In this document: positions 1-64,000 of the stretch, piece by piece
How the letters are laid out: every line of letters begins with the position of its first letter
Position numbering within the stretch: the first letter of the stretch is position 1
Made by a program: the position numbers and the translations under genes
DNA from: an uncultured Pelagibacteraceae bacterium
Lineage (GTDB): Bacteria; Pseudomonadota; Alphaproteobacteria; Pelagibacterales; Pelagibacteraceae
Direction: 5' to 3'
Assembly (NCBI GenBank): GCA_902544985.1
Contig: CACCFV010000003.1
Coordinates: 1 to 64,000, forward strand
DNA: 64,000 nucleotides
The notes under the pieces: generated by a model
Databases searched by the model: none
The model's input: the letters and a program-made list of their open reading frames with translations, nothing else
What the model was told of the DNA's origin: nothing

Positions 1-50
1 TGGTTAATTTTTTCGATCTCTTTTTTAAGGTCTAAATATTTATCGTCCAT
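1..50 (-). CDS. 5' end of a gene downstream of PBP1A, possibly peptide chain release factor 2 (truncated by window edge)
   Basis: ATG at 50..48 on minus strand overlaps the PBP1A stop; reads MDDKYLDLKKEIEKIN; mrcA-prfB order is common in Alphaproteobacteria. Confidence 0.35.
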   Translation of the reverse strand, partial: MDDKYLDLKKEIEKIN

Positions 51-2389
51 TAATAAAACTTTAATATATTATTTGTATCGATTCTATTATTATTAGAATA
101 CAATACTTTTCCATTTAAAACATTTTTACTTTTGTAAGCTTCAATGATTGTGTTTTTTGAATTGAATTTAGCTTTTTCTCCAGTTAATGGATCAACGACC
201 ATAAGTGTCATTTTTTCAGGTACCTTAAAAGGCCTTGCATCAGATTTTTTAACTGACTTTTCAATGAATTCTCTAAAAATAGGTAATGCAGCTTTCGATC
301 CAGTTTCAAATTTACCTAATGGTTTAGGATTATCCATTCCTACATAAACTCCAATCACTAAGTTTGATGTGAATCCAATAAACCATGCATCCGTATTTTC
401 ATTGGTGGTTCCAGTTTTTCCTGCTAAATTTAATTGTAAATCTCTTAATTTTTTTCCAGTTCCTCTTTTAATAACCCCCTCTAAAATCGTTGTCACTTGG
501 TATGCTGTTTGCTCAGACATTACTTGCTCATAATTATCCACTATTTGAGGATAATCTTTACCAGTGTATGAAATCTTATCACAATTCTTACACTCTCTAT
601 TTTCATTATTAATTATTGTATTTCCTTCACTGTCTTGAATTCTGTCTATTATAATAGGACTAATTAATTTTCCACCGTTTACAAATGATGAGTAAGCTGA
701 AGTCAAATTTAAAAGAGTTGTTTCAGCTGATCCTAGAGAAATTGAAAGTAATTCTTCAGGGTTATCATATATTTTTAATTCTTTTGAAAATCTTGCTATT
801 TTATCCACGCCCAAGTTTTGAGCAATTCTAACAGTCATTAAGTTTCTTGATTTTTCAAGCCCAACTCTAAGTGTAGAGGGTCCATAAAACTTTTTACCAT
901 AATTTTCTGGCTTCCATTTTTTTAAATCAACTCCTTGGTCTAAGACTAAAGGTGCATCAAGTACTAAAGATGATGGAGTGTATTTATTTTCTAGTGCCAA
1001 AGCATACACGAAAGGTTTAAATGCTGAACCAGGTTGTCTTAGTGCTTGCGTAGCTCTATTGAATTCACTTGACTTAAAACTAAATCCTCCACTTAAGGCT
1101 AAAACCCGCCCTGTGTAAGGGTCCATTACAACAATACCACCGTTAATTTTTGGAAGTTGTTTTAGACTATAAAAGTTATCTTTAACTTTCTTAACATAAA
1201 TTAAATCACCAACTTTGAGTAAATCTTTGAACTCTTTTTTAGTCCATGAGATTTCATTATATTTTATTAAACCACTTAATTTATCTATAGTTTCGATTTT
1301 GCTCTGAAATTGACCTATTTCTTTAACGATTGCTATTTCCCAATTAATAGAATTCTCTAATTTATATTTTTTATCAATATTTTTATGCCAATTATCAACG
1401 TATTTTATATTTGTAATTGGTCCACGCCATCCTTTTCTTTGATCATAAGCGATTAAACCATTTCTTAAAGACTCTGTGGCAATTTTTTGTAGGTTGAGAT
1501 TAATTGGTGTATTTATGTTATAACCTTGTTTATAAACTTTTTCATAAGTTAGTTTATCTATTATATTTTTTCTAACATCTTCAATATAATACTGTGCATC
1601 CTCTAAATAAATTTTTTGTTTTTTTTTTAATTCTATATTTTGATTTTTATACTCATTATATTTCTCAAAACTTAAAAAGTTATTTTGATTTAAATTTTTT
1701 AAAACTAAATCTCTTCTAAATTTTGCTAAATCAATATTATTATAAGGATTATATTTGCTAGGGGCTTTCGGTAAAGCTGCTAGCAATGCAGCTTCTGCAT
1801 AATTTAGTTCTTTAATTGACTTATCAAAATATTCTAAACTTGCAGCAGCAACACCGTAAGCTCCACTGCCTAAATATATTTGATTGAGATATAATTCTAA
1901 TATTCTTTCTTTATTTAAAGCTCTTTCAATTCTGAATGCTAAGATTGCCTCTTTAATTTTTCTATTAATACTAACTTCATTAGTTAATAAAAAATTTTTT
2001 GCAACTTGCTGGGTGATTGTAGAGGCTCCCTCAAGTCTTTTCGAGGTCATTATATTAGTTACATTATTAAATGTCGCCCTGAGAACACCTTTTGCATCAA
2101 CACCAGGATGAGTAAAAAAATTTTTATCTTCAGCAGACAGAAAGGCATTAATTACATTTGATGGAATAGCGCTATAAGGAACAAAAATCCTTTTTTCTTT
2201 AGAAAAATCAGCAACTAAATCTCCATTTCCTGAATACATTTTGCTAGATACAGGTGGCTTGTAATTTTTTAGAAATTTATAATCTGGAATATTGTTAGAA
2301 AAAGTCCATAAAATGCTGAAAATGACAATAACTGTTAATAGGGAAATGCCTAAAAATAGATATAAAATATTTTTGAACAATTTGGTCAT
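50..2389 (-). CDS. mrcA: Penicillin-binding protein 1A (transglycosylase/transpeptidase)
   Basis: 779 aa; N-terminal TM, GT51 motif EDKNFFTHPGVD, transpeptidase motifs SAFKPF and KTGTT. Confidence 0.95.
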   Translation of the reverse strand: MTKLFKNILYLFLGISLLTVIVIFSILWTFSNNIPDYKFLKNYKPPVSSKMYSGNGDLVADFSKEKRIFVPYSAIPSNVINAFLSAEDKNFFTHPGVDAKGVLRATFNNVTNIMTSKRLEGASTITQQVAKNFLLTNEVSINRKIKEAILAFRIERALNKERILELYLNQIYLGSGAYGVAAASLEYFDKSIKELNYAEAALLAALPKAPSKYNPYNNIDLAKFRRDLVLKNLNQNNFLSFEKYNEYKNQNIELKKKQKIYLEDAQYYIEDVRKNIIDKLTYEKVYKQGYNINTPINLNLQKIATESLRNGLIAYDQRKGWRGPITNIKYVDNWHKNIDKKYKLENSINWEIAIVKEIGQFQSKIETIDKLSGLIKYNEISWTKKEFKDLLKVGDLIYVKKVKDNFYSLKQLPKINGGIVVMDPYTGRVLALSGGFSFKSSEFNRATQALRQPGSAFKPFVYALALENKYTPSSLVLDAPLVLDQGVDLKKWKPENYGKKFYGPSTLRVGLEKSRNLMTVRIAQNLGVDKIARFSKELKIYDNPEELLSISLGSAETTLLNLTSAYSSFVNGGKLISPIIIDRIQDSEGNTIINNENRECKNCDKISYTGKDYPQIVDNYEQVMSEQTAYQVTTILEGVIKRGTGKKLRDLQLNLAGKTGTTNENTDAWFIGFTSNLVIGVYVGMDNPKPLGKFETGSKAALPIFREFIEKSVKKSDARPFKVPEKMTLMVVDPLTGEKAKFNSKNTIIEAYKSKNVLNGKVLYSNNNRIDTNNILKFY

Positions 2390-2490
2390 TTTGATTTCAT
2401 TATATATAGGAATTTGTTAAAGATAAGGCATTATTATTAAACAAAATTTTTTAAAAACAAATACTTAATGAAACACCTAAAATTTAAATT

Positions 2491-4263
2491 ATGGAAAAAA
2501 ATTTATATATCGATGCTTCGCATCCTAATGAAACAAGAGTTGTTCTTAAATCAAATGGTAAAATTGAAGACTACGAATATGAAGGTTCAAAAAATAACCT
2601 CATAAAGAATAATATTTATTTAGGCAAAGTAAGTAGAATTGAACCATCTTTACAGGCAGCCTTTGTTGATTTTGGTAGAGAGCGTCATGGCTTTTTATCA
2701 TTCAATGATATCCAATCAGACTATTATCAAATACCAAAAAGTGATCTTGAAAAAATAAAAAAAGAAGAAGAGAAACTAAGAGAAGAATTATCGAAAAAAG
2801 TTGAGGAAAAAGAGGAGGAAAATTTAGCAGAGGGAAAACTGGAAGTTGATGATCCTCAAGAAATTGTAAAGAAAGAAAGTGAAGATAAAGAAAAAGATTT
2901 TGATGATAAGGAGAAAAAAATTCAAAGTAGAAACAGATTTAAGAGATATAAAATCCAAGAGGTAATTAAGCCAAATCAGGTAATTCTTGTTCAAGTTATT
3001 AAAGATGAAAGAGGCCAAAAAGGTGCAGCACTTAGTACTTTTATTTCTATTGCAGGAAAATATATTGTTTTAATGCCGAACACTCCCAAAGGAGGAGGTA
3101 TTTCTAGAAAAATTTTCAATCCTGCTGATAGAAAAAAGATAAGATCAATTTTAAATGAAATCGAGATACCATCAGAAATGGGATTAATTGTAAGAACTGC
3201 AGGAAGTAATAAAACTAAGAATGAAATAGATCATGATTTAAATACTCTCATCAAATCTTGGAATCAAATAAAAGATAATGCTATTAATGCTAATGCACCC
3301 TCATTAATTCACCAAGAAAGTGAAATAATAAATAGAACCCTTAGAGATATGTACGATGAAAATACCAAAAGTATAATTATAGAAGGTAATGAGGGATATA
3401 AAAAAGCTCAAAATTTCATGAAATTGCTCATGCCTTCTCAAGTGAAAAAAATTAAAAAGTATAGAGGAAAAATACCATTGTTTTTTGAGGAGGGTATAGA
3501 GCAAAAATTAAATCAAATATTTGATACTGAAATAAAACTAAGTTCTGGTGGTTATTTGGTGATAAACCCAACAGAGGCCTTAGTTTCGATCGATATTAAC
3601 TCTGGTAGTTCAATCAAACAAAAAAATGTCGAAAATACTGCTTTAGATACAAATTTGGAAGCTGCAGATGAAATTGCGAGACAAATAAAAATTCGAGATC
3701 TTTCAGGACTAATTATAATCGACTTTATAGATATGTTAAGTTATGGAAATAGAAGAATGGTTGAAAGAAGACTTAAGGAGAAATGTAGGTCTGACAGAGC
3801 TAGAATTCAAATTGGAAGAATAAGTAATTTTGGATTACTTGAAATGTCAAGACAAAGACTCAGAGAAAGTGAGGTGAAATGGAAAGTTGCATTGACAGAT
3901 GAATCTTTTGCTCAAAAAATATTAAAATTAGTTGAATTAAAAGCAGTTCTTAACAAAGCAAAATTTGTTGAGTTAAAAGTTTGTGATAAAATTTCTGCAT
4001 TTTTAAAACAAAATTTTATTGAAGACTTAACTTATTTTGAAAAAAAGAATAAAATGAAAATAGATATAATTTCAGACAATAATTTAATTATTCCTGAATA
4101 TATTATTGACATAAAAAATAAATCAAAAAAAACAATAGAACTAATAGAGTATGTTGAAAAACTTAAAAATCTTGATGATATAAAAAAAGACAAAAAAATA
4201 ATTAATATAAAAAAAGGAAAAAAAATTTACAGAAAAAGAAAGTTTTATAAAAAAACTAAATAA
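2491..4263 (+). CDS. rne: Ribonuclease E/G family protein
   Basis: 590 aa; S1-like N-terminus ([29 protein letters not shown]), catalytic region [12 protein letters not shown] and [44 protein letters not shown]. Confidence 0.93.
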
Positions 4264-5029
4264 TCCCTTTTTTTGGGGATGAGGCACTTCCCATAATTTT
4301 TTTTTCAATTCTTCCAGATAAAAATGATTGTCTACCAGCAATAACAGCATTTCTAAATGCTTTTGCCATCTCAAATGGTTTTTTTGCTTTTGCAATCGCA
4401 GTATTAACCAATACACCATCGCAGCCTAATTCCATTGCTATGGTTGCGTCTGATGCTTGTCCTAAGCCAGCATCTATTATCAAGGGTAGTTTTGTTTGAT
4501 CTCTTATTATTTGAATATTTACTTTGTTCAAAATACCTAAACCAGATCCAATTGGTGCAGCTAGTGGCATAATAGCTGCTGCTCCAACATTTTCTAACCT
4601 TTTAGCCATCAGAGGATCATCGTTACAATAAACCATGACCTTAAAACCTTCTTTTGTTAAAATTTCTGTCGATTTAAGAGTTTCGATCATTTCCGGAAAA
4701 AGATTTTTTTTATCACCCAAAACCTCAAGTTTTACCAATTTCCATCCTCCTATTTCTCTTGCCAGTCTGAGTGTTCTTAAAGCTTCATCTGAATTAAAAC
4801 ATCCAGCCGTATTTGGTAAATAAGTTATTTTTTTTGGATCTATATAATCCATTAATAAGGGTTTTTTTTTATCAGTAATATTTACTCTTCTAACAGCAAC
4901 AGTTACAATATTTGCTCCGGATATCTCTATCGCCTTAGCACATTCAGTCATACTTTTATATTTACCAGTGCCTACAATCAATCTTGAATTAAATTTTCTC
5001 TTTGAAATTATAAGATTATCTTTTTTCAA
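4256..5029 (-). CDS. thiG: Thiazole synthase ThiG
   Basis: 257 aa; [49 protein letters not shown]. Confidence 0.96.
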
Positions 5030-5031
5030 AA

Positions 5032-5244
5032 CTAACCACCTCCAATAAAATGAACAATTTCAATTTTATCATTAACTTTTAAATTGATTTTATTTAGATT
5101 TTTTTTATTCACTATTTCCATATTTAATTCAATGGCAACTTTTTTTAAAGGGACTTTTAAATTTTTAATTAAGTCAGATAATTTAGTTTTGTCGTCAATT
5201 TTATTTATTTTACCGTTTATTTTTATTTTTATTTTTTTTTTCAT
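5032..5244 (-). CDS. thiS: Sulfur carrier protein ThiS
   Basis: 70 aa, C-terminal IVHFIGGG diglycine tail, directly upstream of thiG. Confidence 0.92.
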
Positions 5245-5260
5245 CGTATATAAATGTTAA

Positions 5261-5707
5261 ATGAATAATAAGATAATTATAATTAATGGTCCAAATCTTA
5301 ATCTATTAGGCGAAAGAGAACAATCACAATATGGATCTACTACATTTGAAGAATTAAAAGAAATTTGTTTAAATAAGACAAAAGAATTAGGTTTGAAAGC
5401 TGATTTTTCTCAATCAAATATTGAAGGTGAAATAGTTAGCTTGATACAAAACTCTAGAAAAAATTTTGATGGAATAATTATCAATGCTGCAGCTTTTACA
5501 CATACTTCTGTAGCTATTAGGGATGCATTAAGTATTTTTAAAAAACCAATCATTGAGTTGCATATTTCAAATATATATAAACGTGAGGAATTTAGACATA
5601 AATCTTTAATAAGTGATGTAGTTACAGGTGGTATTTTTGGTTTAGGTGCTGACGGTTATATTTTAGCCATAATTTCAATGCAAAAACTCTTACAAAATGA
5701 AAATTAA
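5261..5707 (+). CDS. aroQ: 3-dehydroquinate dehydratase type II
   Basis: 148 aa; INGPNLNLLGERE, IINAAAFTHTSVAIRDAL. Confidence 0.96.
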   Translation: MNNKIIIINGPNLNLLGEREQSQYGSTTFEELKEICLNKTKELGLKADFSQSNIEGEIVSLIQNSRKNFDGIIINAAAFTHTSVAIRDALSIFKKPIIELHISNIYKREEFRHKSLISDVVTGGIFGLGADGYILAIISMQKLLQNEN

Positions 5708-6128
5708 TAAAAAGATCATTAAAGAACTTAGTGACTATTTAGAAGAATTTAATCTCACTGAATTAGAATATACCGAGAAAGATACAAAGATTAAAGTTTC
5801 TAAAAACAATATTTCAGTAAATAATCAAAATATTCCAAGTCCAAAAACTAATGTAAATAATTTGAATATTGATTTATCAGAAAAAACTAAAACTGGGATC
5901 GAGGTTAAATCTCCAATTATAGGAACAGCATATCATGCACCTGAACCTGGTGCAAAAAAATTTGTCGAGGTTGGAAAAAAAATTAAAAAGGGCGACACAG
6001 TAATGATCGTAGAGGCTATGAAGACTATGAACCATGTACCATCAACTGCAGATGGTATTGTAAAAGAAATTTGTGTTGAAGATGGCCAACCAGTAGAATT
6101 TGGTCAAAATTTATTAATTCTTAATTAA
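5697..6128 (+). CDS. accB: Acetyl-CoA carboxylase biotin carboxyl carrier protein
   Basis: 143 aa; biotinylation motif VEAMKTMN near C-terminus; upstream of accC. Confidence 0.95.
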   Translation: MKINKKIIKELSDYLEEFNLTELEYTEKDTKIKVSKNNISVNNQNIPSPKTNVNNLNIDLSEKTKTGIEVKSPIIGTAYHAPEPGAKKFVEVGKKIKKGDTVMIVEAMKTMNHVPSTADGIVKEICVEDGQPVEFGQNLLILN

Positions 6129-7465
6129 TGTTTAAAAAAATTTTGATAGCTAACCGTGGAGAGATTGCGGTTAGAATTATAAGAGCCTGTAAGGAGTGGG
6201 GAATTTCAACTGTAGCCGTTCATTCTGATGTAGATAAAGAAAGTATGCATGTAAGAATGGCAGATGAGAGTGTTTGTATAGGTTCTCACCAACCAGCAAA
6301 TAGCTATTTGAATATCCCAGCCCTATTATCTGCAATAGAAATTACCAATGCTGATGCTGTGCATCCTGGCTATGGTTTTTTGTCAGAAAATGCTAATTTT
6401 GCAAAAGTGCTTGAAGATAATAATATTAAATTTATTGGCGCATCATCTGAATTAATAGAAATGATGGGTGACAAGATTCAAGCAAAAAAAATTGCCAAAG
6501 AGAATGGTTTGCCTGTAATTGAAGGATCTGAGGGTGGAGTTAGAGATGTTAAAGAAGCAAAAGAATTATGCAAAAAAATTGGTTTTCCAGTTTTAATTAA
6601 AGCTTCTGGAGGTGGAGGTGGAAAAGGAATGAAAATCGTTTACAAAGAAGAAGAGTTCGAAACATTATTTTTAACCGCAAAGTCTGAAGCTCAAAAATAT
6701 TTTGGTAATGATGAAGTTTATATAGAAAAGTTTTTTCAAAATCCTCGACATATAGAGGTCCAAATTTTAGCTGGAAAAAATAGAACTGTTCATCTTCATG
6801 AAAGGGACTGTTCTGTTCAAAGAAGACATCAAAAACTAATTGAAGAAACACCAAGTCCTATTTTAACTGATGAGATAAGAAAAGACCTTTTTGAAAAAAC
6901 AGTAAATATGGTATCAAAAATTGGCTATATGGGTGCTGGGACTGTTGAATTTATTTATGAAGATGGAAAATTTTATTTTCTTGAAATGAATACAAGAGTC
7001 CAAGTTGAACATCCAGTTACTGAGATGGTAACAGGTATAGATATTATTAAAGAACAAATTTGGATAGCATTTTCAGGAGAAACAGCTTTAAACCAAAGTG
7101 ATATAAATCCAAGAGGGCACGCTATAGAATGTAGAATAAATGCAGAGGATGCTAGTAAAAATTTCCAACCTTCACCAGGGTTAATTGGTATGTGCCATCA
7201 GCCATCAGGTTTTAGAACCAGAGTTGATGGTTCAATATATCAGGGTTATAAAGTTACTCCATATTATGACAGTATGATTTGTAAATTAATCTGTCATGGA
7301 AGAAACAGATCAGAAGCTATACAGAGAATGAATAGATCTTTAGATGAGTTTGTAATAGAGGGAATCACAACAACAATCCCACTACATAAAAAATTACTAA
7401 ATCATAAAAAATTTGTTGATTCTGATTTTAATGTTAGTTGGCTGGATAAAGATAAAATACTTTAG
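6128..7465 (+). CDS. accC: Acetyl-CoA carboxylase biotin carboxylase subunit
   Basis: 445 aa; MFKKILIANRGEIAVRIIRACKE, KASGGGGGKGM, EMNTRVQVEHPVTE. Confidence 0.97.
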   Translation: MFKKILIANRGEIAVRIIRACKEWGISTVAVHSDVDKESMHVRMADESVCIGSHQPANSYLNIPALLSAIEITNADAVHPGYGFLSENANFAKVLEDNNIKFIGASSELIEMMGDKIQAKKIAKENGLPVIEGSEGGVRDVKEAKELCKKIGFPVLIKASGGGGGKGMKIVYKEEEFETLFLTAKSEAQKYFGNDEVYIEKFFQNPRHIEVQILAGKNRTVHLHERDCSVQRRHQKLIEETPSPILTDEIRKDLFEKTVNMVSKIGYMGAGTVEFIYEDGKFYFLEMNTRVQVEHPVTEMVTGIDIIKEQIWIAFSGETALNQSDINPRGHAIECRINAEDASKNFQPSPGLIGMCHQPSGFRTRVDGSIYQGYKVTPYYDSMICKLICHGRNRSEAIQRMNRSLDEFVIEGITTTIPLHKKLLNHKKFVDSDFNVSWLDKDKIL

Positions 7466-7866
7466 TAACAGTCAACAAGCCAGATATCATAAACTGGATG
7501 ATCAAAAGGTACTATTGAAGGACTTGATGAAAACATCCATCCGTTAAAAACAAAAACATTATTTCTATCTTTTTTTGTTAAATCTCTTACTTGGATATAT
7601 GCCTTAACTTCAGGATTATCATCAAATTTAGAATCTGTGCATTTAATACTTTTTATTGCTAAATCTTTGTAAACAAATTCTTCATCATTGACTAATTTTA
7701 TCAATTCATTTTTTGAACTAATCTTATCCAATATTTTTATATCAGTATTATTTCCACTAACATTAATTTCGGCGCTAGTCTTAAATATTACAAATATGCT
7801 AAGTAAATATATAAATAAAAATAAATTTAGCTTATTTCCAGCTCTTATATTTTTTTTCAGTTGCAT
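7462..7866 (-). CDS. DUF2155-family secreted protein
   Basis: 134 aa; N-terminal hydrophobic segment; VFNGWMFSSSPSIVPFDHPVYDIWLVDC pattern of the DUF2155 family. Confidence 0.75.
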   Translation of the reverse strand: MQLKKNIRAGNKLNLFLFIYLLSIFVIFKTSAEINVSGNNTDIKILDKISSKNELIKLVNDEEFVYKDLAIKSIKCTDSKFDDNPEVKAYIQVRDLTKKDRNNVFVFNGWMFSSSPSIVPFDHPVYDIWLVDCY

Positions 7867-8191
7867 TTTTGTTGTTCTTATTAGGATAATAAGCTGAGTC
7901 TGTACCGGTCAAATTTGGTTGGTGAGGTTTTTGCCAATCATGTTTTTCTAATTCATGAATATTTTCAATTTTATTTGGCATAAAATGAATCCAAGAGTAC
8001 CATTCAACTGGGATTTTTGATGCATCAATTTCATTTGCATAAATTACCCATCTTTTTCTTTTTTTACTTTCATAATATTTATTTCCATACTCGTCTGATC
8101 CAATAAATTTACCAAATAATATAGTTTTGATTCTAGTACCGAATGTATCACGATTCCACCAAGTGAAAATTTTTTTTAAAAAAGTCAACAT
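7832..8191 (-). CDS. NADH:ubiquinone oxidoreductase accessory subunit, NDUFA12-like
   Basis: 119 aa; GTRIKTILFGKFIGSDEYGNKYYESK, RWVIYANEIDASKIPVEWYSWIHF, WQKPHQPNLTGT. Confidence 0.9.
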   Translation of the reverse strand: MLTFLKKIFTWWNRDTFGTRIKTILFGKFIGSDEYGNKYYESKKRKRWVIYANEIDASKIPVEWYSWIHFMPNKIENIHELEKHDWQKPHQPNLTGTDSAYYPNKNNKNATEKKYKSWK

Positions 8192-8305
8192 GTAAAATTT
8201 TATAATTTCAATTTTAAATTGTATAAATTAAATTAGACTAAAATATGTAAATGTATATAAGTAAAAAGATTCAAAATTCAAATTTAATTTAAGGATTATA
8301 AAAAA

Positions 8306-9130
8306 ATGTCAAAATATCTTGTGGAAACTTATTATACATGCACTTTTAAAGTTAATCATTATTTAGACGATATTAATGAAACAGAGCTAAAAAATCTTGA
8401 AAAAAGAGATGATGGAAAATTTGAAGTTCTGGATGTTAAATTAGATAACAGAAAGACAAAAAGCCTTGATCCTAATAATAAAAAAAGTGATCAAAATAAA
8501 AAAATTGATTTAGTTCAAACTCAAAGTGAAAACAAAACTACAAATGTTGAAAAAATAGTTTCTCAATCTTTTGCAAAATCTGATAATTCTGGAAAAAGAT
8601 TTAGTATGCCAGACAGAAGAAAAGGTTATATTCAAAAAGCAACTATTGGTGATCATAAAGTTTATTTACATACTGGTGAGTATGAGGACGGTAAAATTGG
8701 AGAAATCTTTATTGATACAAGTAAAGAGGGAGAATTAGTTAAAGCTTTAATGAATAATTTTGCAATCGCTGTTTCACTGGGTCTTCAATACGGGGTTCCA
8801 TTAGATGAGTTTGTAAGCGCTTTTATAGGTACTAAATTTGAGCCTTCCGGTAAAGTGAATGGAAATGATAGAATTTTAAGTGCTTCATCAATTCTAGATT
8901 ATATATTTAGAGAACTAGCAATTTCTTATCTAAATAGAGAAGATTTAGCACATACTCCATCAATTGGTAATTTAGAAGTTTCATCTGCAGATGAAAAAAG
9001 CTCTGATGAACAAAATCAATTACTGAAAATTGTAAAAGATATAACTAGCAAAGGATTTGTTAGAAATAATTACAAAAAAAATCTGATAGATTTGTCAGAT
9101 GTTAAAATCAATCTAAAAGGTAAAAAATAA
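8306..9130 (+). CDS. Stand-alone protein with NrdJ (B12-dependent ribonucleotide reductase) C-terminal/TSCPD-type domain
   Basis: 274 aa; [81 protein letters not shown]...[15 protein letters not shown] resembles the NrdJ C-terminus; catalytic barrel absent. Confidence 0.8.
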
Positions 9131-10915
9131 TTATTTTTTATTTTTAATAGATAAATTTAATTCTTTTAATTGATTTTCACTTACATTTGAAGGTGCATTC
9201 ATCATTAAATCCTGTGCATTTTGATTCATTGGAAACATTGTCACTTCTCGAATATTTTTTTCATTTGCCAATAACATAATTATTCTATCAATTCCTGGGG
9301 CAATACCACCATGGGGTGGAGCACCGTAACTTAAAGCATTTATCATGCCACTAAATTTTTGATCAACATCAGATTTCGAATAGCCTACAACATCAAATAA
9401 TTTATACATTAGATCCGGCATATGGTTTCTAATTGCGCCTGAGGATAATTCTATTCCATTGCATACGATGTCATATTGATATGCGAGTATTTCTAATGGT
9501 TTATTAAAATTAATTTTGTTAATATCTCCTTGCGGCATTGAAAAAGGGTTGTGACTAAATTTAATTTTGTTTGTTTGATTATCTATTTCATACATTGGAT
9601 AATCTACAATCCAGCAGAATGCAAAAACGTTTTCATCGATTAAACCTAAATCTTTTCCAATTTTATCTCTAGCTAATGCAGTTATCTTTTCTACTTCTTC
9701 TAATTTACCACAAGCAAGAAAAATACTATCACCTACTTTTGCTTCAGTTTTAATCATTATTTCATTTAATGAATCTTTTGAAAAAAATTTGCCTACTGGA
9801 CCTTTCGCTGAAATTTCTTTTTCTTTTTCAATTGTAAAGTAAGCGAGTCCTGAAGCACCTTGTTCTTTAGCCCATTTATCAATATTGTCGAAAAAACTTC
9901 GTGGTTTATCTTTTGTATTTTTTGTTACAATACATCTGACTTTAGATCCAGATTTAACTAATTTTTTAAATATTTCAAAAGAAACATCTTCTCTTAAAAA
10001 AATTTCAGTGATGTCACTAATAATTAATGGATTTCTCAAGTCTGGTTTATCTGTTCCATATTTAATCATTGATTCTTTAAATGAAATTCTTGGAAACTGA
10101 TTAAACAATAACTTTTTACTTGAAAACTTTTTGAATGTATTAACAAATAGCTTCTCTACTACATTAAATACATCTTCTTGCTCAACAAAAGACATTTCTA
10201 AATCTAATTGATAGAACTCCCCAGGACTTCTATCCGCTCGTGCGTCTTCGTCTCTAAAACAAGGGGCAATCTGAAAGTACTTATCAAAGCCAGAAACCAT
10301 CACTAATTGTTTGAATTGTTGAGGAGCTTGGGGAAGCGCATAAAACTTACCAGGATTTAATCTACTTGGTACTAAGAAATCTCTTGCTCCCTCTGGACTT
10401 GATGAGGTCAAAATTGGTGTTTGAAATTCTAAAAACCCTAACTTATTCATTTCATTTCTAATAAATGAAATTACTTTTGATCTTAATATAATATTTTCAT
10501 GAATTTTTTTTCTTCTTAAATCTAAAAAACGATACTTAAGTCTTATTTCTTCTGCATACTCTCGATCAGAAAAAACTGGCATAGGAAGTTCTTTGCATTC
10601 ACCAAGAACTTGAAAATTTTTAATTACTACCTCAATTTCTCCTGTTTCAATATCATTATTGACTGACTCTTTTGACCTTTCAACAACTTTTCCCTCAATT
10701 TTAATTACGGTTTCTAATTGTATTTTTTCCAAAATTTTAAAATTAGAATTTTCTTTATCTATAATACACTGAGTAATACCGTAATTATCCCTCAAATCTA
10801 TGAACAAAAGATTTCCGTGGTCTCTTTTTTTATTTATCCAACCAGATAGGGTTACCTCTTCTCCAACTTTTTCTTTTCTTAATTCATCACATTTATGAGT
10901 TCTAAATTTGTTCAA
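9131..10915 (-). CDS. aspS: Aspartyl-tRNA synthetase
   Basis: 594 aa; FLDLRRKKIHENIILRS, FLVPSRLNPGKFYALPQAPQQFKQLVM, GGIAPGIDRIIMLLA. Confidence 0.97.
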   Translation of the reverse strand: MNKFRTHKCDELRKEKVGEEVTLSGWINKKRDHGNLLFIDLRDNYGITQCIIDKENSNFKILEKIQLETVIKIEGKVVERSKESVNNDIETGEIEVVIKNFQVLGECKELPMPVFSDREYAEEIRLKYRFLDLRRKKIHENIILRSKVISFIRNEMNKLGFLEFQTPILTSSSPEGARDFLVPSRLNPGKFYALPQAPQQFKQLVMVSGFDKYFQIAPCFRDEDARADRSPGEFYQLDLEMSFVEQEDVFNVVEKLFVNTFKKFSSKKLLFNQFPRISFKESMIKYGTDKPDLRNPLIISDITEIFLREDVSFEIFKKLVKSGSKVRCIVTKNTKDKPRSFFDNIDKWAKEQGASGLAYFTIEKEKEISAKGPVGKFFSKDSLNEIMIKTEAKVGDSIFLACGKLEEVEKITALARDKIGKDLGLIDENVFAFCWIVDYPMYEIDNQTNKIKFSHNPFSMPQGDINKINFNKPLEILAYQYDIVCNGIELSSGAIRNHMPDLMYKLFDVVGYSKSDVDQKFSGMINALSYGAPPHGGIAPGIDRIIMLLANEKNIREVTMFPMNQNAQDLMMNAPSNVSENQLKELNLSIKNKK

Positions 10916-11578
10916 TTATTCTCCTAAGACTTCTTTAATAATTTTAAAGTCAATTGATTTTTTTTTTTTTAAGCTTAATTGATCGATCTTATATATGAAA
11001 TCATATATTTTACTATATGATCTCTCAATTCTTTTAACAATAAACTCAATAAATTTATCATCCAAAGAGATTTGTCGATCAGATAAATTTTTTAATATAA
11101 TAGCAAATATTAAATCATCATCGGGTTTTTCAATATTCAATAAGATAAAGTTTTTTGCTCTAGACTTTAAATCTTTTAATTCAAAAGTGATATTAACAAT
11201 TGGTTTTATAGATGTAACAATAATAAATTTATTATCTTGGTCGATTAGATTAAAAAGACTGTAAAGTAATTTTTCATCGACATCTGAAGACAAATTTTCA
11301 ATTACAATATTTTCATAAATCTTTATTCTTTTTAAATCTTCGTTTTCTAAAGATTTACCCTCAAACTTTATGCCTTTGTTTTTATGTAAAAAAATATTAA
11401 TTAAATGAGTTTTTCCAGAGAGCTTTTCCCCTGAGATATTAACAAAATTTCTCTCCCATTTTGGCCATATGTTTAAAAAATCAAAAACATGTTTATTGCT
11501 TTTGGAAAGATAAAAATCATCGTTTTTAAAATTTTTATCATAATCAAATTTGATTATTGTTTGATCTGAGTCTCTCAT
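10916..11578 (-). CDS. DnaA-like ATPase domain protein (Hda/HdaA type)
   Basis: 220 aa; Walker A-like GEKLSGKTHLINIF; lacks the DnaA DNA-binding domain; beside the purM locus as in many Alphaproteobacteria. Confidence 0.75.
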   Translation of the reverse strand: MRDSDQTIIKFDYDKNFKNDDFYLSKSNKHVFDFLNIWPKWERNFVNISGEKLSGKTHLINIFLHKNKGIKFEGKSLENEDLKRIKIYENIVIENLSSDVDEKLLYSLFNLIDQDNKFIIVTSIKPIVNITFELKDLKSRAKNFILLNIEKPDDDLIFAIILKNLSDRQISLDDKFIEFIVKRIERSYSKIYDFIYKIDQLSLKKKKSIDFKIIKEVLGE

Positions 11579-12636
11579 TCAATCATCCAAACTTTTTTTT
11601 GTGTATTTAAATTATATTTTTTATTTTTCATTATATTAATAAAATTTTGGACTGTTCCATTAAATAAAACTTCATAAAATATGAATTCTTTATCAAATTT
11701 TTCTACAGAATAATCACTTACCATATCTATTTCATTTAAAAATAATTCAAAATTATTTGATTTTTTTAAATCGTCATTTTTAATTTTTATTGTAATAGGA
11801 ACTTTTATTGAAGTATTTATTTCATTAAGTTTTTTCCAAGTATCTTCAAATAAATTTTTCAAATTCTCAATTAAGAAATTAAGATCTGTTTCTTTATCTA
11901 AATTTATATTCTTAAAAGTATCATTCTTTATAATCTCATTTTTATCGCTATAAATTTTTGTTAAAATTCTTACTTCGTTTTTACCTTTAAAAATTACTGA
12001 AATGATAGAATTTCTTAAAAAATATTTTTTTGTAATATCATTAAAATCATAAGTTTCTATTACATCCAATTTTTCTTTGATGAAATTTAAATCTTCAAGG
12101 TCCTCTGAAGGAAGTAAATAATTTATTAATTGATATCTTTTATTTGTTTTATTCCAATCAGTATAAATTGGATTATTCGAAAAAATTGAAATATCATTTC
12201 CCTTTTCATTTATTATGACTGGGATAAATAAAAATTGTTTTTTGAGTATTCGTGATGGAAAAATATTCTTTTTTTCTAAATATTTAAAAATTTTTTTTTT
12301 ATTAAATGAAACACTTAGATTTACATAATATTTTTGATCTATAAATTTTTCTTCTTTAATCGAGAATGTTTCAATCATGCTTTTGATTTCATTTAACTTA
12401 ACATTTTCAATTTTTTTGAAATCTGGCGATTTGATTAAAGAGTAGACTAATTCAAAAAAAGCTTTCTTGAATCCTAAATCAATTACTTTATTTTTATCAA
12501 AATTAATTTCAAATGGCTGGGAAATTTCAATATCATTGATTTCAAAAGATTTTGCTTTAACAACCTCTGTGGAAAAAAAAAATATTATTAAAGCTAGAAA
12601 AGAAAAAAAAATATATAAACGTTTGATATAATACAT
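11575..12636 (-). CDS. Secreted protein, possibly DUF2066 family
   Basis: 353 aa with N-terminal signal segment; tentative family assignment from pattern and position between hda-like and purM genes. Confidence 0.5.
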   Translation of the reverse strand: MYYIKRLYIFFSFLALIIFFFSTEVVKAKSFEINDIEISQPFEINFDKNKVIDLGFKKAFFELVYSLIKSPDFKKIENVKLNEIKSMIETFSIKEEKFIDQKYYVNLSVSFNKKKIFKYLEKKNIFPSRILKKQFLFIPVIINEKGNDISIFSNNPIYTDWNKTNKRYQLINYLLPSEDLEDLNFIKEKLDVIETYDFNDITKKYFLRNSIISVIFKGKNEVRILTKIYSDKNEIIKNDTFKNINLDKETDLNFLIENLKNLFEDTWKKLNEINTSIKVPITIKIKNDDLKKSNNFELFLNEIDMVSDYSVEKFDKEFIFYEVLFNGTVQNFINIMKNKKYNLNTQKKVWMIE

Positions 12637-12659
12637 ACTTAAATTTAAAACCTATATTA

Positions 12660-13688
12660 ATGAATAAAAATCTCTTTACCTATAAAAAAAGTGGGGTCAA
12701 TATTAATGCTGCAGATAAATTTGTAAGTTTCATATCTAATATTTCATCAAAAAAAAGAGGCAATAAAAAGAATGCTAATATTGGTGGCTTTGGTTCAGTC
12801 ACAGATTTGCCAAAAGATATAAAAAATCCAAAAATAGTGGCTTGTACTGATGGAGTGGGAACAAAAATAGAGATCGCAAACTTACTAAATAAATATGACA
12901 CTATAGGAATAGATCTAGTTGCTATGAGTGTAAATGATTTAATTGTACAAGGAGCAAAACCTTTATTTTTTTTAGACTACATTTCAATTAATAAAATTGA
13001 TTTAAAAAAAATGAAAGCAATAATTCGTGGAATAGTTAAAGGGTGTGATATTGCAGAATGTAGTTTGGTTGGTGGTGAGACTGCCGAAATGCCAGACACT
13101 TATGAAAAGGGTAAATTTGATATAGCTGGTTTCGCTGTTGGAATTACGGATAAAAAAAAAATACTTTATAAAAATAAGATAAAAAAAGGAGATTTAATTT
13201 TAGCTGTTCCATCTAGTGGTTTACATTCAAATGGTTTTTCACTTGTTAGGCATTTATTAAAAATTAAAAAAATAAATATAAAAAAAGATCTATTTCTTAA
13301 AAAAGAATTGATAAAGCCAACAAAAATTTATGTAAAAGAAATCTTAAATCTTGTGAAAAGAAATTTATTAAAAAGTTGTGCTAATATAACTGGTGGTGGA
13401 TTAGCTGATAATATTAGTAGAGTTATTCCCGATAACTTGTCAGCAGAAATAGATTTAAATAGAATTAAACCTCTAAAGATTTTTAATTGGCTTAAGACAC
13501 ATAAAATCAGTGATAAAGAAATGCTTAAAACTTTTAATTGTGGAGTTGGATTTTGTTTAATAATAAACCCCAAATATATAAAAAAAATAAATAAATTTTT
13601 TTCAAAGGAATATAAACCTTATGTTATTGGTAAAATTTCTAAAAATAGAAACAAAGTAAGTCTTAATGGTAAAATTAACTGGCTATAA
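12660..13688 (+). CDS. purM: Phosphoribosylformylglycinamidine cyclo-ligase
   Basis: 342 aa; ACTDGVGTKIEIA, LVGGETAEMPDTY, GLHSNGFSLVR, ITGGGLADNISRV. Confidence 0.96.
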   Translation: MNKNLFTYKKSGVNINAADKFVSFISNISSKKRGNKKNANIGGFGSVTDLPKDIKNPKIVACTDGVGTKIEIANLLNKYDTIGIDLVAMSVNDLIVQGAKPLFFLDYISINKIDLKKMKAIIRGIVKGCDIAECSLVGGETAEMPDTYEKGKFDIAGFAVGITDKKKILYKNKIKKGDLILAVPSSGLHSNGFSLVRHLLKIKKINIKKDLFLKKELIKPTKIYVKEILNLVKRNLLKSCANITGGGLADNISRVIPDNLSAEIDLNRIKPLKIFNWLKTHKISDKEMLKTFNCGVGFCLIINPKYIKKINKFFSKEYKPYVIGKISKNRNKVSLNGKINWL

Positions 13689-14247
13689 AAAAGTTAAGTC
13701 TGCAGTTTTTATTTCTGGTACTGGAAGTAACTTAAAATCTTTAATAAAATTTTCTAAAAAGAAAAAATCACCAATTTCTATTGATTTAATAATCTCAAAT
13801 AATCCTAAAGCTAAAGGTTTAAAACTTGGTAAAATATATAAGATAAAAAGAAAAGTTTATAATTTTAAAAGAAAATATAGAATTGAAAATCAAATACTTT
13901 CTGATTTAAAAGAGCATAAGGTCAAAATGATATGTTTGGCAGGATTTATGAAAATTTTATCCAGAAATTTTATCACTAAATTTAAAGGTAAGATTTTGAA
14001 TATTCATCCTTCATTGCTTCCTAAATATAAAGGTTTAAATACTCATCAAAGAGCTTTGGATAATAATGAAAAATATTCAGGGTGTACTGTTCATTTTGTT
14101 AATTCAAAGTTAGATTCTGGAAAAATTATTTTACAAAAAAAAGTAAAAATCTTAAAAAATGATACTAAAAACTCTCTAGCCAGAAAAGTACTTATTCAAG
14201 AACATAAGCTTTATCCAAGATCTATATTAAAAATTTTTAGTCTTTGA
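13666..14247 (+). CDS. purN: Phosphoribosylglycinamide formyltransferase
   Basis: 193 aa; VFISGTGSNLKSLI, ICLAGFMKILS, LNIHPSLLPKYKG, GCTVHFVNSKLDSG; overlaps purM end. Confidence 0.95.
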   Translation: MVKLTGYKKVKSAVFISGTGSNLKSLIKFSKKKKSPISIDLIISNNPKAKGLKLGKIYKIKRKVYNFKRKYRIENQILSDLKEHKVKMICLAGFMKILSRNFITKFKGKILNIHPSLLPKYKGLNTHQRALDNNEKYSGCTVHFVNSKLDSGKIILQKKVKILKNDTKNSLARKVLIQEHKLYPRSILKIFSL

Positions 14248-14647
14248 AAAAGAAATCTATTTCTATTTTAGCATTATCAACACTGTCAGATCCATGCACA
14301 GAATTTTTATCAATCGAGATTCCATATTTTTTTCGAATGGTTCCTTCCTCAGCATCTTTTGGATTTGTAGCTCCCATAAGTTCTCTATTCCCTTTTACCG
14401 CATTCTCTTTTTGAAGTATCATAACAACTATTGGACCCGAAGAAAGATATTCACATAAATCATTATAAAATGGCTTTGTTTCGTGAACCTTATAAAATTT
14501 TTCAGCCTCAGCCTTTTCAATTTGAATTTTTTTTTCTTTAAGAATTTGGAAACCATTACTTTTGAACATTTCTTTAATTTCGCCCTCAAGATTTCTTTCT
14601 ACAGCATCTGGTTTAATAATAGATAAGGTTTGTTCAATATTACTCAT
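14237..14647 (-). CDS. ndk: Nucleoside diphosphate kinase
   Basis: 136 aa; EQTLSIIKPDAVERN, RELMGATNPKDAEEGTIRKKYG, SVHGSDSVDNAKIEIDFFF. Confidence 0.96.
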   Translation of the reverse strand: MSNIEQTLSIIKPDAVERNLEGEIKEMFKSNGFQILKEKKIQIEKAEAEKFYKVHETKPFYNDLCEYLSSGPIVVMILQKENAVKGNRELMGATNPKDAEEGTIRKKYGISIDKNSVHGSDSVDNAKIEIDFFFKD

Positions 14648-16094
14648 AATGATCCTCTATAAGTTTGTTTAATAATCTAACTCCATAACCTGTTGCACCA
14701 CCTGAATTTAAGGCTCCACCATACTTAGAAAAAGCCATTCCAGCTATATCTAAATGAGCCCAAGGTGTTTTGTTTAAAATAAATCTTTGTAAAAATTGTG
14801 CAGCAGTAGTTGAACCAGCTCCACCAACATAATTAATATTTTGCATATCTGCATTTTTTGAGTCTATCAATTTATCGTAATTTTTATTTAAAGGCATCCT
14901 CCAGACCTTTTCTTCAACATGCTCACCCGACGCCATCAATTGTTTAGATAGTTTATCATCATTAGAGAATAAACCTGCATATTCAGACCCGAGCGAAACA
15001 ATAATTGCACCTGTCAAAGTTGCTAGATCTACAATAAACTTTGGTTTAAACTTTTCCTCAGTAAAGGTGAGTGCATCTGCAAGCACCAATCTTCCTTCCG
15101 CATCAGTATTTAAAATCTCAACTGTTTTACCACTATAAGACTTAACAATATCACCAGGTCTTTGTGCATTACCTCCAGGCATATTTTCAACTAGTCCAAC
15201 CACTCCCACTGCATTTATTTTTGCTTTTCTCAAAGCTAAGCTTTTCATTAATCCAACCACTACTGCAGAGCCTGCCATGTCATAAGTCATGTCTTCCATA
15301 AACTTAGCTGGCTTTAATGATATACCACCAGTATCAAAACAAACACCTTTGCCAACAAAAGCTAAAGGTTTAGATTTATCTTTTTTTCCATTCCATTCCA
15401 TTGTTACAAGATAAGATCCTCTAATACTTCCTTGGCCAACACCTAGCAAAGTATTCATGCCTAATTTTTTTAATTCCTTATCATTGTAAATCTTTATTTT
15501 TAAGCCAAGCTTACTTAATGATTTAATTCGTTTAGCATATTCATCTGGATGTAATACATTTCCAGGCTCTGACACTAAATCTCTAGTATAAAAAGTACCT
15601 TTTTCTAAAGAACTAAATTTTAACTGATCTTTATGATCAGGAATATTCTTTCCTATTACACTAATTAGAATATCATCTTCATTTTTTTTCGTTTTATATT
15701 TTTCAAATTTATAAGATTTTAATTTTATTCCGTGTAAAAAATATCCTATACTTTTTTTTTGTTTACTAGGAATTGTATCTGAATTAACAAAGTATTGTAC
15801 TTCTTTTAATTCATTTAAAATATTATAACATTTGGCACCCAAATTTTCTGCTTCAGATTCGGTAAGATTATTTTTAATCGAAACCAAAATTATTTTTTTT
15901 TTTGAACTGATATCAAAAGTTACAATTTTTTTTTTAATTTTTTTTTTTTGGATTAAATCTGAAATGTAAGAATATTCAGAATTAGATATGTGTTTTTTTA
16001 AACCAATTATATTGAATTTTTCATCTGTGAATAAAATGAGATTCCTCAATGTGTTATTTAAAGCCTTATTTTTGTAATTTATTTTAACTGTCAT
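14640..16094 (-). CDS. pepA: Leucyl aminopeptidase (M17)
   Basis: 484 aa; GKGVCFDTGGISLKPAKFMEDMTYDMAGSA, NTDAEGRLVLADAL. Confidence 0.96.
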   Translation of the reverse strand: MTVKINYKNKALNNTLRNLILFTDEKFNIIGLKKHISNSEYSYISDLIQKKKIKKKIVTFDISSKKKIILVSIKNNLTESEAENLGAKCYNILNELKEVQYFVNSDTIPSKQKKSIGYFLHGIKLKSYKFEKYKTKKNEDDILISVIGKNIPDHKDQLKFSSLEKGTFYTRDLVSEPGNVLHPDEYAKRIKSLSKLGLKIKIYNDKELKKLGMNTLLGVGQGSIRGSYLVTMEWNGKKDKSKPLAFVGKGVCFDTGGISLKPAKFMEDMTYDMAGSAVVVGLMKSLALRKAKINAVGVVGLVENMPGGNAQRPGDIVKSYSGKTVEILNTDAEGRLVLADALTFTEEKFKPKFIVDLATLTGAIIVSLGSEYAGLFSNDDKLSKQLMASGEHVEEKVWRMPLNKNYDKLIDSKNADMQNINYVGGAGSTTAAQFLQRFILNKTPWAHLDIAGMAFSKYGGALNSGGATGYGVRLLNKLIEDHYE

Positions 16095-16154
16095 AAAAAT
16101 CTAATTCAATCTATACGAGATAATGCTATATATGAATAAATTAATTATATTTCA

Positions 16155-17276
16155 ATGGAAAAAATTATATTTAGGAAATTAATATTAGACATCACTCTTA
16201 GAGCTTTAACTATAAGCTTTTCTCTAGGTTTAATTGTATGGATTGTACAAGCAGTAAATTATCTGGATTTTGTAATTGGAGAGGGGCACAACTTTAAAAT
16301 ATATTTTTACTACAATTTATATAATTTTCCCAAAATAATTCATAGGATTATACCTTTCGTATTTGCAATTTCTATATTTTTTGAACTGTTAAAATATGAA
16401 AAAAATAATGAACTTTTAATATTTTGGACCAACGGCATTAGTAAAAAAAAATTCATTTCAAATTTAATCAAATTCGCATTAATTGTAACCTTAATTCAGA
16501 TTTTTATTGGCAACTTGGTTTCTCCATCAAGTCAATATAAAGCTAGAGGATTTTTGAAAGACTCAAATATGGATTTTTTACCTAATTTAATTAATCAAGG
16601 AAAATTTATTGATACAGTTTCTGGATTAACTATTTTTATAAATGAAAAAAATGAAAATAATTCATTCAAAAATATATATATACAAGAAGGACAATTATTT
16701 GATTTTAAAGAAACTTCTAATCAAATTATTTATGCCAAAGAAGGTTTTTTGGTTGATGAGAATAAAAAACTTTTTAGATTAATGAATGGAAAAATTATAA
16801 GTACAAATGATGAGAAATTAATAAGTTTTGAATTTGATAAAATAGATTATGATTTATCAATATTTTCATCTAAAACAATTAAGGTACCAAAAATTCAAGA
16901 ACTATCATCTTTAAAAATAATAAGATGTTCTATAAGTTTGATGTCAAATCAAATTTATAATGATGAAATGTTTACCTGCGAGTCTGGAAAATTAAAAAAT
17001 CTTAATCAAGAACTTTACAAAAGGTTCATTAAGCCACTTTATTTACCTTTGTTAACCTTGGTTTGTTGTTTTTTATTAACGATATCAAAAGAACAAAATA
17101 ATTATACTTTTAAAACGATAAAAATTTTCTTCTTTGTATTTCTAATTTTAGTAACCTCAGAAACGTTAATGAGATATGCAGAAGACTCTAAGTTATATTT
17201 GTTTATTTTATTATGTATACCATTTGTTATTTATTACATTATTTATAGTTTTTTGATTCGAAAAGGAAATTTATGA
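16155..17276 (+). CDS. lptF: LPS export permease LptF (YjgP/YjgQ)
   Basis: 373 aa; multi-TM, LVSPSSQYKAR motif; paired with a second permease and lptD. Confidence 0.85.
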   Translation: MEKIIFRKLILDITLRALTISFSLGLIVWIVQAVNYLDFVIGEGHNFKIYFYYNLYNFPKIIHRIIPFVFAISIFFELLKYEKNNELLIFWTNGISKKKFISNLIKFALIVTLIQIFIGNLVSPSSQYKARGFLKDSNMDFLPNLINQGKFIDTVSGLTIFINEKNENNSFKNIYIQEGQLFDFKETSNQIIYAKEGFLVDENKKLFRLMNGKIISTNDEKLISFEFDKIDYDLSIFSSKTIKVPKIQELSSLKIIRCSISLMSNQIYNDEMFTCESGKLKNLNQELYKRFIKPLYLPLLTLVCCFLLTISKEQNNYTFKTIKIFFFVFLILVTSETLMRYAEDSKLYLFILLCIPFVIYYIIYSFLIRKGNL

Positions 17277-18352
17277 TCAAAACCTACGACAAATATTTTA
17301 TTAGTTTATTTTGTAAAAAATTATTATTAATTTTTTTGATATTTTTTTCATTAACATTTATTTTGACTATATTTGAGGAAATTACTTTTTTCAATGAAAC
17401 TCAATCAAAATTCTATTTACCATTTTTAATAGCTATTATGGATGTTCCAACTACCATTCTAGAAATATTTCCTTTTATTCTTTTAATATCTACACAACTT
17501 TTTTTTCTGGAAATCATAAAAAAAAAAGAGAATGAATTAATTAAGATTAATAATTTAAATAATTTTTATATAATAAAATTATTATCTATATGTGCTTTTC
17601 TTTTTGGGGTGTTGATTATAACAATTTATTATCCTTTTTCCTCCAAACTAAAATTTATTTATTCGGATGTAAAAAATATTTATTCAAAAGACGGTAAATA
17701 TTTGAAACATTATAACGAAAACGGGCTTTGGATAAAAGATGAAATTAACAACCATATTTACATTATAAATGCGTCAAAGACTAAAGATAACTTTTTAAGT
17801 GAAGTATTTATCTCAAAATTTACCAAGGAATTTAGATTAGTTGAAAATATTTTTTCAAAAAAAATTGACATAAGTTCTAATAATTGGGTAATTAAAGAAC
17901 CCATCATATTTAAAAATAACTATCAGATAGAATCAAAAGAGGACCTGATATTAAATAGTCATTTTAATATTAAAAAAATAAACAACACATTTAAAGATTT
18001 AAATTCTCTTAATATTCTTCAATTAATTGAAATTAAAAAAGAAAGTGAATTATTAGGTTATTCCTCAAAAGATATTGATTTACATATTTTGAAAATCATC
18101 TCACTACCTATTTACTTTGCTATAATGGTTATAATTTCATCCATTATTATGTTAAATATACCAAGGGATAAGCCGTATATTTTTCACATTTTATTGGGAA
18201 TTTTATTATCTGTAGTTATATACTATATTAATAACATCTTTAATATATTTGGGTTGACAAACAAAATACCCACTTATTTGTCTGTTTTTTTTCCAATAAT
18301 TTTATTAAGTATTATTTCTTTAATTGGTTTAATAAGGATTAATGAAAAGTAA
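17273..18352 (+). CDS. lptG: LPS export permease LptG (YjgP/YjgQ)
   Basis: 359 aa; multi-TM; tandem paralogue after lptF. Confidence 0.82.
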   Translation: MIKTYDKYFISLFCKKLLLIFLIFFSLTFILTIFEEITFFNETQSKFYLPFLIAIMDVPTTILEIFPFILLISTQLFFLEIIKKKENELIKINNLNNFYIIKLLSICAFLFGVLIITIYYPFSSKLKFIYSDVKNIYSKDGKYLKHYNENGLWIKDEINNHIYIINASKTKDNFLSEVFISKFTKEFRLVENIFSKKIDISSNNWVIKEPIIFKNNYQIESKEDLILNSHFNIKKINNTFKDLNSLNILQLIEIKKESELLGYSSKDIDLHILKIISLPIYFAIMVIISSIIMLNIPRDKPYIFHILLGILLSVVIYYINNIFNIFGLTNKIPTYLSVFFPIILLSIISLIGLIRINEK

Positions 18353-20702
18353 TATAAGAATTTATATAATAATTTTATTGCAAATTTTTTTTGCATTTAA
18401 ATCAATTTCTGACGAAATCGAATTCGAAGCAACAGATATTGAAATTTCAAATGATCAAAATTTAACCATTGCTAATAATGCAAGAGCATTAATTAAAGAT
18501 GATGGTATCATTGCAGAGGGCAAAAAAATAAAATATTTTAGAAATGAGTCATTATTAATTATTGATAAAGGAAAAATTTCCTCAATAGATCAAAATTTTG
18601 AAATAAACTCTAATTTTATTGAATATAAGATTAATGAATCTGAATTGAATTTCAGTAGAGATGTTAAAATTATTGATAAATCTAAAAGTCTTTTAATAAA
18701 TACAGATGAAATAAAATATAATGTTAAAAACCAACAAATAATAAGTCAAAGTAGTTCTAAAATTGAAGACAAATTAGGCAACATATATCAAGTGAAAGAT
18801 TTTAATTACTCTATTAAAGATAAATTAATAAAATTAAATAACTTAAAGGCTTTTGATGCTGATAAGAATACATTTATAGTAGATATTGCATTTTTAGATT
18901 TAAAAAAAAACGAGCTAATTGCTAAAGATGTTGGATTAAATTTTAAAATTTCAAAGGAGTCTGAAAATGAACCAAGGTTAAAAGGGAGAAGTTTGATTAA
19001 TAATGAAAAAGAGACAATAGTAAAAAAAGGAACGTTTACATTTTGTAAAAAAAGAGAAAAATGTCCACCTTGGGAAATGGGTGCCGAGGAAATTATTCAT
19101 GATAAAGAAAAAAAAATTATAAAATACAAAAACGCTAACCTAAAGATCTATGATAAGAAAGTTTTTTATTTTCCAAAATTTTTTCATCCTGACCCGACTG
19201 TAAAAAGACAAACCGGATTTTTAATTCCTAGATTGATAGACAATAGCACAACTGGTTTCTCTTTAAATCTACCCTACTTTTTAGTTTTGGCAGAAAATAA
19301 AGACATTACAATTAATCCAAGATTTTTCTCAGATAATAAACTTTTATTGCAATCGGAATTCAGACAAAAAAACAAAAACTCTGATCATATAGCTGACATT
19401 AGTCAATATATATCAAATGAGGAAAATTCTAAAAGTCACTTATTTTATAATTACGAAAAAAATTTCGAAACTAATAAATTTGATGATGTAGAATTAAAAT
19501 TTAGAGTTGAACAAGTATCTGATGAAACTTATCTTAAAGCCTATAAAATAGAGAGTCCTTTAATAAATGATACTTCAAATCTAATAAATTCGTTAAGTGT
19601 AAACTTTTTAAATCAAAATTCATCAATAAATACAAATCTTGATATTTATGAAGACTTAACCAAGCAAGACACTGACAAATATGAATATGTGCCAAATTTT
19701 AATTTTTCAAAAATCTATAATGAATACTATTCAATAAATTCTAATGGATATTATAAAAATTATAACACAAATATAAATGAAAAAATCTTAATTAATAATT
19801 TTGAATTTCAATCATTTCCAAATTTCTTAGATAATGGAATTATTAATGACAATAAATTTTTTATAAAAAATGTAAACTCTGATGCAAAAAATTCAAAGAA
19901 ATTTAAAAATAAAAGTTCAATTAGCTTTTCACCAACTCTGCAATCCAACTATTTGTATCCTTTGAAAAAAGAAACTGCAGAATACAACAATACAATTATT
20001 CCAAAATTATCTATTAGGTTAAGCGCACCTCACACAAAAGATTATAGCGCATCTGATAGAAAAATAAGTTATGACAATATTTTTAACTTAGATAGGTTAG
20101 GAATTACAGATGCTAATGAAGGAGGATTTTCAGCTACATATGGATACGAATACACTAAAGTAGATAAATCAAACTTAGAACAAAAAGTAAAAATTGCATT
20201 AGCAAACAATTTACGATTAAAAAAAAATGAAGATTTACCAAACAATTCAAATTTAGGTGATAAAGTCTCCGATTTTGTAGGGTTATTAGAATATAAGCCA
20301 AATAATTTGACAAAACTGAATTATGATTTTTCAATAAAAAACAATCTTGATGAAAAGAATTATGAGCTTTTTGGTTTCGAATTTTACTTGAATAATTTTA
20401 ATACAAAATTCGAATATTTGAATGAAAATAATAGCAATTTAAAAACATCTTATATTCAAAATGAAATTGGCTATAATTTAAATGAAAATAATAGATTAAT
20501 TTTTGAAAGAAGAGAAAATAAGGAAAAAAGTTTCACAGAATTTTATAATCTTATTTATCAATACCAAAATGATTGTTTAACAGCAGGAATAGAATACAAT
20601 AAAGAGTATTATAGTGATCAGGATTTAAAACCTTCTGAAAATTTATTCTTTAAAATATCAATTATACCTTTTGGAGGTTTTAACTCTCCAAATCTAAAAT
20701 GA
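18342..20702 (+). CDS. lptD: LPS-assembly protein LptD
   Basis: 786 aa; signal peptide; YFPKFFHPDPTVKRQTGFLIPRL motif; beta-barrel-like C-terminus; after lptFG. Confidence 0.9.
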   Translation: MKSNIRIYIIILLQIFFAFKSISDEIEFEATDIEISNDQNLTIANNARALIKDDGIIAEGKKIKYFRNESLLIIDKGKISSIDQNFEINSNFIEYKINESELNFSRDVKIIDKSKSLLINTDEIKYNVKNQQIISQSSSKIEDKLGNIYQVKDFNYSIKDKLIKLNNLKAFDADKNTFIVDIAFLDLKKNELIAKDVGLNFKISKESENEPRLKGRSLINNEKETIVKKGTFTFCKKREKCPPWEMGAEEIIHDKEKKIIKYKNANLKIYDKKVFYFPKFFHPDPTVKRQTGFLIPRLIDNSTTGFSLNLPYFLVLAENKDITINPRFFSDNKLLLQSEFRQKNKNSDHIADISQYISNEENSKSHLFYNYEKNFETNKFDDVELKFRVEQVSDETYLKAYKIESPLINDTSNLINSLSVNFLNQNSSINTNLDIYEDLTKQDTDKYEYVPNFNFSKIYNEYYSINSNGYYKNYNTNINEKILINNFEFQSFPNFLDNGIINDNKFFIKNVNSDAKNSKKFKNKSSISFSPTLQSNYLYPLKKETAEYNNTIIPKLSIRLSAPHTKDYSASDRKISYDNIFNLDRLGITDANEGGFSATYGYEYTKVDKSNLEQKVKIALANNLRLKKNEDLPNNSNLGDKVSDFVGLLEYKPNNLTKLNYDFSIKNNLDEKNYELFGFEFYLNNFNTKFEYLNENNSNLKTSYIQNEIGYNLNENNRLIFERRENKEKSFTEFYNLIYQYQNDCLTAGIEYNKEYYSDQDLKPSENLFFKISIIPFGGFNSPNLK

Positions 20703-21634
20703 ATTTATTAAAAAAGTTAATCATTTTTATTTTTATATTCTTTTCGTTAATTAATTTTTCGTTATCTAAAATAAATTTTGAAATTAAAATGAAAATTAAT
20801 AATGAAATAATTACCACTTTTGATATTGAGCAAGAAATGAATTATCTCTTAGCACTAAATCCACAGTTAAATAGAATCGAGGATCAAGAATTAGAGATGT
20901 TAGCAAAAAAATCAATTATTAAAGAAAAAATTAGGGAAAATGAGATACTTAAGTACAAAAAACTAGAAATGAAAAATTTTAAATTTGAAGATTATATTGG
21001 TAATTTGGTCAGAAATTCAAACTTTTCTAGTCAAGAAGAGTTTATAAATTATCTGAGGAATTTTAATATTTCTTTAGATGATTTGAAAAAAAAAATTTAT
21101 ATAGAAAATGAGTGGAAAAGTTTAATCTATGCTAAATATATCGATAGTATTAAAATTGATAAAGTAAAACTTAATAAAAAAATAGATAATATAAGTAAAA
21201 ACAAATCTTTATTAGAGTACAATCTTTCAGAGATTGTTTTTAAAAAAGAGAATAATACACTATTAACAGAGTTAATTGATCAAATAATAAAAAGTATTGA
21301 GAATGTAGGTTTTGAAAATACTGCTAATCTTTATAGTATATCTGATAGTTCGAAAGTTGGAGGTAAAATCGGTTGGATACAAAAAAATAATCTATCAGAT
21401 GAAATAAATAATAATTTAATTAATCTTAATAAAAATTCATATAGCAAACCGATAAAAATCGGGAATAACTATTTGATTTTAAAAATTAATGATAAGAGAA
21501 ATACCACAATAGAAATTGATAAAAAAAAAGAATTAGAAAAAATGATTATGATAGAGACTACAAAACAATTAGATAAGTTTTCTAATATATTTTTTAACAA
21601 AATTAAACTAAATAACAAAATAAGTGAATTCTAA
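20699..21634 (+). CDS. surA: SurA-like periplasmic chaperone / parvulin-type PPIase
   Basis: 311 aa; signal peptide, KMKINNEIITTFDIEQEMNYL; reduced PPIC-like segment (SKVGGKIGWIQKNNLS); between lptD and pdxA. Confidence 0.8.
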   Translation: MNLLKKLIIFIFIFFSLINFSLSKINFEIKMKINNEIITTFDIEQEMNYLLALNPQLNRIEDQELEMLAKKSIIKEKIRENEILKYKKLEMKNFKFEDYIGNLVRNSNFSSQEEFINYLRNFNISLDDLKKKIYIENEWKSLIYAKYIDSIKIDKVKLNKKIDNISKNKSLLEYNLSEIVFKKENNTLLTELIDQIIKSIENVGFENTANLYSISDSSKVGGKIGWIQKNNLSDEINNNLINLNKNSYSKPIKIGNNYLILKINDKRNTTIEIDKKKELEKMIMIETTKQLDKFSNIFFNKIKLNNKISEF

Positions 21635-22556
21635 ACCAATTTTGATTATACCTGGTGAAAAAAAAAGTATTTTTTTTGAAATTTTTTTTAAGTCAATTAA
21701 ATCATCTAATTTTGTTTGTCCTTTAATTATAATCTTTGACAAAAAAAAAATTTCTCATGAATGCAGAAAATATAATTATAAAAAAGAAATAGAAACAATT
21801 AAAATTAATGATATTTATAAAAAAAAACTTCTTAAAAGAAAAATATATTTAATTGATGTAAAATATCAAAATTCATCAAATCATGTTCAAAAAAGTTTCG
21901 GTTTAGCTTTCAAACTAATCAAAAGCGGGTTGACCCATAAATTGATTAACGGACCAATAAATAAAACCAAGACTTTAAATAGAAAATATTTGGGGATAAC
22001 TGAGTACATTGCCGACAACTTCAAGCAAAAGGATTTTGCAATGCTGATTTATAATAAAAAATTATCTGTTTGTCCTATAACAACTCATTTACCTTTGAGT
22101 TTAGTTTCAAAAAACATTACTAAAAAAATCATTGTCAAAAAAGTTAATATTGTAAATAATTTTTACAAAAAATCTTTAGGTTATAAACCTAAAATAGCTA
22201 TTGTGGGTCTAAATCCTCATTGCGAAAGTATACTCAAATTTAATGAAGACGATAAAATTGTAAAAAAAACAGTCAATATACTAAAAAAAAAAGTAAATAT
22301 TAAAGGACCTTTTTCGTCAGATACAATCTTTTTAAAAAATAACAGAAAAAACTTTGATGTTATAATGGGCATGTATCACGATCAAGTTTTAGGACCAATG
22401 AAGACTCTCTTTGAATATGATGCAATTAATATAACTTTGGGGTTACCCTTTTTAAGAGTTTCACCAGATCATGGTCCTAATGAAAAAATGGTTGGAAAAA
22501 ATAAATCTAACCCAATTAGTTTAATAAAAGCCATAAAATTTTTAGATAAAAAATGA
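21624..22556 (+). CDS. pdxA: 4-hydroxythreonine-4-phosphate dehydrogenase PdxA (GTG start)
   Basis: 310 aa; NGPINKTKTL, AIVGLNPHCE, GMYHDQVLGPMKTLFEYDAINITLGLPFLRVSPDHG. Confidence 0.93.
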   Translation: MNSKPILIIPGEKKSIFFEIFFKSIKSSNFVCPLIIIFDKKKISHECRKYNYKKEIETIKINDIYKKKLLKRKIYLIDVKYQNSSNHVQKSFGLAFKLIKSGLTHKLINGPINKTKTLNRKYLGITEYIADNFKQKDFAMLIYNKKLSVCPITTHLPLSLVSKNITKKIIVKKVNIVNNFYKKSLGYKPKIAIVGLNPHCESILKFNEDDKIVKKTVNILKKKVNIKGPFSSDTIFLKNNRKNFDVIMGMYHDQVLGPMKTLFEYDAINITLGLPFLRVSPDHGPNEKMVGKNKSNPISLIKAIKFLDKK

Positions 22557-23341
22557 TAAAGGCTAAAAAAAGCCTAGGACAAAATTTTTTATATGATCAA
22601 AATATCATAAATAAGATTATCAGAATTAAAGAAATAGAAAAAAAAAATGTTTTAGAAATTGGACCTGGTACAGGAAATTTAACATCTAAAATTTTAGAAA
22701 AGAAACCAAAAAAATTTTTAGTAGTTGAAAAAGATAGCAATTTAGCAAATTTATTGAAGAAAAAATTTAATGATAAAATTAAAATAATAAATGAAGATAT
22801 TCTAGAAATTAATGAAAATTTTTTGAGTAGTGAAACTTTAACAGTGTACGGCAATTTACCATATAATATTTCAACAGAAATTTTAAGTAAGTGGATTTTA
22901 AATATGAATTTAAAAAAAACTTGGTTTAATTGTTTAATACTGATGTTTCAAAAAGAAGTGGCTGATAGAATAATATCTAATTTTAACACAAACAACTATG
23001 GGAGGCTAACAATTTTAGCTAATTGGCGACTAAATATCAAAAAAATCTGTGATATTAAACCAGCGAGTTTTTATCCCAAACCTAAAATAGAGAGTAGCTT
23101 ATTATTTTTTGAACCTAAAAAAAAATTTTTCCACTTTAAAAATCCAAAAAATTTGGAAAAAATTACAAGAATTTTTTTTATGCATAGAAGAAAAATGATT
23201 AAGAAACCTTTTAACCAACTGTTTAATAATAACTTGGAATTAATTTCTAAATTAGGAATTAATCTTAATTCAAGACCTCAAAATTTAAATTTTGAAACCT
23301 ATTATCAATTGACTAGAGAATATGAAAATTTAAGAAGTTAA
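22553..23341 (+). CDS. rsmA: 16S rRNA dimethyladenosine transferase
   Basis: 262 aa; [39 protein letters not shown]. Confidence 0.96.
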
Positions 23342-23962
23342 CTTTTCAATATGTTTTCTAATATAATCAGGATCATAATCTTTTGAACCATTGTTAATTT
23401 CAGCATCAATCAAGCTCTTAATTCTTGAATAACAAGTATTTAGATCATCATTAATAACAACATAATCGTAGTTAATCCAATGAAGTACATCTCTTTCGAA
23501 TTGTTGCATTCTTTCGTCAACTATAAGTTTATCTTTCATATCTCTATTTGATAACCTATCAAATAATATTTTTTTACTTGGGGGTAAAATAAAAAAGGTT
23601 ACTAATTTATAGTCTAATCTTTTATTTTTAATTTGATCTGCTCCTTGCCAATCAATATCAAATAAAACATTTTTACCTTTATTAAGATAATCAATTACTG
23701 GTGTTCTTGTAGTTCCATAATAATTGTTAAAAACTTTTGCATATTCTAAAAATTCCTCATTATTTATCAGTCTTTTAAATTCGTCTAAATTTACAAAATA
23801 ATAATCTTTGTTTTTTAATTCTCCAGGTCTTGGACGTCTAGTTGTGTGCGAAATTGAAATTTTAAAATTATCTTGTTCAGATAGTAGACTTACAAGTGTA
23901 GTCTTTCCTGCTCCTGACGGAGAAGATAGAATTACCATAATCCCATCTTTTTGTGAGGGCAT
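23330..23962 (-). CDS. gmk: Guanylate kinase
   Basis: 210 aa; [36 protein letters not shown]. Confidence 0.96.
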
Positions 23963-23972
23963 TTAAAATTTC

Positions 23973-24212
23973 TTAGTTAGCTTTGCCTTCAATAAATTTG
24001 ACAGCATCACCAACAGTCAAAATTTTTTCAGCCTCACTGTCAGAAATTTCTGAGCCAAATTCTTCTTCGAAAGCCATCACAAGCTCAACTGTATCTAAAC
24101 TATCAGCTCCTAAGTCATCAATAAAACTTGACTCTTCTGTGACTTTTGACTCATCAATTCCTAAATGATCTGCGACTATTTTTTTTACCTTAGTTGAAAC
24201 ATCTTCTGACAT
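23973..24212 (-). CDS. acpP: Acyl carrier protein
   Basis: 79 aa; [23 protein letters not shown]. Confidence 0.97.
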
Positions 24213-24261
24213 ATTGATCCTTTTATTATTTTAATCGTTATTAGTTAAATTACATGGATTG

Positions 24262-24999
24262 TCAAGCCATATACATACCTCCATTTACATGTAATGTTTC
24301 TCCATTTATGTAATCAGATTGATCAGATCCTAAAAAAAGAACTGCATTTGCAATATCCTCAGGTTCTCCTAATCTTGCTGAAGGAATTTTTGAAATAATA
24401 ACTTCTTTAAATTTTTCATCAATTTTATCTGTCATAGCTGTTTTAATAAATCCAGGAGAGATACAGTTAATGTTAATATTTTTTTTTGCATATTCTATTG
24501 CTAAACTTTTAGACATCGCAACAATACCAGCTTTTGATGCAGTATAATTAACTTGACCCAAGTTACCCGAGTGACCAACGACAGATGTAATATTGATAAT
24601 TTTTCCTCTTTTATTTTTTAACATCTTCTTTATTGCAAATTTACACATCAAAAATGTAGATGTTAAATTAATATCTATTACATTTCTCCATTCATCTAGG
24701 CTCATTCTAATTGCTAAATTATCTTTTGTAATTCCTGCATTATTAACGATACAATCAAGTTTTCCTCCGAGTTGACTAGTAGCTTCATCTATAAAATTTT
24801 CTATTTTTTCACTTTGCGTTATATCAAATTTTAATATCTTCAAATTACTAAAACTTCTTTTTAAATCCTCTAATTTTTCAGACTTAGTGCCTGATGCCAA
24901 TATATTTGCTCCATGTTCATTTAATTTTTTGATAATAGAATTACCTATTCCTCCAGTAGCACCAGTTACTATAATATTTTTCTTTTTTAAATCATTCAT
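24262..24999 (-). CDS. fabG: 3-oxoacyl-ACP reductase FabG
   Basis: 245 aa SDR; TGATGGIG, NNAGITKDNL, YTASKAG, C-terminal INGETLHVNGGMYMA; fab operon. Confidence 0.95.
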   Translation of the reverse strand: MNDLKKKNIIVTGATGGIGNSIIKKLNEHGANILASGTKSEKLEDLKRSFSNLKILKFDITQSEKIENFIDEATSQLGGKLDCIVNNAGITKDNLAIRMSLDEWRNVIDINLTSTFLMCKFAIKKMLKNKRGKIINITSVVGHSGNLGQVNYTASKAGIVAMSKSLAIEYAKKNININCISPGFIKTAMTDKIDEKFKEVIISKIPSARLGEPEDIANAVLFLGSDQSDYINGETLHVNGGMYMA

Positions 25000-25922
25000 A
25001 TTTTTAAACTTTCTATATCTGATATAGCATTAATGGAAATAGTTTTTACATTTTTATCTATTCTTTTAATGAGTCCTGTCAGTACTTTACCAGGACCAAT
25101 TTCGATAAATTGATTGACCCCTTTATTTATCATGTTAATTACACTCTCTCTCCATCTAACTCTTCTTTCTATCTGATCAATTAACAAACTTTTTAATTCA
25201 TCGACGTTTTTAATTTCGTTAGCGGTAACATTAGAAATCAATATATTGTTCGATTTTTGAAATTTAATTTTTTGTAATTCATGACTCATTATTTCTTTTG
25301 CTTTTATCATCAAGTTACAATGAAAAGGCGCACTCACAGGGAGTTTGATATTCTTTATTTTTTTATTTTTTAATATATCGCTCAATTTCTCTAAATCATT
25401 TATCTTGCCACTTATTACTAATTGGCCTTCTGTATTGTCATTTGCGATAAAGGCTTTGAAATTTTTTTCATTGTCTACTAATATTTTTTCAATATCTTTA
25501 ATAGTTGATCCTAAAACTGCCAACATTCCTCCTTCACCTTGGTGAACTGAGTTTTGCATTGCATTTCCTCTTATTCTTAAGATTTTAATAGTTTGATTAA
25601 AATCTAAATAATTTGCACATGATAAAGCAGAGTATTCTCCTAATGAGTGTCCAGCAAAATATTTTATATCATTTAAGTTTATATTAAATTGATTTTTAAT
25701 AACTTGGAATATTGAATAACTTATTAAAAAAATAGCTGGTTGAGTATTTGCAGTAAGATCTAATTGTTCTTTTGGGCCGTTCAAGATTATTTTTGATAGG
25801 TTAATACCTAAAGTATCATCAGCCTCTTGAAATAACTTTTTTACAACATCATATCTATCGAAAAATTCTTTTCCCATTCCAACAATTTGTGAACCTTGGC
25901 CTGGAAAAATTACTGAAAACAT
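24996..25922 (-). CDS. fabD: Malonyl-CoA:ACP transacylase FabD
   Basis: 308 aa; FPGQGSQIVGMGKEF, AGHSLGEYSAL, APFHCNLM. Confidence 0.96.
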   Translation of the reverse strand: MFSVIFPGQGSQIVGMGKEFFDRYDVVKKLFQEADDTLGINLSKIILNGPKEQLDLTANTQPAIFLISYSIFQVIKNQFNINLNDIKYFAGHSLGEYSALSCANYLDFNQTIKILRIRGNAMQNSVHQGEGGMLAVLGSTIKDIEKILVDNEKNFKAFIANDNTEGQLVISGKINDLEKLSDILKNKKIKNIKLPVSAPFHCNLMIKAKEIMSHELQKIKFQKSNNILISNVTANEIKNVDELKSLLIDQIERRVRWRESVINMINKGVNQFIEIGPGKVLTGLIKRIDKNVKTISINAISDIESLKI

Positions 25923-26009
25923 TTAAAAAATTATTTAATTAATATTTATTTTACTATTGTAATTGAGAATTTATAATAGTATATCCTCATTTTTTATTAA
26001 AGAATAAAT

Positions 26010-26372
26010 ATGAATTTATACGAACACACAATTATAGCTAGACAAGATGCTTCTCCAGCTGAACTTAAGCAATTAACAGAAAAATATTCCAAAATTGTAG
26101 AAAAAAATGATGGTGAAGTTGTTAAAACTGAAAATTGGGGTCTTCTTAATCTATCATACCTTATTAAGAAAAATAGAAAGGGAAGTTATATTCATTTTAA
26201 AATAAAGGGTCATGGAAAGACGATTGAACAGTTAGAAAAGAATGAGTCACTTGATAAAAAGTTAATAAGACATTTGACTGTCAAAGTAAAAAAGTTTGAT
26301 CTAGATACCAATTATTTTTCTAAAAAAGATGAAAATGAAAAAACAGAAAAAAAAGAAAAGAATAAAAGTTAA
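26010..26372 (+). CDS. rpsF: 30S ribosomal protein S6
   Basis: 120 aa; [19 protein letters not shown]; upstream of rpsR. Confidence 0.95.
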
Positions 26373-26374
26373 TT

Positions 26375-26644
26375 ATGCCAAAAAAAAATCAAGGAAATAA
26401 AAAAAATAAAAGTAATTTTGCAAAACTAAGTATTTTTCAGTCTAATAAATATAAATTTAAAAAAAGTTGTCCTCTTTCTATAAAAGGTGCACCTAAAATA
26501 GATTATAAAAACATCAAATTACTCAAAAAGTATGTTTCAGAAAATGGGAAGATTTTACCCTCAAGAATTACTAATGTTTCTCAAAAAAAACAAAGGGAAT
26601 TATCTTTATCAATAAAAAGAGCAAGAAACTTAGCGCTTATATAA
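26375..26644 (+). CDS. rpsR: 30S ribosomal protein S18
   Basis: 89 aa; [48 protein letters not shown]. Confidence 0.96.
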
Positions 26645-27102
26645 TGAAAGTGATATTATTAGAGAACTTGAAAAGAATTGGATCTATTGGAGAGGTCATA
26701 GATGTTAAAAGAGGATTTGCTAGAAACTTTTTAATAGCAAACAAGAAAGCCCTTTACGCTTCTAAAGAAAATATTGGAAAAGTTGAAAAACTTAAATCTG
26801 AACTTTCTAAAAAAGATAATGAAAAAAAACAAGAAGCTAAAAAAATTTTAGAAAAGATAAATAAAAAAGAATTTAGTGTAAAAAAACTTAACACCGAAAA
26901 TAATGAACTATATGGTTCTGTAAAACCAACAGAAATTTCAAAACTAATACTTGAGGTGGCCAACGTAGAAATTAAACCCTCAATGATTCAGCCTGTTCAA
27001 GAGATTAAATCTTTAGGTAAATTTAAAGTAAAAATAACTCTACACTCTGAAGTTGATGCAGAAGTTTACATAAATGTAAAATCAGCTGAAACAATTCAAT
27101 AA
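26644..27102 (+). CDS. rplI: 50S ribosomal protein L9
   Basis: 152 aa; [32 protein letters not shown]. Confidence 0.97.
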   Translation: MKVILLENLKRIGSIGEVIDVKRGFARNFLIANKKALYASKENIGKVEKLKSELSKKDNEKKQEAKKILEKINKKEFSVKKLNTENNELYGSVKPTEISKLILEVANVEIKPSMIQPVQEIKSLGKFKVKITLHSEVDAEVYINVKSAETIQ

Positions 27103-27168
27103 TTATACAATTTAATCCACAGCTTTTTTTTTAATTTTAAATAAAATAATTTTCTGTAAATTTACATT

Positions 27169-28587
27169 ATGGAAAATAATTTGAGTTTGGTAAAAGATAA
27201 TTTCAAAGAACTGCCTAACAATATTGAAGCTGAACAAGCAGTTATAGGATCAATTTTAGTTACTAATGAAATATTTGATGAAATTAATTCTATTATTTCA
27301 AATATTAATTTTTATGACCCAATGCATCAAAAAATATTTAATGCTATCGAGAGCATGATTTATAAGGGTTTACTTGCTAATCCAATAACTCTAAAAAATT
27401 ATTTTGAAAATGAAAAAGATGAATTAAATATTCCAGAATATTTAGTAAAAATTACTAAATTTTCTACTTCGGTTAGACAGGCTATTGAATATTCAAAAAT
27501 AATATATGATATGTTTGTAAGAAGAGAGTTAATAAAAATATCTGATCAAATAATAGATGATGCAAAAGATAGTAACCTCGAAACTAATGGTCAAAATATA
27601 ATAGAAAATTCTGAAAGACTACTTTATGATTTAGCTGAAAAAGGAACTTTTAACTCATCATTGATAAAGTTTGACGATGCCATGAAACAAACTATTGAAA
27701 TGGCATCCGCTGCCTATAAAAATGAGGGAGGTATCGTTGGAGTACCCACTGGACTAAGAGACTTAGATGATAAATTAGGGGGTTTACATCAATCTGATCT
27801 TATTATTATTGCCGGTAGGCCATCGATGGGTAAAACTTCACTAGCAACAAACATAGCTTTTAACGCAGCTAAAGATATTCAAGATAATGGAAAAAAATCT
27901 TCAGTAGCTTTTTTCTCTTTAGAGATGTCATCAGAACAACTTTCTACAAGAATTATTTCTGAACAAGCTAGAATTAGCTCAAACGATATAAGAAGAGGTA
28001 GGATTTCAGATGAACAATTTGATAAATTTTTAGAAACTTCTAAAGATATATCTGAGCTTCCTTTATTTATTGATGAAACCCCAGCAATAAGTATTGCCGC
28101 AATGAGCAATAGAGCTAGAAGGATTAAAAGACTTCACGGTTTAGATTTAATTGTTGTTGACTATATTCAGCTTATGAAAGGATTATTCAACAATAAAGAT
28201 GGGAGAGTGCAAGAAATTTCTCAAATCACACAAGGCTTAAAAGCTATCGCAAAAGAGTTGGGTGTGCCTGTCCTTGCATTATCGCAATTATCTCGACAAG
28301 TTGAACAGAGAGATGATCATAAGCCGCAATTAGCAGATTTAAGAGAATCTGGCTCTATTGAACAAGATGCTGATGTAGTTATGTTTGTTTATAGAGAAGG
28401 CTATTATCTACAAAGAAAAGAACCAAGAGAGGCAACAGTAGAGCATGCCGAGTGGCAAGCAAAAATGAATGAAGTTGCACATTTAGCTGAGATAATCATT
28501 GGAAAACAAAGACACGGTCCTATTGGTAAAGTCACACTTGAGTTTGAGGAGAGATTTACAAAATTTAAAGATACTCAAAATAATTAA
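27169..28587 (+). CDS. dnaB: Replicative DNA helicase DnaB
   Basis: 472 aa; NIEAEQAVIGSIL, IIAGRPSMGKTSLATNIA, LSQLSRQVEQRDDHKPQLADLRESGSIEQDADVV. Confidence 0.97.
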   Translation: MENNLSLVKDNFKELPNNIEAEQAVIGSILVTNEIFDEINSIISNINFYDPMHQKIFNAIESMIYKGLLANPITLKNYFENEKDELNIPEYLVKITKFSTSVRQAIEYSKIIYDMFVRRELIKISDQIIDDAKDSNLETNGQNIIENSERLLYDLAEKGTFNSSLIKFDDAMKQTIEMASAAYKNEGGIVGVPTGLRDLDDKLGGLHQSDLIIIAGRPSMGKTSLATNIAFNAAKDIQDNGKKSSVAFFSLEMSSEQLSTRIISEQARISSNDIRRGRISDEQFDKFLETSKDISELPLFIDETPAISIAAMSNRARRIKRLHGLDLIVVDYIQLMKGLFNNKDGRVQEISQITQGLKAIAKELGVPVLALSQLSRQVEQRDDHKPQLADLRESGSIEQDADVVMFVYREGYYLQRKEPREATVEHAEWQAKMNEVAHLAEIIIGKQRHGPIGKVTLEFEERFTKFKDTQNN

Positions 28588-28609
28588 TTTACAATATAAG
28601 TAAGGATAA

Positions 28610-30994
28610 ATGATTGCTCATTTATACCAAAAAATAATTCTAAAAAATCCAAGATCTATTCTAATCATTTTATTAATTGCTTTAATTAGTTTTGGATATT
28701 ACTCGAAGGATTTTAGGCTTGATGCATCATCTGAAACACTTTTAATCGAAGGTGATCCTGATCTTGAATACTTAAAAGAAGTGACAAATAGATATGGTTC
28801 AAAAGAATTTCTGGTTTTAACTCATACACCTAATGATGGTATGGTAACAGACAGTGCAATTAACAATCTTCTCAGTTTAAAATATAAGCTTCAAAGCTTA
28901 GATTGGGTTCATAGTGTTGTTACACTTTTAGATATACCTCTATTAGATAATTCCGATGCACCTCTTCAGGAAAGACTTTTAAATTTTAAAACACTTAAAG
29001 ATGAAGGTGTTGATAAAGAAAGAGGCTTTAGGGAAATTTTAGCAAGTCCAGTTTTTAAAAACTTTGTAATTAGTGAAGATGGTAAAACAAGTGGAATAAT
29101 TGTTAATATTAAAGAAAATCAAAAATTGGAAGATATAGAAAATAAGTCAGATAAAGAAATCCAAATATTTAAAGATCAAATAAAAAAAAATAATCATAAT
29201 AATATTTTAGAAATTAGAGAAGTGATCAAAAGTTACGATGACATAGGAAAAATTTATTTAGGTGGTATACCAATGATTGCTGATGATATGATGACTTTCA
29301 TTAAAAGTGATATCATTGTTTTTGGTTTGGGTGTACTTGCATTTATTATTGCAACCCTATGGTTTGTTTTTAGAAATTTAATTTGGGTGGTGGTTCCAAT
29401 AAGTAGTTGTTTTTTTTCTGTTATAATTATGACGGGCCTTTTAGGTCTTATCGGATGGAAAGTAACTGTTATTTCCTCAAACTTTATTGCGCTGATGTTG
29501 ATTTTAACAATGGCAATGAATATTCATATGAGCACTAGATTTATACAATTAAGAAAATCTTATCCTAACAAAAGTGATCATGAAATAATCTCTTTAACTA
29601 CAAAAAAAATGTTTTGGCCAATACTCTACACGGCTTTAACAACTATTATCGCTTTTTTATCTTTAATATTTAGTGAAATTAAACCAGTCATAGATTTTGG
29701 TTTGATGATGACTTTTGGATTAATAACATCATTTATTATTACTTTTACCTTGCTTCCAAGTTTATTAAGTTTTTTAAAAAATGATAAAACTCTTATAAAG
29801 GAAAATTTTAACTCCAAAATAACTTCATCATTAGAAAAAATTTCTATTAATTTTAAAAATCAAGTTTTTATAACTACTGGGATAGTAATTATTTTAAGTA
29901 TAATTGGGATAAGTAGATTGGAAGTTGAGAATAGTTTTATAAATTATTTTAGTAAAAAAACAGAAATCTATAAAGGCATGAAATTAATTGATGAAAAACT
30001 GGGTGGAACAACACCTCTAGAGGTGATTTTAAAATTCCCAGAAAAAAAAGAAGACAAATTAGAGGAAGATGATGAATTTGAAGATTGGGGCGATGAGGAA
30101 AAAAATGATGAGAAATATTGGTTTACAAAAGATAAAATAGAGATGATTTCTAACGTGCATAATTATCTTGATAGTCTTCCTGAAATAGGAAAAGTCCTAT
30201 CATTTTCATCAATAGTTGATGTTGCAACTCAATTAAACAATAATAAACCTCTCGGGACTTTAGAGATGGGTGTTTTGTATACTAAAATTCCTGAGAATAT
30301 TAAAACTGAGATAATTGATCCTTATATTTCAATAAAAGATAATGAGGCTCGTATAAGTTTGAGAATAATTGACTCCCAAAAAGATCTTAAAAGAAATGAG
30401 CTTATCAAAAAAATAAATCATGACCTGCAAAATGAATTTGGATTAAACGAAGAGCGATACAAATTAGCTGGGGTAATGATTTTATTTAATAATTTATTAC
30501 AAAGCTTATTTAAATCTCAAATTCTTACTTTGGGTCTTGTTATGCTTGGTATTTTTGGAATGTTTGTAATCTTATTTAAGAACATCAAATTATCTTTAAT
30601 TGGAGTTGTTCCGAACTTTATTGCAGCATTTTTTATTTTAGGAATAATAGGTATACTAGAGATACCTTTAGATATGATGACTATCACAATCGCTGCTATC
30701 ACAATAGGTATAGCTGTTGATAACAGCATACATTATATCTACAGATTCAAGGAAGAGTTTAACAAAATAAATGATTATAAGAAAACTTTAAATACTTGTC
30801 ATTCAACAGTCGGTGTTGCAATCCTAAATACTTCCATAACAATAGTTTTCGGTTTTTCTATTCTAGTTTTATCTAAATTCATACCTACAATTTATTTTGG
30901 AATTTTCACAGGATTAGCAATGTTATTTGCAATGATTTCCGTTTTAACTTTACTTCCATCTTTAATATTAGTTTTTAAGCCTTTTGGAAAATAA
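28610..30994 (+). CDS. RND/MMPL-family transporter
   Basis: 794 aa; two repeats of N-terminal TM + periplasmic loop + TM cluster; RLDASSETLLIEGDPDLEYLKEV. Confidence 0.85.
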   Translation: MIAHLYQKIILKNPRSILIILLIALISFGYYSKDFRLDASSETLLIEGDPDLEYLKEVTNRYGSKEFLVLTHTPNDGMVTDSAINNLLSLKYKLQSLDWVHSVVTLLDIPLLDNSDAPLQERLLNFKTLKDEGVDKERGFREILASPVFKNFVISEDGKTSGIIVNIKENQKLEDIENKSDKEIQIFKDQIKKNNHNNILEIREVIKSYDDIGKIYLGGIPMIADDMMTFIKSDIIVFGLGVLAFIIATLWFVFRNLIWVVVPISSCFFSVIIMTGLLGLIGWKVTVISSNFIALMLILTMAMNIHMSTRFIQLRKSYPNKSDHEIISLTTKKMFWPILYTALTTIIAFLSLIFSEIKPVIDFGLMMTFGLITSFIITFTLLPSLLSFLKNDKTLIKENFNSKITSSLEKISINFKNQVFITTGIVIILSIIGISRLEVENSFINYFSKKTEIYKGMKLIDEKLGGTTPLEVILKFPEKKEDKLEEDDEFEDWGDEEKNDEKYWFTKDKIEMISNVHNYLDSLPEIGKVLSFSSIVDVATQLNNNKPLGTLEMGVLYTKIPENIKTEIIDPYISIKDNEARISLRIIDSQKDLKRNELIKKINHDLQNEFGLNEERYKLAGVMILFNNLLQSLFKSQILTLGLVMLGIFGMFVILFKNIKLSLIGVVPNFIAAFFILGIIGILEIPLDMMTITIAAITIGIAVDNSIHYIYRFKEEFNKINDYKKTLNTCHSTVGVAILNTSITIVFGFSILVLSKFIPTIYFGIFTGLAMLFAMISVLTLLPSLILVFKPFGK

Positions 30995-31000
30995 GAATAT

Positions 31001-31558
31001 ATGTTTGAAATTACTCTAAAATTTTTTGGAGAAGTTTTTAATTCGGTTTCTTCGATTGATTTAATTTATATATTAATAACTATTCTTTCACTAATTAAAT
31101 GTTACAGCAAAGGATTTGTCTTAAGTATACTTTCAATGTCAAAATGGTTATTGGCGTATATTATAACTTTGATTCTATTTCCAAGATTTAAACCATATGT
31201 TAAAGATATAATAGATAATGAATACGTACTTGATGTAGGACTTGGTATAACAATCTTTATTATAGTTATCTTTTTAATATTGTTGGTTAATAAAGGGATA
31301 AGTAGAGCAATCAAATATACTGGTCTAGGAAGTTTAGATACTGTTTTTGGATTCTTTTTTGGATTTATTCGAGCCTATATTATCTCAATATGTATATTTT
31401 CAGGAATACATATCGTGTATAATTATGACAAATGGCCAGTAAATTTAAACAAATCATACACCTTTCCATATCTTGAAAAAGGTAGTAATTACTTACTGAA
31501 AGTTTTTCCAAATGAAAAAGCATATCAAGATTCTAAAGAAAAAATTGAAGATTTATAA
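31001..31558 (+). CDS. cvpA: CvpA family membrane protein
   Basis: 185 aa, four TM segments; LGSLDTVFGFFFGFIRAYI; directly upstream of purF. Confidence 0.85.
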   Translation: MFEITLKFFGEVFNSVSSIDLIYILITILSLIKCYSKGFVLSILSMSKWLLAYIITLILFPRFKPYVKDIIDNEYVLDVGLGITIFIIVIFLILLVNKGISRAIKYTGLGSLDTVFGFFFGFIRAYIISICIFSGIHIVYNYDKWPVNLNKSYTFPYLEKGSNYLLKVFPNEKAYQDSKEKIEDL

Positions 31559-32993
31559 TTCCAAGTTGAATGAAGAATGTGGGGTATTTGGAATTAGCAA
31601 TATAAAAGATGCTTCTGCTTTAGTCGCTCTTGGATTGCATTCTTTACAACATCGAGGACAAGAGGGCTGTGGAATAGTTACATTTGATGGAAAAAGATAT
31701 TATTCAGAGAAAAGATTTGGGTTAGTTGGTGACAACTTTAACAAAGAAAAAGTCTTAGATAATCTTAAGGGAAATTTTGCAATTGGTCATAATCGATATA
31801 GTACCACTGGAAATAATACATTAAGAAACATCCAACCTTTTTTCGCAGATACTAATGCCGGTGGGATTGGAGTTGCACACAATGGAAACCTAACTAACTC
31901 AATTTACTTAAGAAATAAACTTGTTGAAGAGGGAGCAATTTTCTACACGACTTCCGACACTGAAACAATTGTTCAGCTTATCGCAAAATCAAAAAGATTA
32001 AAAACTATCGACAAAATAATAGATGCAATATTTCAAATTCAAGGTGGTTATGCTTTGGTTATGCTAACTCAAAATTTACTTGTTGGAGTAAGAGATCCTT
32101 ATGGAATAAGACCTTTGGTAATTGGTAAATTAAAAAATAGCTATGTCCTTGCATCTGAAACTTGTGCATTAGATATTATAGGTGCAAAATTTGTTCGAGA
32201 TGTTGAAAACGGTGAAATTGTTTTAATAGAAAATGATAAACTAAAGAGTATTAAACCATTCCCGGAAAAAAAGATTAGGCCTTGTGTTTTTGAGTATATT
32301 TATTTTGCAAGGCCAGATAGTATTCTCAATGGAAAGACAGCCTATGAACATCGTAAAAATTTAGGAAAAGAATTAGCAAAAGAAAATGATATTGATGCAG
32401 ATATTATTGTTCCTGTTCCTGACTCTGGTAATGCTGCAGCTCTAGGTTTTGCGCAACATTTAGGTAAAAACTATGAACATGGATTAATTAGAAATCACTA
32501 TGTAGGAAGAACCTTTATAGAGCCAAGTCAAAAAATAAGAAGTCTGGGAGTTAAGCTAAAACTCAATGCAAATCAAACAACAATAGAAAATAAAAAAATT
32601 ATTCTTGTTGACGACTCTTTAGTCAGAGGAACGACATCTCACAAAATTGTAAAAATGCTATATGATGCTGGTGCAAAAGAAGTTCATGTGAGAATTGCTT
32701 GTCCTGAGATTAGGCACCCAGATTTCTATGGAGTTGATACGCCAACAAAAAAAGAATTATTGGCTGCGAATAAAAATAATGACGAAATCTGTGAATACAT
32801 TGGTGCTAAATCATTAAAATTTTTATCTATTCAAGGCATGTATAAAGCTATTGGATTTGATAAAAGAAATGAAAATTATCCACAATTAACAGATCATTAT
32901 TTTACTGGAGATTATCCTGTAAAACCTATTGATGAACTAGGTGATAGCAAAATAACACAACTTTCTTTATTAAGTACTGCATCAAATAATTAA
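31512..32993 (+). CDS. purF: Amidophosphoribosyltransferase
   Basis: 493 aa; ECGVFGI nucleophile region, GLHSLQHRGQEGCGI, VPVPDSGNAAALGFAQ, LVDDSLVRGTTS; true start uncertain (in-frame TTG at 31545 and 31566). Confidence 0.95.
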   Translation: MKKHIKILKKKLKIYNSKLNEECGVFGISNIKDASALVALGLHSLQHRGQEGCGIVTFDGKRYYSEKRFGLVGDNFNKEKVLDNLKGNFAIGHNRYSTTGNNTLRNIQPFFADTNAGGIGVAHNGNLTNSIYLRNKLVEEGAIFYTTSDTETIVQLIAKSKRLKTIDKIIDAIFQIQGGYALVMLTQNLLVGVRDPYGIRPLVIGKLKNSYVLASETCALDIIGAKFVRDVENGEIVLIENDKLKSIKPFPEKKIRPCVFEYIYFARPDSILNGKTAYEHRKNLGKELAKENDIDADIIVPVPDSGNAAALGFAQHLGKNYEHGLIRNHYVGRTFIEPSQKIRSLGVKLKLNANQTTIENKKIILVDDSLVRGTTSHKIVKMLYDAGAKEVHVRIACPEIRHPDFYGVDTPTKKELLAANKNNDEICEYIGAKSLKFLSIQGMYKAIGFDKRNENYPQLTDHYFTGDYPVKPIDELGDSKITQLSLLSTASNN

Positions 32994-32996
32994 TTT

Positions 32997-33554
32997 ATGA
33001 AAAAAGTAAGTTTTACAGAAATGAAAAATGGAACTAAAGAGGATTATCTTTTTCTTGATAAACATGAAAAAGATTTTGCAAGTAAAACTGCAGATAGAAT
33101 TTTGAAATTTATGTCAGGACTTACTGAAACTCTAGAAGGTTACCAAGTTTCAAGATTAGAACATTCACTTCAAAGTGCTACGAGAGCGTATAAAAATGGT
33201 GAAAGCGATGAGATGATTGTGGCTGCTTTATTACATGATATTGGTGATGAGTTAGCTCCAATGAACCATTCAGAATATGCTGCAGCAATTCTTAAACCAT
33301 ATGTGTCAGAAAAAACTCATTGGATTGTTGAGAAACACGGTGAGTTTCAGATGTATTATTACGCACACCATTTAGGAGGTAACAAAAATAAAAGAGACGA
33401 ATATAAAAATCATAAATATTATCAGGATACTGTAGATTTTTGTGAAAAATATGATCAAAACTCATTTGATCCAAATTATAAATCATTGCCATTAGATTTC
33501 TTTAAACCCTTTGTAAAAAAAGTTTTTTCGAGAAAACCATATTCTTCGACGTAA
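32997..33554 (+). CDS. HD-domain protein (PhnZ/MIOX-like superfamily candidate)
   Basis: 185 aa; VSRLEHSLQSATRAYKNG...IVAALLHDIGDELAPMNHSEYAAAILKPYVSEKTHWIVEKHGEFQ. Confidence 0.75.
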   Translation: MKKVSFTEMKNGTKEDYLFLDKHEKDFASKTADRILKFMSGLTETLEGYQVSRLEHSLQSATRAYKNGESDEMIVAALLHDIGDELAPMNHSEYAAAILKPYVSEKTHWIVEKHGEFQMYYYAHHLGGNKNKRDEYKNHKYYQDTVDFCEKYDQNSFDPNYKSLPLDFFKPFVKKVFSRKPYSST

Positions 33555-33578
33555 AATTTATAGGTTATATTATTAAAC

Positions 33579-34874
33579 ATGACTATTTCTAAAGAACATG
33601 TAATTGAATATTTCAAATCTGGAATAAAAGAAAAAAAAGATTTCAAGATTGGCATTGAGCACGAGAAATTTTTATTTAATAGCAAAAACAATAAAAGAAT
33701 TGACTACTCAAAAGTAAAAGAGATGTTTTCTGCGTTAAATGAGTTTGGTTGGAATCCAATAAAAGAGGGTGAAAATATTATTGGTTTAAACAAAGATGGC
33801 AAAAACATCACTCTTGAACCAGGAAACCAAATTGAATTGTCTGGAGAGAAACTTAATAATATTCACGAAGCATGTGCAGAGTCTTATGATTATTTGTTTG
33901 AACTTAAGCAAGTCACAAAAAAACTTGATATAAAAATTGTGAGTACTGGTTTTGATCCCATTTCAAAGCTTGATGAAATTCCCAACAATCCTAAACAAAG
34001 ATACAAACTTATGACAAACGACATGCCACCAGGTGGAGAATCAAGTCTAGATATGATGTATAGAACTTGTGGAACTCAATTAAATATTGATTATTCTTCA
34101 GAAGAAGATTTTTTCAAAAAATTTAAAGTAGTAAATTCAATAGTTCCAATCTCTATTGCTTTGTTTGCTAACTCTTCAATAGTTGAAAAAAAAAAGAGTG
34201 ATTACTTATCTTATAGATCTAAAGTATGGCAAAATACTTCCCGGGGAGGTCTTCCAAAATTATTTTTTGAAAATTTAAATTTTGAAAAATATGCTGATTT
34301 TATTTTAAATTTCCCAATTTTATTTATACTAGATAAACATAAATATATTTCAGGTAATAAATATACTTTTAAAGATTTCATGAATGGAAAGATAGATGAA
34401 ATAAAAAATCGTCTTCCAACAGAGAATGATTTATCCTTACACTTAAGCACGATATTTACAGAAAATAGGTTAAAAAAATATATTGAATTAAGATCTATGG
34501 ATACTTGTGGCTGGGATTGTCTTTGTGCTGGTCCTGCATTCTTTATTGGGATGCTATATGGAAATTTGGATGAAGTTTACAGTTTAATCTCATCATGGGA
34601 TAAGGATAAGATAATTGATGCTTATTTAGATGCTCCTCAAAAAGGTTTTAATACTCAATTGATGGGTAAAGATCTTTTTTATTGGGCGTCAACTTTACTA
34701 GAGATCTCGAGAAAAGGATTGGATGATAGAGATATACTAAATAAAAGCGGAAAAAATGAAACTTTGTTTTTAAATCATTTGCAAAAAGTTATTGATAATA
34801 GAACAACAAATGCAGATCATATGATTACTAAATTTTCTAAAAATGAAGATTTAAAAGATTTATATGACAAATAA
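33579..34874 (+). CDS. gshA: Glutamate-cysteine ligase (plant/alphaproteobacterial type)
   Basis: 431 aa; IGIEHEKFLF, NITLEPGNQIELSGE, MYRTCGTQLNIDYSSEEDF, YIELRSMDTCGWD. Confidence 0.9.
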   Translation: MTISKEHVIEYFKSGIKEKKDFKIGIEHEKFLFNSKNNKRIDYSKVKEMFSALNEFGWNPIKEGENIIGLNKDGKNITLEPGNQIELSGEKLNNIHEACAESYDYLFELKQVTKKLDIKIVSTGFDPISKLDEIPNNPKQRYKLMTNDMPPGGESSLDMMYRTCGTQLNIDYSSEEDFFKKFKVVNSIVPISIALFANSSIVEKKKSDYLSYRSKVWQNTSRGGLPKLFFENLNFEKYADFILNFPILFILDKHKYISGNKYTFKDFMNGKIDEIKNRLPTENDLSLHLSTIFTENRLKKYIELRSMDTCGWDCLCAGPAFFIGMLYGNLDEVYSLISSWDKDKIIDAYLDAPQKGFNTQLMGKDLFYWASTLLEISRKGLDDRDILNKSGKNETLFLNHLQKVIDNRTTNADHMITKFSKNEDLKDLYDK

Positions 34875-35790
34875 AATTGTTGCCATACAAGGTAACCACC
34901 CCTCTAAACTTAATCCAAAAACAGATACAAGTATTTTTTTAGCTAATGAGATCCAAAAAAAGAAGTATAGGGTTTTTTATTATGATCCTAAAGATTTATC
35001 AATAATAGGTACAAAAGTCATAGCTAAAGGTTTTTTTATTAAGTTTAATTATGAAGATAAAAAATTTTATAAAATTCAAAAAAAACAAAATTTAAATCTT
35101 ATAAAATGTAAATACATTTTAATTAGACAAGATCCGCCTTTCAATTTAGAGTATATTTCAACAACTTACATACTTGAGACAATTAAAAATAAGGTAAAAA
35201 TAATTAATAACCCTACTTCAATAAGAAATATTTCTGAAAAACTTTATTCTGCGAAATATCAAAAGTTTATGCCAAATACAATTTTTACTCAGAACATTAA
35301 GGAAATTAAAAACTTTTTTAGAAAAAATAAATATGTAATTATAAAACCTGTTCACAGTTTTGGTGGGAATGATATTCATTTACTCAAAAAATTTAATTTA
35401 AAGTTTATTCAAAAATTTATCAAAAAACATGATCATATAATGTGTCAAAAATATTTACCTAAAATAAGTATCGGAGATAAAAGAGTTTTTTTGATTAATG
35501 GGAAAATATGTGGTGCAATTTCTAGAGTACCTAAAAAAGGGTCATTTCTAAGTAACATGAGCAAAGGTGCAATACCAAAAAGTATTAAATTAACAACATT
35601 AGAAAAAAGAATTTCAAAAATAATTGCGAAAGATTTAAAAAAAGAACAAATTTTTTTTGCAGGGATTGATTTTATTGATCAAAAGCTTAACGGGGATATT
35701 AATGTCACCTCTCCAACTGGACTAAAAACTTTATTTGATATTTCTAAAATTAATCTCGCCAAAACTTTTTGGAAAGATTTAAAAGCGTGA
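34864..35790 (+). CDS. gshB: Glutathione synthetase
   Basis: 308 aa; IRQDPPFNLEYISTTYIL, KPVHSFGGNDI, KRVFLINGKICGAISRVP, GIDFID...NVTSPTG; overlaps gshA end. Confidence 0.92.
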   Translation: MTNKIVAIQGNHPSKLNPKTDTSIFLANEIQKKKYRVFYYDPKDLSIIGTKVIAKGFFIKFNYEDKKFYKIQKKQNLNLIKCKYILIRQDPPFNLEYISTTYILETIKNKVKIINNPTSIRNISEKLYSAKYQKFMPNTIFTQNIKEIKNFFRKNKYVIIKPVHSFGGNDIHLLKKFNLKFIQKFIKKHDHIMCQKYLPKISIGDKRVFLINGKICGAISRVPKKGSFLSNMSKGAIPKSIKLTTLEKRISKIIAKDLKKEQIFFAGIDFIDQKLNGDINVTSPTGLKTLFDISKINLAKTFWKDLKA

Positions 35791-36647
35791 AAAATTTAAC
35801 AGACCAACAAAAGGGATCTTTACTTGCTTTTGTGGCTGTAATGTTTATTACACCTGACTCTTTATTTATCAGACTTTCTAGCATTGATACTTGGGGGCTT
35901 GTTTTTTATAGAGGAATAATTCCATTTTTAACTGTTTTCTTTGGTATGCTATTAATCTACAAACTTAACTTTTTTAAAATACTTTTTACTAGTGGTTATC
36001 ACGGTATTATATATATAGCTACTTTCAGTGTTACTAATATTACTTTCGTAGTTTCTATTCAAAATACTAATGTAGCAAACACACTGGTAATGATCGCAAC
36101 TGCACCTATGTTATCAGCTATATTGGGGGCAGTGTTTTTAAAGGAACCTCCCGATAGAAAGACGTGGATTTCGATAATTGTTACTTTTGCTGCAATTGTC
36201 TATATTTTCTTTGACTCCCTTAAGCTTGGTAATTTTTATGGTGATATACTGGGGTTTATCACTGCTATTGGTCTTGCTGTAGGAGCTGTCACTATCAGAT
36301 CAGCAAAATCAAAAAATTTAGTCCCTGCTGCAGTTGTAGGTAAATTATTTGTTGCTACTTTTGCACTGTTTTTCATTGAAAGCTTTGCCCTAGTAGAAAA
36401 AGACTTAATTATTGTACCTTTAATGTGTATTCTTTGTGTAGCAATACCATTCGTTTTAGTAACTATTGCTCCAAGATTTATACCAGCTGCTGAGGTAAAT
36501 CTTTTCTTCTTGTTAGAGACAATCATTGGCCCAATATGGGTTTGGTTTGTTATTAAAGAACAGCCTAGTATTGAAACACTTCAAGGTGGAGTTATCATAA
36601 TTGCAACAATCGCTATTCACTCTTTTTTAAAATTAAAAAAATCTTAA
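35787..36647 (+). CDS. DMT-superfamily (EamA) transporter
   Basis: multi-TM EamA repeat pattern; GTG at 35787 overlaps the gshB TGA stop (GTGA), preferred over the TTG at 35769 used in the ORF track. Confidence 0.85.
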   Translation: MKNLTDQQKGSLLAFVAVMFITPDSLFIRLSSIDTWGLVFYRGIIPFLTVFFGMLLIYKLNFFKILFTSGYHGIIYIATFSVTNITFVVSIQNTNVANTLVMIATAPMLSAILGAVFLKEPPDRKTWISIIVTFAAIVYIFFDSLKLGNFYGDILGFITAIGLAVGAVTIRSAKSKNLVPAAVVGKLFVATFALFFIESFALVEKDLIIVPLMCILCVAIPFVLVTIAPRFIPAAEVNLFFLLETIIGPIWVWFVIKEQPSIETLQGGVIIIATIAIHSFLKLKKS

Positions 36648-36706
36648 TTACCGTCACAATTAAGTCTTGATTTAATAATAGATGGCAGATAATTAGCGCG
36701 AATTTT

Positions 36707-37999
36707 ATGAATAAAGTTTTAAAGAATTCTTGGGCATTGTTTTTAGGAATGGGCTTCATAATGATGGCTTATGGTTTCCAAGGATCATTACTTGGGGTAA
36801 GAGCTGTACAGGAAGAATTTAGTTTGACAGCAACTGGATTTATGATGTCTGGTTATTTCATTGGATATTTCATAGGTGCAGCTACTATTCCGAACATAAT
36901 TTCAAGGGTTGGTCATATCAGAGTTTTTGCAGCTTTTGCATCTTTAGCATCACTAATTATTTTAGTTCACTCAATTTTGATTCATCCATTTATATGGTTC
37001 CTATTAAGAGTTCTAACTGGAATAAGTATGGTTTGTATTTACACAGTTGCTGAGAGTTGGCTTAACGATAGATCAAGTAATAAAAATAGAGGAAGTGTCT
37101 TATCGATTTATATGGTGATACTTTATGGATCTATGGGGATTGGAATGTTTTTATTAAATTTCAGTGCTCCAAAAAATTTTCAACCTTTCATATTAGTTTC
37201 TGTAATAACTTCAGCTGCTTTAATACCTATTTTGCTTACTAAAAAAAAACCACCTACTTTTAAAAAAATAAATGCTATGTCACTTAATGAACTTTATAAA
37301 TCTTCACCATTTGGAATGTTTAGTTCCTTTTTTTATGGCACAATACAGTCTGCTTTATTTACTCTTCTAGCGGTGTATGCAACATCAATGAATTTTACTA
37401 TTTTAGAAATTTCAATTGTTACTTTTTTACTAGCAATTTCTGGTGCTGTTGCTCAATTTCCTGTTGGAAAAATTTCTGATGTTTATGACAGAAGGAAAGT
37501 AATTATTGCATCAACTTTTGGAGCTGCAATTTTTGCGATCATTACAATATTTGTTTCCGGACAAATGTATTTACCTGATGGATTAGCAACAAGTAAGACA
37601 TGGTTTTATATATTCTTTATCTTGTTTTCTTTTTGTAGTTTACCAATGTTTTCACTAATCCTTGCCCACACAAATGACTATATTACAAAGGATAAATTTG
37701 TTGCAGCAGGTGCAGGACTTCAATTCACATTTGGTCTAGGTGCTATGAGTGGTCCTTTTTTATGTTCAATATTTATGGACCTCGTCGGATCAAATGGTTT
37801 TTTTGTTTTTTTATTTTTCTTTCATTCTTTAATAGGTGCTTTTGGAATTTATAGAATGAGAGTTAGAGAAACAGTAGAAAATCCAGACTCACAATTTGTT
37901 GCAATGCCTCAAACAATTACACCAGCTGGAATTGAACTTAATCCTACAACAGAACCAATTGACGAACCAATTAAAGAGGAAAATAGAGAAATTAATTAA
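36707..37999 (+). CDS. MFS transporter
   Basis: 430 aa; 12 TM pattern, AESWLNDRSSNKNRGSVLSIYMV, VGKISDVYDRRKVI. Confidence 0.88.
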   Translation: MNKVLKNSWALFLGMGFIMMAYGFQGSLLGVRAVQEEFSLTATGFMMSGYFIGYFIGAATIPNIISRVGHIRVFAAFASLASLIILVHSILIHPFIWFLLRVLTGISMVCIYTVAESWLNDRSSNKNRGSVLSIYMVILYGSMGIGMFLLNFSAPKNFQPFILVSVITSAALIPILLTKKKPPTFKKINAMSLNELYKSSPFGMFSSFFYGTIQSALFTLLAVYATSMNFTILEISIVTFLLAISGAVAQFPVGKISDVYDRRKVIIASTFGAAIFAIITIFVSGQMYLPDGLATSKTWFYIFFILFSFCSLPMFSLILAHTNDYITKDKFVAAGAGLQFTFGLGAMSGPFLCSIFMDLVGSNGFFVFLFFFHSLIGAFGIYRMRVRETVENPDSQFVAMPQTITPAGIELNPTTEPIDEPIKEENREIN

Positions 38000-38627
38000 G
38001 TTTCTCTATATGCTCTGACATTTTAGATAAAACTTGTTTTTTATTTAATTTGTCTGTTCTTATCAAAATTGCATCTTTTACTCTTATTAGTGGACTATTC
38101 TTTCTTTTTTTATCCATAGAAGTTCTTTTAATTAAAGATTTTCTAACACTTTTTAAGGAAACCTTCTTTTTAATATCTACCCATCTTCTAAAGCTTGCAA
38201 CTTTAACATTGCACTTAAAGTAAAAAGCTAAATCATATTTTGGATTTTTAGCTAATATTTTACTAGCTATATCTCTGCCCTCTACACAAATCTTTTTATT
38301 TTTTTTAATTAATGTCATTTGAAAAGCATTTATTATTTTTCGAATATTCTTATTTTTTGCTAAAATAGCAACATGGTTACTTATTTCCTCAGAATGTAGA
38401 TTTAATTTTACTATTTTTTTATAGGAAATTTTTTTAAATTTTTTTTTAAGAAAATTAATACTGTTTTTTGGTTTATATTTGATTATTTCTTTGCTTGCAT
38501 ATCTATACAGTAACCCTGAATTTATGAGTAATAATTTGTATTTATTGGAAATGAGTTTTGCTGCTGTACTTTTTCCGCTCGCTGACTCTCCGTCACAAGC
38601 AATTATTAATTTTTTAAATTTTTTCAC
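37992..38627 (-). CDS. cmk: Cytidylate kinase
   Basis: 211 aa; IIACDGESASGKSTAAKLI, INSGLLYRYAS, CVEGRDIASKIL. Confidence 0.9.
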   Translation of the reverse strand: MKKFKKLIIACDGESASGKSTAAKLISNKYKLLLINSGLLYRYASKEIIKYKPKNSINFLKKKFKKISYKKIVKLNLHSEEISNHVAILAKNKNIRKIINAFQMTLIKKNKKICVEGRDIASKILAKNPKYDLAFYFKCNVKVASFRRWVDIKKKVSLKSVRKSLIKRTSMDKKRKNSPLIRVKDAILIRTDKLNKKQVLSKMSEHIEKLN

Positions 38628-38800
38628 TTAACTTTAATAATATTTACATTTGTTTTATGCAAAAAAATTATAAATTTTGTTAAATTTAACTTATATTAAT
38701 CACTTATAGGTTGAAACTCAAAATAAGCACAAATTAGCTCATTATAAGACAGAATTATTGAAACTAAGTCAAATATTTGTTTCTATGCGAATTATAAAAA

Positions 38801-39538
38801 ATGCCTAGAAAAAAAACTAAACAAAAAAAAATAAAAAAAGCTAATGGGATAGTAAAAATTACTAACTTAGCGCCAAAATCTTTTTTAAGTAAAGCTTTTT
38901 CTAATTATAAAAAAAATAAAGAGCTTAATAAAATTAAGGCTATCAAATTAGAAAAATTACAGGAAAAAAATCAAATTCTTAAAGAAAGAAAAGATCTTAA
39001 AGCTTGGGAAGAGAGACTTATTAAGGAAAGCAATAAATTAAAATTTGGTGAAGATGAATTAAGGTTAAAAGAAAAAGAAATTAAAATCAAAGAAGAAACT
39101 CAAAAGTTAGAGGCATCGAGATTAGTTAAAAAAGATGAAGAATTGATATTAATAAGTAAGGAACTAAGAGATAAAGAAAAAGAGTTAAAGCTTAGAGATG
39201 AAGCTCAAAATAGAAGAGATATAGATTTAAAAGTTAGGGAAGAAGAACAAAAAAATCTTGAACTAAAAGAGAAAAGAAGAAAAGAGAGAACTTTAAAAAT
39301 AATCAAAGAAGAAGAGGAAAAACAGAAACAACTTGAATATATCAAAATTAAAGAATGGGAAGAAAAATTTGATAGAGAACAAAAAGCAAAAGAACATAGA
39401 GAGAATTTAAGAGAGGAAAGATTAAGACAAAGAGAATTAGAAAAGCTTCAATCTTTTGAAAAAAAAGAGACTAATGTTGATAAAAACTTTTCTTCAGGAT
39501 TAGAAAAATTTGAAGTTGATGTGACTAAAGAAAATTAG
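38801..39538 (+). CDS. Highly charged coiled-coil protein of unknown function
   Basis: 245 aa, K/E/R-rich heptad-like repeats across most of the length; no recognised domain. Confidence 0.7.
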   Translation: MPRKKTKQKKIKKANGIVKITNLAPKSFLSKAFSNYKKNKELNKIKAIKLEKLQEKNQILKERKDLKAWEERLIKESNKLKFGEDELRLKEKEIKIKEETQKLEASRLVKKDEELILISKELRDKEKELKLRDEAQNRRDIDLKVREEEQKNLELKEKRRKERTLKIIKEEEEKQKQLEYIKIKEWEEKFDREQKAKEHRENLREERLRQRELEKLQSFEKKETNVDKNFSSGLEKFEVDVTKEN

Positions 39539-40653
39539 TTTTTTTGATTAGGAAAATAATCCTTTAATCCACCTTCCCTATAGACATCAGCTGTACAACA
39601 ATGAATGCCTCCGCCAAAAGCGTAAGCATCTCTTAATTCAACTGGTACAACTTCCATTCCCAATTTATCTAGTTGTTCAGCTTGATAGACTTCACTTTTT
39701 TCAACACAAACTGTTTTTGGATCAAGAACTAAAACATTCATGGATAGCCAAACAGATGAGTAACAAAGTGGTGGAGGTTCATTATGTGCAGGTTGAGCAC
39801 TGTCGATTATTTTCCATCCATTGTTCTCAAATAATTTTCTTTGTTCTTTTGGAAGCCTTCTTTGAGGATTATTTATAATAAGGCCCTCTTTGATAGGTGT
39901 AAAAGTTGCATCTATATGAATTGGATATGGATCCCCTGGAAAATTAACAGCATGAACTCTATGATCTTTATAATGTCTTTTTAGCCAATCAATACCTTTA
40001 AGATTAGTAGTAAAACCATGTTGAACAACCAAATCTTTACCAAATCTTAAAACATCAGCTGCATCAAATAATGGTTCTTCTTCAGTTGTTACAAAGTATT
40101 TTTTTTCAGTCCATTCTAATCTTTTTTGAACACCAATTTTATCTGATAGATAATCTTTTCTATAATCAGCATCTGTTAATCTTGGTTTTGGTGCTGACTC
40201 GTGTCTCATATTTGGATCTTCATTATAATAATGTTTAAGTAACGGTCGATAACAAAGATATTCAAACCATCTGCATCTATAACTCATAGTGGCCTCTAAA
40301 ATCTCATTTCCTACAGTTAACAAAACATCTCTTGGTGGCATGCAGCCAAACATGGTTTCGGCTTTCCAATCTGGCGTTGAGGTTGGTTGATTAAAATCTA
40401 ATGGTGTCGGTCTATCAACTTTGATCCCACGCTTTTCTAATAATGATGAAAAGTTATCTAAAAGTTCATTGGCTTTATCTATGGTATCTTTGGTTCTTGG
40501 TCCAAATTGACCCCTCATATCACTATCTTCTGGTACTTTAGCATCTAAAGCTGGTTCAGGAGCTGGTATACATGTTCCATCAGCACGACCTACAATGACG
40601 TGTTTTAATGGGTCCCACTCATTCCAACTATTAACAATTATTTTATCTGTCAT
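39535..40653 (-). CDS. Glycine amidinotransferase-family protein (GATM/AGAT-like)
   Basis: 372 aa; VNSWNEWDPLKHVIVGRADG, PLFDAADVLRFG, HIDATF, WLSMNVLVLD, catalytic-Cys region GGGIHCCTADVYREG. Confidence 0.9.
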   Translation of the reverse strand: MTDKIIVNSWNEWDPLKHVIVGRADGTCIPAPEPALDAKVPEDSDMRGQFGPRTKDTIDKANELLDNFSSLLEKRGIKVDRPTPLDFNQPTSTPDWKAETMFGCMPPRDVLLTVGNEILEATMSYRCRWFEYLCYRPLLKHYYNEDPNMRHESAPKPRLTDADYRKDYLSDKIGVQKRLEWTEKKYFVTTEEEPLFDAADVLRFGKDLVVQHGFTTNLKGIDWLKRHYKDHRVHAVNFPGDPYPIHIDATFTPIKEGLIINNPQRRLPKEQRKLFENNGWKIIDSAQPAHNEPPPLCYSSVWLSMNVLVLDPKTVCVEKSEVYQAEQLDKLGMEVVPVELRDAYAFGGGIHCCTADVYREGGLKDYFPNQKN

Positions 40654-41871
40654 TTAATTCTTTATAACGTTGTGTTCCGGACCAAATGGAAATTTAGTTA
40701 TATTTTCTACACTATCATTTTTAATTACTAAAATGTCATGTTCTCTATATCCACCAGCACCAGGTTTTCCCTCTGGGATCATAATCATCGGCTCCATTGA
40801 TATCACCATGTTTTCCTCTAGCACTGTATCAATATCCTCTCTTAATTCTAATCCAGCCTCTCTTCCGTAGAAATGAGATAACATTCCAAAAGAATGACCA
40901 TACCCAAAAGTTCTATATTGAAGATATCCAAGTGAGGCAAATAAATCATTTAACTCTTCACAAATTTGAGAACATTTAATACCTGGCTTTATCAATTCTA
41001 ATCCTCGCTTGTGAACTTTAACGTTTGCTTCCCATGCTCTAAGAGAGGCATCATCCACTTCATTAACAAATAAAGTCCTTTCCAGCGCTGTGTAGTATCC
41101 TGATATCATTGGAAAAGTATTCAAAGACAAAATATCTCCATTTTTCAAAGCTCTATTCGTTTTGGGATTGTGTGCACCATCTGTATTAATTCCTGACTGA
41201 AACCATACCCAAGTGTCCATATATTCTGCTCCAGGGTATGATTTTGCAATTTCTCTTTCCATTTGGTCACGTCCAGCTATTGCGATTTCTAACTCTGTTT
41301 GACCTGGCCTAATCAATTTAACCATTTCTTCAGCTCCTAAATCAGCAATTCTGGCTCCATTCTTTATAATTTCTATCTCTTCATCAGATTTTATCATTCT
41401 ATGTTTCATCAATTTTTTTGAAATATTTTTAAAAGTTGCATTCTCAAAAATTGAATTTAATTTATCTTTAATTTCCAGAGTTATATGATCATTTTCTATC
41501 CCAATTAACTTTGGTTTATCTTTTTTATCAATTATTGAGTTTATTGCTTTAAAGAAGTTATCTCTTTTCCAATCAGTATAAATGATATTATCACAATGTG
41601 ACCTTCTCCATGGTTGGCTTGCATCAATGTTTGCAGATATAGTAACAATTTTATTTTGTGTAACAACACATCCATAGGGTCTTCCAAATGAGCAATAAAT
41701 AAAACCAGTATAATATGCAATATTATGCATTGAGGTTAGAATAGTTATCTCAATGTCATTTTCAGACATTGCTTTTCTAAGTTTATGAACTCTATCTTTG
41801 TATTCTTTAAGTGAAAAAGGTAATTTTACTTTTTCTCCATTTCTTAAAGTAAAAAAATCAGGTCGTTCCAT
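40654..41871 (-). CDS. Creatinase (M24 pita-bread family, creatine amidinohydrolase-like)
   Basis: 405 aa; FIYCSFGRPYGCVVTQ, ISANIDASQPWRRSHCDNIIYTDWKRDN, MDTWVWFQSGINTDGAHNPKTNRALKNGDILSLNTFPMISGYYTALERTLF, YRTFGYGHSFGMLSHFYGREAGLELREDIDTVLE, SMEPMIMIPEG match remembered Pseudomonas creatinase closely. Confidence 0.92.
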   Translation of the reverse strand: MERPDFFTLRNGEKVKLPFSLKEYKDRVHKLRKAMSENDIEITILTSMHNIAYYTGFIYCSFGRPYGCVVTQNKIVTISANIDASQPWRRSHCDNIIYTDWKRDNFFKAINSIIDKKDKPKLIGIENDHITLEIKDKLNSIFENATFKNISKKLMKHRMIKSDEEIEIIKNGARIADLGAEEMVKLIRPGQTELEIAIAGRDQMEREIAKSYPGAEYMDTWVWFQSGINTDGAHNPKTNRALKNGDILSLNTFPMISGYYTALERTLFVNEVDDASLRAWEANVKVHKRGLELIKPGIKCSQICEELNDLFASLGYLQYRTFGYGHSFGMLSHFYGREAGLELREDIDTVLEENMVISMEPMIMIPEGKPGAGGYREHDILVIKNDSVENITKFPFGPEHNVIKN

Positions 41872-41882
41872 ATCTTAATAAA

Positions 41883-42788
41883 TCAATTAAGAGCAATGTG
41901 TCTTTTGTTCCAACGCATTACTAAACTGTAATAGACCAAGGAAATAAATAGAAAAAAACCACCTACTATTGTGTAAGTGTCGGGTACTTCATTAATCCCT
42001 AGGATTGGAAGCCATACCCAAAAAATTCCACCAATAACCTCAGTTAATGATAATAATGTTAATTCTGCAGCAGGAATAGCTTTTGAGCCAATAGAGTATA
42101 AAATTAATCCTAAGCAAACTAGTGTTCCATGAAGTGAAAATAACGCTCCATTATAGCTTGTTGAAAAAAACACTTGTTTAGTAATTAAAAGTATTAAAGC
42201 TGCAAAAACAAAACAAAAAAAACCTGAAAAAGCTACTGTTGTAAACTTTGGAGTCTCTGTTCTCCATCTTAAAGTCACAGAAAAAACAGAAAATCCAATT
42301 GATGAAAGCATTCCAAAAATAAAACCAACGACAGAATTAGACCCAGAACTTCCAAAGGCCATAATTATAATTCCAATAGTTGCAATAAAAATAGAAATCC
42401 AAACATTTAATGAAATTTTTTCCTTAAGAAATAAAAAAGCAAGAAGAGCAGTAAAAAAGGGCATTGCTGCCAAACAAAGCAAAGTAACTGCAGCTGAGGT
42501 ATTAGTAATTGAGTAAATAAAACTCATCATAGCAATTCCCAACCCTGTTCCACCAATAATTCCTGAATATCCCATCTTTAAATAATTTTTATAAAATTTA
42601 ATCCCCTCTTCAAAATAGAGATAAAGATTTAAAAGAATAAAAATTGTCAACCCTCTTCCAAATATATACTGCCATGGAACTTGATTTGGATTATCCATAT
42701 ACCTCACAACAAGAGGACCAAATGACCATAAAATTCCTGCAAACAAAACAACTGGGACTGCAATTTTTGGATTTTTTAATTCAAGCAT
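41883..42788 (-). CDS. DMT-superfamily (EamA) transporter
   Basis: 301 aa, ten-TM EamA repeat; 11 nt upstream of the creatinase gene, same strand. Confidence 0.87.
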   Translation of the reverse strand: MLELKNPKIAVPVVLFAGILWSFGPLVVRYMDNPNQVPWQYIFGRGLTIFILLNLYLYFEEGIKFYKNYLKMGYSGIIGGTGLGIAMMSFIYSITNTSAAVTLLCLAAMPFFTALLAFLFLKEKISLNVWISIFIATIGIIIMAFGSSGSNSVVGFIFGMLSSIGFSVFSVTLRWRTETPKFTTVAFSGFFCFVFAALILLITKQVFFSTSYNGALFSLHGTLVCLGLILYSIGSKAIPAAELTLLSLTEVIGGIFWVWLPILGINEVPDTYTIVGGFFLFISLVYYSLVMRWNKRHIALN

Positions 42789-42930
42789 TTTGGGAGATTA
42801 GTTCTAAAAATTTACAACTACAACAAAAATGAGATGACTTAAACAGTTAATTTAATTTTTCCATTTAAAGTTGTGTTAAAACTATTTCTATCCTTGATTG
42901 GTTTTCATTTGTTATATAATTAATTTCAAT

Positions 42931-43329
42931 ATGGATTTAGAAGTTCTTAAGATTGCCGCAAACACAGATAACAATAGAAATATTAAGAACAGAACTCATG
43001 TTTCAAAATTAAAAAATTCTTTGTGTGGAGATGAAATGCAGGTAGAGCTTATATTAAAAAATGGAAAAATTTTAGACTTTGGGTATCAAGGAAAGTCATG
43101 TGTTTACTGCCAAGCCTCAGCTAGTTTGTTATCAAAAATTTCTATTAACAACCAAAAAGAAAAGCTTAACGACTTATGTGACAAGGCAGAATTATATTTT
43201 AATGACAATGTAAAAATTACTGAAAAAGACTGGATTTCCTTGAAAAAATTGATCAAAAACGAAAATGTTAATAAAAAAGATTGTATATTGTTACCTTTCA
43301 AAACCTTAAAAAAGATAGTATCAACCTAA
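42931..43329 (+). CDS. SufU/IscU/NifU-like Fe-S cluster scaffold family protein
   Basis: RTHVSKLKNSLCGDEMQVELILKNGKILDFGYQGKSCVYCQASASLL; conserved Cys in LCGD and GKSCVYCQAS; in-frame ATG at 42931 preferred over 42898. Confidence 0.8.
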   Translation: MDLEVLKIAANTDNNRNIKNRTHVSKLKNSLCGDEMQVELILKNGKILDFGYQGKSCVYCQASASLLSKISINNQKEKLNDLCDKAELYFNDNVKITEKDWISLKKLIKNENVNKKDCILLPFKTLKKIVST

Positions 43330-43332
43330 GTT

Positions 43333-43797
43333 ATGGGTAGTACAAAACAATCCATTTTAGCTGGCCTATTTTCAATAATTACTATTGGGATTTTAACTTT
43401 TTTAACTTACAGAACTGAGTTTGGAGTGTTCTTGTTAGCTTCGTTTGGATCATCAATGGTTTTGCTATATGGATATCCTGAAAGTCCTTTTGCCCAACCA
43501 AAAAACGTTTTTTTTGGTCATTTAGTTACTGCAATAGTAGGTTTACTTTTTTTACATTTTATTCCATTACCAATCTTTCTAACTATCCCTTTAGCTGTGG
43601 GATTTGGAGTTGGATTAATGATCTTATTAAACGTTACACATCCTCCAGCGGGCGGTAATCCCATAATAGTAATAATTGGGAGTGTTTCATTTGATTACTT
43701 GCTAAGTCCTGTAATATCAGGGGCTGTAATAATTATTATTTTTGCAATTATCATTAACAAATTTATTCTAAAAAAGTCTTATCCAAGCCAAAAATAA
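43333..43797 (+). CDS. HPP-family integral membrane protein
   Basis: 154 aa; LLASFGSSMVLLYGYPESPFAQPKNVFFGH, LNVTHPPAGGNPIIVIIG. Confidence 0.88.
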   Translation: MGSTKQSILAGLFSIITIGILTFLTYRTEFGVFLLASFGSSMVLLYGYPESPFAQPKNVFFGHLVTAIVGLLFLHFIPLPIFLTIPLAVGFGVGLMILLNVTHPPAGGNPIIVIIGSVSFDYLLSPVISGAVIIIIFAIIINKFILKKSYPSQK

Positions 43798-43866
43798 TTT
43801 GTTTGCCTGAGATCCTAAAATAATGTTAGATGCGCTATATAAATTTATAAATATACAGGAGAATAA

Positions 43867-45066
43867 ATGAAAATATTATGCGTATTATATGATGATCCAC
43901 AAGGTGGAATGCCGAAATCATATGCACTTTCAGAACTACCGAAGATAGAGAAATATCCTGATGGAATGACTTTACCTTCACCTAAAGGAAGAGATTATAC
44001 TCCAGGACAATTACTAGGATGTGTATCAGGTGAACTTGGGTTAAGAAAATTTTTAGAAAGCAACGGTCACGAATTAGTAGTTACTAATAGTAAAGATGGT
44101 GATGGATGTGAAGCTGACAAACATATTGTTGATGCTGACATTGTAATTTCTCAACCTTTCTTCCCATATTATTTGACAAAAGAGAGAATTGCTAAAGCTA
44201 AAAATCTTAAGATGGCTATCACAGCTGGAATTGGTTCAGACCATGTCGATTTACAAGCTGCAATGGATAATAAAATTGATGTTGTAGAGGTAACTTATTG
44301 TAATTCTCGATCTGTCGCTGAGCACATTGTTATGATGATTGTTTCAATGGTAAGAGATTACCACAATCAACATAGAATCGTTAATGAAGGTGGTTGGAAT
44401 ATTGCTGACGCAGTACAAAGATCATATGATGTTGAAGGTATGCACATTGGAACAGTTGCAGCAGGACGTATTGGTTTAGATGCATTAAGAAAAATGAAAC
44501 CATTCGATGTTCATTTGCACTATTTTGACAGACATAAACTACCTGATTCTGTTGAAAAAGAATTAAATCTTACATTTCATGAGTCTGTAGAATCAATGGT
44601 TAAAGTTTGTGATGTGGTAACAATTAATTGTCCTTTGCACCCTGAAACTGAGAACTTATTTGATGATGCAATGATAAGTAAAATGAAAAAAGGAGCATAT
44701 ATCGTAAACACTGCAAGAGGAAAAATCTGTAATCGTGATGCAATAGCAAAAGCATTGAAGAGTGGTCAATTAAGTGGTTACGCTGGAGACGTATGGTTTC
44801 CTCAGCCAGCACCTAATGATCATGTATGGAGAACTATGCCTAATCATGGTATGACACCTCATACTTCTGGTACATCTTTGACAGCTCAATCAAGATATGC
44901 TGATGGAGTTAGAGAAATACTAGAATGTTTCTTTGAAGGTAAAGAAATTAGAAATCAATATTTGATTGTTAAGGATGGTCAGTTAGCTGGTATGGGTGCT
45001 CACTCATATAGTAAAGGTTCAGCTACTGGGGGATCTGAAGAAGCAGCAAAATACAAAAAAAAATAA
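43867..45066 (+). CDS. fdh: NAD-dependent formate dehydrogenase
   Basis: 399 aa D-2-hydroxyacid dehydrogenase-fold; ISQPFFPYYLTKERIAKAKNLKMAITAGIGSDHVDLQAA, VVEVTYCNSRSVAEHIVMMI, GDVWFPQPAPNDHVWRTMPNHGMTPHTSGT; strong SD aggaga. Confidence 0.95.
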   Translation: MKILCVLYDDPQGGMPKSYALSELPKIEKYPDGMTLPSPKGRDYTPGQLLGCVSGELGLRKFLESNGHELVVTNSKDGDGCEADKHIVDADIVISQPFFPYYLTKERIAKAKNLKMAITAGIGSDHVDLQAAMDNKIDVVEVTYCNSRSVAEHIVMMIVSMVRDYHNQHRIVNEGGWNIADAVQRSYDVEGMHIGTVAAGRIGLDALRKMKPFDVHLHYFDRHKLPDSVEKELNLTFHESVESMVKVCDVVTINCPLHPETENLFDDAMISKMKKGAYIVNTARGKICNRDAIAKALKSGQLSGYAGDVWFPQPAPNDHVWRTMPNHGMTPHTSGTSLTAQSRYADGVREILECFFEGKEIRNQYLIVKDGQLAGMGAHSYSKGSATGGSEEAAKYKKK

Positions 45067-45083
45067 TTTTCAATTAAAATATT

Positions 45084-45113
45084 AAAGGTGGCTACTTATA
45101 AGTAGCTACCTTT
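45084..45113 (+). terminator. Strong hairpin just downstream of fdh (possible terminator / mRNA 3' end)
   Basis: AAAGGTGGCTACTTATAAGTAGCTACCTTT is self-complementary apart from one G-U pair; no long U-tract follows. Confidence 0.55.
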
Positions 45114-45154
45114 AAAATCTGGACTTATCATAACGAATTTGTTTATGATAATTA

Positions 45155-45730
45155 ATGAAGTATTTTTTAATAATTTTCTTTTTTTTAATTAATATAAATT
45201 TTTCATATTCTGCTCAAAAAGGTAAAGCATATTTTGCGGGAGGATGTTTTTGGTGTGTTGAGGAGTCTTTTGAAAAATTAAAAGGTGTGGAAGAGGTAAT
45301 TTCTGGTTATTCTGGAGGTATTACTAAAAACCCAACATACAAAGAGGTAACGTATGGGAATACAGGTCACTTTGAAGTTGTGGAAATAATTTATGATAAA
45401 AAAATTATTTCATTCAAGGAATTGTTAGAAAATTTTTGGGTTAATATTGATCCATTTGATGCTTACGGTCAATTTTGTGACAAAGGATATAGTTACAGAT
45501 CAGTTGCATTTTATCAAAATGAAGAAGAAAAAAAATTAATAGAAAAAGACATAAAAGATTTACAAAATAAATTTAACAAAAAAGTTGTTACATACATTAG
45601 GAATTTTGAAAAATTTTATAAGGCGGAGGAATACCATCAAGATTTTTATAAGATTAAATTAGAAAGATATCTTAGATATAAAAAAGCGTGTGGAAGAGAG
45701 GAATTGTTAAAAAGAATCTGGAGTCAATAA
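45155..45730 (+). CDS. msrA: Peptide-methionine (S)-S-oxide reductase
   Basis: 191 aa; AYFAGGCFWCVEESFEKLKGVEEVISGYSGG, YRSVAFY, EEYHQDF; N-terminal signal-like segment. Confidence 0.95.
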   Translation: MKYFLIIFFFLININFSYSAQKGKAYFAGGCFWCVEESFEKLKGVEEVISGYSGGITKNPTYKEVTYGNTGHFEVVEIIYDKKIISFKELLENFWVNIDPFDAYGQFCDKGYSYRSVAFYQNEEEKKLIEKDIKDLQNKFNKKVVTYIRNFEKFYKAEEYHQDFYKIKLERYLRYKKACGREELLKRIWSQ

Positions 45731-45735
45731 ACTTT

Positions 45736-47190
45736 ATGAAGAATGATATGAATTGGAATTTCGACAACTCTTATTCAAGATTGTCTGATGTATTTAAAGA
45801 ACATATTGAACCTATTGCCGTAAAAAACCCTGAGTTAGTTTTAATGAATAAAGATTTAGTTGAAGAATTAAACTTGGACTTTTCCAAAATCGACAAAAAT
45901 GAATTAGCAGCTTTATTTGCTGGTAATATTCTTCCAGAGGGGAGTAATGCTATTGCTCAAGCTTATGCTGGTCACCAATTTGGACATTTCACAATGTTAG
46001 GAGATGGAAGAGCAGTTTTAATAGGAGAGCATTTAACGAAAAATAATGAGAGATACGATATTCAATTTAAAGGATCAGGTAAAACAGCATTTTCAAGAAA
46101 TGGTGACGGCAGAGCTGCACTGGGTCCAATGTTAAGAGAGTATATAATTAGTGAAGCGATGCATCACCTAAATATTCCATCAACAAGAAGTTTAGCGGTA
46201 GCTAAAACAGGTGAGGAAATAATGCGAGAGACTCCATTGCAAGGTGCTATCTTGACGAGGGTAGCTTCAAGTCATATTAGAGTTGGAACTTTTCAATATG
46301 TTGCAGCACGTGATAAAAAAGATGAGTTAGAAATTTTACTTAATTATGTGATTAAAAGACATTATCCAAAACTAATAAATTCAAACAATAAAGCTTTAGA
46401 CCTTTTGAGCGTGCTTATAGATAAACAAATTGATCTTGTAGTTAATTGGATGCGTGTTGGATTTATTCATGGTGTTATGAATACTGATAACATGGCAATT
46501 TCTGGTGAGACAATCGATTATGGTCCATGTGCATTCATGGATATCTATGACCCAAAAACAGTTTTTAGCTCAATTGATAGGATGGGAAGATATGCTTATT
46601 GTAATCAACCAGCTATAACAAAATGGAATCTTTCAAGATTTGCTGAGTGTTTAATACCTTTAATTGCTGAAGATGAAGATAAGGCGGTTAAAAGTGCAAC
46701 AGAGATAATTGAAACATTTGGCAAAAAATATGAAGAAAAATGGTTGAAGATGATGAGAACAAAACTTGGATTATTAGGTGAAGATAAAAAAGATAAGTTT
46801 TTGATTGTTGATTTGCTCACTTGGATGCATCAAAACAAAGTAGACTATACAAATACTTTTTGCCATTTAATGAATCTTAAAGACTATGATGATGACTTAT
46901 ATAAAGATGATAATTTTCAAAAATGGAAAAAAAATTGGCTAGAGAGATTAAAACTAAATAATAATACTCATGAAAATTATACAAAATTAATGAGAAGTGT
47001 TAATCCTCTTGTAATTCCCAGAAATCATAAAATTGAAAATGCATTAGAAAAAGCCAACGATAGTAATCTTGAGCCATTTAATAAACTATTAGAAATTTTA
47101 AAAGCACCATATGAACTGCAAGAAAATATTTCAGATTATCTGAAAATGGACACCTCTTTTAAAGATTACAAAACTTTTTGTGGTACTTAA
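45736..47190 (+). CDS. selO: SelO/YdiU-family pseudokinase (protein adenylyltransferase)
   Basis: YAGHQFGHFTMLGDGRAVLIGEHL, DIQFKGSGKTAFSRNGDGRAALGPMLREYIISEAMHHLNIPSTRSLAV, GVMNTDNMAISGETIDYGPCAFMD; ATG at 45736 avoids the msrA overlap. Confidence 0.93.
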   Translation: MKNDMNWNFDNSYSRLSDVFKEHIEPIAVKNPELVLMNKDLVEELNLDFSKIDKNELAALFAGNILPEGSNAIAQAYAGHQFGHFTMLGDGRAVLIGEHLTKNNERYDIQFKGSGKTAFSRNGDGRAALGPMLREYIISEAMHHLNIPSTRSLAVAKTGEEIMRETPLQGAILTRVASSHIRVGTFQYVAARDKKDELEILLNYVIKRHYPKLINSNNKALDLLSVLIDKQIDLVVNWMRVGFIHGVMNTDNMAISGETIDYGPCAFMDIYDPKTVFSSIDRMGRYAYCNQPAITKWNLSRFAECLIPLIAEDEDKAVKSATEIIETFGKKYEEKWLKMMRTKLGLLGEDKKDKFLIVDLLTWMHQNKVDYTNTFCHLMNLKDYDDDLYKDDNFQKWKKNWLERLKLNNNTHENYTKLMRSVNPLVIPRNHKIENALEKANDSNLEPFNKLLEILKAPYELQENISDYLKMDTSFKDYKTFCGT

Positions 47191-47195
47191 CTTTA

Positions 47196-47897
47196 TTAAT
47201 TAGAAAATTTTTTCCAATTTTCGACTGGGGGAACTAAATGTTCAAGTGTTGATGAATCTTTTGCTAAAAATACTATATCTGCTGAAATTGATATCCTTTC
47301 AGAATTAGACTTTCCTTGTTCTGTGCCATGAATTGTTTTAGAAGGAAATATCAATAGATCATCTTCTTTAGTATCAAATACAACTTTGCTTGAATTTAAA
47401 ATATCTCGTTTTTTAAAAATATTTTCTTTTGCTAGCGATCTTGAATCGAATAATTGTGGAATAAATTCATTATGCTTAGAAGTATCAAAAAACATGATCT
47501 TAGCATCGTCTTTTTGTTTCTTTAAATAAAATGCAATAGAAAGATGTGACTGATCATGTGAATGATTATCAATATGTTCAGTTTTTTTTGAAATTGTTGC
47601 CCACGATCTCTGAAAATAAAGATCAAGTTTTTTATAGTTCACTGATAAACTTTCTAAATATTCCAAAATACAATTATTAATTTGAATAAACAAATTTTTA
47701 AATTTTGGATTATTGTGCAAATATTCAAATCCTTGGGTATCTCCTGTCCAAGCTTTTGTTGTAGATTTATAATCTAAATTTTTACTTTTTTTTTCCATCA
47801 ATCGGACTTCTTCGATCATTTCGTTTTTTTCACTTTCTGATAGTGAAAGTGAAGACTTATAAACTGTTAATGGAAAAAAATTAAAAATTTTTTGCAT
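47196..47897 (-). CDS. Putative 2OG-Fe(II) oxygenase (TIGR02466-like)
   Basis: 233 aa; starts FPLTVYKSSL; candidate Fe ligands HIDNHSHDQSHLS and SKTIHGTEQGKSNSERISIS. Confidence 0.75.
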   Translation of the reverse strand: MQKIFNFFPLTVYKSSLSLSESEKNEMIEEVRLMEKKSKNLDYKSTTKAWTGDTQGFEYLHNNPKFKNLFIQINNCILEYLESLSVNYKKLDLYFQRSWATISKKTEHIDNHSHDQSHLSIAFYLKKQKDDAKIMFFDTSKHNEFIPQLFDSRSLAKENIFKKRDILNSSKVVFDTKEDDLLIFPSKTIHGTEQGKSNSERISISADIVFLAKDSSTLEHLVPPVENWKKFSN

Positions 47898-47908
47898 TTA
47901 ATAGTAAA

Positions 47909-49012
47909 TTATAACACGTAAGGTTCGGGTCTTGCTTTTGCACCTAATACTCTTTCTACTGCCATATTTGAAATATCAATCGATTGATAAGAGCCTGTTG
48001 TAATTAGTTCTGTTAAAGCTCTTCCAATTCCTGGTGCTTGCATTAACCCTCTTCCAGTAAATCCAGTTGCTAAGTATACGTTTTCAAATTTAGGATGTTT
48101 TCCTACAACCGCATTATTATCTAATCTATTACAATCATAATAACCTGCCCAACCCCCAGTTAATTTCAATTCTTCAAATGCTGGAATTCTTTTAGCTAAA
48201 GCAGGCCAAACTAATTCCTCAAAATCATCCCAAGCAGGTTCGAGATCTTTAGCATCAAAAACAGATTTAGGTGAACCAGCTAAATACTCTTTACCCTCAG
48301 GCCTCCAATAAACTCCTGTAGTTAAATCTCCAGTTAATGGCATTTCAGGAATGTGTTTTGGACACTTAACTCTAAAGACTGTATGCTTTTGAGGTTCAAC
48401 TGGAATATCTTCTAATAGTTCTTTTGTCCAACATCCAGCGGCAGATACTATGGTTTTAGCATTTATTTCTGACAAAGATTTTACCTCTCCCTTTATGAAT
48501 TCTGCACCTTGTTCTATTGCTTTACTTTTTAATGCTGTATGAAAAAGAAAAGGATCAATCCATCCTTCACTTTTATTATCAGTAAATGTGGCAGTTTCTA
48601 TTCCTTCTTTGTTTATATAAGGGAAAAATTTATCTAAATCAGATCCTTTAATGTTTTTTGTTCCAGCTTCGCACGCTTTATGATTTTCCAAAGCCTTATA
48701 TTGTTCTTCCGCATGTTCTGGGCCAAACATTAATAGATATCCATTTGGAACCATGCTTGCAGTTGGATTAGGATTTTTTTCTGTTTTGAGTAATTCTGGT
48801 ATTTGAAAAATAAACTCTCTGGCAAATTTACCTAACAAAATATTCTCTGTTTGAAAAAATTGTCTTCTAAAACCACCAAGTGAGAGAGGAAAAGAAGCTG
48901 ATTTATAAGTTGGGTCTCTTTCAATTACTTTGACTTTTCTTCCTTCTTTAGACAGAAAATAAGCGGTTGCTGCACCAATAATTCCACCACCAACTATTAC
49001 AACGTCATCCAT
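47909..49012 (-). CDS. FAD-dependent oxidoreductase (DAO / sarcosine-oxidase-like)
   Basis: 367 aa; DDVVIVGGGIIGAATAYFLSKEG, VSAAGCWT, GGWAGYYDCNRLDNNAVVGKHPKFENVYLATGFTGRGLMQAPGIGRALTEL. Confidence 0.88.
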   Translation of the reverse strand: MDDVVIVGGGIIGAATAYFLSKEGRKVKVIERDPTYKSASFPLSLGGFRRQFFQTENILLGKFAREFIFQIPELLKTEKNPNPTASMVPNGYLLMFGPEHAEEQYKALENHKACEAGTKNIKGSDLDKFFPYINKEGIETATFTDNKSEGWIDPFLFHTALKSKAIEQGAEFIKGEVKSLSEINAKTIVSAAGCWTKELLEDIPVEPQKHTVFRVKCPKHIPEMPLTGDLTTGVYWRPEGKEYLAGSPKSVFDAKDLEPAWDDFEELVWPALAKRIPAFEELKLTGGWAGYYDCNRLDNNAVVGKHPKFENVYLATGFTGRGLMQAPGIGRALTELITTGSYQSIDISNMAVERVLGAKARPEPYVL

Positions 49013-49480
49013 TTAATTTAATATCATTAGGTTATAGTTAAGAAATAAAGCATAGAGACACCAAAGTAAATATGGAATCATTAAGTAATAACTTACAAAA
49101 TTGACACGTTTAAATCTTATAATCAAAATTATTATCAAAGTTATCAAAATAACTAAAACAACTAATGCAAAAAATATGTGATGTAATCCAAAAAAAACAA
49201 TACTCCAAGTTGCATTAAAAACTATATGTATAAAATAAATATAAATTGTATTTACATCTCTTTTTTTACTGTGCCAAAAGAACCAAATAGCTAATGTCAT
49301 CATTATGTAAAGTGTCGTCCAAACAGGGGCAAATATCCAATCTGGTGGATTATAATTTGATTTAATTAGACCAGAGTACCAAGGCTCTTTGAGGCTTATA
49401 GTGACCAAACCACCTATAAATGATGCAGAAAAAGTGACAATTGAAAAAAGAATTAATGATAAAAATTTATTTTTTAACAT
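49013..49480 (-). CDS. tspO: TspO/MBR (tryptophan-rich sensory protein) family
   Basis: five TM; WYSGLIKSNYNPPDWIFAPVWTTLYIMM, FNATWSIVFFGLHH; start assigned to the internal Met. Confidence 0.92.
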   Translation of the reverse strand: MLKNKFLSLILFSIVTFSASFIGGLVTISLKEPWYSGLIKSNYNPPDWIFAPVWTTLYIMMTLAIWFFWHSKKRDVNTIYIYFIHIVFNATWSIVFFGLHHIFFALVVLVILITLIIILIIRFKRVNFVSYYLMIPYLLWCLYALFLNYNLMILN

Positions 49481-49504
49481 ATTAGTATTATACATCTTTA
49501 TAGA

Positions 49505-50266
49505 ATGGATAAAAAAACAATTTGGATTACAGGTGGTAGCACAGGAATTGGTAAAGCTTTAGCAATAAAATTTGCCAAAGAAGGTTGGAATGTTGCAATT
49601 TCTGCAAGACGTGAAAATCTACTAAAAGAGACTTGTGGAGAACATGAAAATATTAGTTCTTTTCCACTAGATGTAACCGATAAAAGTAAATGTAAAGAAG
49701 TCTTCCAAAATATAGTTAATACTTTTCATAATATAGATATTTGTTTTTTCTCAACTGGTACATGGGATCCAAAAAGAGAAAAAGATATTGATGTTGAACA
49801 AATTGAAAATGTTTTTAAAATTAATTTCTTTGGAACCTTAAATAGCATTAAAGCTGTAGAGAAATACTTTAAGGACAAAAAGAGTGGAACGATTACAATA
49901 GTCTCATCTATTGCAGGTTACCGAGGTTTGCCTAACTCAACAGGGTATGGACCTTCTAAATCAGCTTTAAATAATTTAGCTGAAAGTTTATATTTTGATT
50001 TCGGTAGATCAAATGTCCGAGTATGTCTAGTCTCACCAGGTTTTATTAAAACACCCATGACAGATAAAAATGATTTTAAAATGCCTTTCTTAAAAACTCC
50101 TGAATATGCTGCAGAAAAAATTTATGATGGTTTAATAAAAAAAAATTCTTTTGAAATTCATTTTCCAAAATCTCTAACAATTATCTTAAAGATACTTAGC
50201 TTCCTACCAAATAGAATTTATTTTGGATTGATTGGAAAACTTACAAAGTATCAAAAAAAAAATTAA
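49505..50266 (+). CDS. Short-chain dehydrogenase/reductase
   Basis: 253 aa; TGGSTGIGKALAI, STGTW, SSIAGYRGLPNSTGYGPSKSAL. Confidence 0.9.
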   Translation: MDKKTIWITGGSTGIGKALAIKFAKEGWNVAISARRENLLKETCGEHENISSFPLDVTDKSKCKEVFQNIVNTFHNIDICFFSTGTWDPKREKDIDVEQIENVFKINFFGTLNSIKAVEKYFKDKKSGTITIVSSIAGYRGLPNSTGYGPSKSALNNLAESLYFDFGRSNVRVCLVSPGFIKTPMTDKNDFKMPFLKTPEYAAEKIYDGLIKKNSFEIHFPKSLTIILKILSFLPNRIYFGLIGKLTKYQKKN

Positions 50267-50811
50267 TCTTTAACAAAAACTACAGTTAATTCTGCTACTT
50301 TAAAACCAAATTTAGTCATTGTAGCTCTGTTAATTGCTACACGATCATCTTGTTTAAAAATCCAATCATCAAAGGTAATTTTCATCTCTTTACCTTTTAC
50401 TGGAACTAATAAAACATATTCAAATTTAAAAGCTGGGCCATATGAATATCCCTTAGCTTTTCCTACAACATCTCCTGCTGTACCCTCATAATTATTTTCA
50501 TCAATTTTAGTAATTTGCCACTGCCTATTTTGAATTTCTCCATCATCCCAATTAAATTTTTCATCAAGTATCAGTTGTTTCCCATCCCATTTTCCATTTA
50601 AATCTGCAGAAAATTGTCTTGTAACTTTTCCTGATCTATTTTGAAGTACTCCCCATGCTTTTACATTACCAGATAAATAATTTTCAATTATTAACCTTGG
50701 TTCTTTATTTTTAAAATCTTCTGGTTTCATAGCGCTATTATTTGAACAGTTTGTAATTAAGAATAGAAAAATTATCAATATAATTGATTTAATATTTTTA
50801 TTTATTGTCAT
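50263..50811 (-). CDS. DUF3833-family lipoprotein
   Basis: 182 aa; lipobox-like LITNCSN; NRSGKVTRQFSADLNGKWDGKQLILDEKFNWDDGEIQNRQW, MTKFGFKVAELTVVF. Confidence 0.85.
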   Translation of the reverse strand: MTINKNIKSIILIIFLFLITNCSNNSAMKPEDFKNKEPRLIIENYLSGNVKAWGVLQNRSGKVTRQFSADLNGKWDGKQLILDEKFNWDDGEIQNRQWQITKIDENNYEGTAGDVVGKAKGYSYGPAFKFEYVLLVPVKGKEMKITFDDWIFKQDDRVAINRATMTKFGFKVAELTVVFVKD

Positions 50812-50827
50812 ATGTCTCCTTTTGAAC

Positions 50828-52006
50828 TCATTTATTCTGTAATGAAAATTGAATTAAATCTATATTTTTGGATTTAAATCCTGCTTCACAATAAGATAGA
50901 TAAAACTCCCACATTCTTTTAAAAGTTAAGTCAAATCCTTGTTTTTTTATTAAGTCCCACTTCTTATTAAATTCATTTCTCCATATTGCTAATGTATTAG
51001 AATAATGATCTGCATAAGAATCATATGATTTTATAGTTAAGCCATTTTCTGAAACATATTTATTAATAATACTTTTGCTTGGTAAAAATCCTCCAGGAAA
51101 AATATATTTTTGGATAAAATCTGTCTTAGTTTTATATCGATCAAATATATTGTCGTCTATCGTAATTGCTTGAATAGCTGCTCTTCCATTGTCTGATAGA
51201 TTGTTCTTTATTGTTTTAAAATAACTTTCTAAATAATTTTGTCCTACCGCTTCAATCATTTCAATTGAAGCAATTGAATTGTACTTGTCTCTTAAATCTC
51301 TGTAATCTTTTATTTCTATATTTACTTTTTCATTCAACCCACACTCATGGATTCTTTTTTTTGCATATTCAAATTGTTTTTTTGAAATAGTTATACAGTC
51401 TAACTTTACATCATATTTTTTTCCTAAATATTCAGCAAATCCACCCCATCCACATCCAATTTCTAAAATTTTATCTCCATTGTTTGGTCTTATTAAATCA
51501 ATTAATTTTTGGTATTTATTATTTTGAGCATTTGAAAGTTCTTTATTTCTCTCATCAAATATTGCACTAGAATAAGTTAAAGTTTTATCAAGCCAAAGTG
51601 CAAAAAACTCATTTCCTAAATCATAATGTTTTGAAATATTTTCTTTACTTCGACCTCTCGTATTCTTGATGAATATATTTTTCACATAATTGACTATTGG
51701 GAAATCTAATAAACCAGAAAATTTATGAATTATTTTGATATTTCTTGCAGTAATCTCAATTAAATTTGAAAGGTTGTCAGTTTCAAATTCATCCCTCATG
51801 TAAGATTCAGCGAAACCAACACTTCCTCCCTTTATCAAATTGAAAGAAAAACTTGGTTTTTTTATTTTCAAAGTAGATTTTAAAGAGCTATTAGGGTTTC
51901 CAAATTTTAATAATTCTCCATCGTATTTTATTATTTCCAAATATCCTTGGTCAATATTTTTCAAAATTTTTAAAACAATTTGATCTGAAATGTTATATAT
52001 GCCCAT
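50828..52006 (-). CDS. Cyclopropane-fatty-acyl-phospholipid synthase family SAM methyltransferase
   Basis: 392 aa; SKHYDLGNEFFALWLDKTLTYSSAIF, ILEIGCGWGGFAEYLG, CITISKKQFEYAKKR, SIEMIEAVG. Confidence 0.93.
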   Translation of the reverse strand: MGIYNISDQIVLKILKNIDQGYLEIIKYDGELLKFGNPNSSLKSTLKIKKPSFSFNLIKGGSVGFAESYMRDEFETDNLSNLIEITARNIKIIHKFSGLLDFPIVNYVKNIFIKNTRGRSKENISKHYDLGNEFFALWLDKTLTYSSAIFDERNKELSNAQNNKYQKLIDLIRPNNGDKILEIGCGWGGFAEYLGKKYDVKLDCITISKKQFEYAKKRIHECGLNEKVNIEIKDYRDLRDKYNSIASIEMIEAVGQNYLESYFKTIKNNLSDNGRAAIQAITIDDNIFDRYKTKTDFIQKYIFPGGFLPSKSIINKYVSENGLTIKSYDSYADHYSNTLAIWRNEFNKKWDLIKKQGFDLTFKRMWEFYLSYCEAGFKSKNIDLIQFSLQNK

Positions 52007-52764
52007 TAATTCTCAAAAGTAATATTATTCCTAATCTTAAGTTTTTTTTTTATAAATTTTATTCCTTTGAGCCATAATTTAAAAGCTTCAAAATGTATCG
52101 CTGAAATGATTTTAAAAGTCATTAATGGGTGTTTTATGTAAGATTTTAGTAATTCTTTACTATTAAAATCAACTCTTTTTCCATCTTGAGATGCAAATAA
52201 AATTTTTTCATCTAGTTGATATTGATCAATAACGACTGAAATCTTTTCCGAAGGTTTTAAAATTCTAAAAAAATAATTACAGTTCATTTCAATAAATGGA
52301 GAAACATGAAATTTTTTTGAACAGTTGTGTTGTAACAAATTATCATTTTCAACTTTAAAAATATAAGTATGTTGTTCTCCAAAAGTATTTTTTACCTCAT
52401 ATAAAATTGAAATTAAATTTTTGTTATTATCATAAACAAAAAAAACGCTTAAAGGATTAAAAACATACCCCAAAATTCTTGGATAACACAAAAGTTTTAT
52501 TCTTATATCTTTTGAATTTATATCGTTTTCATCTAAGTTTTTTTTTACCCATTCAATTAGAGATGAACCATCTCTTTCACCATGATCTTTGTCAAAAAAA
52601 CTAATTAGATTAAAACGATTATAAGAAAAAAATGTTATATCTTTACCCAAATTATTAAGATCAGATAAATCAATTAATAATGAAAATACTCTATATTTAA
52701 AAAAATGTAATTTGGGTTTAAATCTCTTGTGGATTACTGTTCCATTGTAAATTGAACTAGTCAT
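52006..52764 (-). CDS. DUF1365 family protein
   Basis: 252 aa; YNGTVIHKRFKPKLHFFKYRVFSLLIDL, LLCYPRILGYVFNPLSVFFVYD, KKFHVSPFIEM. Confidence 0.92.
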   Translation of the reverse strand: MTSSIYNGTVIHKRFKPKLHFFKYRVFSLLIDLSDLNNLGKDITFFSYNRFNLISFFDKDHGERDGSSLIEWVKKNLDENDINSKDIRIKLLCYPRILGYVFNPLSVFFVYDNNKNLISILYEVKNTFGEQHTYIFKVENDNLLQHNCSKKFHVSPFIEMNCNYFFRILKPSEKISVVIDQYQLDEKILFASQDGKRVDFNSKELLKSYIKHPLMTFKIISAIHFEAFKLWLKGIKFIKKKLKIRNNITFEN

Positions 52765-53998
52765 TAAGGTATTTTAGCATTTCAATAGATGATTTTATTC
52801 CATCTTCATGAAAACCGTAACCAAAATAACTACCACAAAAAAGAATATTTCTTTTATTTTGCAAATTTTTAAGCTTACTTTGATGATCTAAAGCTAATTG
52901 ATCAAAATATGGGTGGGTAAATTTTACCTTCTTTAAAATCTTTGTCTCATCAATGTTAAAATAAGGGTTTAGAGTAAGAAAGATATTTTTTTCACATTCT
53001 AAATTTTGCAATAAATTTAACCAATAAGTGATAGAATTTTTTTCAATTTCATTTTTTTTCATAGATGAGTTCCAAGAACACCAGGCATTCTTATTTTTAG
53101 GCATAACTGACTCATCTGTATGTATATAAGCATAATTTTCTTTATAACTAAAATTAGATAGAATTTCTTTTTCTTGATCAGTTGGATTTTCAATTATTGA
53201 TAATGCCTCATCAGCATGAGTCGCAACAATTACTTTATCATAATCAAAAAATTCATTTTTTCCGCCATAATATAAATCAATACCATTACTTTTGCTTACA
53301 ATCTTATTTACTTTATAATTTTTAAAATACTCGCCACTAATTTTTGAAAGAATTGTTTTTACATATGATCTGCTTCTATTTGAAACTGTATACCATTGTG
53401 GTCTATTCTTAAGTTTAAATAATCCATGGTTTTGAAAAAATTTTAAAAAAAATTTTAAAGGCATCTTGTTTGCAGCATAAGGTGGCATCGACCAAATTGC
53501 TGATACCATAGGTATTAAATGATAATTTATAAATTCTTTAGATAAATTATTCTTTACCAAATAATCCTCTAAAGTGATTTCCTCATTTAAATCATTTAAT
53601 CTGTCAGATTTTTTATAGAATTTTAGAATATCAAAAAACATTTTCAAAAATCTGATATTAAATAAATTCAACTTATTAGAAAAAATACCATTTAATCCTT
53701 TTCCACAATATTCAAAGTTTGAATCTTTTACTGATACAGAAAAAGACATATCGCTTTTTTCAATTTCAATTTTATTTTCATTAAAAAACTCAATTAAATT
53801 TGGATAAGTTTTAAAGTTAAATACGATGAAGCCTATATCCACTGGAACTTTTTTCGTTCCAAAAATTAAATCTATTGTATGAGAGTGCCCACCAAAATGA
53901 TCCTCTTTTTCAAATAAATCTACATGATTATTTTTAGAGAGGTAATAAGCTGCACTTAATCCTGAAATGCCTGAACCAACTACAGCAATTTTCATCAA
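52757..53998 (-). CDS. FAD/NAD(P)-binding amine-oxidase-like protein
   Basis: 413 aa; IAVVGSGISGLSAAYYLSKNNHVDLFEKEDHFGGHSHTID, VDIGFIVFNFKTYPNL, CGSYFGYGFHEDGIKSS. Confidence 0.92.
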   Translation of the reverse strand: MMKIAVVGSGISGLSAAYYLSKNNHVDLFEKEDHFGGHSHTIDLIFGTKKVPVDIGFIVFNFKTYPNLIEFFNENKIEIEKSDMSFSVSVKDSNFEYCGKGLNGIFSNKLNLFNIRFLKMFFDILKFYKKSDRLNDLNEEITLEDYLVKNNLSKEFINYHLIPMVSAIWSMPPYAANKMPLKFFLKFFQNHGLFKLKNRPQWYTVSNRSRSYVKTILSKISGEYFKNYKVNKIVSKSNGIDLYYGGKNEFFDYDKVIVATHADEALSIIENPTDQEKEILSNFSYKENYAYIHTDESVMPKNKNAWCSWNSSMKKNEIEKNSITYWLNLLQNLECEKNIFLTLNPYFNIDETKILKKVKFTHPYFDQLALDHQSKLKNLQNKRNILFCGSYFGYGFHEDGIKSSIEMLKYLND

Positions 53999-54001
53999 TG
54001 A

Positions 54002-56872
54002 TTATGCTGCATCTTCTTTGAATTCATCCATGCTTGGACACGTACAGAAAATATTTTTATCACCATAGACATTATCTACTCGAGCTACTGGTGGCCAAAA
54101 CTTATTTATTTTTAAAAATTTAGCTGGATAAGCTGCCTCTTCTCTAGAATATTTATGAGTCCAATTATCAGAAGCTAACTCGGTGTCGGTATGAGGAGCA
54201 TTTTTAATTGGATTGTCAATTTTATCAAATTTACCAGTTTTAATTAAATCTATCTCTTGTTTAATCTTAATTAAAGTATCACAAAACCTGTCAAGCTCTG
54301 ACAAGTTTTCACTTTCTGTAGGCTCAATCATCATTGTTCCTGCTACAGGCCAAGACATTGTCGGTGCATGGAAACCAAAATCAATTAATCTTTTTGCAAT
54401 ATCTTCTTCGGTAATACCTGTTTCAGATTTGATTGATCTAATATCTATAATACATTCATGAGCAACATTGCCATTTGAACCTTTGTATAAAATTGGATAA
54501 TGATCTTTTAGTCTGTCAGCAATATAATTTGCATTCAGTATTGCAACTTTAGAAGCAAGTTTTAATCCCTCAGATCCCATCATTTTTATATACATCCAAG
54601 AAATTGATAAAATACTTGAACTTCCCCAGGGAGCGGCAGATACAGCTCCTATTCCTGTTGCAGGACCACAATCTTTTACAACAGGGTGATTAGGCAGATA
54701 AACCTGTAAATGTCTTTTACAAGCTATGGGCCCCATACCTGGTCCACCACCACCATGAGGGATACAAAATGTTTTGTGTAAATTGATATGACAAACATCA
54801 GGACCAAAGTTTCCAGGTTTAGCTATACCAACTAATGCGTTTAAGTTTGCACCATCCATATAAACTTGTCCACCATGTTTGTGAATTAATTCGCATATCT
54901 CCATTATTTTTTCTTCAAACACGCCATGAGTAGATGGGTATGTTACCATGAGAGCTCCTAAATTTTCTGAATGAAGTTCCGCTTTTTTCTTTAAATCATC
55001 AAAATCAACGTTACCTTCTTTATCACAATTAACTACAACTACTTTCATCCCTACCATTTGAGCACTAGCAGGATTTGTTCCATGTGCAGAGCTTGGTATC
55101 AAACATATGTTCCTATTTTTATCACCTCTATCTAAATGATATTTTCTTATTACCATTAATCCTGCATATTCACCTTGAGCACCTGCATTGGGTTGAAGTG
55201 AAACACCTGAAAAACCAGTAATTGATCTTAACCAATTTTTTAGATCAGTGAATAATGTTCTATATCCTTCCATTTGCTCTATGGGCACAAACGGATGAGG
55301 TTCAGCTAATTCTCTCCATGAGATAGGAATCATTTCTGCAGTAGCATTTAATTTCATGGTACAAGAACCTAGTGCAATCATAGTTCTGTTCAGAGCGATA
55401 TCCTTGTCCTCTAACTTTTTAAGATACCTAACCATTTCTGTCTCTGAACGATATGAATTAAAAACAGGGTGTTCTAGATATTTTGAAGTTCTTAATAAAT
55501 TTTTTGGCAGATTGGGTAAACTTACCGTAGGATCTTCTTTCTTAATTGATTCCGCTGCATTAAAAATTTTTAATAGTTGATTTACTCTATAAACATTTTT
55601 TCTCTCATCAAAAGAAACTGCAAGCATTTCAGAATTTACTTTTCGTATATTTACTTTTTGATTTAAAGCATTTTTATAGATTTGATCAGTCTTTTCTTTA
55701 GTAATAATTGTAACAGTATCAAAAAAATGATCAGAATATATTTCATAGCCAGATTGTTTTATTTTATCAGCAAAATTTTTTGCTAATTGCGATACTCGTT
55801 CAGAAATATTTTTAATTCCATCTGGACCATGATAAATAGCATATGCAGCTGAAACTATGGCTAACAATGCCTGAGCAGTACAAATATTACTTGTCGCTTT
55901 GTCTCTTCTGATATGTTGCTCTCTTGTCTGTAGTGACAATCTATAAGCCTTATTCCCATGTCTATCTACTGAAACACCAACTATTCTACCTGGCATAGAT
56001 CTCTTAAATTCATCCTTTGTTGCAAAAAATGCTGCATGTGGTCCGCCATAACCCATTGGAATACCAAATCTTTGAGAACTGCCAACTGCAATATCAGCCC
56101 CAAGTTCTCTTGGTGTTTTTAACTTAGCAAGTGCAAGAAGATCACAAGCTAAAATTGCTTTACCATTTTTTTTATGAATTTTACTTATTGCCTCGCTTGG
56201 ATCTTTAATATCACCCAAAGTTCCTGGGTACTGTAAGACTCCACAAACAATGTCTTCTTTTAATTGCTCCAGAACTTTGTCTTCATTTCCAACAAGAACT
56301 TTAAGGCCCATAGGCTCTGCTCTAGTTCGTATAACCTCAATTGTTTGAGGATGACAATTTTCTGAGACAAAAACTAAATTACTGTCACTTTTATTAAGTC
56401 TGTAACTTAACCCCATAGCTTCTGCTGCGGCTGTACCCTCATCTAATAAAGATGCATTGGCAATATCCATTCCAGTAAAATCAACAATCATTTGTTGAAA
56501 GTTCAAAAGCATCTCTAATCTTCCTTGTGCCACTTCTGGCTGATAAGGTGTGTATGATGTATACCAGCCTGGATTTTCCAATATATTTCTTAAAATTACA
56601 TAAGGTGTATACGTACCGTAATAGCCCATTCCAATAAAATTTGAGTAAATTTGATTTTTTTTAGAAATTGCTTTTAATTTTCTTAATGCCTCATACTCTG
56701 AATTAGATTCACCAATATTAAGTTCACCCTTAAACTGTATTTTTTCTGGAACGGTATTGTCAATTAAATCATCTAATGATTCATAATTTAATTTTTTTAA
56801 CATTTTTAATTGATCATCTTCAGATGGACCAATGTGTCTTTTTATAAAATCTTTTTGAGAATTATGTAACAT
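54002..56872 (-). CDS. gcvP: Glycine dehydrogenase (decarboxylating), full-length P protein
   Basis: 956 aa; [80 protein letters not shown] type PLP region. Confidence 0.97.
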   Translation of the reverse strand: [956 protein letters not shown]

Positions 56873-57252
56873 TACGTGGTAGTCTCCTTTGCAAACTTGT
56901 CGTATTCATCTTTACTCATCAAAGAATCCATCTCAGACTTGTCTTTAATTCTTAGTTTAAAGAACCAAGCGATATTTTCTGGATCTTGATTAATAATTGA
57001 TGGGTTGTCGACTATACTCGGGTTAGTTTCTACTACTTCTCCACTTACAGGAGTATAAACATCACTCGCTGCTTTTGTAGACTCAACCACCCCTGCTGTT
57101 CCATCTTTTTCTACGTTAGAACCTTTTTCTGGAAGTTCAGCAAAAACAATATCCCCCAACATCTCTGTAGCATGCTGAGTTATTCCTATTGTCGCAATAT
57201 CACCTTCTAATCTAATCCATTCATGTTCTTTAGAATATTTAACTTCGCTCAT
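56872..57252 (-). CDS. gcvH: Glycine cleavage system H protein
   Basis: 126 aa; [40 protein letters not shown], lipoyl-lysine region [13 protein letters not shown]. Confidence 0.97.
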
Positions 57253-58355
57253 TAGTTTACTCCTTTCACATAACTTTTTTTATAAAACGGTAAACTACAA
57301 ATATTAGCTGCATGTTTTTTACCTCTAACCTCTAAAAATACTTTAGTATTTTTTTTTGAAAATTCATTTTCCACATAGCCCATTGCCACAGGTCCGTTAA
57401 CACTAGGTCCAAATGTACCGCTTGTAATCTCCCCAATATGAACATCTGATTGATTAAATATTTTCGTTTTTTCTCTAGCAATAATTTTACCCTCGGGTTT
57501 AATTCCAACTCTTATTTTGCTAACACCATTATTTAATTGTTTAATGATGATGTCAGAACCTATAAAGTCTCCTTTAGATATTCTTTCTTTCGAAATTGCC
57601 CATTTCAAATTTGCTTCTACGGGAGTTTTATCTTTATCAAGATCATGGCCATATAAACATAAGCCAGCCTCTAATCTTAGAGTATCTCTGGCTCCTAAAC
57701 CTACTAATTTTGAACCTTTGTTAATCAATTCTCTTGTTAATTTATCTGCAGAGTCATTTGAGATTGAAATTTCAAAACCATCTTCACCTGTGTATCCAGA
57801 TCGAGTAATGTATACTTTTTGATTTTCAAAAGAAAACCAATTTCCTGACATAAAATTTAGGTCTTTAACTCCTACAACAACTTCATTTAGAATTTTTGAT
57901 GATTTAGGACCCTGGATTGCTATTAAAGATCTATTTTCATCCAAAACCATTTCATATTTTTCACTTAATAATCCCTTTAAAATTCTCAAATCATTGTATT
58001 TACACGCTGCATTAAGAATTATTAAAAATCCTTCATTTATTTTTGTAATGATTAAGTCATCTTGTATCCCTGCATCTTTATCCATTAAGAAACTGTATTT
58101 TGAATGATTTAATTTTAAATTTTTCAAATCTAATGGAAAAATTTTTTCTAAATCTTTGATTAACTCATCGCCACCATAAATAAATAATTGACCCATATGT
58201 GAAACATCAAAAATCCCAGAATGATTTCTTGTGAATTTATGCTCTTCTACAATGCCCTCAGAATATTGGATTGGCATCTGGTAACCAGCAAATTCAACAA
58301 ATTTTGCATTGCAATCTTGATGTAATTTATACAGCGGTGTTTTTTTTATTTCCAT
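57252..58355 (-). CDS. gcvT: Glycine cleavage system aminomethyltransferase
   Basis: [64 protein letters not shown] at 58355 (MEIKKTPL) is preceded by AAAGAG with 5-nt spacing; ORF-track start at 58373 is an alternative. Confidence 0.96.
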
Positions 58356-58377
58356 ATTAACTCTTTTACCCATCTGT

Positions 58378-58513
58378 ATATTTGCCTGAGAGTTTTGCTC
58401 CTTCGGCGAGAATTAAATCTCTTTCCAGAGTTAATATGCTACGGTCCTTTTTGCCTGAGAGATTCCTGGGTGGTTGCTCCTTCGGCGCTACAATAGTCTG
58501 TAGTCTCTCCCGT
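58378..58513 (-). promoter_or_regulatory. Tandem glycine riboswitch upstream of gcvTHP
   Basis: Two aptamer cores on the minus strand, each with GCCGAAGGAGCAA...CTCTCAGGCAAA: aptamer 1 about 58513-58441, aptamer 2 about 58437-58378. Confidence 0.96.
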
Positions 58514-58544
58514 GTTTGAATATTCCTATAAGAGGCTTTAAATG

Positions 58545-59423
58545 TCAATTGGAAACAGTTGCCTTTGGCTTTTTTAAAAGCGTGTAAAACTGTAATAATA
58601 CAGCAAAAAGTATTATTGTTCCTCCTATTAATCCGTACAATGATGGTATTTCACTTACAAAGAGAAAAGCCCAAATAGGACCTAGAACAGATTCGGATAA
58701 CATAATTATTCCAACCATTGCAGAAGGTGTTGTTCTTGCACCAATTGTTATAAATATAAAACCAAAACCTATTTGAAAAAATCCAGCTAAAAAACCTAAA
58801 AAAATATCATGAGGTGAAATCATTATAGTTGGTGAAAGTGATAAACCAATAAGACATGAACTTACACCTGCAACAAACTGTGCTGGGACCATATCAACAG
58901 ATGGAAATTTTCTAACGATCATTATCAAAACTGCAAAGGTAATTGGCATTGTGAAAGCTGCTAAATTTCCAGATAATTCTCCTGGAGATAATGAATTTCC
59001 AACCATTAACAGCACTCCAGACATTGCTAAAATAATTGAAATCAACGTAATTAAATTAATTTTTTCTTTTAAGAAAAAGAAACCAAATATAGCTAAAAAT
59101 AAGATTTGAAGTGATATGATGAAATTAGTATTGGCAACAGTAGTGTTATACATGGCAAAAACATAACCACAAAAACCAATAGATAATATTAATCCACCAA
59201 TAAAACCTGGTAATCCAGAGTCATAAAACGATTTTAAAACTTTACTTTTATAAGTGATAATCAAGAAAGTTAAAACAGTAAGAGAAAAAAATAAAGATCT
59301 CCAAAATAATATCTGCCATAGTGTTGCTCCCTCAAAAGATTTTACAATTAATCCTCCAAAGCTTAAACTAAGAGCGCCTAAGAAAATCAATAATGGGCCA
59401 GGTAAACTTTTTAAAATAGTCAT
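58545..59423 (-). CDS. DMT-superfamily (EamA) transporter
   Basis: 292 aa, ten-TM EamA repeat; TTVANTNFIISLQILFLAIFGFFFLKEKI. Confidence 0.87.
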   Translation of the reverse strand: MTILKSLPGPLLIFLGALSLSFGGLIVKSFEGATLWQILFWRSLFFSLTVLTFLIITYKSKVLKSFYDSGLPGFIGGLILSIGFCGYVFAMYNTTVANTNFIISLQILFLAIFGFFFLKEKINLITLISIILAMSGVLLMVGNSLSPGELSGNLAAFTMPITFAVLIMIVRKFPSVDMVPAQFVAGVSSCLIGLSLSPTIMISPHDIFLGFLAGFFQIGFGFIFITIGARTTPSAMVGIIMLSESVLGPIWAFLFVSEIPSLYGLIGGTIILFAVLLQFYTLLKKPKATVSN

Positions 59424-60367
59424 TAAATTTGTGAAATTAAATTTTGAGTTTCTAAGTCATACAATTTAAAAAGAGTTTCTGCACTATTTAAATCTACCTC
59501 TTGAAACTTAACGCTTGAACCAGGAGTTAATTGAACTAATCTATCATAATCAGCACTTATAACTACACCAATTTTAGGATATCCCCCGATAGTTCCGTGA
59601 TCTGAAAGCATGATTATTGGATTGCCATCAGCCGGCACTTGTATAACGCCCTTAATCAATCCTTCAGATCTAATATTTGTATCAACAATATTCTCTATTT
59701 TTTTTCCTTCTAATCTCATTCCCATACGATCAGATAATTTAGAAACTTTAAATTCATTTCCAAAAAAAAGTTTTTTACCTTGCTCAGAAAAATAATCAAA
59801 ATTTGTTCCTTTCATAACTCTAATATTTTCTATCTTTGTATTAATATAATTTAATTTTTTACTTACTAAATTTTGGTTAATCTCTTTAATATTAATTTTT
59901 TGGTTAACAGATAATTTTTCTCCATTATTAGATCCTATCTTTGCCTGAATATTTGTTGAACAACTTGACCATTGAAACTTTAAATCAAATTGACCACTAA
60001 TTGCTAAATATCCATAAACCGATTTATTTGTTGATATAATATCTAGCTCATCATTATTTTCTAAAATAAAAGATCGATAACATTCTCCATCAATTAAATT
60101 ATCACCCTTTTTAATTTTAAAACTGACATCACCAGTGATAGCAATATTTATTGCGTTACCATGATATTTTAAATGAGGCCCTTGATAGGCAAATTCTATC
60201 ACAGGATGATTATTGTCATTGCCAGTAAGTTTGTTAGCTAATAAATAATTTCTATTATCCATGGCTCCACTAAATGGAATACCTATATGATAAAGATTAT
60301 TTCTTCCAAGATCTTGGAACGTTGAATTAATTCCAGCCCTTAAAATTTCAAAATAATTTTTATCCAT
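59423..60367 (-). CDS. pxpC: 5-oxoprolinase subunit C (biotin-dependent carboxyltransferase-like)
   Basis: 314 aa; EILRAGINSTFQDLGRNNLYHIGIPFSGAMDNRNYLLANKLTGN, DHGTIGGYPKIGVVISADYDRLVQLTPG. Confidence 0.93.
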   Translation of the reverse strand: MDKNYFEILRAGINSTFQDLGRNNLYHIGIPFSGAMDNRNYLLANKLTGNDNNHPVIEFAYQGPHLKYHGNAINIAITGDVSFKIKKGDNLIDGECYRSFILENNDELDIISTNKSVYGYLAISGQFDLKFQWSSCSTNIQAKIGSNNGEKLSVNQKINIKEINQNLVSKKLNYINTKIENIRVMKGTNFDYFSEQGKKLFFGNEFKVSKLSDRMGMRLEGKKIENIVDTNIRSEGLIKGVIQVPADGNPIIMLSDHGTIGGYPKIGVVISADYDRLVQLTPGSSVKFQEVDLNSAETLFKLYDLETQNLISQI

Positions 60368-61034
60368 GATAATTTTGATAATTCTCTTTAGTAATTCTCT
60401 TAAATGTAACTAAGTCACCTGGATTAATTAAGTTGGGCTCATTTTCTTTAGAGCTATCAAAAATATTTAATGGAGTGTTGCCAATAATATTCCATCCTCC
60501 AGGACTTTCAAATGTGTAGATATTTGCAAATTGTTCTGTCAAACCAATCGAACCTTTTGGCACCTTAACCCTTGGAGTATCAAGACGTTTTGCTCTGAGA
60601 TTTTCATCTAAATCTCCAAGAAAAGGCATACCTGCAATAAAACCTGTCATGTAGCAAAAAAATTCTTTTTCAAAAAAATTCTCATATATTTTTTCCTCTT
60701 TCATTTTAAGCTTTTCTTCTAATCTTTTTATGTCCAAAGAAAATTCTTTTTCACAACAAATAGGAATTTCAAATTTTTTATTTTGAATGTTGTCACTATT
60801 TATAACTTCAATATTATCAATTATCTTTTTAAGTTTATTAAAATTAATTTTTTTAATATCGAAAGAAACAATCAATTTATTGTATGATGGTGTAAGATTA
60901 TTAACCCCAACAATATTTTTTTTTTGAATAGTTTTAAAATATCTAATTACTTGAGTGTTAATTTCTTTACTTATCTCTTTACCAAAATCACAGTATAAAG
61001 CTGCGTCACCAAGATTTGATATATTTTTTATCAT
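60360..61034 (-). CDS. pxpB: 5-oxoprolinase subunit B (KipI/allophanate hydrolase subunit 1-like)
   Basis: 224 aa; GVNNLTPSYNKLIVSFD, FFCYMTGFIAGMPFLGDLDENLRAKRLDTPRVKVPKGSIGLTEQFANIYTFESPGGWNIIGNTPL. Confidence 0.93.
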   Translation of the reverse strand: MIKNISNLGDAALYCDFGKEISKEINTQVIRYFKTIQKKNIVGVNNLTPSYNKLIVSFDIKKINFNKLKKIIDNIEVINSDNIQNKKFEIPICCEKEFSLDIKRLEEKLKMKEEKIYENFFEKEFFCYMTGFIAGMPFLGDLDENLRAKRLDTPRVKVPKGSIGLTEQFANIYTFESPGGWNIIGNTPLNIFDSSKENEPNLINPGDLVTFKRITKENYQNYHG

Positions 61035-61055
61035 GCCATGTTATACTGAAGAATA

Positions 61056-61835
61056 ATGAGTATTGAAATTAATATAAATTGTGATTTAGGTGAAAAATCT
61101 AAACATCATTCTAATAAGCATGATCCTGACTTGCTCGAGATAGTCAATTCAGCAAACATAGCATGTGGTTATCATGCGGGAGACGAGGAGACTATGAATA
61201 ACGTTGTAGAAATATCAAAAAAAAATGGCGTTAGTATTGGTGCACATCCGTCTTTTAATGATCCTGAAAACTTTGGTAGAGAAAGAATGAATTTATCATC
61301 TTCTGAGATAGAAAAATTGATAATTGATCAGTATGAAATTCTTCAAACAATTTCATCTAAACATGGTGAGAGTGTAACTCATATAAAACCACATGGTGCT
61401 TTAAACAATATGGCATGTGAAGATATTGATTTGGCTACAACTTTAGCAAAAGTGATTAAAAGTATAAATCCACAGTTGATTTATTTAGTACCAACAGGTT
61501 CAAAAATGGAACAAGCCGCTAAAAAGCTTGATATGAATATTGCATGTGAAATATTTGCTGACAGAAATTATGAAGATGATGGAAATCTTGTATCAAGAAA
61601 AAAACCTCACGCCTTAATTACTGATCCAGAGCAAGCAAAAAAGCATGTATTAAAAATGGTCCAAACTCAGTCACTTAATTGTCACAGTGGGAAACAAATA
61701 CCTTGTGAAATCGACTCTGTGTGCATACATGGAGATAATCTAAGTTCATTAGAAACTGCTAAATCAATTAAAAAAAATTTATTAGATAATGGACTTACAC
61801 TTAAAACATTAAATAAAATGAAAAAATTTATATGA
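61056..61835 (+). CDS. pxpA: 5-oxoprolinase subunit A (LamB/YcsF family)
   Basis: 259 aa; ININCDLGE, SANIACGYHAGDEETMNNVV, IGAHPSFNDPENFGRERMNLS, HIKPHGALNNM. Confidence 0.95.
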   Translation: MSIEININCDLGEKSKHHSNKHDPDLLEIVNSANIACGYHAGDEETMNNVVEISKKNGVSIGAHPSFNDPENFGRERMNLSSSEIEKLIIDQYEILQTISSKHGESVTHIKPHGALNNMACEDIDLATTLAKVIKSINPQLIYLVPTGSKMEQAAKKLDMNIACEIFADRNYEDDGNLVSRKKPHALITDPEQAKKHVLKMVQTQSLNCHSGKQIPCEIDSVCIHGDNLSSLETAKSIKKNLLDNGLTLKTLNKMKKFI

Positions 61836-62323
61836 TAAAAAAACTTTTAATTACTTTATTATTCTCAGTATTTATAATTTCTAACTCATTTGCTGCTGGA
61901 TCAAGTGATAGCGGTTCTTCTAAAACTAAAACACAGTACGATATGGCTGTTACTCATATTAAAGCTGCAAAAAACTTTGAAAAAAAAGATAAACTTGAAA
62001 AAGCAAAAAAAAGATACGAGAAAGCCCAAAAATTATTAATTCAATCTAATAAAAAATTTCCAAACAAAGCAGATACGTTAAATTATCTTGGTTTTACCAC
62101 TAGAAAACTTGGTGACTTTGAAAATGGAGAAAAATATTATTTAGCAGGATTAAAAATCGATCCCAAACATGTGGGTATTAATGAATATCTAGGCGAACTA
62201 TACGTAGCTACAAATAGACATAATCTTGCAGTTGAAAGACTTGAAGTGTTAAAAGGATGTAATTGCAAAGAATATGATGACTTGAAAGCTATCATTGCTG
62301 GCGAAAAAGTTTCAAAATATTAA
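61832..62323 (+). CDS. Secreted TPR-repeat protein
   Basis: 163 aa; signal peptide; TPR-like LNYLGFTTRKLGDFENGEKYYLAGLKIDPKHVGINEYLGELYV; ATGA overlap with pxpA. Confidence 0.8.
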   Translation: MIKKLLITLLFSVFIISNSFAAGSSDSGSSKTKTQYDMAVTHIKAAKNFEKKDKLEKAKKRYEKAQKLLIQSNKKFPNKADTLNYLGFTTRKLGDFENGEKYYLAGLKIDPKHVGINEYLGELYVATNRHNLAVERLEVLKGCNCKEYDDLKAIIAGEKVSKY

Positions 62324-62349
62324 TTACTTATAATAGACAACAGGATCTG

Positions 62350-62365
62350 AACAATTATAATTGTT
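62350..62365 (+). terminator. Weak candidate intrinsic terminator after the TPR gene
   Basis: Perfect palindrome AACAATTATAATTGTT followed by TTTT. Confidence 0.4.
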
Positions 62366-62383
62366 TTTTAAAATGATATTACA

Positions 62384-62995
62384 TTGTTAGAAGAATCTCT
62401 CATACTCTTACAGATTATATTTATTGATATTATCTTGGCTGCGGATAATGCAATTATAATTGGTTTAATTGCTGCAAACTTTGTACCTAAAAATAGAAAA
62501 TTGATTATTTTTTGGGGCGTAGTTGGTGCGCTTGTTTTCAAAGTTTTATTTGCTATTTTTGCTACTTACCTTTTCCAATTTTATTGGGTCAAAATAATTG
62601 GTGGTCTTCTTTTAATCTGGATTGTTAATGACCTTAGAAAAGATTTATTTGAAATTAAAAAGATCAAATCACCTACTAAAAAATCAAAAGAACCATCATT
62701 TATTAAAAGTATTTATAAAGTCCTTTTTGCAGACATAACCATCAGTTTTGATAACGTCATTGGTGTTGTTGGTGCTGCAAAAGGTAATTTTGGCTATATG
62801 ATGTTTGGGCTTATCTTGTCAGTTGTTTTGACTGGTGCATTAGCTACATATTTAGCAAATTATATTCAAAGACATCTTTGGATTGCCTATGTTGGTTTAG
62901 GTTTTATTTTGCTTGTTGCTTTACAGTTGATTATTGGTGGATTAAATGATTATGGTGTTTTATCAATTAATGAAACCTTTAAAAAATACTTCTAA
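62384..62995 (+). CDS. TerC-family integral membrane protein (TTG start)
   Basis: 203 aa; FIDIILAADNAIIIGLIAANFVPKNRK, FADITISFDNVIGVVGAAKGN. Confidence 0.9.
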   Translation: MLEESLILLQIIFIDIILAADNAIIIGLIAANFVPKNRKLIIFWGVVGALVFKVLFAIFATYLFQFYWVKIIGGLLLIWIVNDLRKDLFEIKKIKSPTKKSKEPSFIKSIYKVLFADITISFDNVIGVVGAAKGNFGYMMFGLILSVVLTGALATYLANYIQRHLWIAYVGLGFILLVALQLIIGGLNDYGVLSINETFKKYF

Positions 62996-63004
62996 TCAAA
63001 AAAA

Positions 63005-63862
63005 TTGCCACTAAAACACTTATTCATTTTAATCTTTATAATGATAGCTCATGGAAGTGCTTTTCCCGTAGCTAAGTTGGCTCTTAATAATTCAGTTCCA
63101 CCCATCTTAATGGCCTCATTAAGAATGGGATTGGTCTTTTTGTTACTAATACCTTTTTGGAAATTTAAACTCCCTAATAAAAAATTTTACAAACCATTGA
63201 TTTTATTTTCAATATCTATGGGTGTTTTAGTTTATGTATTTATGAATTTATCATTATTTCATTCCTCAATAATTGCTCCTATAATTTTAGGATCTCAACT
63301 TGCAATACCGTTTGGAATACTAGCAAGTGCTTTTCTCTTAAATGAAAATATAAGTAAAAATAAATGGATTTTGATTTTCACCTCCTTTATTGGAATAGTC
63401 ATAATCTTTTTTGATCCTAAATTAACAGAAAACTATTTGGGTTTATTTTTTGCTAGTCTTATGGCTTTATTTTTTGGACTTGCACAAGTTTATTCTAGGC
63501 AACTAAAAGAGCTGCCAATAAGTATGATAAATGCTAGCACGGGAATTTTTGGTTTTGTAACACTCATAATTATTTCAGCTTTCATTGAAGGTAATGTTCA
63601 AGAAAATATTGAACAAATAGATTTTGAGTCATGGACGCTCATATCTTATCAAGCAGTGATAGTATCTTTATGTGCACACCTGCTGATGTTTTATCTCTAT
63701 AAATTTTATACTGTTGGTAAGATTTTTCCTTTTTATTCCCTCTTTCCAATATTTGGGATTATTCTCACTTATCTAGTTTTTGGTGAAGTGCCCACTATTT
63801 TGTTCATATTGGGTGGTATAATTGTAATTACTTCAGTGTTTTTTTTACACAAAATTAAATAA
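63005..63862 (+). CDS. DMT-superfamily (EamA) transporter (TTG start, or ATG at 63041)
   Basis: 285 aa, ten-TM EamA pattern; MIAHGSAFPVAKLALNNSVPPILMASLRMGLVFLLL. Confidence 0.86.
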   Translation: MPLKHLFILIFIMIAHGSAFPVAKLALNNSVPPILMASLRMGLVFLLLIPFWKFKLPNKKFYKPLILFSISMGVLVYVFMNLSLFHSSIIAPIILGSQLAIPFGILASAFLLNENISKNKWILIFTSFIGIVIIFFDPKLTENYLGLFFASLMALFFGLAQVYSRQLKELPISMINASTGIFGFVTLIIISAFIEGNVQENIEQIDFESWTLISYQAVIVSLCAHLLMFYLYKFYTVGKIFPFYSLFPIFGIILTYLVFGEVPTILFILGGIIVITSVFFLHKIK

Positions 63863-63937
63863 TTTGCTTATTGCAACTTTTTATAAATCAGATTTAATTT
63901 GGTTTTTAAAAATTTTTAACAATAAAAGAGGATAATA

Positions 63938-64000
63938 ATGAAAAAACTATTTGTGGCTGCATTTATATTTGTTTCTACTTTTACAACAAATGTTTTTGCA
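63938..64000 (+). CDS. 5' end of a secreted protein gene (truncated at window edge)
   Basis: ATG with upstream AGAGGA; encodes signal peptide MKKLFVAAFIFVSTFTTNVFA. Confidence 0.7.
   Translation, partial: MKKLFVAAFIFVSTFTTNVFA

Follow-up and report, generated by a model that had tools for sequence, protein, structure and literature searches.

Synthesis of furan fatty acids in R. sphaeroides depends on UfaM, which methylates cis-vaccenate, on UfaD (RSP1091, an NAD/FAD-binding protein), which desaturates 11Me-12t-18:1, and on UfaO (RSP1090, DUF1365), which turns the diene into the furan with oxygen from O2; RPA2571-2570-2569 of R. palustris have equivalent activities (PMC7380195). The genes ufaD, ufaO and ufaM are consecutive in Halomonas YLGW01, where UfaM gave 11-methyl-octadecenoate when expressed in E. 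coli (PMC12089945). In most genomes, ufaDO adjoins rpoE/chrR (PMC3818230). SAR11 bacteria are described as the oceans' most abundant heterotrophs (PMC3160333), and the sigma factors reported for them are sigma-70 and sigma-32 only (PMC13198564). Our literature search found no report linking SAR11 to furan or 11-methyl fatty acids.

We computed homology, clade placement, gene order, spacing, riboswitch matches and the absence of ChrR for a gene block in a window of 64,000 nt (the whole stretch of DNA analysed) from a member of the Pelagibacteraceae. The best reading of the sequence is a putative UfaD-UfaO-UfaM pathway with an additional DUF3833 lipoprotein, serving the synthesis of furan or at least 11-methyl fatty acids. 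We consider it likely that this is a furan-fatty-acid pathway without sigma-E/ChrR, located distal to gcvTHP in most Pelagibacter-like genomes and set in its level by the gcv promoter and riboswitch.

Results

Organization of the locus

Open reading frames and Pfam domains bear out the six-gene cluster that a previous sequence-only reading of the window had described (Table 1). Its four minus-strand genes are consecutive as claimed, with overlaps of 8 nt (ufaD/ufaO) and 1 nt (ufaO/ufaM) and a spacer of 16 nt between ufaM and the DUF3833 gene, and strands and coordinates agree with an SDR gene convergent with DUF3833 and divergent from TspO. The limits assigned to the cluster did not hold, since the block runs gaplessly upstream into gcvP-gcvH-gcvT and a riboswitch. 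By sequence reading, AAGGAG precedes the DUF3833 start, and TspO lies 9 nt from the SDR start. The UfaD-UfaO-CMAS order was seen again in the majority of a comparison set of 101 loci, and dN/dS of 0.00–0.17 for the six genes versus four relatives indicates purifying selection, by which all six are maintained. Because the gene order recurs and purifying selection acts on all genes, the block is not a chance arrangement.

Table 1 Features of the block and of the adjoining gcvTHP genes in the window
Feature	Coordinates	Strand	Basis and remarks
TspO, divergent neighbour, membership not established	49013..49495	-	PF03073, 130 bits
SDR, convergent neighbour, accessory at most	49505..50266	+	adh_short, 151 bits
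DUF3833 lipoprotein, accessory	50263..50811	-	PF12915, 206 bits; lipobox ITNC
ufaM-like SAM-dependent fatty-acyl methyltransferase, CMAS family	50828..52006	-	CMAS domain, 285 bits; tree
ufaO-like DUF1365 protein, putative furan-ring oxygenation	52006..52764	-	PF07103, 260 bits
UfaD-like FAD-dependent putative fatty-acyl desaturase	52757..53998	-	Amino_oxidase and NAD_binding_8 domains; likely ATG 53995
gcvP	54002..56872	-	ORF; 1-nt overlap with gcvH; GDC-P family match G000:C3:55562-56842
gcvH	56872..57252	-	ORF; 1-nt overlap with gcvT
gcvT, glycine cleavage T protein	57252..58373	-	ORF and position; first gene of putative transcript
Possible second glycine aptamer, shortened; directly ahead of gcvT start codon	58381..58425	-	sequence GCCGAAGGAGCAAAACUCUCAGGCAAA
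Glycine riboswitch aptamer RF00504, before gcvT	58432..58522	-	60.8 bits

The window (~28% GC, very AT-rich) belongs to a genome (G000) represented by 0.93 Mb at 77% completeness, in which rhodopsin and photolyase genes are present; genomes of the order span 0.8–1.5 Mb, and ufaO is present in 125 of 149 near-complete genomes sampled. Genome size, base composition, rhodopsin and the gene arrangement around the glycine riboswitch all point to SAR11/Pelagibacterales. Elsewhere in the window, a long, nearly perfect intergenic hairpin at 45068-45129 is probably a terminator (best Rfam match mir-303, insignificant at E 0.37), and genes resembling 5-oxoprolinase subunits (PxpABC-like) occupy 59423-61835, upstream of an EamA gene.

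UfaD and UfaO

The window UfaD is 35% identical over 423 aa to its Rhodopseudomonas homologue and 42% identical to that of Thalassospira, and the window UfaO is 41% identical to its Rhodopseudomonas homologue; the Rhodopseudomonas pseudopalustris sequences used are those of the ufaD-ufaO-CMAS row in locus L181. A sequence search of the PDB returned the amine oxidase LkcE as the nearest relative of solved structure for UfaD, and no matches for UfaO and DUF3833. The structure model of UfaO (pLDDT 93.8) found no confident match when its fold was compared with the PDB (best E 1.4e-3, TM 0.29–0.36), and for this reason we assign it no cofactor. Its invariant residues include H12, D60, H132 and H224. 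The sequence-only reading had tied the Cfa-like protein of such clusters to methylated and furan-type fatty acids; the tie itself stands but extends beyond that protein, since the FAD protein and the DUF1365 protein are proven homologues of UfaD and UfaO, respectively (PMC7380195).

The methylase is of the UfaM type

The phylogeny that had been proposed as a check, calculated with IQ-TREE for 53 CMAS proteins, does not group the window methylase with canonical Cfa but places it in a UfaM clade, apart from the Cfa clade, with support of 100/99. The UfaM clade (43 rows) comprises the window protein, all UfaO-adjacent proteins, the CMAS protein of R. pseudopalustris (40% identical to the window UfaM) and stand-alone homologues from Rhodobacteraceae; its anchor is this R. 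pseudopalustris protein, an orthologue from the same genus as the R. palustris enzyme that was tested, and not the tested sequence. R. sphaeroides UfaM is represented by Rhodobacteraceae homologues beside putative trgA and cysK, a neighbourhood that we take to be the RSP2144 setting of R. sphaeroides. The Cfa clade (10 rows) contains E. coli Cfa, alphaproteobacterial Cfa and a second CMAS protein of the window genome.

The bicarbonate ligands C139, E239, H266, I268 and Y317 of E. coli Cfa correspond to S147, E252, Q279, I281 and Y335 in the window protein. C139 and H266 are retained in all 10 rows of the Cfa clade; in the UfaM clade, glutamine occupies the position of H266 in 43/43 rows and serine that of C139 in 37/43. 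Tree and active-site residues together rule out a canonical Cfa identity. The residues alone leave the product unsettled, because cotton cyclopropane synthases carry the identical H266Q change and sometimes C139S too (PMC3132707). Halomonas UfaM also increased cyclic fatty acids in E. coli (PMC12089945), and from both observations it follows that the window methylase could make some cyclopropane.

The second CMAS gene (G000:C5:16239-17030; L001 1162-2349) is of the Cfa type by tree and active site, grouping with E. coli Cfa; the genome thus encodes a Cfa-type enzyme outside the block. It is followed by an extremely lysine-rich ORF of 399 aa.

DUF3833, SDR and TspO

The DUF3833 model (pLDDT 90.3) adopts a calycin (lipocalin-like) barrel, with Foldseek matches to calycin barrels at E 1e-5 to 1e-3 that include a fatty-acid-binding-like protein, polyketide spirocyclases and lipocalins. 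Lipobox and confident barrel model make lipid binding in the envelope plausible, and DUF3833 is probably an envelope lipoprotein that binds or carries lipid. Deletions of RSP1088 and RSP1087 in R. sphaeroides, which we equate with DUF3833 and SDR by length and gene order, left fatty acids unchanged and furan fatty acid synthesis intact (PMC7380195).

Many clusters have an SDR gene next to the block, and its orientation varies. TspO and SDR adjoin it in most same-genus loci, and the TspO neighbourhood is rare elsewhere: outside the order, TspO lies beside ufa genes (next to ufaD or ufaM) in only 2 of 140 loci, L107 and L233, a count that speaks against TspO as a pathway partner. SDR and TspO are neighbours, not established parts of the pathway. 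In L233 (3907-5715, Rhodobacteraceae), TspO is directly upstream of a stand-alone UfaM-type gene.

The block follows gcvTHP and a glycine riboswitch

An RF00504 aptamer precedes gcvT with 60.8 bits against a gathering threshold of 32 (E 1.3e-10). Rfam scored this one glycine aptamer only, and the aptamer-like sequence at 58425-58381 may be a second. The gcvP stop at 54002 is followed after 6 nt by the probable ufaD ATG at 53995, and the corresponding gap in relatives is -1 to 14 nt. Among 42 distinct same-genus genomes, 30 of which were picked by DUF1365 score and not randomly, gcvP stands directly before ufaD in 36 and an EamA transporter gene in 6. Riboswitch searches were positive at the equivalent place in 14/14 gcvTHP-ufa loci of relatives and negative in 3 EamA-type loci and in 5 loci from genera without gcvTHP. 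The gcvP gene was not found in the 3 EamA-type genomes tested (92–98% complete), which means that the ufa genes persist without glycine cleavage.

Strand and spacing suggest that the ufa block is the downstream end of a gcvTHP operon headed by the glycine riboswitch. The earlier proposal of constitutive or differently controlled expression, which had missed this connection, is thereby made specific. Glycine-riboswitch reads obtained in situ were reported to continue mostly into gcvT (PMC5069720), so the riboswitch-gcvT transcript is active in the sea. Promoter-like sites occur within gcvP at 54098-54071 and 54304-54275; in the promoter/terminator consensus scan, sites were no more frequent than in shuffles, and the scan is hence uninformative.

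Upstream genes differ across the order

In genera g2-g4, a photolyase gene is directly before ufaD, with an overlap of 4 nt in L056. The photolyase genes near ufa genes make a link to light visible even without ChrR. Some members of family f2 carry genes for sarcosine oxidase subunits upstream of the ufa genes (L070 996-4956 and L071-L073), joined in L070 by a DUF983 gene; this is the second case of a one-carbon/glycine operon preceding ufaDOM. Two same-genus EamA-type genomes without gcvP have a photolyase-related (DPRP) gene a few genes past the ufaDOM-DUF3833 set (L053 10044-11540, with a homologue in L055), and TspO is missing from its usual place there.

No full-length ChrR in 197 genomes of the order

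Sigma-E/ChrR control, which is usual for the UfaDOM pathway and does not define it, has no visible basis in the window genome: neither ChrR nor an ECF sigma factor was found in this 77% complete assembly, and one sigma-70-family gene was found, which agrees with the two sigma factors reported for SAR11. Full-length ChrR above the cut-off occurred in 0 of 197 genomes of the order, compared with 66 of 190 alphaproteobacterial genomes. These results extend the initial observation that no ChrR or sigma factor is visible at the locus, and the compared loci likewise confirm that related clusters are found near ChrR/sigma-E and photolyase. For the 190 alphaproteobacterial genomes, ufaO and chrR were scored as both present in 68, ufaO only in 25, chrR only in 4 and neither in 93, a strong co-occurrence (Fisher p 3e-25, uncorrected for phylogeny). 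Genomes with ufaO and without chrR tend to be small, with a median size of 1.6 Mb as against 3.9 Mb.

A hidden ChrR was rejected for the 197 genomes searched: their weak matches, none over the cut-off, are for the most part isolated cupin frames (115-152 aa, one of 232 aa). Cupins weakly matching the C-terminal half of ChrR occur in 20 of 197 genomes, mostly as single domains of ~115-122 aa (for example G131:C7:23645-23884).

Discussion

Proposed pathway and its alternatives

The three enzyme reactions are demonstrated for homologues elsewhere. By analogy, UfaM would methylate cis-vaccenate (18:1) in phospholipid acyl chains to 11-methyl-12t-18:1, UfaD would desaturate this to 11-methyl-10t,12t-18:2, and UfaO would insert O2-derived oxygen into the diene to close the furan ring of 9M5-FuFA, which scavenges singlet oxygen in membranes. 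The pathway would have been inherited from a light-stress regulon whose sigma-E/ChrR switch was lost in this lineage, and in most Pelagibacter-like genomes the gcv promoter and the glycine riboswitch would set basal and glycine-dependent ufa levels. We infer (i) formation of the product in this organism, (ii) co-transcription with gcvTHP, (iii) a rise of expression with glycine and (iv) protection from singlet oxygen.

It is improbable that the block yields methylated or cyclopropane fatty acids only, with UfaM acting simply as an acyl methylase or a cyclopropanase, and UfaD and UfaO drifted to other substrates. The tolerance of plant UfaM-type active sites for cyclopropanation and the cyclic acids raised by Halomonas UfaM would fit such an outcome, as would the identities of just 35–41% between UfaD and UfaO and relatives of the tested enzymes; however, throughout the order and in most of the class ufaD-ufaO-ufaM keep their arrangement and overlaps, under strong purifying selection, and the genome already has its own Cfa-type gene. 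A lipid-modification island joined functionally to TspO and SDR for porphyrin or light handling is far less credible still: both genes adjoin the block in most same-genus loci and TspO recurs beside ufaD/ufaM in L107 and L233, but its scarcity outside the order, the differing strands and the dispensability for furan fatty acids of the R. sphaeroides genes at the SDR and DUF3833 positions argue against it.

A different alternative concerns regulation only and leaves the pathway untouched: ufaDOM may be transcribed constitutively from its own promoter inside gcvP, the contiguity with gcvTHP reflecting genome compaction. We regard this as rather doubtful, though not far-fetched. Six relatives have ufaDOM behind EamA without gcvTHP, so ufa function does not require the link to gcv; photolyase or sarcosine-oxidase genes take the upstream place in other genera, minimal spacers are usual in SAR11-type genomes, and promoter-like sites exist within gcvP. 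Such sites are, however, no commoner than in shuffles, and ufaD lies within ~14 nt of a co-directional upstream gene in the arrangements measured, with the photolyase overlap in L056 as an extreme; this close spacing fits reading from an upstream promoter.

Beyond the preferred reading of gcv-linked control, we can only speculate that glycine, as a proxy for light, signals the making of furan phospholipids that quench singlet oxygen, that the riboswitch replaced the ChrR singlet-oxygen sensor and that glycine cleavage feeds one-carbon units to the methylation, a combination we consider unlikely. Glycine might report strong light as a photorespiration product that phytoplankton form via glycolate. 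If glycine is such a signal, the family of the order with sarcosine oxidase genes before ufa would be a parallel case.

If the pathway works, SAR11 may naturally supply large amounts of the furan fatty acids that occur in marine food webs, and its lipids would protect it from sunlight in the absence of a sigma factor that senses ROS. The concentration of ufaO without chrR in small alphaproteobacterial genomes further indicates that a stress regulon can persist after its regulator is lost.

Comparison with known systems

The block resembles R. sphaeroides RSP1091-1087 plus ufaM (RSP2144) in its UfaD, UfaO and UfaM homologues, and in DUF3833- and SDR-like genes as judged by size and position; the R. 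sphaeroides layout is also found in L164, likely a Rhodobacteraceae locus. Unlike the window, R. sphaeroides has ufaDO under sigma-E/ChrR, ufaM elsewhere and a third gene of 402 aa (likely an MFS transporter), whereas the window has ufaM within the putative operon and no ChrR. The three consecutive genes in identical order match R. palustris RPA2571-2570-2569 and Halomonas YLGW01, where function was tested; unlike in the window, glycine cleavage genes or a riboswitch are not reported for the ufa genes of these two organisms. Homologous domains also occur in the plant UfaM-UfaD fusions (AtUFAMD1, cyclopropane synthases) and AtUFAO1 (PMC10940516), but the fusion is eukaryotic, and the cotton homologues sharing H266Q are cyclopropane synthases (PMC3132707).

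In the literature on the Pelagibacter gcvTHP operon we found no mention of fatty acid genes after gcvP, and our search found no main-text citation of SAR11_0669-0672. The order of membrane protein gene, riboswitch and gcvT in the window is that of Candidatus Pelagibacter ubique (SAR11_0666 onwards; PMC2704228). We read the block as an established pathway whose regulatory setting is new, carried by a very abundant lineage.
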